From positions 1 through 25,993 of IMG/VR virus record IMGVR_UViG_3300005527_003054: a DNA stretch of 25,993 nt. One strand, 5' to 3'. Shown in pieces: positions 1-25,993 of this stretch (position 1 is the stretch's first letter; the number at the start of each line of letters is the position of its first letter). The stretch comes from a virus. The notes under the pieces are model-generated. The model saw only the letters and a program-made list of their open reading frames with translations. It ran no database searches and was not told the origin of the DNA. The translations under genes were made by a program, and so were the position numbers.

Positions 1-227
1 ATCCATGTGCCGCTAGTCTCGCTCGAAGATTTCGCCAGCTTCCACCCGCCGGTGACGCTCACGCCGCTTGCACCGCTTGAGCCTGCTTGCACCCATCCGC
101 TTGGGACTGTTGCCGCTGTCGTGTTGTTTCGCCCAGCGGAAATGAAAATCAAGTCCCCGGCTTGGTGGCTAGGGATTGCAATCGTTGTTGCTTGTGCTGA
201 GGATGATCCGATTGGACTAATTGCCAT
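1..227 (-). CDS. Phage virion-associated fibre-like protein, N-terminal part (cut by window edge)
   Basis: An open frame starts with ATG at 227 and runs without a stop off the left edge, so only the first 75 codons are visible. The protein begins MAISPIGSSSAQATTIAIP and is rich in Ser, Gly, Thr and Ala. The pattern of a short strand, then GDLIFISAGRN, then PSGW resembles N-terminal beta domains of phage tail or fibre-type proteins whose motif is GDLL...P.GW; that link is from memory and the specific function is inferred. The start codon overlaps the stop of the upstream gene by 11 nt, a typical coupled arrangement, and a GGTGA lies just before the ATG. No signal peptide or membrane segment is seen. 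It is the most downstream gene of the visible virion operon. Confidence 0.7.
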   Translation of the reverse strand, partial: MAISPIGSSSAQATTIAIPSHQAGDLIFISAGRNNTTAATVPSGWVQAGSSGASGVSVTGGWKLAKSSSETSGTW

Positions 228-780
228 TAATCACCAAGTCCGGATCGCCGTGGTTCCAAGCATCAATAGCCGCCTGAGTCGTGTTGTATCGGTCGATGTT
301 TTGTTGCGTCCACCCCGCCCGCTTTGCCGTCGCTCCGTTCATTACGTCGCGAATAACTCGGACCGAATGAGCCGACTGAGTACCATACCCATGATGGTCG
401 ACCCAGCGAACCGTTTTGAATCCCATCGCTCCGAGTTCCTGGGCTTGCAGAGGTGTCGCGTATTCATATTGGACCAAATCTTCGATCATGGTCAAAGCGG
501 TTTGCGACGAAAGGTCAGCCACTTCGGAAGGATTGCTAGGGTTGTCGACCCAACCCTTGATGTTCCAAATTGCTATGCGCTGTTCTTTCGGTAAGCTTGA
601 ATCGTAAGCATCGGCATTTACTTTGCCGTAAATCCCATTGTCGACAGCATACTTAATGATCCCACCGATCGGAACGTTGACCGGAATCGTAACCATCAGC
701 AGGTTGATCGCATCAGCCGCCGCTTGGTCGCTCAAGTTCACGTGCTGGGCTTCGTTCAGCTTTTCAATCATAAGTTCCAT
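217..780 (-). CDS. Hypothetical phage protein in virion operon
   Basis: 187 codons, ATG at 780 preceded by GAGGG at good spacing; a second in-frame ATG three codons later is less well placed. The N-terminal third is mixed helix with one moderately hydrophobic stretch (about residues 26-43), followed by a soluble acidic region. The C-terminal part has a His and Trp-rich segment (RWVDHHGYGTQSAH) and a conserved-looking tail with WTQQNIDRYN. I do not recognise the family. It overlaps the end of the CarF-like gene by 17 nt and the start of the fibre-like gene by 11 nt, so it is translated within the same late operon and is most likely a virion or assembly protein by position only. It ends with TAG. 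Confidence 0.65.
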   Translation of the reverse strand: MELMIEKLNEAQHVNLSDQAAADAINLLMVTIPVNVPIGGIIKYAVDNGIYGKVNADAYDSSLPKEQRIAIWNIKGWVDNPSNPSEVADLSSQTALTMIEDLVQYEYATPLQAQELGAMGFKTVRWVDHHGYGTQSAHSVRVIRDVMNGATAKRAGWTQQNIDRYNTTQAAIDAWNHGDPDLVINGN

Positions 781-1309
781 GATTTACCCTCGGTGGAATC
801 CAAAAAACCGCCAGCACAAAAAACTCAAGGACTCGCCAAAAAGAAACAGCGTCAAGCACCGGATTCAGGATCGGCGTCATCACGCAATACCGAACATGAA
901 ACGGATTTCTGTGATGAACAGAATGATGCTTCGGGCTTTGGAAGATGTACAGACGCTGCATCCAAACAACCAGCCAGCCGTTCTTTCCTTTGCTGTGCGC
1001 AAGTGCGTGAATCTGATTTGCCTGACTCAAAAACAGCATCGTAAGCCACCCGTCGCGCAGTGGTTCGAAAGCCAAACAGATCAGCATTGCCGTAAGGCTC
1101 GGAACGATCGTCGTATAGTTCCGCTCCCAGTATGAGCCCTTCAAGAAAGCGTACTGGTCCGCATGGTGAAGCTGGTTCGGACCACCGATCAGACGCCCGA
1201 TAAACGAGTCGCTTTGTGTGAGGTAGGTATCCTCCCACCAATGAAACAGACCTGCAATGAAGTCAGCAGCCAGCCATGAGGCAATGATGTGAATCGACAC
1301 ATTCACCAT
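764..1309 (-). CDS. CarF/Kua (TMEM189)-type lipid desaturase homologue
   Basis: 181 residues from the ATG at 1309, chosen because GGAAGG lies seven bases upstream; a longer frame from 1336 would overlap the upstream gene. The histidine layout matches the CarF/PEDS1 membrane desaturase family: DFIAGLFHWWEDTY with H23, HHAD with H48-H49, HALAH with H101 and H105, then PKHHSVHH (H128, H129, H132, H133), H138 and a C-terminal N..LD..SFWR.LE. In characterised members these His ligate two irons and the enzyme makes the vinyl-ether bond of plasmalogens. Hydrophobic segments lie around residues 5-22, 66-80, 87-100 and 160-173, consistent with an integral membrane protein. It is shorter than most cellular homologues but keeps the whole His set. 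Substrate is unknown; its place inside a phage late operon is unusual. Confidence 0.75.
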   Translation of the reverse strand: MVNVSIHIIASWLAADFIAGLFHWWEDTYLTQSDSFIGRLIGGPNQLHHADQYAFLKGSYWERNYTTIVPSLTAMLICLAFEPLRDGWLTMLFLSQANQIHALAHSKGKNGWLVVWMQRLYIFQSPKHHSVHHRNPFHVRYCVMTPILNPVLDAVSFWRVLEFFVLAVFWIPPRVNHGTYD

Positions 1310-1325
1310 AGCAACACCTTCCGCT

Positions 1326-1586
1326 TTACGCAGCATTCTTTTTGACTTGAGCTATCGAGATCGCTAGTTCGTGAAACTTCGCGTGTAGCAACTCTCGGTC
1401 TTCATCGCATTTCTGCTTTTCAGCCCTTGTCTCAACGGCAAGTTTTTCCAAGTTTTCCTGGGTCTTAGAATTGGCTCGCATTACATAAGTAAACAAAGTC
1501 GCGCAAACGGTCCCCAGCGTCCCGACGATCGCTATGGTTGCAGTCATCTGCGCTTCTTGGGAAAGTTGAGCCAAGTAAAAAATCAT
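1326..1586 (-). CDS. Small membrane protein with C-terminal coiled coil
   Basis: 86 residues. The ATG at 1586 overlaps the TGA of the upstream gene (ATGA) and has GACGAGG seven bases upstream, so it is preferred over the longer frame beginning at 1673. Residues about 14-38 form one transmembrane helix (TATIAIVGTLGTVCATLFTY); residues about 40-82 are a charged, heptad-like helix (ENLEKLAVETRAEKQ). A single N-terminal membrane anchor with a helical tail is common among phage lysis-cassette accessory proteins such as holin-like or i-spanin-like proteins, but no family can be named. Its neighbours are other short membrane or secreted proteins, which supports a possible lysis role by context only. 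Confidence 0.65.
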   Translation of the reverse strand: MIFYLAQLSQEAQMTATIAIVGTLGTVCATLFTYVMRANSKTQENLEKLAVETRAEKQKCDEDRELLHAKFHELAISIAQVKKNAA

Positions 1587-1879
1587 CGCATTGCCTCGTC
1601 GATTCTTGAAAAAAAAAGGTAGCCTTTGTAGGAGTATTGCTTGCCGTGACGCTCGATAACAAATTGAGGCCACGGCCCCTTGCCTGGATCTTTGCTTGTC
1701 GCAACCACCCAGCCGTCAGCCTCGAATTTAGGTTGTTCGTTCTGCTTCCAGTCGTTGCACTCTCGGTTGTCGACGCCGAACAAAACAATTTCGCGGCGTA
1801 GCTTTTCGTGCGAATGATTGCTGCATGTCAACAAAACAACTGTCACTAAAATCCGCAGTAATTGTTCGGTCATCATCAA
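1583..1879 (-). CDS. Small secreted or lipoprotein-like phage protein
   Basis: 98 residues. Translation probably starts at one of three consecutive ATGs at 1879-1871, with GGGAG upstream. The N-terminus has a hydrophobic core (LLRILVTVVLLTC) followed by Cys; the Cys context LLTC is close to a lipobox but has Thr where Gly, Ala or Ser is usual, so lipidation is uncertain. The remainder is a small soluble domain with VVATSKDPGKGPWPQFV and a conserved-looking HGKQYSYKGY segment. It overlaps the following membrane protein by 4 nt. Such paired small exported proteins can be lysis accessory factors, but I do not recognise the family and the role is inferred from position. Confidence 0.6.
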   Translation of the reverse strand: MMMTEQLLRILVTVVLLTCSNHSHEKLRREIVLFGVDNRECNDWKQNEQPKFEADGWVVATSKDPGKGPWPQFVIERHGKQYSYKGYLFFSRIDEAMR

Positions 1880-1885
1880 GGCTCC

Positions 1886-2161
1886 CTAGTTACCGTTTGC
1901 AAATCGATCCAGTCGAATCATCGGCTTAACCAGCAGACGGACCAGCTTATCCAAGAACACGCGACCAAGGACCAACGGCGATATCGCAAGCATCAAGACC
2001 AGCCACAGCACTGACGCAAGCGAACGCGCCATCTCCAACGGTTGGCTTGTGTTGCTCGGCAGCGAAGAACGAAGTGGTCGTTGCCCACCGCCAAACTCGC
2101 CGTCAATCGGTTGACCGTCACGACCGATATTCAACCAGTTCCAGAAAAATTTCTCAGACAT
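1886..2161 (-). CDS. Small single-pass membrane protein
   Basis: 91 residues, ATG at 2161 with AGGA about nine bases upstream. Residues 1-45 are soluble and Gly or Ser-rich; residues about 47-70 are strongly hydrophobic (LASVLWLVLMLAISPLVLG) and are followed by a basic amphipathic tail (RVFLDKLVRLLVKPMIRLDRF). The topology is N-domain, one membrane helix, basic C-terminus. In a phage late operon beside other small membrane proteins this could be a holin or membrane anchor, but no motif establishes that. It lies 18 bases after the Pro-rich secreted protein gene and just before the gene starting at 1879. Confidence 0.6.
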   Translation of the reverse strand: MSEKFFWNWLNIGRDGQPIDGEFGGGQRPLRSSLPSNTSQPLEMARSLASVLWLVLMLAISPLVLGRVFLDKLVRLLVKPMIRLDRFANGN

Positions 2162-2179
2162 TGATTGCGTTCCTGCGGG

Positions 2180-2887
2180 TTAAGGGTTTGGACATTTACC
2201 GTCGACGCACAATCCGCGAATCACGGCTTTCAAGCACTCCTTGTACTCTTCAACCGTCTGCGGGTTGGCTTTACCAATCTCCTTGTCGATCGGAATGCGC
2301 CAAACGTTCAGCCAGTCTCTCTTGCGGCTCATTGGCTCTCGCATTCCAAAACACGTTTCGATTGTGCTGGTCACTAAGCCTTTCGCATCGGGAAGATATG
2401 TCGGGAGTTTCGGGAGCAAGTTGATGAGCGAACTGGCAAGCAGCGAAGTTGTAGATGCGTCCTGCAAGGTGTCTACCGCCGCCCTGGAAGTCAGGCGAAT
2501 CGATTCGTAGCTTGGCGTTGGATTTGGACTCGGGTTGATCGGTCCTGGCGTTGGCGGTGGCGTAGGTGGTGGTGTTGGTGCGATCGATCCGGTAACGTTG
2601 ATTTCATGCCAACTGTAAGCGATCTCGGCTTGCTTGTTCGCAACGATCAGACCGAACTGGTATTTGCCTGGAGTCGGAATGGAAAAAAATATGTTTGAAC
2701 CGCACGATGCCGAGGCAGACTTTAGCTCATCGGGGATGATCCAAACCTTGTTGTCGCCAGTGGCATCCTCGTGAGACAAAAACACAAGCGTTCCCGCCAA
2801 AGCTGTCGACGGACCCTTGATTGACGCTTTGAGGTCTTGCCCAAAAACTGGGATTGCAAGCAAAAGGAAAAGTATCAGGGGTCGCAT
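2180..2887 (-). CDS. Secreted protein: beta domain, Pro-rich linker, helical domain
   Basis: 235 residues from the ATG at 2887; the frame extends further upstream but this start gives a textbook signal peptide (MRPLILFLLLAIPVFGQ, cleavage likely after GQ or Q) and AAGG upstream. Residues about 20-110 look like a compact beta-sandwich of the PKD or Ig type (KASIKGPSTALAGTLVFLS, TPGKYQFGLIVAN). Residues about 112-134 are a low-complexity PTPPP linker. The C-terminal 100 residues are helical, with two Cys near the end (GLCVDGKCPNP). A signal peptide on a virion-operon protein is odd; it could be an envelope-acting or lysis-related factor, or a surface protein changing the infected host. Family not recognised. 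Confidence 0.7.
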   Translation of the reverse strand: MRPLILFLLLAIPVFGQDLKASIKGPSTALAGTLVFLSHEDATGDNKVWIIPDELKSASASCGSNIFFSIPTPGKYQFGLIVANKQAEIAYSWHEINVTGSIAPTPPPTPPPTPGPINPSPNPTPSYESIRLTSRAAVDTLQDASTTSLLASSLINLLPKLPTYLPDAKGLVTSTIETCFGMREPMSRKRDWLNVWRIPIDKEIGKANPQTVEEYKECLKAVIRGLCVDGKCPNP

Positions 2888-2975
2888 GGTATGCCTTGTT
2901 GGTTTGGGGTGGTCTATAGAGAAGCGACGCCCGAGCGCCGCTCCATAGTTCGTTTGCGCAAATCCAGTCCGAGGA

Positions 2976-3410
2976 TTAGGTTCCTGGTTGCGGTGCTGGC
3001 TGTTGCTTCTTTTTGCGATTCTCAATGATCATCTTGACCAACTCGAGGATCAACGGAATGAACACTTCCCAGCCTTGCGTGCCAACAGCAGGTCCAGACT
3101 GGATAGAGACTTCTCGCTCAGCGCACTTCGTTTCGATCGCTTGAAGAACGTTCTCCATGTCGCTTCCAGAATTGACAACCTCGCCTTCGACAACCAAGCC
3201 TTCGACGCAAAGGTCGTCAACCTCGCTCATCGCGGAGAAGCCGATCGTCCCGGATTGAGGCGTGGCAATCTTTGCAACGAGACACCCAAAAAGCCACATT
3301 GCTTGCATCAAAGTTTTTGCAGACGGTCCCTTGCGGACATCGGCAACCAATTCGAGCAAGCACGATACGCTTACTTCGCCATCAAACTTGCTTTCGCATT
3401 GATTCGACAT
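2976..3410 (-). CDS. Hypothetical phage protein
   Basis: 144 residues from the ATG at 3410, chosen because AAAGGTG lies nine bases upstream; the frame is open further but that extension runs into the protease gene. The protein starts MSNQCESKFDGEVSVSCLL. The middle has a moderately hydrophobic helix (AMWLFGCLVAKIA), then an acidic stretch. The C-terminus carries an amphipathic helix (VFIPLILELVKMIIENRKKK) and ends in a Pro, Gln and Lys-rich tail. No known motif is seen. Following the protease gene by about 29 bases, it is probably co-transcribed with it; whether the two act together cannot be told. Confidence 0.6.
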   Translation of the reverse strand: MSNQCESKFDGEVSVSCLLELVADVRKGPSAKTLMQAMWLFGCLVAKIATPQSGTIGFSAMSEVDDLCVEGLVVEGEVVNSGSDMENVLQAIETKCAEREVSIQSGPAVGTQGWEVFIPLILELVKMIIENRKKKQQPAPQPGT

Positions 3411-3439
3411 AACAAAACACCTTTCAAAAATGGTACTGA

Positions 3440-4363
3440 CTAAACAAAACTGAGTTGATCGTTGACGAGTGCGGCAACGATGTCTTGAGTCTTTGGAACA
3501 CCCATACCCCAAAACGGATCGAATCCAGGATCACCCTTGTCCTGGGTGTACTTCGCCAGAAAAGCCCGAACGGCTTCCACCCCGGTAAACTCTGCTGCGC
3601 CTTCGCGTCGCATTAGCTCAACAATCAGAGCAAACAAACCCGCCGCGAATGGGGTCGCCATGCTCGTACCGGACATCCCTCGAAACCCGTTGGTTGTCGA
3701 GCACGAAACGATATCCTGTCCTGGACAGCACATATCAAGCTCTCGCCCCCCTGAAGAGAACGAAGCTCGCTGACCGTCTTTTCGGTACGCACCAATGCAA
3801 AGCGATTCAGGATACTTCGCTGGGTAGCCGATTGTGTTTTGCCTTCCATTGAAACCTGAGTTGCCAGCAGCCGAGATAGTGATCACCCCCTTGCTCCAAG
3901 CGTACTCCATGGACTTCCGAGTAGGCTCGTAAGGACTGCTCGATCCTAGTGACAGCGAAAGGATATCTGCTCCATTGTCGACCGCATCTCGCACTCCCTG
4001 AGCTATCCCATCGGAGGATCCTTGTCCGCCATTTGAAAGCACCTTGATTGCCATCAACGACGCATCGGGAGCAACCCCGACTCCATCTCTGGCGAGCACG
4101 GTCCCTGCGCAATGATTGCCGTGACCGTTGCCGTCACTTATGCTTTCGCCTCGAATAAACGACTTTGAATAAACTGGTTTCGGAAGCAAGTCATGGGGAG
4201 TGTATCCAGTGTCTAGGACCGCCACGACGATACCCTTGCCAGTAACCCGCTTCCAGATTGGCTCGAAAATCGCTTTCGGAAGATGCCACAGATCTCCCGG
4301 CGCTGCGAACGTCTCAACATCCGAAACCAAGTCTGGTGGATATGATACAGGTGGCGAATTCAT
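3440..4363 (-). CDS. Subtilisin-like serine protease (peptidase family S8)
   Basis: 307 residues from ATG at 4363 (a GTG one codon upstream is also possible; GGGG precedes both). The S8 catalytic triad is complete: Asp51 in VAVLDTGY, His81 in GNGHGNHCAGT, and Ser in GMSGTSMATPFAAG near residue 235; the oxyanion Asn is in ISAAGNSG. There is no signal peptide and only about 40 residues before the catalytic core, so no classic propeptide. It lies directly after the gene next to the major capsid protein. Phage prohead proteases normally belong to other families (S14, S49, U9, U35-type), so a subtilase here is unusual; maturation of virion proteins or cleavage of host proteins are both possible. 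Family call is firm, target unknown. Confidence 0.9.
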   Translation of the reverse strand: MNSPPVSYPPDLVSDVETFAAPGDLWHLPKAIFEPIWKRVTGKGIVVAVLDTGYTPHDLLPKPVYSKSFIRGESISDGNGHGNHCAGTVLARDGVGVAPDASLMAIKVLSNGGQGSSDGIAQGVRDAVDNGADILSLSLGSSSPYEPTRKSMEYAWSKGVITISAAGNSGFNGRQNTIGYPAKYPESLCIGAYRKDGQRASFSSGGRELDMCCPGQDIVSCSTTNGFRGMSGTSMATPFAAGLFALIVELMRREGAAEFTGVEAVRAFLAKYTQDKGDPGFDPFWGMGVPKTQDIVAALVNDQLSFV

Positions 4364-4390
4364 CACTTGACCCCGAGCTCACTTGAAAGG

Positions 4391-4423
4391 AAAAACGGGG
4401 GGTAGGCAAATCGCCTGCCCCCC
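4391..4423 (-). terminator. Rho-independent terminator after the capsid-adjacent gene
   Basis: On the minus strand GGGGGGCAGGC pairs with GCCTACCCCCC (11 positions, one mismatch) around a 5 nt loop, followed by GTTTTT. It lies 21 bases beyond the stop codon of the 4444-5292 gene and before the protease gene. It would split capsid transcripts from downstream genes, or act as a partial terminator to set the ratio. Confidence 0.8.
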
Positions 4424-4443
4424 TTGAACGTCACAGATAACGA

Positions 4444-5292
4444 TTACTCGTACTGTGCGCAAGCAACCCAGTCCATGTTGATGGTCAACGCAGCATTACC
4501 AGCGATGTCCTTGATGCCGATAATCGGAGCAAGAAAAGCATCATCAGGGAACGTAGCTGCATCAAGTTCCGATGCCGTCAACCTCGCAGGTGCCGAAACA
4601 GTTCCAGCAAGCCTTCCGTTGGCATAGAACTCTAGCGACTTTGGACCAGCACGATAACGCAACCCAAGCTTGACGTAGGTGCTCGCCACTGCCGTGTGCA
4701 GTGCGTTCAACTTCGTCTTAGTAGCACCGTCCTGGTAGGTCTGACCATCAGCCTTGTAAGCTGCGTCAATTGCAGCCCCCTCAGCCGACAGGTGATTAAA
4801 CCCAACAAAGTTCCTGTCTGCAAGAACACCAGTCGTATCAACAAACAAACCATCAGTCACGATCATATTGGCCTCTCCAAGGCCAATACCATACGACCAC
4901 TTGGCGGCTGTGATCGCAGATACGGACAACCGGCACTCAAAAGCCAAGTCGTTGTTTGCAAGGAAGAACGGCGCACTTGCCAATCCACCCCACTTGATGA
5001 CAGCTTCATCGTTTGCAGTATTACCATCGACTGCTAACGCTAAAACTCCCTTTTCAGTCGCCGTGTCAGCAGCCAATGCAGCCGTACAACCAGCAGTGAG
5101 CAAGTTCATCCACGGACCAACGAGCGACGTCGCATTGAACGTCATGAAGTCGTCAAAGAAACCAAAGGCGAGATTCCCGCTTGGAGTCTGGAACGAACTT
5201 CCCGAGGGGTTCATGTTGGTTGGCGATCCGAATCCTTTCCACAAACGTGGCGAAAACAAACGGGTCGAAAGTTCTTCGTAATGCAAATCCAT
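4444..5292 (-). CDS. Probable virion protein next to the major capsid protein
   Basis: 282 residues, ATG at 5292 with AAAGGA upstream. The composition is Ala, Gly, Thr and Asn-rich, with alternating strands and no membrane segment. Phrases such as FGFFDDFMTFN, EFYANGRLAGTVSAPARL and ALTINMDWVACAQ suggest a lectin-like jelly-roll (concanavalin or LamG-like) fold: in that fold a strand reading LEFYxNGxLxG is typical. It is flanked by two predicted terminators, so it has its own transcription boundary between the capsid gene and the protease, as expected for a highly expressed structural protein. A head decoration or capsid-associated protein is the best guess; a fibre component is the alternative. 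Fold assignment is inference from strand pattern. Confidence 0.65.
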   Translation of the reverse strand: MDLHYEELSTRLFSPRLWKGFGSPTNMNPSGSSFQTPSGNLAFGFFDDFMTFNATSLVGPWMNLLTAGCTAALAADTATEKGVLALAVDGNTANDEAVIKWGGLASAPFFLANNDLAFECRLSVSAITAAKWSYGIGLGEANMIVTDGLFVDTTGVLADRNFVGFNHLSAEGAAIDAAYKADGQTYQDGATKTKLNALHTAVASTYVKLGLRYRAGPKSLEFYANGRLAGTVSAPARLTASELDAATFPDDAFLAPIIGIKDIAGNAALTINMDWVACAQYE

Positions 5293-5356
5293 CTTACTGT
5301 TTTCCTTTCAAGGAAGTTTTAGGAGTGTCCCAGCCTTGGGTGGACGTTGTCCCATT

Positions 5357-5391
5357 AAAAAACTGGCGGCGCAATTTAACGTCTCGCCGCC
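5357..5391 (-). terminator. Rho-independent terminator after the major capsid gene
   Basis: Minus-strand GGCGGCG pairs with CGCCGCC (7 GC-rich base pairs) around a 13 nt loop and is followed by AGTTTTTT. It lies about 40 bases after the capsid stop codon and 60 bases before the next gene's start. Confidence 0.8.
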
Positions 5392-5405
5392 ACAGACGTT
5401 TGCCA

Positions 5406-5432
5406 ACGACTGACATTATGTCAGCCAGTCGT
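5406..5432 (-). other. Hairpin with two alternative pairings after the capsid stop
   Basis: ACGACTG at 5406-5412 can pair with CAGTCGT at 5426-5432, or the inner CTGACA (5410-5415) can pair with TGTCAG (5419-5424) with a 3 nt loop; the two helices share bases and exclude each other. It begins one base after the major capsid stop codon. It may protect the 3' end of the capsid mRNA or act with the terminator at 5357-5391. Confidence 0.5.
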
Positions 5433-5433
5433 G

Positions 5434-6552
5434 TTAGGCGGTTTCGGTCACAGTCTGAGTGCAATAGCCACGGAAGTTTGCGCGACGATTGAAACAGACC
5501 ATTTGAAGCGAGTCATCCATGCAGCGAACGCGAACGTTGCTCATTTCTGGGTGCTGGAACGCCTTCCTCTTGCGCATCTGCCGACCTGCGGCGTAGTACG
5601 CTTTGAAAGTTGACCAGTTGACTCCGAGGACAATCCCGTCAGTTCGAGCATTGACGCTGTCGCTGCTGGTCCAAGCTGGAACCCAGTTCAACGGCACGCC
5701 ACGGATGTAAACCTGACCGCTGCGAGCAGCCATGTCGTCGCCAATGTTGTCGTTTCCAAGCTGAAGCATTCGCCGACCAGCCGCCAAGACGCTGTAAGTC
5801 GTCAAAAGCTCCCAGTCGCTTCGCTTCTGATCAACGATGTCTGGTCGCTGAACAGGTGGCTCGAACGAACACTTATCCATCGAGCTGATCGTCTTTTCGA
5901 CAAAATCGGCTCGAGTGATCGACGTGTAAGGGAACGTTCGGTTGCGCCATTGCGGATACTGGGTACACGAAATGCCACCAACGCCGACGCTTGACCATCC
6001 AACAGGCTCGGCTCCATTGAAGCCTTCAGTCGCGTTGTTCTCAGTCACGCTGTCGCTCGTGGAGGTGATCCACCAAAGCAACGACGAAACAATATTGGGG
6101 GTCTGAGTAGGACTCGATGGACCAGGACCGAACACCAAGTCTTCCATGCCAGTGTAGAACGACGTCATGAGGTCGCGTTCTTGATCCTCGATGTAGTCGT
6201 AAATCTGCCGACCGCCAGTGCGGAAGATCTCTTCGTCGATGTCGTAGTGGTAGTTGTTCGTGGTCAACGCCCACTTCAATTCACCTTGGTCGAGCGTGTT
6301 GACTCGAGTCGAAGAATCTCGGTGGTACAGACCAACAGACTGGAAGTTGTCTTGATATCCGACCTTTACCTTCCACCTGCACTCCGACGTGCTCATCGTG
6401 TCCTTCTTCAGATTTCCTGAAAAAAGACGCGATGCGTAATGGTACTTCTGCAACGTCAAAGACAAATCCTGCGCTGCAAGTCGGTCTTCACCCGCAAACT
6501 TCTGGTGGATGCTGTTTACAAAATCGTCAATCTGTTCAATGGACAAAGCCAT
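5434..6552 (-). CDS. Major capsid protein
   Basis: 372 residues, ATG at 6552 with GGAG about nine bases upstream. Position (terminase, portal, scaffold, this gene), size and composition fit an HK97-fold major capsid protein. Visible traits: helical N-terminal arm (MALSIEQIDDFVNSIHQKF), an E-loop-like Trp and Lys segment (CRWKVKVGYQDNF), a long helix around IYDYIEDQERDLMTSFYTGME, and a C-terminal P-domain with VYIRGVPLNWVPAW and GVNWSTFKAYYAAGRQMRKR. No cleavable delta domain is evident, consistent with the separate scaffold-like gene upstream. Flanking terminators imply strong, discrete expression. Identification rests mainly on context and general pattern rather than one diagnostic motif. 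Confidence 0.8.
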   Translation of the reverse strand: MALSIEQIDDFVNSIHQKFAGEDRLAAQDLSLTLQKYHYASRLFSGNLKKDTMSTSECRWKVKVGYQDNFQSVGLYHRDSSTRVNTLDQGELKWALTTNNYHYDIDEEIFRTGGRQIYDYIEDQERDLMTSFYTGMEDLVFGPGPSSPTQTPNIVSSLLWWITSTSDSVTENNATEGFNGAEPVGWSSVGVGGISCTQYPQWRNRTFPYTSITRADFVEKTISSMDKCSFEPPVQRPDIVDQKRSDWELLTTYSVLAAGRRMLQLGNDNIGDDMAARSGQVYIRGVPLNWVPAWTSSDSVNARTDGIVLGVNWSTFKAYYAAGRQMRKRKAFQHPEMSNVRVRCMDDSLQMVCFNRRANFRGYCTQTVTETA

Positions 6553-6571
6553 GTTACGGCTCCTTTATTGT

Positions 6572-7501
6572 TTAAGCTCGTTCGAGTTCCCTGTAGAGGC
6601 GATCAGCCGCTTCCCGAGGGTCTTCACTCGGAGGTTGAGGCTTCGTTGGACTTCCGCCCAAACGCATACCGCTCTGCCTGGAAATCTTTTGTGTATGTTG
6701 TTTCAAACGCTTCTTCCCGATTTCGTCCGCGAAAACCATACCGGCAACGCGATCGTACAATCGTTCATTTTCTTCCACTGGATAACCAAGCTGTTCCATG
6801 CCGATCAAGTGAGCCTTGATGGCAATCCGAAGCTCTTTTCGCCGTTCAAGCTCCTTCTCGGTCTCCTTGCCCGTCTTGCCAAACAAGTCGGCGTGACCAA
6901 GCTGATCAACGATGCCGTCGAAACGAGCCTCGTCGTGAGTGATGGTTGCTTGAACGAGATTCGCTTCGAGTCTTTCGAGTCGAGTTTCGTAGTGGTCCCG
7001 CATTCGCGAAAACTCATCCACGATCTCGTCGTCGTAAAGATCCTTGCTCAGCGTAACTTCGTACTTGCCGCTATCTTTGGCGACAGGCTTTTGGTCTTCC
7101 CGTGAGGCTTCTTGCTTGCTTGGCTCGTCGTCGGAGAGTGCCTTTCGGCCAGATTCCAACGCTTTTTTGTCAAACAATCGCAAAGCCCGATCCAACTCCT
7201 CGCGGCTGGCAAAATCAGACAAGTCAGACTCGTCGATCCCATACGCGGCTACCTCGGCTTTAACGTCGTCAGTGACCCACTCTGGAGCAATTGACTCGTC
7301 GCCGGAACCACCCTCGCTTTGGACCGTGTCCTCGGCGGCTTTTCTGCTGGACTTGTTCTCAGCAGCTATTTTTTCGACTTGCGCAGTGTCAGCGATGATT
7401 TCGGCGTCCGATTTTCGCTCGGCTTGAGATTCCTCGAACACCTTTTCAGCGTATTCTTTGATTTGTTCGCTGGTCATTTCTTCATTCAGATCATCACTCA
7501 T
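6572..7501 (-). CDS. Scaffold-like capsid assembly protein
   Basis: 309 residues from the ATG at 7501, chosen because GGAGG sits eight bases upstream; it overlaps the previous gene's stop by 8 nt. The protein is highly charged, acidic in the first two thirds (residues 1-150 rich in Glu, Asp, Ser, Ala), with long predicted helices and coiled coil (DEFSRMRDHYETRLERLEA; ETEKELERRKELRIAI), and a basic C-terminal tail (RLKQHTQKISRQSGMR). Acidic helical proteins with a basic tail, encoded between portal and capsid genes, are the usual scaffolding proteins that bind the inner face of the shell. No protease motif is seen. Confidence is from context and composition. Confidence 0.75.
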   Translation of the reverse strand: MSDDLNEEMTSEQIKEYAEKVFEESQAERKSDAEIIADTAQVEKIAAENKSSRKAAEDTVQSEGGSGDESIAPEWVTDDVKAEVAAYGIDESDLSDFASREELDRALRLFDKKALESGRKALSDDEPSKQEASREDQKPVAKDSGKYEVTLSKDLYDDEIVDEFSRMRDHYETRLERLEANLVQATITHDEARFDGIVDQLGHADLFGKTGKETEKELERRKELRIAIKAHLIGMEQLGYPVEENERLYDRVAGMVFADEIGKKRLKQHTQKISRQSGMRLGGSPTKPQPPSEDPREAADRLYRELERA

Positions 7502-7817
7502 CGCCATATCCTCCATCCATATCCCTGAATCCGCGCATACGAAGGAACTCGTTACGTGCGCGACGACTTGTAAATTGAACTTGACCGCTGTCGCGAACAG
7601 CAGCTCCCTGGATGCAATGCTGCTTAATCAGTTTGCGAGTTTCGTCCACTTGGCTTTTCATTACCCCGCAACCCTCAGATACCAAGGGGTTGTGCTCGGT
7701 GTACGTGTTTGCCGCCATTGCCGGTCGCTCGAGCCAGTCGGCCTTACGAGGCACCAAGCGATCGAGCTCTGCCTCGGACACTTCCTTGCCTTTGTATTTG
7801 TGGACGATCTTGCTCAT
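7494..7817 (-). CDS. Small phage protein between portal and scaffold
   Basis: 107 residues. The ATG at 7817 overlaps the portal stop by one base (TAATG), and the stop overlaps the scaffold start by 8 nt. Starts MSKIVHKYKGKEVSEAELDRL and is soluble and basic; the second half has PLVSEGCGVMKSQVDETRKLI followed by GAAVRDSGQVQFTSRRARNEF and a Gly and Asp-rich end. From memory, short proteins with the phrases SEGCGVMKSQV and GAAVRDSGQVxFTSR occur near portal genes in other phages, with no known function. Translational coupling suggests expression in ratio with portal and scaffold. Confidence 0.7.
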   Translation of the reverse strand: MSKIVHKYKGKEVSEAELDRLVPRKADWLERPAMAANTYTEHNPLVSEGCGVMKSQVDETRKLIKQHCIQGAAVRDSGQVQFTSRRARNEFLRMRGFRDMDGGYGDE

Positions 7818-9607
7818 TACCCGACTCCTTGCAACATCGAGTTTCTTTGCTGTGAGTTGATCTGCGGCTGACCACCCATCAAGGTTTGGATCAGCGCATT
7901 ACTTCTAGCTGCTTCGGTGCCGCCACTGCTGACGTTCTTCCTGATCGTCTCCCTACTCGTGACAGGTGACTGCCTAACCGTGTTCTCGTCTCCACCAAGC
8001 ATCTCAGCCGGCGCGGCGAACGTGATGAACCGCTTAAACTCAGGTCTGTTTTTCAGTCTGGCAATTTCTTCGACAATGGCTTGCGCATCGATCGAGGCAC
8101 CCGAGGCTTGGAACATCGGCCAAAGCGGTGCGATCTCGCGGATCACCTGGAACAACTCCTGAAGCTTCTGCTCCGGAGTCTTGAAGATCATTGAGTATGG
8201 TTCGATCCTGAACTCGTAGTCGTCAAACTCACCTTGGCGGTAGTCTGGAGTCCAGTCAGAATTTACGTTGATGCCTGTGTTGCCGACTTCCATAGAGGTC
8301 TTCAACTCAAGTGTCTCATCCTCCCACATCAGCCTGCCGAGGTCCAAAATGCACTTGGAAGCGAACGAAACCACCGCCATTCGCATGTCAGCTACGTTTT
8401 TTGAGACGTTGCCATGGATCAACTCTTCCTGGCCGAGCGTGCTGGCCTGCTGACCAAGACCACCCATAGCCTGAAGATTTCCAGCAAAACGGTCGTATTC
8501 CGTTTGAATGAACGTCGCTAGCGCCATGTCTCGCTGATCAACGCCGCCGCTTTGGAACTGCTTGATTGACTCTGGGCTCTTGGCTCGATACCACCCGTTC
8601 CGCTCGGCAGTCCTGAGCCTTTCGGCGTCGTCTTCCATCCCTGGTGGGTAGACATTGACCACTCGATTGGCGTCCGAGTCAGCTTCCATGCGCCTGTGCA
8701 GACGATTCTGGAGATCGTGCATTCCCTTGAGGTTCATCGCGGGAGAGGTCGGGATGATATTGTCGGGGGTTTCGCCAAGCGACAAGAACTTGTACGGACC
8801 TGCTTGGGATCCCGTCCATGGTCTTTCGATGAGCGGTTCCATGTCTTGCTGGTCGCAAGGCAAGGTGGCAATTGTGTTGTTTTCGGCGATCCAGATGTCC
8901 TGGAGCCAGATCATGTCCTTGAGATCGTCGTCCTGAGCACTTCCCCAGTCCGAAGCCATGTCCCGAGTAGCGCCTACCGAATCTTGGTGCTCCCTGTTGG
9001 TCGGTCTGAGTTTGTCCTTGACCTTTTTGTCGTACCCAGGTTCGTCCATCACCTTTTCGAAGTCGGCGCGATAGCGATGTCCGCAATATCGCATCTTGCT
9101 TAACTCTTTGGCGGTCATATCGAGAATCAAATCGTCAAGCGACACTCGATTGAACCAAGGCTCACCTGGATCAAGCCAAACATCTTCCTCTGACGCGAGA
9201 AGTCCGTGAAAGCGAGTGTCCGTGTCACGCATCATGACAACGCCACACCCGAGACAGAAGAACGCATCAAGGACAATCATCCTGAACGTCTCGTCCAGAG
9301 CCATGTCGCTAATAAGCTTGGCGAGGTTGACTTCAAAACGCCTTGCGAACGGAAGCATGTCCATTCGTGGAGTCGAAACCAAAACGCTGGGATTGTTCGC
9401 AGCCAGAGCGACCGTGTAGATACGTGCCGTCTGGTTCATCAAGTTGACGAGAGTTTTGTTCTCTGCGCCTGATTCGTTGTACCAAGAGCCAACGTAATCC
9501 TTGATCAGCCTCTGCCGAACAAGACGAAAAGGCTCCAGAGCATCCCGCGATGAGCGGATTGCCTTGTAAAGCCGATCTCGTTTTTGCTGGTCTCTTAGAT
9601 CAAACAT
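7817..9607 (-). CDS. Portal protein
   Basis: 596 residues, a typical size for podovirus-like portals. Located after the terminase and before the scaffold and capsid genes. Features: charged helical N-terminus (RDQQKRDRLYKAIRSSRDALEPF), a segment of the type NLMNQTARIYTVALAANNPSVLV common in portals that report on virion membrane or stem helices, a middle region with LASEEDVWLDPGEPWFNR and GHRYRADFEK, and a C-terminal crown-like part with EEIARLKN. It forms the dodecameric channel at the capsid vertex in known phages. The start has no clear ribosome site; the 86 nt before it contain CTTAGTTAAG and no gene. Identification rests on context, size and overall pattern. Confidence 0.8.
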   Translation of the reverse strand: MFDLRDQQKRDRLYKAIRSSRDALEPFRLVRQRLIKDYVGSWYNESGAENKTLVNLMNQTARIYTVALAANNPSVLVSTPRMDMLPFARRFEVNLAKLISDMALDETFRMIVLDAFFCLGCGVVMMRDTDTRFHGLLASEEDVWLDPGEPWFNRVSLDDLILDMTAKELSKMRYCGHRYRADFEKVMDEPGYDKKVKDKLRPTNREHQDSVGATRDMASDWGSAQDDDLKDMIWLQDIWIAENNTIATLPCDQQDMEPLIERPWTGSQAGPYKFLSLGETPDNIIPTSPAMNLKGMHDLQNRLHRRMEADSDANRVVNVYPPGMEDDAERLRTAERNGWYRAKSPESIKQFQSGGVDQRDMALATFIQTEYDRFAGNLQAMGGLGQQASTLGQEELIHGNVSKNVADMRMAVVSFASKCILDLGRLMWEDETLELKTSMEVGNTGINVNSDWTPDYRQGEFDDYEFRIEPYSMIFKTPEQKLQELFQVIREIAPLWPMFQASGASIDAQAIVEEIARLKNRPEFKRFITFAAPAEMLGGDENTVRQSPVTSRETIRKNVSSGGTEAARSNALIQTLMGGQPQINSQQRNSMLQGVG

Positions 9608-9693
9608 CTACAGTCGAAATGGTACGGATGATTTTCCGAACGACTCCGACTGGGTTTTATCGCCAGCCTATCGCTTAACTAAGCTTTTTCCAG

Positions 9694-10032
9694 CTACTTT
9701 TTCCCGCTGGATGAGGTCTTCTCGCCTGTGAGCAATGCTTTCGCTTGCGTCAAATATTGAGCCGATTGCGAATACTTTTGTGCGCAGTCCGCATCCTGAT
9801 CGTCCATTGATTGCTGAGTCGCTTTCAACGCCGCCTGAGCCAACTTGTCAACCGATTCGCTTAGCAAACTTGACAGAGAGGAGCGATCCCCTCCATGCGT
9901 ACTCCACGAATGAGTTGAAGTCAGAGCCGACTGCGAAAACTTTAGCGATTTGTCTGCATTCTGGCTAGCCCTTGCTTTGTCAGCAAGCTTGCCAATCGCT
10001 GTCAGTGTTTTTTCTGCGAACTCGTCAGCCAT
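9694..10032 (-). CDS. Small helical phage protein between terminase and portal
   Basis: 112 residues, ATG at 10032 with TGGAGGAAG upstream. Sequence is Ala, Ser, Lys and Gln-rich and almost wholly helical, with no aromatic core: MADEFAEKTLTAIGKLADKARASQ, then SLSSLLSESVDKLAQAALKATQ, ending in a Ser and Lys-rich tail. This matches the style of small head-tail or assembly proteins found between terminase and portal, but no family is recognised. It has a good ribosome site and spacing to both neighbours (38 bases after terminase). Confidence 0.65.
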   Translation of the reverse strand: MADEFAEKTLTAIGKLADKARASQNADKSLKFSQSALTSTHSWSTHGGDRSSLSSLLSESVDKLAQAALKATQQSMDDQDADCAQKYSQSAQYLTQAKALLTGEKTSSSGKK

Positions 10033-10070
10033 TCTTTGCTTCCTCCAGGTATTAACCTGAGATTCCTTGC

Positions 10071-11966
10071 TTATCGCTTCAAAACGTCGCGTATTGAGTA
10101 CATCGGACTGCCGATATCGACACTACGTCGTTCCTGGCGTTCCCGCCACAAGTAACTACCATACTCTGGAGTTTGTCCCGTTTCAACATCGCTGTCAATT
10201 TTTTTTCCAGGATTATCTGTAGAAAATACCAACCAAGCACCCGCAGCGGAGATTGCTCGATCGCCGTGATTCTTCTCTGTCGCACCTTTGTTCTTGGTCG
10301 GAGCGTGGATAATCCTTCCGTTTTCCCACTCGTACTCGCCGCACTCAACGAGCATTTCCTCGGACCTTGGAGTGTACTCTCCACTCTCCATCGCCAACGC
10401 AAACTGCTCAAACATATCCGCCTTGTCAGCGTCACGGCACGGGAACCCAGCCTTGCGACTCTTCGTTTGGGATCCGAGTTGATCGACGTCCCGATAGAAA
10501 ATGTTGCCGTAGTAGCAAACCTCACGCACCTCCTTGGCGAAACCTCCGGAGACACCCGAGTCTTCCCATCCGAGCAAGGCGTTTCGCATCCATAGGCACA
10601 ATCCGACTACGATGCGAGCAAACGGACGCGGCTCAAGGCCTTTGACCGTGTACTCAAGCACTTGCTCGCCTGTCCGATTGTCAATTCCCGATGCCACGGA
10701 GTTCGAGGCGAAGGCACCAACGCCGCCTGACGCGATGTCGCAAGCGATCGTGAATGGACCAAGTGTTGGTCTGTTGTCGATCCCTGGCTTGAACCAAAGC
10801 GACAAGGGACCATTCTCGTCGGGGACGAGACCTTTGAGCTCGAGCGTTTCGCTGTCGAACACCGGCTTGCCTCTCCAAACTGGCTTTTTGCAGTGCTCGC
10901 GTTTCATTCGGTCCAGCAGGTCCGTGGTGAACACCTTGCCGGCTGACCCCCTGGCGTCCATGTCCAACTCTCGAGCGATGTACCGCGGAGTAGACCCTGG
11001 GACCAAGCAATGGGAGTCGTACCAGGGAGATCTCACCTTACCTTCGATCTTGTGTCCCTTCCGCTCGATCGTCCGCAGTTCTCGTTCATGCGACTTGATG
11101 TACTTTTCGACTTCCTCTTGCTCGTCAGGGTTGATCGCTTTAACCACCCCATCTTGCTTGACGTAGGCTAATCTGGCGTGCTCTGGGTTGTCCTTCCAGT
11201 CGAGGGAATAGACTTTTGGGTTGTCCGTGTCAGTTGCCGACTCGTAAAACACTCCCGTATCGGCACCGAAGGTGGAGCAAAGCACGACGCAATTAGTCAC
11301 ATGCGCAACGCTGGACATGATTTTGTAGTCAATGCCGTTTGCGATGAACTCTTCGGATCCAACTTCGTCGAACGCGAACATTGTGGTCCGACCACCCCGA
11401 GCAACGTCACTCGTTGCAGCAAACCCAACCCATATCGAACCCGTAGTTGGCAAAAGAATCGTGTGGTCGTCGATATTCCGCTTGTACCCGTCGAGCATCC
11501 ACAACGGAAGCTTGTCAAGCATCGTGGATAACTTGTTCATTACCGCGGTTGGATCTTTTGAATCCATCATCTTTTCGTTCCGAGTCACCAAACCCGACGA
11601 AAAGCCTTTCTCGAACAAAGCTCGCCTGATCTGCGTCCCGAGGTAGACGTATGTCCCGCCTTGCGCTCGGCTTTTGGGGATCGTCACCGACACTGGATGC
11701 TCAGTGTCCATCGCCTCTGTGATCGCATCATCGATCGCCGTGATCACCTTTTCTTGGTGATTCCATGGCACAAACGGCTTCATCTTAACCTTGGCTCGCG
11801 GCTCATGCACCCACAGAGCGAACGCGAAGAAGAACAGCACGTCGGTTTCGCAAGCTTGCAGCAACGCGTCGCGAAACCGCTTGTCGGTCAAGGCGCGCTC
11901 CCTGCATCGGATTCGCCACTCCAGGTTTTCTACTGGATCTTTTGGTGCTAGGTCGTAGTAAGACAT
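10071..11966 (-). CDS. Terminase large subunit
   Basis: 631 residues. ATPase motor features: an adenine-region WNHQEKVI near residue 68, Walker A-like PKSRAQGGT (97-105), Walker B MFAFDEVG with Asp200-Glu201, and a coupling segment around VVLCSTFGAD. The C-terminal RNase H-like nuclease is indicated by FTIACDIASGGVGAFASNS (catalytic Asp) and by GWEDSGVSGGF and CRDADKADMF further on. It would cleave concatemers and package DNA through the portal encoded two genes downstream. The start lacks a strong ribosome site (GCGAAG), but the leader contains two hairpins. A TTGACA-type promoter lies 90 bases upstream. No small terminase is recognised nearby. Confidence 0.9.
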   Translation of the reverse strand: MSYYDLAPKDPVENLEWRIRCRERALTDKRFRDALLQACETDVLFFFAFALWVHEPRAKVKMKPFVPWNHQEKVITAIDDAITEAMDTEHPVSVTIPKSRAQGGTYVYLGTQIRRALFEKGFSSGLVTRNEKMMDSKDPTAVMNKLSTMLDKLPLWMLDGYKRNIDDHTILLPTTGSIWVGFAATSDVARGGRTTMFAFDEVGSEEFIANGIDYKIMSSVAHVTNCVVLCSTFGADTGVFYESATDTDNPKVYSLDWKDNPEHARLAYVKQDGVVKAINPDEQEEVEKYIKSHERELRTIERKGHKIEGKVRSPWYDSHCLVPGSTPRYIARELDMDARGSAGKVFTTDLLDRMKREHCKKPVWRGKPVFDSETLELKGLVPDENGPLSLWFKPGIDNRPTLGPFTIACDIASGGVGAFASNSVASGIDNRTGEQVLEYTVKGLEPRPFARIVVGLCLWMRNALLGWEDSGVSGGFAKEVREVCYYGNIFYRDVDQLGSQTKSRKAGFPCRDADKADMFEQFALAMESGEYTPRSEEMLVECGEYEWENGRIIHAPTKNKGATEKNHGDRAISAAGAWLVFSTDNPGKKIDSDVETGQTPEYGSYLWRERQERRSVDIGSPMYSIRDVLKR

Positions 11967-11988
11967 GACTTCGCGTCAGTAAATGGAA

Positions 11989-12034
11989 GAAGCCGCGAGA
12001 CAGGAGTCCCGCAGCTTCTTTGGAGATTTGCTCC
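11989..12034 (-). promoter_or_regulatory. Structured leader of the terminase mRNA
   Basis: On the minus strand GAAGCTGCGGGA pairs with TCTCGCGGCTTC (12 bp, two of them G-U wobbles that only work on this strand) with loop CTCCTG, at 12018-11989. Just upstream GGAG pairs with CTCC at 12034-12022. Both lie within the roughly 80 nt leader between the promoter at 12054-12081 and the terminase start, which has only a weak ribosome site. No T-run follows, so it is more likely translational or stability control than a terminator. Confidence 0.55.
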
Positions 12035-12053
12035 CGATGAAAGAGCATGCGTA

Positions 12054-12081
12054 AGTGTACCGAAAGCAAGTCGCATGTCAA
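12054..12081 (-). promoter_or_regulatory. Sigma70-type promoter for the terminase/virion operon
   Basis: Minus-strand TTGACA (12081-12076), 16 nt spacer, TACACT (12059-12054). The perfect -35 box distinguishes it from the TTGCGT family used by the accessory operons. Predicted start is near 12047, about 80 nt before the terminase ATG. Confidence 0.7.
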
Positions 12082-12087
12082 CTACTT

Positions 12088-12384
12088 TTATTTTCTTTCT
12101 AGCGCCTCTCGCATCCCCATCGTCTTGAGTCGAGCTCGCAGCGTCGATTCCTTGATCTTGTGGGACATCGCCCAGTCCTTGATCGACATCCGCATGCCGT
12201 TGTACTCTACGCCGCAGTTCCCGCAAGACGACGTGTGGCCGCTTTGCAGGTGGTCTAAACGCACCTCAACCTCGTTTCCGCACAAACACTCGCACAGGAA
12301 CTTGCGCTTGCCTATAAACGCAACCTCTCTGACGACTGTCAATTCGCCGTATTTTTTTCCGCTTGCAATGACGATCGGTCGCAA
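12088..12384 (-). CDS. Zinc-ribbon and helix-turn-helix-like small DNA-binding protein
   Basis: Probably 98 residues from TTG at 12384, one base after the previous gene's stop, with GAAGGG eight bases upstream; no better ATG is available, so the start is uncertain. N-terminal part: KKYGELTVVREV, then CECLCGNEVEVRLDHLQSG and CGNCG, a four-Cys zinc ribbon as found in phage homing-endonuclease-associated or HNH/AP2-like proteins. C-terminal part: SIKDWAMSHKIKESTLRARLKTMG, a likely helix-turn-helix segment of the type that follows such ribbons. No HNH catalytic residues are seen, so it looks like a DNA-binding remnant or regulator. It ends just upstream of the terminase promoter. Confidence 0.6.
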   Translation of the reverse strand: MRPIVIASGKKYGELTVVREVAFIGKRKFLCECLCGNEVEVRLDHLQSGHTSSCGNCGVEYNGMRMSIKDWAMSHKIKESTLRARLKTMGMREALERK

Positions 12385-12385
12385 C

Positions 12386-12517
12386 TTACTTTCCCTTCGC
12401 CTTGGGTTTTGGGGGACTTTTTTTCGTCGAGGAGGTTGCTTTCTTGCAACTCCCACTGCTGTACGCTTTCTTGCCTTTCACTGGCTCGTATCCTTTCCAA
12501 CATCGATTCTTGTCCAT
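12386..12517 (-). CDS. Small basic protein with CWKGYEPVKGKKAYSSGSC motif
   Basis: 43 residues from the ATG at 12517, selected because AAAGGG lies six bases upstream; a longer frame to 12580 would need TTG. The core CWKGY.PV.GKK.YS.GSCKK is a compact two-Cys motif that I recall from small uncharacterised proteins of phages and large DNA viruses (a DUF5872-like pattern; from memory). The tail is Lys, Ser and Pro-rich (KKSPPKPKAKGK), suitable for binding nucleic acid. It is followed one base later by the zinc-ribbon gene. Function unknown. Confidence 0.6.
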   Translation of the reverse strand: MDKNRCWKGYEPVKGKKAYSSGSCKKATSSTKKSPPKPKAKGK

Positions 12518-12608
12518 CAGCATCCCTTTCTGCGCAAAATCACCTTGCAATAACTTAGCAACATCCACCCCACTTAGCAATACGTCACCAATTAGGCTAC
12601 CACCCTAC

Positions 12609-12637
12609 TTGACTATTTTGGCATTGCGCACTATCAT
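12609..12637 (+). promoter_or_regulatory. Promoter of the serine recombinase gene
   Basis: Plus-strand TTGACT (12609-12614), 17 nt spacer, TATCAT (12632-12637); the recombinase ATG follows 45 bases later with GAAGGAG as ribosome site. It points away from the virion operon. Confidence 0.7.
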
Positions 12638-12682
12638 GCCGATGGTGTTTTAACGATGGTTTTCTTCGAAGGAGATATTTCG

Positions 12683-13291
12683 ATGACAGTAGCAGCGTAT
12701 GTTCGAGTAAGCACAGCTTCGCAGAATGAGGCTGGACAAAAGCAGGAGATCTTGAGGTGGCTTGTTGGCAACGGCATCAACCCCAACATCGTTATTTGGT
12801 ACATCGACAAGGAGAGTGGCGAAACACTTAAGCGTCCTGAGTTCGAAAGCATGCAGCGGGACATCTTCAACGGCGCAATCAAAACCGTTGTGGTCTACAA
12901 GCTCGATCGGCTCTCGAGATCGCTCAAGGATGGTGTTGATACCCTTTGTTCGTGGTGCCAGGGTGGTATCAGGGTGGTTTCAACGTCTCAACAGATCGAT
13001 TTTACTGGCGCAATGGGACAACTCGTCGCCGCAGTGTTATTCGCAGTTGCGCAGTTCGAAACTGAGACTCGAAGGGAGCGCCAAGCGGCTGGAATCGCCG
13101 TTGCGAAGGAAAAAGGCGTTTACCGAGGTCGCATTCGTGGCGCTACCAAGGCTGGCGTTAATCCAGCTCGCGCGGCTGAACTGCGAGCGATGGGTTTGAA
13201 ACACGCGGAAGTAGCGAAAACCATGGGTATCAGCGTGAGTACCGCGTTCCGATATGCGCAAGATGCTAAACTCGAAGCAGCAGGCAGGTAA
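12683..13291 (+). CDS. Small serine recombinase (resolvase/invertase type)
   Basis: 202 residues from the ATG at 12683, with GAAGGAG eight bases upstream; the frame extends upstream to 12656 but that start has no ribosome site. The catalytic N-domain is clear: AAYVRVSTASQ with Ser10 as nucleophile, YKLDRLSRSLKDG with active-site Arg residues, and the long E-helix region AVAQFETETRRERQAAGI. The C-terminal helix-turn-helix reads HAEVAKTMGISVSTAFRYA. Length matches resolvases and DNA invertases, not large phage integrases, so it would act on short inverted or direct sites. It is one of few plus-strand genes and has its own promoter. It may resolve phage multimers or invert a segment; candidate sites lie in the following intergenic region. 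Confidence 0.88.
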   Translation: MTVAAYVRVSTASQNEAGQKQEILRWLVGNGINPNIVIWYIDKESGETLKRPEFESMQRDIFNGAIKTVVVYKLDRLSRSLKDGVDTLCSWCQGGIRVVSTSQQIDFTGAMGQLVAAVLFAVAQFETETRRERQAAGIAVAKEKGVYRGRIRGATKAGVNPARAAELRAMGLKHAEVAKTMGISVSTAFRYAQDAKLEAAGR

Positions 13292-13427
13292 GAGCGCACC
13301 CCAGGCCCATATAAGGATGCAATCTCGCAAGGTGCCGGAAATCACGGTATTTTTTCCGTGATACTGACAAATAGGCTTACTTTGGCGAAGGTAAGGTGCG
13401 AGCAGCCTGCACTGCTTGGTCTCGGTT

Positions 13428-13449
13428 TTTGTTGCCGATCGGCAACAAA
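13428..13449. repeat. Perfect 22 bp palindrome near the recombinase
   Basis: The left half TTTGTTGCCGA is exactly the reverse complement of the right half TCGGCAACAAA, with no central gap. It lies 137 bases after the recombinase stop codon. Possible roles are a recombinase crossover or accessory site, a repressor operator, or a bidirectional terminator stem. Confidence 0.7.
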
Positions 13450-13672
13450 TTCAGAACCGCCGTTCTCTTCGCCTGCGTCCACCTATCGGTCAGCCTGTTG
13501 CTCCTGTTCGACCCTTGAGGTTAAGAGCCCTTCCACGCCGCAGGGCGCTTCATTTGACTCAATCCCATGCACTTCGGCGGTCTTCCACAGATCGGACAAC
13601 TTGCTCAAACGATTGCAGGCACAAGCGCCGATTGCTCGGCATTACACTCGTGCCATATATGTGCTCTCCCCC

Positions 13673-13692
13673 ACTGTGGATTGAGGGAGAGC
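13673..13692. other. Eight-base-pair hairpin
   Basis: GCTCTCCC pairs with GGGAGAGC around a 14 nt loop that itself contains CCAC..GTGG-like pairing. A second stem CGGCT / AGCCG follows. Together they may end transcription from one of the two converging genes, but neither has a proper T-tract. Confidence 0.4.
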
Positions 13693-13805
13693 GGCTTTTC
13701 GACAAGCAGCCGAAAAAGGTTTGCAAGAAACGTCAAGGACGTTAAATGAAGATCTTCTCAGGTCTGCTTGTCGGTTGTGCTGAATCCACGCAGCACGCAA
13801 TCATC

Positions 13806-14330
13806 TTATGGGGTTGGCTGTTGAATGTCGATCGGCCAGTGCTTGTTGTAAGCCTCCCACCAGAACGTCAAGTCTTGCGTCTCGTCGTCGTAGTACCGCG
13901 CAACAAACTCCGACTTGAACGCCGAATGCACGTTTTCGAACACGGTGCTCGTAACAATGACTTGTCCTGGGTAGTGTTTGTGGATCAGGTCGCACAATCG
14001 CCTGTAATTGGTCCCGCGGATCACGCCAGCCTCGATCAGAATCAGGTTGTCTTTGAAAATGAACGTTTTGCATGCCTGCAACGCCAAATGCTCAAAGCCC
14101 CAATTCCACGCTTGGTCGGGATACGGCACATCGACAGTGAACCCGTCGCAAACCTCGCCATCGTGGCTCAGGAAGTGGCGCAGGATCTGCCATGCAATGG
14201 ACGAGTAGTCCGACGAAACAGCTACCAGCGTCGAATTTGACGCATTAAAGCCTGCATTCCGCAGCATGATGCCGAGCTTGTTGATCAATTCGTGCTCCTC
14301 AGCCTGCGAGCACTCCAGAACTTGCCTCAT
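13806..14330 (-). CDS. Phosphoribosyltransferase-like protein
   Basis: 174 residues from the ATG at 14330, with GGTGG close upstream; a longer frame would overlap the methyltransferase. The arrangement suggests a type I phosphoribosyltransferase fold: an early strand-turn STLVAVSSDYSSIAW, then the central strand and loop LILIEAGVIRGTNYRRLCDLI in the place of the PRPP-binding signature, where known enzymes have two acidic residues followed by T-T/S-G. Here the acidic pair is reduced to Glu-Ala and the loop is RGTNY, so catalytic activity is doubtful. The C-terminus is rich in aromatics. It follows the cytosine methyltransferase by 31 bases and ends an operon. The fold call is tentative. Confidence 0.5.
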   Translation of the reverse strand: MRQVLECSQAEEHELINKLGIMLRNAGFNASNSTLVAVSSDYSSIAWQILRHFLSHDGEVCDGFTVDVPYPDQAWNWGFEHLALQACKTFIFKDNLILIEAGVIRGTNYRRLCDLIHKHYPGQVIVTSTVFENVHSAFKSEFVARYYDDETQDLTFWWEAYNKHWPIDIQQPTP

Positions 14331-14361
14331 AAACCACCATTTTCGTGAAAAAGTCTCGAAA

Positions 14362-15216
14362 CTACTGCAATCGCTGCAATACCATCTTGCCCACAAGCTC
14401 CGCAACTTGCGGAACTACGGCGTTCCCAAGTCCTCTAAGTCGGTCCACCCTAGCGGGAATCCCATGAGCCACTCGACGAATATCGGGCTCAATTGCCCAG
14501 TTGCTTGCGAGTCCTCGTCTAAAATCCTCTTGCGTATCGCCACCAATCCGCAAGAGTTCCCCGCTTCGTTGTAGCCGTTCTTGGCAGGGGATATGCTTGT
14601 TGGAGTCGGCCACAATCGAACCCAGTCCGCTAGGTTGATTCCGTAATCGTTGCCGCTTTTGCGGACTATTCGCCCCGCTTCGTTTAGCGTTCCGCTTGTG
14701 AGGTTGTCTGGCATAACTGTTTTCGGGGTTGGAATGTATGGCAATGACGAACACCCTGTCCCTGATATGCGGGGCACCAACGTAGGCAGCCGGTATGCAA
14801 TGCCATTCAGCATCATACCCGATCTCGGCCAGCGTCCCGAGAACTCTGTCCAGCCCTCTAGTAAGCAACGCTGCCACGTTCTCCAAGACAACTGCTCTCG
14901 GTTGCAATTCTGAAACCAAGCGAATGGCCTCAAAGAACAATCCGCTTCGCTCTCCGTCAAGACCTGCCCCGAGTCCGGCATAGGAAATATCCTGGCAGGG
15001 AAAACCGCCTGCGATGACATCGACCCAATCAAGGTTTCGGGCTGAACACTCTCGGATATCTCTTTCGCGATGGACTGCCGGCCAATGCTTCGCGAGGACT
15101 TTTTGGGCATAATCGTTTATCTCCACTTGCCATTTGCATTCCATACCGCAACGCTCAAAGCCAAGATCGAACCCCCCAATGCCTGCGAATAGTGATCCAA
15201 AGGTTAGTTGCGTCAT
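14362..15216 (-). CDS. DNA (cytosine-5) methyltransferase
   Basis: 284 residues. All key motifs are in order: motif I SLFAGIGGFDLG (8-19), motif IV GGFPCQDIS with catalytic Cys74, motif VI LENV (111-114), motif VIII APHIRDRVFVIA, a short variable recognition region containing VADSNK, and motif X VDRLRGLGNAVVPQVAE near the C-terminus. It would methylate cytosine C5 in phage DNA, probably to evade restriction. No restriction partner is seen beside it. The short target-recognition region is typical of phage solo enzymes. It begins 3 bases after the previous gene's stop. A second 231-codon frame overlaps most of this gene (see separate entry). Confidence 0.92.
   Translation of the reverse strand: MTQLTFGSLFAGIGGFDLGFERCGMECKWQVEINDYAQKVLAKHWPAVHRERDIRECSARNLDWVDVIAGGFPCQDISYAGLGAGLDGERSGLFFEAIRLVSELQPRAVVLENVAALLTRGLDRVLGTLAEIGYDAEWHCIPAAYVGAPHIRDRVFVIAIHSNPENSYARQPHKRNAKRSGANSPQKRQRLRNQPSGLGSIVADSNKHIPCQERLQRSGELLRIGGDTQEDFRRGLASNWAIEPDIRRVAHGIPARVDRLRGLGNAVVPQVAELVGKMVLQRLQ
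14415..15110 (-). other. Long open frame overlapping the cytosine methyltransferase in +1 frame
   Basis: A 231-codon ATG-initiated frame lies wholly inside the methyltransferase gene, shifted by one base on the same strand. Its translation is Trp-rich and includes LSWRTWQRCLLEGWTEFSG, WPTPTS, and a C-terminal FVEWLMGFPLGWTDLE. From memory, proteins annotated in other phages carry these same phrases; WPTPTS is the shifted reading of VADSNK in the main frame and LSWRTWQ of the motif VI region, so those proteins may themselves be alternate readings of methyltransferase genes. Only about 1-2 in 100,000 random frames of this length would lack a stop, though main-frame codon bias raises that. No ribosome site stands out. 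Real protein or bias-driven artefact is undecided. Confidence 0.35.
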
Positions 15217-15218
15217 CT

Positions 15219-15509
15219 TTATTCTGGCTCAAACTTGTGCTCGTTGAGGTATCGCAGCACGTCTCGAGCGTGTGCCGCGCTTTCGTAAGCCGAGATAGTC
15301 TCGCTCTCGTAGGCATAGCGACCATCGCCGATGTCGCCGCCTTGCCAAACAACTGTCGCTTTCATGTGGCAGTCCTCCTGGCCGTTTTTTCGAGTCTCCT
15401 CGATCTCCAGCGTGGTAAGGTCTTCGTCCCAGTCGGTGATTGCATATTGCTCGCCATCGACTTCGAACGTGTAACTGACCGACTTCTTGTACGCTACTTC
15501 TTGCGCCAT
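15219..15509 (-). CDS. Hypothetical small acidic protein
   Basis: 96 residues, ATG at 15509 inside the end of the HNH gene (16 nt overlap), with a GAGG about nine bases upstream in the coding sequence. Predicted as a small mixed alpha/beta domain: SVSYTFEVDGEQYAITDWDE, then MKATVVWQGGDIGDGRYAYESE and a C-terminal helix AAHARDVLRYLNEHK. No signal peptide or metal motif. The stop is followed two bases later by the methyltransferase ATG, so the two are co-translated. I do not recognise the family. Confidence 0.65.
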   Translation of the reverse strand: MAQEVAYKKSVSYTFEVDGEQYAITDWDEDLTTLEIEETRKNGQEDCHMKATVVWQGGDIGDGRYAYESETISAYESAAHARDVLRYLNEHKFEPE

Positions 15510-15934
15510 CGTTTGACATCCTCTCGAACATTCGGGTTGTAAAACGTCCAGGAGGGTCTACGCCACCCCCATGGACCGTCTGGGTCGTGACCAATGCGGA
15601 AATGATGCTCCCGGCAAAGCGTGATCAGATTGTCCATGTCCAGCTCCAATTCAGGGTGGTCCTTGAACGGCTTGATGTGGTGGACGTTCAAGTCCCACGA
15701 CAGACCGCAAGCCTCGCAACGGGGGTGCAGCTCGACGAACTCGTTGCGGACAGCCTGCCACCTCCCCGAGCGTTCGCCGTAAGGAGTCATCGACTCGACC
15801 GACTCGACATGCTGCTCGATCGGCTCGTCCGGTATCGGACCTATCGCGTCGGAGAAAAAGTACGCAACGATACCAAGTAGGCAAACGCCGAGCAACGTAA
15901 AAAACGCCTCTGCCAAAGCTTTACGTTGGGTCAT
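15494..15934 (-). CDS. HNH endonuclease with N-terminal membrane anchor
   Basis: 146 residues. Residues about 8-28 are a hydrophobic helix (AEAFFTLLGVCLLGIVAYFF), so the protein is predicted to be membrane-anchored with the nuclease on one side. The HNH module starts at C73xxC76 (RCEACGLSWDLN), continues with catalytic-type H85-H86 (VHHIKPF), Asn102 (DNLITL) and C107xxxH110-H111. The C-terminal tail is basic (KRWRKK). HNH proteins often aid packaging or act as homing nucleases, but a membrane anchor is unusual. It overlaps the upstream gene by 14 bases and the next gene by 16. Topology is not decided by the sequence: the basic N-terminus TQRK favours it staying inside. Confidence 0.8.
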   Translation of the reverse strand: MTQRKALAEAFFTLLGVCLLGIVAYFFSDAIGPIPDEPIEQHVESVESMTPYGERSGRWQAVRNEFVELHPRCEACGLSWDLNVHHIKPFKDHPELELDMDNLITLCREHHFRIGHDPDGPWGWRRPSWTFYNPNVREDVKRWRKK

Positions 15935-16739
15935 CTGTCGCCTCGATTCGGCATTGCTGCCATTGGCCGCTCAACTTTTGCTCTTGACTTACGCAAAGAA
16001 ATGGAAAGCACCCATTGAGAATATAAACCAAAAAGCCGCTTCGCCATTGCTCTTCGTCTGAGTCTCGACACTCGCACGCGATCGGCTTGTTTGCTAGGTC
16101 GGCTAGCGTCGGCTCGCGGTATCGTTTTGGGGGGGAGCTCGTCACTTCGATCTTACGACAAGCCACCCAGTCATCGCGGTTTGCGTACTCGGCTTGCTTG
16201 GGCTTGATCGGAATCCAATTCTTCGCCGATAGCGACCAATAAAGATCGCTTGCCTGCCTTGGCTCATCCTTTGCCGATCCCAGCATTCGATAGTCGCTTG
16301 GCGGTTGCGTCTTCGATGGCTTAGGGGTTGGCTCGCTCGAACTATCCAGGATTTTTGGAGAGTTGGGTTCAGTCGCCAAAGATTGCCTGACCATCTCCAC
16401 CATTTTCGAAAGCTGCGCCTCGGTTCGCATCGGTCGAATAAAGCCTGGGGTCGGATGCTCAAGTGTTGATCGCGGGACGGTTGCAGAAAAAAACGCCGCA
16501 GCAAACGCTGTCATAAACTCATCCGACAGCAAGACCTCGCGGATTGCTTGTTTCATGTCGGCTTGCGGGTCAGGTCGCTCGACTAGCTCAAAATTATCGC
16601 CATGCGATATGACTCGTCTGCGTTCGCATTCAGACGTACACTCTAAGCAATCGCTGTCGATCGATCGAACTATCAGCCTTAACCTTTCCGGACTGTCAGT
16701 CTTTAATCGCACCACGTTGCCAATCTTAAATTTCTTCAT
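15921..16739 (-). CDS. Large hypothetical protein, operon middle
   Basis: 272 residues from the ATG at 16739, chosen for AAGGAG upstream and a 4 nt overlap with the preceding gene; the frame is open further but without a ribosome site. The N-terminus (KKFKIGNVVRLKTDSPERLRLIVRS) resembles short beta-barrel domains that start many phage and bacterial small proteins with KxGDVVxLKSGGPxMTV-like sequence. A Ser and Pro-rich linker (SSSEPTPKPSKTQPP) separates a C-terminal domain with WVACRKIEV, ACECRDSDEEQWRSG and a final CRIEATDD. No catalytic motif recognised. Confidence 0.65.
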   Translation of the reverse strand: MKKFKIGNVVRLKTDSPERLRLIVRSIDSDCLECTSECERRRVISHGDNFELVERPDPQADMKQAIREVLLSDEFMTAFAAAFFSATVPRSTLEHPTPGFIRPMRTEAQLSKMVEMVRQSLATEPNSPKILDSSSEPTPKPSKTQPPSDYRMLGSAKDEPRQASDLYWSLSAKNWIPIKPKQAEYANRDDWVACRKIEVTSSPPKRYREPTLADLANKPIACECRDSDEEQWRSGFLVYILNGCFPFLCVSQEQKLSGQWQQCRIEATDDPT

Positions 16740-16999
16740 CGCTTCTCCTTTTCGGCTTGGATTTTCTTCTGCGCAACACAAATGACGCACGGCGATAACG
16801 CAACAGTGTTGCCGCACGCACACAAATAGCTTGGAACTCGACGAAACTTTACGCCTATCGTCGCTGGAGCGGCTTTTTCTCGACACTCAGGACATCGCTT
16901 CGAGTGACCGTGCGTCATCTGGTACTTGCAGCCGCAATCGGAGCATTTGCTGTAAACGGCAGCCTTGCGTTTGGGTTTTATTCGCTGGGTCGGTTTCAT
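16736..16999 (-). CDS. Small protein with two zinc-ribbon-like Cys clusters
   Basis: 87 residues, ATG at 16999 with CAGGAG seven bases upstream. The basic N-terminus (KPTQRIKPKRKAAVY) is followed by CSDCGCKY...CPEC, a first Cys4 cluster, and then LCACGNTVALSPCVIC, a second Cys4 cluster, ending in a charged helix. Two tandem zinc ribbons suggest nucleic-acid or protein binding; no enzyme motif is present. It is the first protein gene after the structured RNA array, only 22 bases away, and its stop overlaps the next start by 4 nt. Confidence 0.7.
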   Translation of the reverse strand: MKPTQRIKPKRKAAVYSKCSDCGCKYQMTHGHSKRCPECREKAAPATIGVKFRRVPSYLCACGNTVALSPCVICVAQKKIQAEKEKR

Positions 17000-17021
17000 C
17001 GCAAATCTCCTGCTGTAAAAC

Positions 17022-17151
17022 GGGTAGGGTGTATACTGTGCAGCTCGGACTATGAATGCCTTACGCCATTACGGGAACCGCGTTACCGATTCTTACCAGC
17101 CAACCAGCAACTCCTTGTACAAGTCCGTCACTGATCCACACTCTCCTACCC
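17022..17151 (-). ncRNA. Structured RNA unit A, long closing helix
   Basis: GGGTAGG (17151-17145) pairs with CCTACCC (17028-17022), extended after a 3-base bulge by GTGT with ACAC, then CGGACT with AGTCCG further in: 17 base pairs in all. It is the last RNA element before the zinc-ribbon gene. It has no T-arm-like hairpin next to the closing stem, unlike the other units. Confidence 0.5.
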
Positions 17152-17155
17152 AAAA

Positions 17156-17253
17156 GGATCGGGCAGGGTTTTCGCCTGCGATGCTTGCCAACTATTTCGC
17201 TTCGGGTGTTCAATCCGGTTGACTACACAAGCAACTCGTTAAGCCGCCGATCC
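17156..17253 (-). ncRNA. tRNA-like unit B
   Basis: A 7 bp closing stem GGATCGG / CCGATCC with a 17 nt arm GCAGG-7 nt loop-CCTGC directly adjacent on its 3' side, exactly as a T arm meets an acceptor stem. The 7-base loop CGAAAAC lacks the conserved TTC. The 5' part has GTTG / CAAC and CCGG elements but no clear anticodon arm. Length 98 nt would suit a long-variable-arm tRNA. TTTT follows. Confidence 0.5.
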
Positions 17254-17323
17254 TCGCCGTCTCTCCGGCTGCCCTGGGTTTTGTCATTGCCTTTCGGCTG
17301 CGCTGGACCCAAAACCAGCAAAA

Positions 17324-17416
17324 GGATCGTGCAGGTTTCGATCCTGCCGTGCTCTGTAACGGTCCTAGAAACCGCTTCCTCCGGCTTTCCAGTGTGACGC
17401 GACACACCGCCGATCC
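17324..17416 (-). ncRNA. tRNA-like unit C, possible CTA anticodon loop
   Basis: Closing stem GGATCG / CGATCC (6 bp), T-arm-like GCAGG-ATCGAAA-CCTGC whose loop keeps C56, G57 and A58 positions, a 5' hairpin GTGTG / CACAC, and a middle hairpin CGGT-TTCTAGG-ACCG. The 7-base loop has T before CTA in the place of an anticodon (17366-17368), which would read the amber codon. The distance between closing stem and this hairpin is longer than in normal tRNAs, so the anticodon reading is tentative. Confidence 0.45.
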
Positions 17417-17418
17417 AG

Positions 17419-17487
17419 TTGCGGGTCTAGGAATCGCACCTAGCACTCGGAGCTTATGAGACTCCGATGGGCGCTAGCCCACCCGCA
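17419..17487 (-). tRNA. tRNA-Met (anticodon CAT), atypical
   Basis: 69 nt. Acceptor TGCGGGT / ACCCGCA (7 bp), discriminator A, anticodon stem GGAGT / GCTCC with loop CTCATAA (T33, anticodon CAT), T arm CTAGG-TGCGATT-CCTAG directly stacked on the acceptor, variable region of 5. The D arm is abnormal: GGGC-TAGC-GCCC with a 4-base loop and no GG, and the T loop has TGC instead of TTC, so D-loop/T-loop contact would be altered. No CCA is encoded. It could be a Met, initiator or Ile2 type. Confidence 0.75.
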
Positions 17488-17494
17488 ATAAAAA

Positions 17495-17598
17495 GGATCG
17501 TGCAGATTTTCACCTGCTAATCGACTTGCCTACATTCCGGCGCTTGTGGCTCCGTAGAGCCCTGCAACACCGTGCTGTAGATCGCACCGACCCGATCC
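17495..17598 (-). ncRNA. tRNA-like unit D
   Basis: Closing stem GGATCG / CGATCC, 3' arm GCAG-8 nt loop-CTGC, 5' hairpin GTGC-GATCTACA-GCAC, and a strong middle hairpin GGCTC-TACG-GAGCC. The 5' hairpin has the same GTGC..ACAGCAC frame as one at 17680-17696 in the preceding stretch, suggesting duplicated units. TTTTT follows on the minus strand. Confidence 0.45.
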
Positions 17599-17719
17599 TC
17601 GCAACTTAGGCAGTTGCCGCCCGATGAGGTTTAGAGGTCACATCGTTTACTCACCTCAATGCCGGGTACGTTATCCGGCGTGCTGTCCGTAAGCACCGTA
17701 CACCCTCAGCAGCCGATCC
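17599..17719 (-). ncRNA. Structured RNA unit E at the 5' end of the array
   Basis: Begins GGATCGG like the other units but has no matching CGATCC 3' strand. Contains GTGC-9 nt loop-GCAC (17696-17680), GCCGG-9 nt loop-CCGGC (17679-17661), TGAGG / CCTCA, and GCAACT-GCCTA-AGTTGC near the end. It lies 25 bases after the secreted protein's stop. Confidence 0.4.
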
Positions 17720-17744
17720 TCTCCCCCCGACTGCCGAGCATGGA

Positions 17745-17990
17745 TCAACCGCGTCTTCGACAACGCAGGATAGGTCTTCGCAAGACGCGAGTCGCACTGG
17801 CAACCGTCGATCGCACAGGTTGAGCCTCGCTGACGACTTGCACAGCTCGCACAGGCAACGTCACTACCGACACCGCGGCAGAAGCCACGCGAGCCGCACA
17901 CTGACCTCCGAGGCAGTCCTGAGCCGACGCTGGCAACGTTGCCACCAACAGAGCCACAACCAACATGATTGCCGACCTGATGCTTTTCAT
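17745..17990 (-). CDS. Small secreted protein
   Basis: 81 residues from the ATG at 17990, with AGGAGGA eight bases upstream; the upstream in-frame ATGs lie across the promoter. A clear signal peptide, basic start then hydrophobic core (IMLVVALLVATLPASA) with AQ cleavage, leaves a 57-residue mature peptide beginning DCLGGQC and ending in an Arg-rich tail (RRPILRCRRRG) with three Cys in all. I recall that short exported peptides with a Cys pair and Arg-rich ends are common in Planctomycetota. As a phage gene it may alter the host envelope. It is the first gene of the operon that continues into the RNA array. Confidence 0.75.
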   Translation of the reverse strand: MKSIRSAIMLVVALLVATLPASAQDCLGGQCAARVASAAVSVVTLPVRAVQVVSEAQPVRSTVASATRVLRRPILRCRRRG

Positions 17991-18039
17991 AATCAAATCC
18001 TCCTGAAACATGGAAACCGAAACCTCAACTAAAAACGAC

Positions 18040-18067
18040 ATGATAGCACATTGACCCGTCAACGCAA
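18040..18067 (-). promoter_or_regulatory. TTGCGT-family promoter, secreted protein/RNA array operon
   Basis: Minus-strand TTGCGT (18067-18062), 16 nt spacer containing GGGTCAAT, TATCAT (18045-18040). Same -35 and spacer motif as the promoters at 20100, 21299 and 24025. Confidence 0.75.
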
Positions 18068-18083
18068 GAGCAGGTCGGGGAAA

Positions 18084-18428
18084 TTACGACGGCGGGACGT
18101 AGTTTGTGTCCAGCGGGATTTGTTCGCCTTCGGGTACTAAAGGGAAGTCTTCGTGTTCAAAATACGCTTCAAAGCCTATTTCCGCAGAACCCGAGACGTT
18201 TTTGAGCGTCATGCCACGCGGGTATCCGTACCGCACAGCAAACGCTTTTGTTCCGTTTTTTTCCAAAAATTGCACCATCGAAGCACTGACTCGAAAACGC
18301 TTGATACGGGTAGCACCTCCGCTGCGAATAGATTTAGGCATTCCCAAACCTATCTTGCGTAGCTTTTGGGAGATGAAAGGCTCGGCTAAGTACATATCAA
18401 GCTCGAACTTGATCCAATCACCGGCCAT
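18084..18428 (-). CDS. Hypothetical phage protein (MAGDWIKFE start)
   Basis: 114 residues from the ATG at 18428, with GGAGGTGATTG upstream; it overlaps the preceding gene by 11 nt. The opening AGDWIKFELDMYL recalls the first lines of several phage replication-linked small proteins (from memory), but the rest is different: a basic middle (SIRSGGATRIKRFRVSASM) and a C-terminal part with GYPRGMTLKNVSG and GEQIPLDTNY. No catalytic motif, no membrane segment. It is the last gene of the operon driven from 20.1 kb. Confidence 0.65.
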   Translation of the reverse strand: MAGDWIKFELDMYLAEPFISQKLRKIGLGMPKSIRSGGATRIKRFRVSASMVQFLEKNGTKAFAVRYGYPRGMTLKNVSGSAEIGFEAYFEHEDFPLVPEGEQIPLDTNYVPPS

Positions 18429-18672
18429 CAATCACCTCCTTGCACTTCGGACAGTAGACGCGATCCATGCCGTCAGCACTAATAGCAGGAGCCTTACCTA
18501 GCGTCGATGCAACAAAGTAGGTCACGCAGCACGCTGGATACCGATGCAGCGCACCAAACAACGCATGGAACGTCGCCGCCGCTAGCCTCTGGGTGAATTC
18601 ATCTCGCTTTGATACCTCGACAAATACCTCAGTCCTAAATTTCAAAATCGCGTCAAGCGTTTCTCGGTTCAT
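18418..18672 (-). CDS. Small protein with C-terminal CPKC
   Basis: 84 residues, ATG at 18672 (4 nt overlap with the previous gene) with AAAGGAG upstream. Mostly helical and charged at the N-terminus (ETLDAILKFRTEVFVEVSKRDEF), a hydrophobic middle with PACCVTYFVAST, and YCPKCKEVID at the end. One CxxC pair plus the CC pair could form a metal site. Family not recognised. Confidence 0.6.
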   Translation of the reverse strand: MNRETLDAILKFRTEVFVEVSKRDEFTQRLAAATFHALFGALHRYPACCVTYFVASTLGKAPAISADGMDRVYCPKCKEVIDGR

Positions 18673-18998
18673 GCTTCTGCAACTCCTTTAACGTGGTTTT
18701 TTCGTTCAATCTCTAGGTATCGCAACAGCGCATTGCGAACAAGCAGCATGTTGCGAACAAGCAGCATGAACTGTTCATCGCTCGCTTCGCAAACGCCAAA
18801 CAAAGCGCCGCCTATGTTCTTTACCGTGTAGCGGATGAACTGAGGTCTTTCAGCCCGATCGGTTAGTCCTACGTATTTGCAAGGGTCAAGTTCTGGCTCC
18901 GCTGGAACCTCAAACCAAAAGTACGGCTTGCTGACCGTAATGCGAGTTCCGCGTCTCGGACCATCGAGAAAATACAGTTCGTACTTCTGGTCGCTCAT
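18669..18998 (-). CDS. Hypothetical protein carrying an in-frame tandem duplication
   Basis: 109 residues from the ATG at 18998, with GGAGGTGA upstream; it overlaps the previous stop by 4 nt. Mixed alpha/beta domain beginning SDQKYELYFLDGPRRGTRITVS. A perfect 18 bp tandem repeat doubles six residues, giving MLLVRN twice in FMLLVRNMLLVRNALL. The duplication is exact at DNA level, so it is recent. Function unknown. Confidence 0.65.
   Translation of the reverse strand: MSDQKYELYFLDGPRRGTRITVSKPYFWFEVPAEPELDPCKYVGLTDRAERPQFIRYTVKNIGGALFGVCEASDEQFMLLVRNMLLVRNALLRYLEIERKNHVKGVAEA
18733..18768. repeat. Two perfect tandem copies of an 18 bp unit
   Basis: TTGCGAACAAGCAGCATG occurs at 18733-18750 and again at 18751-18768 with no mismatch. 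It adds six codons in frame inside the 18669-18998 gene. Confidence 0.9.
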
Positions 18999-19519
18999 GG
19001 CTTCACCTCCTTGGCTACGATTACTTTTTGCAGCCAGTTGCAATTTCGAAGTTCCTCGCCGTTGAGTTTCGCCGCATGGTCCACCACGACACCTGAAAGC
19101 CTTCGACCGCGAAACATTTCAATTCCACCGTCGTTGAGACAGTCAATCCCGTAAATTTCAAGATCGCTGCGGTTGGCACTTACAGCCAAACGAGTCGCTT
19201 CGAGAAATTCCGTGTTTCGCCAAATATAGACAGCGTTTTGCGGTGCTTGTTGCATTTGCTTGACCGACTCGTGTTCGTCGATGGCGTAAGCGCAGATCCC
19301 CTCCATAGCTTTTATTTTCGCAAGCCTAGATTGCAACTTGCTCAACTCTGCTTCCACCCTAGCGATATCTCCTAGCGTCATGCGCTTAGCGTACTGGATT
19401 GCTTCCAGTTTATCCTCAAACACGATGTAGCTTTCCTTGGTGAAGCGATCGACTTCGATCTCCTCGACAGGATGATCGTATTCAGCCGCGTGCCTCGTTC
19501 GTACCTTGTATGCCTTCAT
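18995..19519 (-). CDS. Hypothetical coiled-coil protein
   Basis: 174 residues, ATG at 19519 with GAGAGAC upstream; overlaps the following gene by 4 nt. Residues about 36-72 form a heptad-like helix (DKLEAIQYAKRMTLGDIARVEAELSKLQSRLAKIKAME). The C-terminal half is mixed, with VYIWRNTEFLEATRLAV and GGIEMFRGRRLSGVVV. No enzymatic motif is recognised. It is in the middle of the operon whose promoter is at 20100-20128. Confidence 0.65.
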   Translation of the reverse strand: MKAYKVRTRHAAEYDHPVEEIEVDRFTKESYIVFEDKLEAIQYAKRMTLGDIARVEAELSKLQSRLAKIKAMEGICAYAIDEHESVKQMQQAPQNAVYIWRNTEFLEATRLAVSANRSDLEIYGIDCLNDGGIEMFRGRRLSGVVVDHAAKLNGEELRNCNWLQKVIVAKEVKP

Positions 19520-19564
19520 CGTCTTAAGTCTCTCTAGCCGCCGTGTTTTTCGAGTATAGTCGCT

Positions 19565-19849
19565 TCATGTTGCCACCTGCGCCTTCAGCTTGCAAACGGC
19601 TTCCTTCAGGACACCAGCGAGGGTTTCCAGTCCGTTGAGGGATTCGATCAACTCTGGTGTCTCGCAACGCTGCAAACACAAGGTCTTTTCCGTCCCGTCA
19701 ACAGTCAACACCCTGCAAAATCGAAACACAAACAAGTCTGGATTGCCTTGCTTCAAAAACTCGCTTGGTATCTTGATGGTCGCATCGATCCCCTCGCAAT
19801 GCGTCTGGGTGAACGTCTTCCACCACGCCAAAAACTCAGACAGTTTCAT
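19565..19849 (-). CDS. Hypothetical small protein
   Basis: 94 residues from the ATG at 19849 (MKLSEFLAWWKTF); a weak GGGACG lies upstream and the start overlaps the previous gene's stop by 14 nt, so coupling to it is likely. Helical N-terminus with Trp pair, then beta-like IDATIKIPSEFLKQG, FVFRFCRVLTVDGTEKTLCLQRCETPEL and a C-terminal helix. Family unknown. Confidence 0.55.
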   Translation of the reverse strand: MKLSEFLAWWKTFTQTHCEGIDATIKIPSEFLKQGNPDLFVFRFCRVLTVDGTEKTLCLQRCETPELIESLNGLETLAGVLKEAVCKLKAQVAT

Positions 19850-20057
19850 GTGTTGTCGTCCCATGCAATTCTTCGCGATAGCAAGAACCTCGGCAACTGT
19901 CCTTTTTGCACCCACGGTAGCTGTGCGGCTCGCACAAAAAGCCAAGATTCTCCGCAGTCAAAATCGCGTGCCGACCGCTTTGGCAGTTCGCCCCGTCGTC
20001 TACCGTCACTCGAATCTCGTCGCCTTTCGGCTTTGGCGTGCCGTCAGAACCACCCAT
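19836..20057 (-). CDS. Small Cys-rich protein, first gene of its operon
   Basis: 73 residues from the ATG at 20057, with GGAGGTGATC directly before it. Starts GGSDGTPKPKGDEIRVTVDDG and has five Cys, including CKKDSCRGSC near the C-terminus, which could bind zinc. It is the first gene after the promoter at 20100-20128. No family recognised. Confidence 0.6.
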   Translation of the reverse strand: MGGSDGTPKPKGDEIRVTVDDGANCQSGRHAILTAENLGFLCEPHSYRGCKKDSCRGSCYREELHGTTTHETV

Positions 20058-20099
20058 GATCACCTCCCGTATTGGAAACGTTACCACCCCACCAACGCA

Positions 20100-20128
20100 A
20101 TTGTACCGCGATGGACCCAGAAACGCAA
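20100..20128 (-). promoter_or_regulatory. TTGCGT-family promoter for the 20.06-18.08 kb operon
   Basis: Minus-strand TTGCGT (20128-20123), 17 nt spacer containing GGGTCCAT, TACAAT (20105-20100). Lies 16 bases after the stop of the GGQ protein gene. Confidence 0.8.
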
Positions 20129-20143
20129 TGACTAGATGGGTTT

Positions 20144-20518
20144 TTATCGAAGCAAATCCAACCGTCCCTTGCCGAGGATCTCTTTGACGGTCGCCTCTTT
20201 GCCGCTTCGGTGGTCCTTAACCAAGCCGCGAGAAAAGTTGTAGGTGCGGACGATGATATGGTCGTGGATCGCTACGTCGCGTCGATCCTTGCGGACCTTT
20301 GCCTGTGCGTCGGCTTTGGCCTGGGCGATCCGCTTGTCCAGTTCCGCAAGAGCCATGCGGTAGGACGCTTCGCGTGTCCGGCAGTCGGCGTAAGCTGAAA
20401 GACCAGTCGCGTGATCGTGGATCCGACAAGCCGACTCGATCTTGTTGCGGTTCTGTCCACCTGGACCAGTTCCTCGCATGTACTCGATGGTCCGTCCGTT
20501 TTTGATTGATTTGGTCAT
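20144..20518 (-). CDS. GGQ-motif release-factor-domain protein
   Basis: 124 residues from the ATG at 20518, with GAAGGCG upstream; the longer frame has no ribosome site and reads as Arg-rich shadow. MRGTGPGGQNRNKIESACRI carries the GGQ motif (residues 20-22) of class I release factor domain III, and RTYNFSRGLVKDHR is the conserved second signature of the same domain (RTYN..N.VTDHR in RF1/RF2). There is no codon-recognition or anticodon-reading domain, so it is a stand-alone GGQ domain like ArfB or other rescue-type hydrolases, which release peptides from ribosomes. Lys-rich tail EATVKEILGKGRL fits. It may rescue stalled ribosomes or change termination during infection. It shares the window with the tRNA-like array; link is inference. 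Confidence 0.85.
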   Translation of the reverse strand: MTKSIKNGRTIEYMRGTGPGGQNRNKIESACRIHDHATGLSAYADCRTREASYRMALAELDKRIAQAKADAQAKVRKDRRDVAIHDHIIVRTYNFSRGLVKDHRSGKEATVKEILGKGRLDLLR

Positions 20519-20555
20519 AGCTATCGCCTTCTTGTGGCTTCTGCGCAAAAAACAA

Positions 20556-20867
20556 CTACCAAGCCATCGCCTCGAGAATCGTCTGGCGCATCTTCGCTCT
20601 CGTGATCCGCATCGTCGTGGCTCGAGCCTCTTCCAGACTTGCGCATTGCCAATCGTCGAGCGTGTACAACGCCTTGACCGCCTGAGCCGCATCTTCAGCA
20701 CGACCAAACGTCATTTCGCCGTAATACGCTCGCATTCTTCCAAAGTCCCACGCAATACGCCACCCAGGATCGCGACCACTTTCGCCCCAAGTCAACGAGC
20801 CTGGATCCTCGTCGAACGGCTTTTTTACGTCGTCGTAAACCGCTACCCAGCGACCAATCTCTGACAT
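20556..20867 (-). CDS. Hypothetical small phage protein
   Basis: 103 residues from the ATG at 20867, with GGAGA eight bases upstream. Residues include GRWVAVYDDVKKPFDEDPGS, then WGESGRDPGWRIAWDFGRMRAYYG, then a helical C-terminus LEEARATTMRITRAKM. Trp-rich and soluble. I do not recognise the family. It precedes the GGQ gene in the operon driven from 21.3 kb. Confidence 0.6.
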   Translation of the reverse strand: MSEIGRWVAVYDDVKKPFDEDPGSLTWGESGRDPGWRIAWDFGRMRAYYGEMTFGRAEDAAQAVKALYTLDDWQCASLEEARATTMRITRAKMRQTILEAMAW

Positions 20868-20900
20868 CGTGGCAATCTCCAGTCGCAAAAAGGTAGGTGC

Positions 20901-21248
20901 TTACAGGTCGATCTCAGGCTCGGCAGGCTGCGGACTGAGCTCCGATCGAATGACAGACAAGCAATGGCTGATCCCTGCTACCAATCCACGGTGGCGTGTG
21001 TCGCGGTGTTTATCAAGCGTCCTTTCAAGCTCACCGAGGATCTTGGCTACCTGTGCTGCGGTCAAACCGCCGTCCGGCTTGGCCCCCGATGATTTCGCAT
21101 CGAAGATCTCAACTTTGTCGACAAGTTGGCTCGGGTCGTGGACGATCGGAACCGACTTCCACTCAGTCCAGCCTCGTTGAACACAGAATCCTCGGGACTG
21201 CAACTGCATGTACCCATGATCATCAGCCACCATTCGTAAATCGATCAT
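20901..21248 (-). CDS. Hypothetical protein, first gene of its operon
   Basis: 115 residues from the ATG at 21248, with TTGGAGG upstream. MIDLRMVADDHGYMQLQSRGFCVQRGW suggests a small beta domain; the second half is helical (AAQVAKILGELERTLDKHRDTRHRG) and it ends in Pro and Glu-rich PQPAEPEID. Function unknown. It sits about 50 bases downstream of a promoter of the shared TTGCGT family. Confidence 0.6.
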   Translation of the reverse strand: MIDLRMVADDHGYMQLQSRGFCVQRGWTEWKSVPIVHDPSQLVDKVEIFDAKSSGAKPDGGLTAAQVAKILGELERTLDKHRDTRHRGLVAGISHCLSVIRSELSPQPAEPEIDL

Positions 21249-21298
21249 CGCAAACCTCCAATCGCATCGGACAAACACCACCACACGTCACCGCCGTA

Positions 21299-21327
21299 AG
21301 TATACTCGCATGGACCCGATGACGCAA
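21299..21327 (-). promoter_or_regulatory. TTGCGT-family promoter for the 21.25-20.14 kb operon
   Basis: Minus-strand TTGCGT (21327-21322), 17 nt spacer containing GGGTCCAT, TATACT (21304-21299). It matches the 24025-24053 promoter at 27 of 29 positions, and lies in the 82 bases between two operons. Confidence 0.85.
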
Positions 21328-21330
21328 GTG

Positions 21331-22755
21331 TTATTCAAACGGGAGCATGCCGCTGGTTTTGCCGACTACGTGAGCAATACGAGCCTTCGCAATTTCCAGA
21401 TACTCAGCCTCTTGCTCGATGCCGATAAAGCGAAAACCCTCGAGCATTGCAGCCTTGCCAGTCGAACCAGACCCCATGAACGGATCGAGTATCAAACCGC
21501 CAGGAGGAGTGACGAGCCTGCATAGGTATCGCATAAGCTCGGTCGGCTTTACAGTGGGGTGATGGTTCAAGGCGAGCCTTGCTTTGTTAAACGCCCCGCC
21601 TTCGCATTCGACAACATTGCCTCGCTTTGCCTCGGCTTGCGCTTGGCACGAACGAGCAGAAATTTTTCTATCTAACTTCTCGCACCCCTCGTTCCGATCC
21701 TTCTTGCTCGCCTTTGCGCAATAGAAGAATCGAGCTGCTGAACCTGAATCTCTATAGTCACACGTTTCCTGATCGTTGCCTTGTCCATAGCTAGTTGCCG
21801 TGTGATTAGCACCTCTCTTGGGGTTATTGGGATTCCCGTTTGCCCTAGCACTGTTGGACTCGGGAAACAACGCCGTTACTTCGCCGCTGCCGTCATGGAT
21901 GAAGTTGGCAGGCCATCGGCCCAGAGCCTCTGCTTTGGCTACCGATTGGCGTGATCGCTCGGCATTTGCTGCAACCGCCTCTGGGTCGCTCATCCACGGG
22001 CGCTCCCATCCACCTGTCATTTGCTGCCCAGCGGTTGCATGACCGCCACTCAGTTTGTCGTTCGTCCCCACCCTGCACCCATCCACGTTGATAGCCCCGG
22101 TCCCATGCTTGAGCACGTTCGCTGCTACCGTGTCAGCAAACGGTTTGCGAGCCAGCGTAATAGGCTCCAGTGCGGGTTTCAAGGCGGTTCCCCAGCCGGC
22201 CCATTGCCCAGCTTCGGGGGTTGCGGGAGCGGTCAACTGCTTCCATTTCGCGGATTCAATCGATTCGCTCCCCACAAGTTCGGTACCTCCACGCGCCGCA
22301 CGGCATCCACCGCGCACAAATTCGCCGGTACCAGCACGCTCCGCCCCCGCCGCCTTGTCGATCGCCTTCGATACATCCATCGACTTAGGGAATCCGCTTC
22401 CGTACACCCAGGCAATCATATCGCGTATCTCGAAGCCTGCAAATCGAATAGACATAGCCATCCAGTCCTGCGTTCGAGTCCCGGCAAACGCTAGTAAATG
22501 CCCACCGGGTTTGAGCACCCTAAAAACCTCCTTCCAGATGATAGGCTGCGGGACAAACGCATCCCATTTCTTGCCCATGAAACCGCTCCCTTCAACTTCA
22601 AAATAACCTTGCGACACCCAAGCCGCCATAACCTTAACAGGGTCCGGCGCCTTTCCTAGCCCATAAGGCGGATCCGTAACAATCGCATCGACCGAGCAAT
22701 CCGCAAGGGTCTTGAGTACGTCGAAGCAATCGCCGTGGTGTAATTCATATCGCAT
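21331..22755 (-). CDS. DNA adenine/cytosine-N4 methyltransferase 1 (DPPY type)
   Basis: 474 residues from the ATG at 22755 (GCAGGAC upstream), immediately after the previous gene's stop. The catalytic motif DPPYG is at 28-32 and the AdoMet-binding motif DPFMGSGSTG near 424-433, so the order is catalytic motif first (beta-class arrangement). Between them is a long low-similarity insert (Ser, Gly, Ala-rich, about residues 150-380) that should hold the target-recognition part. DPPY suggests N6-adenine methylation; site unknown. It ends with GKTSGMLPFE, close to the end of the other methyltransferase. No restriction enzyme is nearby. Confidence 0.9.
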   Translation of the reverse strand: MRYELHHGDCFDVLKTLADCSVDAIVTDPPYGLGKAPDPVKVMAAWVSQGYFEVEGSGFMGKKWDAFVPQPIIWKEVFRVLKPGGHLLAFAGTRTQDWMAMSIRFAGFEIRDMIAWVYGSGFPKSMDVSKAIDKAAGAERAGTGEFVRGGCRAARGGTELVGSESIESAKWKQLTAPATPEAGQWAGWGTALKPALEPITLARKPFADTVAANVLKHGTGAINVDGCRVGTNDKLSGGHATAGQQMTGGWERPWMSDPEAVAANAERSRQSVAKAEALGRWPANFIHDGSGEVTALFPESNSARANGNPNNPKRGANHTATSYGQGNDQETCDYRDSGSAARFFYCAKASKKDRNEGCEKLDRKISARSCQAQAEAKRGNVVECEGGAFNKARLALNHHPTVKPTELMRYLCRLVTPPGGLILDPFMGSGSTGKAAMLEGFRFIGIEQEAEYLEIAKARIAHVVGKTSGMLPFE

Positions 22756-22756
22756 T

Positions 22757-23017
22757 TCAGTCCTGCTTTCCCTTGCTCCACTCAACCCCAATTCTTGCCG
22801 CTCGCATCACCAACTCCTCGTTGGCTCCTTTGGCAAGGTAATCCATCACCGCGCAAATCAAATACTGCTCCGCATCCTCCAGCTTCTCACCAGCCTTGAG
22901 ACCCTTCGGATCGTGATCCATCATCCCGCTAAGACGATAGCGGTTCAATCGCCGCTCAGGAACCCTGTCAGCGTAAATCTGATACCAACGTCGCTTTACC
23001 TCAACACCACTGTCCAT
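22757..23017 (-). CDS. Small hypothetical protein between two methyltransferases
   Basis: 86 residues, ATG at 23017 with GGTGG close upstream; eight bases after the upstream methyltransferase stop and one base before the next start. Helical and charged: RRWYQIYADRVPERRLNRYRLSGMMDHDPKGL, then EDAEQYLICAVMDYLAKGANEELVMRAARIG. Its tight placement between two methyltransferase genes suggests it works with them or simply travels in the operon. No known motif. Confidence 0.65.
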   Translation of the reverse strand: MDSGVEVKRRWYQIYADRVPERRLNRYRLSGMMDHDPKGLKAGEKLEDAEQYLICAVMDYLAKGANEELVMRAARIGVEWSKGKQD

Positions 23018-23025
23018 GAACCCAC

Positions 23026-24018
23026 CTATTGAAACAAAAGTCCGCTGGATTGCTTTACTGCTGCATCAATTCTGGTTTCAGCCAGCTTGATGTACGCAGC
23101 GTTTAACTCAATGCCGACGTACCTTCTGCCGTTGAGGATAGCAACCTCGCCTGTTGTTCCGCTGCCGTTGAAGGGATCGAGAACCACACCGCCCTTTCGA
23201 GAGCCGGCCAGAACGCAAGGCTCGATCAACGCAGGCGGAAATGTGGCAAAGTGAGCACCCTTGTACGGCTTGGTTGTAATCGTCCAGACCGAACGGCGAT
23301 TGCGTGTAGCTTTCACCAAGTATGACGGCGCGTCGCTTCGCTCGTTTCCTGTAGGCTGCTCGCTTCGACCAACTTTTTTCTTGCCGTTAAAATTGCCTGT
23401 TTTTCCCGCGTACACTGATGGCTCCTGCATAGCCTCGCTGTCGAAGTAGTACCTTGCCGACTTGCTCAGCAAAAAAACGTACTCATGCGCCTTGGTACAG
23501 CGATCCGTAACGCTCTCGGGCATCGGGTTTGGCTTGTGCCAAATGATGTCCTGCCGCAGATACCAGCCATCAGCGCGTAGGGCGAAGGCCAGCATCCACG
23601 GAATGCCAATCAAGTCTTTTGGTTTTATGTCGCCATATTCCTCTGTCGGTATTCGCCAAAAAAAGTTCGTCCCACCACCCTTCCCCCAGCGAATCTTTGT
23701 GCGAATGGGAGGCATCTCCTGTTTAGCACCAACGCCGGGGCTTTCTTTCTTTCCGCTTCGCTGCATGGACGCATAGCTATCCCCAATGTTTAGCCACAGC
23801 GTTCCGTCGTCTTTCAAAAGCCGCTTGACTTCGCGGAATACCTCGACCATTCGAGCAACGTATTCCTCCGGCGTAGACTCAAGCCCTATTTGTCCGTCCA
23901 CTCCGTAATCGCGCAAACCAAAATACGGAGGCGACGTTACGCAACAATCAACCGTCCCTGGCTCCATCGATCGAAGCACAGGCAGACAATCACCGCAATG
24001 CAATGTGTAAGGTTTCAT
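23026..24018 (-). CDS. DNA methyltransferase 2 (SPPY type)
   Basis: 330 residues. Catalytic motif TSPPY at 28-32 and AdoMet motif DPFNGSGTTG at 281-290, again with the catalytic motif first. SPPY is typical of N4-cytosine methyltransferases; some N6-adenine enzymes carry related forms, so base specificity stays open. Middle part has IIWHKPNPMPESV, and PYKGAHFATFPPAL, both typical for this class. The ATG lies six bases after the -10 box of its promoter, so the mRNA may begin at the start codon itself. Ends VKQSSGLLFQ, like the other methyltransferase's tail. Confidence 0.9.
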   Translation of the reverse strand: MKPYTLHCGDCLPVLRSMEPGTVDCCVTSPPYFGLRDYGVDGQIGLESTPEEYVARMVEVFREVKRLLKDDGTLWLNIGDSYASMQRSGKKESPGVGAKQEMPPIRTKIRWGKGGGTNFFWRIPTEEYGDIKPKDLIGIPWMLAFALRADGWYLRQDIIWHKPNPMPESVTDRCTKAHEYVFLLSKSARYYFDSEAMQEPSVYAGKTGNFNGKKKVGRSEQPTGNERSDAPSYLVKATRNRRSVWTITTKPYKGAHFATFPPALIEPCVLAGSRKGGVVLDPFNGSGTTGEVAILNGRRYVGIELNAAYIKLAETRIDAAVKQSSGLLFQ

Positions 24019-24024
24019 GCCAAC

Positions 24025-24053
24025 AGTCTACTCGCATAGACCCGATGACGCAA
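24025..24053 (-). promoter_or_regulatory. TTGCGT-family promoter for the methyltransferase operon
   Basis: Minus-strand TTGCGT (24053-24048), 17 nt spacer containing GGGTCTAT, TAGACT (24030-24025). The start codon at 24018 follows the -10 box by only 6 bases, so transcription is expected to begin at or next to the ATG. Confidence 0.8.
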
Positions 24054-24338
24054 GTGCTTTTATAAACGCGGGAGACGGGGATACCGCTACCGTCTCGTGC
24101 GGACGGGTGGGGGGTCCGGGTCGTTTTCCGTTGGTCCGCATCGTCTCGCGTCGTTTCGGTCGTCGTGCGGTCCGCATCCACCACCGCGCGGAAAAACGGA
24201 TACCATGGTATCCAAAACGTGTCAAATAGGGTCGTTCGTTTCGATCACCACGAAACACAGGGAAAACACCCTGAAATCCAGCAAGAAACAACGCTTCAGC
24301 AAGGCTATACCCGTGGCAACGTGCCATTGTGGCATCCA
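24054..24338. other. Gene-free control region upstream of the methyltransferases
   Basis: About 285 bases. It holds a hairpin GAGACGG / CCGTCTC (24072-24096), an 80-base stretch rich in G and T on the plus strand (24097-24180) with GGTCCGCATC repeated twice, and the promoter and palindrome below. A frame on the minus strand crosses the region but its composition looks like chance. The stretch could be a replication or packaging site, or simply regulatory DNA. Confidence 0.5.
24197..24225 (-). promoter_or_regulatory. Promoter with overlapping palindromic operator
   Basis: Minus-strand TTGACA (24225-24220), 17 nt spacer, TATCCG (24202-24197). The perfect 16 bp palindrome GGATACCATGGTATCC covers 24198-24213, that is most of the spacer and the -10 box, as expected for a repressor site. 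A half-site GGATACC recurs at 24079-24085. Confidence 0.6.
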
Positions 24339-24956
24339 TCAGCGATCCGGCAGCATTTCAGCCAACAACGACCTGATCTCATCGATTGCCATCCGTTCGC
24401 GTCGCACCATATCGCGCTCGTCTTCCACATGCGCAGAAGCTTTAGCCGCGACATCCACGAACTTTGCGTAAGCTCGGATCGACGTTTCCAGCCACCCCAA
24501 CGCCGCCCAAGATGGCGCGGGACTCATCGCCTTGCGCAAATCGACGATTGCGCGGTCCCCGAGGTCACGGACCACCGACAGCCGGTTCGCTTGCACCCAC
24601 TGGATTTCTTGCGCTAACGTTGCGTTCTGCGGCAGCGTCGGCCACTCCGATGGAACGTCGGACAGGCCGGTGACGGCGGCCTCGTCTCGCGTGCGCGCCT
24701 GGATGGCTCCCGTTACGTCGTTTCGCGCGGTCGGGTAGTCGACGCCCCCTGCCTCTTCTCGCGATTCTTCCCCCGATGGTTCCGCAGGCTGGATTGGCGG
24801 GAACATCTCCACCAGTTTCGCGTAAACCATCTGTTGAGCTTCGCGCTTCTCGACGCCGCTTCGCCTAGCCTCGCGCATTAGATCGTCGCGGATTGGCTCG
24901 GCTTCGCTCCATCTACCCTCGCGCCTCAATCGCGTCACAACGTCCAAGATATCCAC
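24339..24956 (-). CDS. Hypothetical helical protein with acidic middle
   Basis: 205 residues from a GTG at 24956 preceded by GAGGG nine bases away; no ATG fits. The N-terminus (LRREGRWSEAEPIRDDLMREARRSG) looks helical, the middle is Glu and Pro-rich, and the C-terminal 90 residues form a longer helical domain with WVQANRLSVVRDLGDRAIVDL, SWAALGWLETSIRAYAKFVDVA and DMVRRERMAIDEIRSLL. I half-recognise the SWAALGWLETSIR..AKFVDVAAK.S.H style from other phage genomes but cannot name it; a small-terminase-like DNA-binding role is possible only by guesswork. It follows the structured RNA region. Confidence 0.65.
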   Translation of the reverse strand: MDILDVVTRLRREGRWSEAEPIRDDLMREARRSGVEKREAQQMVYAKLVEMFPPIQPAEPSGEESREEAGGVDYPTARNDVTGAIQARTRDEAAVTGLSDVPSEWPTLPQNATLAQEIQWVQANRLSVVRDLGDRAIVDLRKAMSPAPSWAALGWLETSIRAYAKFVDVAAKASAHVEDERDMVRRERMAIDEIRSLLAEMLPDR

Positions 24957-24959
24957 TTC

Positions 24960-25188
24960 GCGTTACCCTCAAGACACAAGGATTCCTATGGTTCCGCAGC
25001 TTGTTTATCGACGCCGCAACCGATCCGAAGATCCCGACTAGCCATTGGCTACCCCTCGCGTCTATTCGGCAGTGTAGGCTTTCGCCTGCTCACCGACAGA
25101 TTGACTCCACTCCGGTGGAATCGCTCGGCGATCCCTTGGACTGTGCTTTCGCCTTAGTCGCTCGGTGGGACCGCATACCGTTCGATTT
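24960..25188 (-). ncRNA. Candidate structured RNA: seven consecutive hairpins
   Basis: Reading the minus strand from the promoter at 25195-25222: CGGT / ACCG (25180-25163); GACT..GC-GAAA-GC..AGTC (25159-25139); ATCGC-CGA-GCGAT (25132-25120); TTCCAC-CGGA-GTGGAG (25120-25105); AGGC-GAAA-GCCT inside TCGG..CCGA (25096-25066); AGCC-AAT-GGCT (25050-25040); GATC-TTCG-GATC (25033-25022). The stable GAAA and TTCG tetraloops appear only in minus-strand sense. No protein frame with a ribosome site covers it. It is either an independent small RNA or a long leader of the gene at 24956. I do not match it to a known RNA family. Confidence 0.6.
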
Positions 25189-25194
25189 GCTTCC

Positions 25195-25222
25195 AAGATA
25201 CCACTCCGAGCATCCCCGTCAA
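25195..25222 (-). promoter_or_regulatory. Promoter of the candidate structured RNA
   Basis: Minus-strand TTGACG (25222-25217), 16 nt spacer, TATCTT (25200-25195). The predicted start near 25188 fits the beginning of the hairpin series. Confidence 0.65.
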
Positions 25223-25270
25223 CTATTTTGGAAAAAACTAGATTCTTTTTTTATTTGAGGTGGACCCTAG

Positions 25271-25299
25271 TTGACATTGTGCCGTATGGTACTTAGGAT
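25271..25299 (+). promoter_or_regulatory. Promoter of the plus-strand module
   Basis: TTGACA (25271-25276), 17 nt spacer, TAGGAT (25294-25299). It is divergent from the RNA promoter, with an A/T-rich tract (25229-25257) between them. GGACCC at 25262-25267, the reverse of the GGGTC motif in the TTGCGT promoters, lies directly upstream. Confidence 0.7.
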
Positions 25300-25372
25300 C
25301 ATATCGGGCGGCACGTTGCCACCCACACAACCCCGCGCCAGTGAGACGGCGCACATTTTGGAGATGATGACG

Positions 25373-25804
25373 ATGAGCGATTCTAAGCTATTTGCAAGCG
25401 ATCCAAGGGACTTTGCGCTAGAGTTGGTTGAGAACGGATTGGTAACCGCCGCCCATTTGCTACTTTGCGCCCTCAAGTACATGAGCACCGACGACGTTCG
25501 AGACATGCTTGACGCTAACGAGCTGTCCCCCCGATTCGACGAGGACGAAGAGGATAGCGAAGCCGACGAAGACGAGTTGGAAGCCTGGATTGCCCAGTTC
25601 GACAGCGACGAGTACGACGTAGAAGCGATGAAAACCGACATCGCTACAAATAACCTGCAAATCGGTCGTGACGATCACACCGACAAGTACCGACACGAAA
25701 ACATCATTGCTGAATCGATCACCAACGGAAACTTCACCCAAGCCAAAGAGCAATGCACCCGTTACGGCTACGACTACGACGAGATGCGTAGAATCTACGG
25801 CTAA
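25373..25804 (+). CDS. Hypothetical acidic protein
   Basis: 143 residues from the ATG at 25373, with GGAG nine bases upstream; earlier in-frame ATGs cross the promoter. The N-terminal half is helical (DFALELVENGLVTAAHLLLCAL). Residues about 56-74 are very acidic (RFDEDEEDSEADEDELEAW), followed by DYDEMRRIYG at the end. Such acidic proteins may mimic DNA or neutralise nucleic-acid-binding proteins; for this one it is only a suggestion. It is one of few plus-strand genes. Family not recognised. Confidence 0.65.
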   Translation: MSDSKLFASDPRDFALELVENGLVTAAHLLLCALKYMSTDDVRDMLDANELSPRFDEDEEDSEADEDELEAWIAQFDSDEYDVEAMKTDIATNNLQIGRDDHTDKYRHENIIAESITNGNFTQAKEQCTRYGYDYDEMRRIYG

Positions 25805-25812
25805 TCCGCTGC

Positions 25813-25859
25813 CAGTGCTCACCCGAGGGGACCGCCCGAGTCCCCGAGGGCCTGCACTG
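25813..25859 (+). other. Long hairpin with tandem G-A mismatches between two genes
   Basis: CAGTGC pairs with GCACTG; inside, CCC-GA-GGGGAC pairs with GTCCCC-GA-GGG around loop CGCCCGA. The opposed GA/GA is the classic tandem sheared G-A internal loop. No T-run follows, so it is not a simple terminator; an mRNA stability or processing element between two co-transcribed genes fits better. Confidence 0.6.
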
Positions 25860-25894
25860 TTCGCAGGGTTCACAATCACTAGGAGATTTTGACG

Positions 25895-25993
25895 ATGAAG
25901 CTCAAACACGGCCAAAAGGCGATTTTCTACACTCCCTCAGACTACTCGACGTACAACTACCACGAGCAGTACATCCATCCGACGATCTACATC
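25895..25993 (+). CDS. Hypothetical protein, N-terminal part (cut by window edge)
   Basis: An open frame begins ATG at 25895 with AGGAG ten bases upstream and runs off the right edge after 33 codons. It starts MKLKHGQKAIFYTPSDYSTY and is rich in Tyr and His. No domain can be named from so short a fragment. It follows the acidic protein by 90 bases containing the tandem G-A hairpin, and both are probably on one transcript. Confidence 0.6.
   Translation, partial: MKLKHGQKAIFYTPSDYSTYNYHEQYIHPTIYI

Follow-up and report, generated by a model that had tools for sequence, protein, structure and literature searches.

The window, by which we mean the whole stretch of 25,993 bases of a virus record analyzed here, encodes a 181-residue protein that, judged from its sequence, is a genuine member of the lipid desaturase family PF10520, and its gene is by the same measure an accessory gene that recurs in uncultured tailed phages; desaturases of other types have already been reported in phages (PMC7300359, PMC7678222). 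On balance, we consider it probable that this phage accessory gene (a moron or auxiliary metabolic gene, AMG) specifies a di-iron membrane enzyme that belongs to the PF10520 superfamily, depends on O2 and would desaturate, or possibly hydroxylate, host phospholipid chains late in infection. This reading draws on the family match, the complete His/Asp set, the membrane segments, purifying selection and an optional, fixed slot between two late genes, along with the recurrence of the gene in tailed phages that have unrelated head genes.

The initial annotation had described a membrane protein of this size at positions 764–1309, and the corresponding open reading frame (ORF) is indeed there, on the minus strand; an in-frame ATG further upstream, at 1336, would give a 190-residue alternative. 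The HMM comparison that it had suggested as a check matched Lipid_desat (PF10520, Pfam) with an E value of 1.7e-34 and 119.8 bits against a gathering cut-off of 26.4, the alignment spanning profile positions 1–173 of 175, which for this sequence is far above chance level. The second Pfam match, FA_hydroxylase (PF04116), reached 2.2e-5 and 25.3 bits, below its cut-off of 31. The protein contains three clear hydrophobic stretches. Searches returned no meaningful match among PHROGs profiles, no match among PLSDB plasmids and only a chance-level match among PDB sequences. An AlphaFold2 model built from an alignment of 30 relatives (pLDDT 84, pTM 0.81) confidently predicts a helical membrane protein, for which Foldseek found nothing significant in the PDB. 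With a second structural aligner, the top match was the di-metal yeast fatty-acid 2-hydroxylase Scs7p (Z scores of 6.9 and 6.8, 145 residues), the next unrelated entry scoring 2.2; according to the aligner's own guidance, a Z score below about 13 is not proof alone for helical proteins, and the 6.9 of Scs7p lies below this safe level. A viral structure library yielded two significant matches, including a giant-virus (Harvfovirus) 'Lipid desaturase domain' protein.

Eight histidines of the window protein (H23, H48, H49, H101, H105, H129, H132 and H133) correspond, in the same order, to mouse PEDS1 H96, H121, H122, H187, H191, H215, H218 and H219, and D27 corresponds to D100, all of which are essential in mouse PEDS1 and CarF (PMC8960569). 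These residues are kept across 30 aligned relatives (25 phage and 5 bacterial), except in L004 (8001–8543, contig G202), a 92% identical relative in which Asn takes the place of the essential H215 (KHNAVHH). This replacement is either a natural loss or a sequencing error. Pairwise dN/dS values among close relatives are about 0.035–0.2, indicating that the protein is under purifying selection. The whole His set initially attributed to the protein thus comprises the eight essential histidines, accompanied by D100, but not a ninth, PEDS1-specific histidine (H131), which is replaced by G58.

Terminase, portal, capsid and subtilase genes lie upstream on the same strand (Table 1), which places the desaturase gene within the virion-gene region of a phage; this position suggests late expression. 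Neither the capsid protein nor the portal of the window has a relative among isolated phages. The initial annotation was right to see a lipid-desaturase-domain membrane protein with a catalytic His set in a phage structural-gene region. Its description of the gene as lying between lysis-like and virion genes holds for the virion genes and only weakly for the lysis-like ones: the upstream neighbors are a one-TM coiled-coil protein and, next to it, a degenerate thioredoxin-like protein, and the downstream neighbor belongs to no known family.

Table 1. Coordinates of the desaturase gene, its neighbors and the upstream virion genes in the window
Feature	Position	Strand	Evidence and remarks
Lipid-desaturase-domain protein (PF10520)	764..1309	minus	Pfam 1.7e-34; 8 His + D100; dN/dS; AlphaFold2 pLDDT 84
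One-TM coiled-coil protein	1326..1586	minus	Directly upstream of desaturase; hydrophobic residues 16-32; same position in relatives
Thioredoxin-like protein, N-terminal hydrophobic segment, CxxC lost	1583..1879	minus	Aligned with CxxC-bearing relatives
'SDQAAADAIN' protein	217..780	minus	No known family; downstream neighbor of desaturase in relatives
Subtilase (S8 peptidase)	3440..4366	minus	PF00082 8.6e-48; upstream of cassette
Major capsid protein	5434..6552	minus	NCBIfam capsid_maj_Podo 4.6e-19, 68.8 bits (cut-off 80)
Portal protein	7817..9607	minus	SU10_portal 2e-6; PHROG portal 3e-5
Terminase large subunit	10071..11966	minus	PHROG terminase 3.4e-9; annotated TerL matches in isolated phages

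The one-TM frame was listed as 1326–1673, with a probable start (MIFYLAQ) at 1586; profile searches gave no significant family match for its product, which is holin- or spanin-like only in outline. On the other side, the first 17 bases of the SDQAAADAIN gene are also the last 17 of the desaturase gene. The thioredoxin-like protein lacks CxxC in the window and in L014, most relatives keep the motif, and the L004 copy matches a PHROG thioredoxin domain (7e-4). Upstream of the cassette, the subtilase of the window is matched in position by a papain-like peptidase in L034 (4540–5367; PF00112, 3.3e-5) and, by eye, in L090 (3422–4252), a possible functional swap. Elsewhere, the window carries three DNA methyltransferases (14362–15216, 21331–22791 and 23026–24018; one C5-cytosine and two N6/N4), a tRNA-Met gene (CAT anticodon; 17418–17487, minus strand) and a serine-recombinase (Resolvase) frame on the plus strand, opposite the late genes (12656–13291). 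The ORF scan also detected an RF-1 (peptide release factor) domain; by eye, it corresponds to 20144–20707, where a GGQ motif would fit a release-factor-like or ribosome-rescue-like protein encoded by the phage. As to the host, Planctomycetota is only a guess, prompted by the appearance of the secreted proteins.

Within the window's group, the cassette runs in the order thioredoxin-like gene, one-TM coiled-coil gene, desaturase gene and SDQAAADAIN gene, after which tail/lectin-like proteins follow in relatives; the one-TM gene is missing from some of them, e.g., L004 and L005. The cassette occurs both with head genes like those of the window and with head genes unlike them. For example, it sits between head and tail genes in the 60-kb phage G202, which has its own terminase, portal, capsid and tail tube. 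The desaturase gene is absent from L090, L113, L121, L146, L160 and L168, in which the one-TM gene abuts the gene at the SDQAAADAIN position. Among cassettes located through the thioredoxin-like gene by a single-protein scan, the desaturase was present in 27 of 29 informative near cassettes and in 0 of 17 distant ones; the thioredoxin-like gene often occurs where the desaturase is missing and does not track it. When the one-TM gene was used for a scan, only two near-identical contigs matched. Presence or absence in a fixed slot is the behavior of a moron or accessory gene, not of a structural gene. As a separate observation, G202 has GTP cyclohydrolase, QueE-like and QueD-like genes (L105 7787–9421), as well as a queuine tRNA-ribosyltransferase match, which suggests 7-deazaguanine modification of DNA.

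An alignment-based scan detected relatives of the desaturase on 53 viral contigs, and further scans added five, seven and four, bringing our tally to at least 69 IMG/VR contigs. One isolated phage, Erythrobacter phage vB_EliS-L02, encodes a relative (UIS25202.1; 37% identity) annotated as 'hypothetical protein' between PhoH and portal; its genome paper mentions no desaturase. This PhoH–desaturase–portal order recurs in four related contigs and is independent of the window's cassette. Given these occurrences beside virion genes, the initial statement that such enzymes are not expected in phage late regions was too strong. In the open-access literature that we searched, we came across no account of the PF10520 family in tailed phages; one may exist elsewhere. 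On the cellular side, the family was found in 2/79 genomes of a Chlamydiae-bin group, 8/59 of a cyanobacterial group and 1/61 of a Bacteroidota group, counts that include the starting genome of each group. The nearest bacterial members found sit, from inspection of the ORFs by eye, among ordinary cellular genes in their bins.

In a 43-protein tree, the phage proteins grouped with proteins from Bacteroidota, Chlamydiae and cyanobacterial-lineage bins in a single clade (N-type; 100/99), outside which lie human PEDS1 and Arabidopsis FAD4; within it, a subclade of 26 phage proteins includes that of the window (99/94). The human PEDS1 sequence used in the tree and alignment is the one that we take to be correct, and its His, Asp and Phe residues stand where published work places them; the Arabidopsis FAD4 sequence is presumed only, and its branch is long. 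Every protein in the window's clade has Asn at the position of mouse PEDS1 F118, whereas the H131 position varies within it, with mostly Gly, His in L089, and Asn or Ser in others. The 595-kb uncultured phage LR756511.1 encodes a distant lipid-desaturase-like protein (approximately 54612–55070; L102 3983–4441) that retains F118, carries a His where PEDS1 has H131 and branches apart from the N-type clade; at these two positions, it is nearer to PEDS1 than the window protein is.

These features bear directly on the CarF/plasmanylethanolamine-desaturase label of the initial annotation, according to which the enzyme would make host plasmalogens and affect oxidative-stress signaling. A true CarF/PEDS1 enzyme would account for the common Pfam family, for the eight essential His and D100, and for the fact that the CarF equivalog model NF045946 is the only NCBIfam match of the window protein. 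That match scored 73 bits, with the cut-off set at 500; since this threshold is strict, the shortfall alone would not settle the identity. However, the window protein has Gly (G58) at the position of mouse H131 (CarF H113) and Asn at that of F118. H131 is present in the homologs shown to replace CarF, and plant and alphaproteobacterial homologs without it fail to do so (PMC9131029, PMC8960569), while mutation of F118 leaves PEDS1 with ~6% of its activity (PMC8960569). Lacking both residues, the window protein would not be expected to form the vinyl ether of plasmalogens. Considering also its separate clade, we find this identity quite improbable: the protein is not diagnosable as CarF/PEDS1, and neither the label nor the proposed ether-lipid and oxidative-stress role is supported. 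An FAD4-like enzyme, introducing a trans, delta-3 double bond into phosphatidylglycerol with help from a neighboring thioredoxin-fold partner, would agree with the common Pfam family and with the lack of H131 in both proteins. Moreover, the thioredoxin-like gene near the desaturase recalls the pairing of FAD4 with PRXQ, which enhances the activity of the plant enzyme (PMC12456178). FAD4, however, keeps F118 and lies outside the window's clade. The idea of the thioredoxin-like neighbor as a dedicated redox partner is itself weakened by the loss of CxxC in the window, seen also in the L014 copy, and by how common that gene is without the desaturase; its N-terminal hydrophobic segment may, in addition, place the protein outside the cytoplasm. 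An FAD4-like activity is hence unlikely.

The nature of the reaction was weighed on similar grounds. Were the protein not a desaturase but a lipid hydroxylase, this would fit the FA_hydroxylase match, second in Pfam and below its cut-off, and Scs7p as the top structural match, but the di-metal fold is common to both enzyme types, so that the latter does not separate them. As the PF10520 match is much stronger and the characterized members of that family are desaturases, we regard a hydroxylase as distinctly unlikely. A non-catalytic membrane protein, acting for instance by perturbing the membrane during lysis or in superinfection exclusion, is highly improbable: L004 lacks one essential His with the rest of the protein kept, and the desaturase gene adjoins that of a one-TM protein, but few positions of the alignment are as strongly conserved as the catalytic residues.

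In the PF10520 family, eight histidines hold two irons, which, with O2 and electrons, strip a lipid chain of two hydrogens. From this chemistry, desaturation of a host phospholipid chain in late infection is the most likely function of the window protein. Its eight His would bind two metal ions, and the enzyme would draw on O2 and on electrons from the host to introduce a double bond or, less likely, a hydroxyl group into an acyl chain of a phospholipid of the host. The substrate would be located in the inner membrane, and its conversion may alter membrane properties during virion assembly and cell lysis. Among the scanned ORFs of the window and in the 60-kb relative, we recognized neither a ferredoxin nor a cytochrome b5 nor any other lipid enzyme. 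Against the desaturase reading stand the Asn at an essential His position in L004, the lack of a recognized electron donor or further lipid enzyme in the ORFs scanned and the Scs7p Z score below the safe level. More tentatively, and with doubts that outweigh our confidence, the window protein might belong to a third branch of the PEDS1/FAD4 family, largely phage-borne, with its own double-bond or hydroxyl position, that remodels host phospholipids at virion assembly or lysis.

Phage enzymes acting on membrane lipids are a poorly characterized class, and the desaturase gene described here is recurrent, under purifying selection, small and testable in laboratory strains. An activity of this kind would widen to tailed phages a family characterized in animals, plants and myxobacteria, and the relative in the isolated phage vB_EliS-L02 currently has no annotation beyond 'hypothetical protein'. 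Taken together, cassettes that have the desaturase and cassettes that lack it provide a natural set for asking how a phage benefits from a change in host lipids.

Compared with known systems, the window protein resembles CarF/TMEM189/PEDS1 in its PF10520 domain, eight essential His and D100, and differs from it in the Gly at H131, the Asn at F118, its own clade and the score of 73 against 500 bits. It shares with plant FAD4, the delta-3-trans desaturase of plastid phosphatidylglycerol, the PF10520 domain, the eight His, D100 and the absence of H131, whereas F118 is kept in FAD4 (Asn in the window) and FAD4, as represented by the presumed sequence, branches separately. The likeness to Scs7p and PF04116 consists of the fold (Z 6.9 over 145 residues) and a weak Pfam similarity, with PF10520 matching the window protein far better. 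Like the phage AMG desaturases for which a role in altering host membranes has been proposed (PMC7300359, PMC7678222), the window protein is a virus-encoded membrane-lipid desaturase candidate; those enzymes are set apart by their descriptions, as they are of the fatty-acid/acyl-CoA type and not PF10520. Closer parallels are the virus-encoded PF10520-like proteins of Harvfovirus, with its lipid desaturase domain, and of the huge phage LR756511, the latter differing from the window protein in keeping F118 and His at position 131 and in lying outside the N-type clade.
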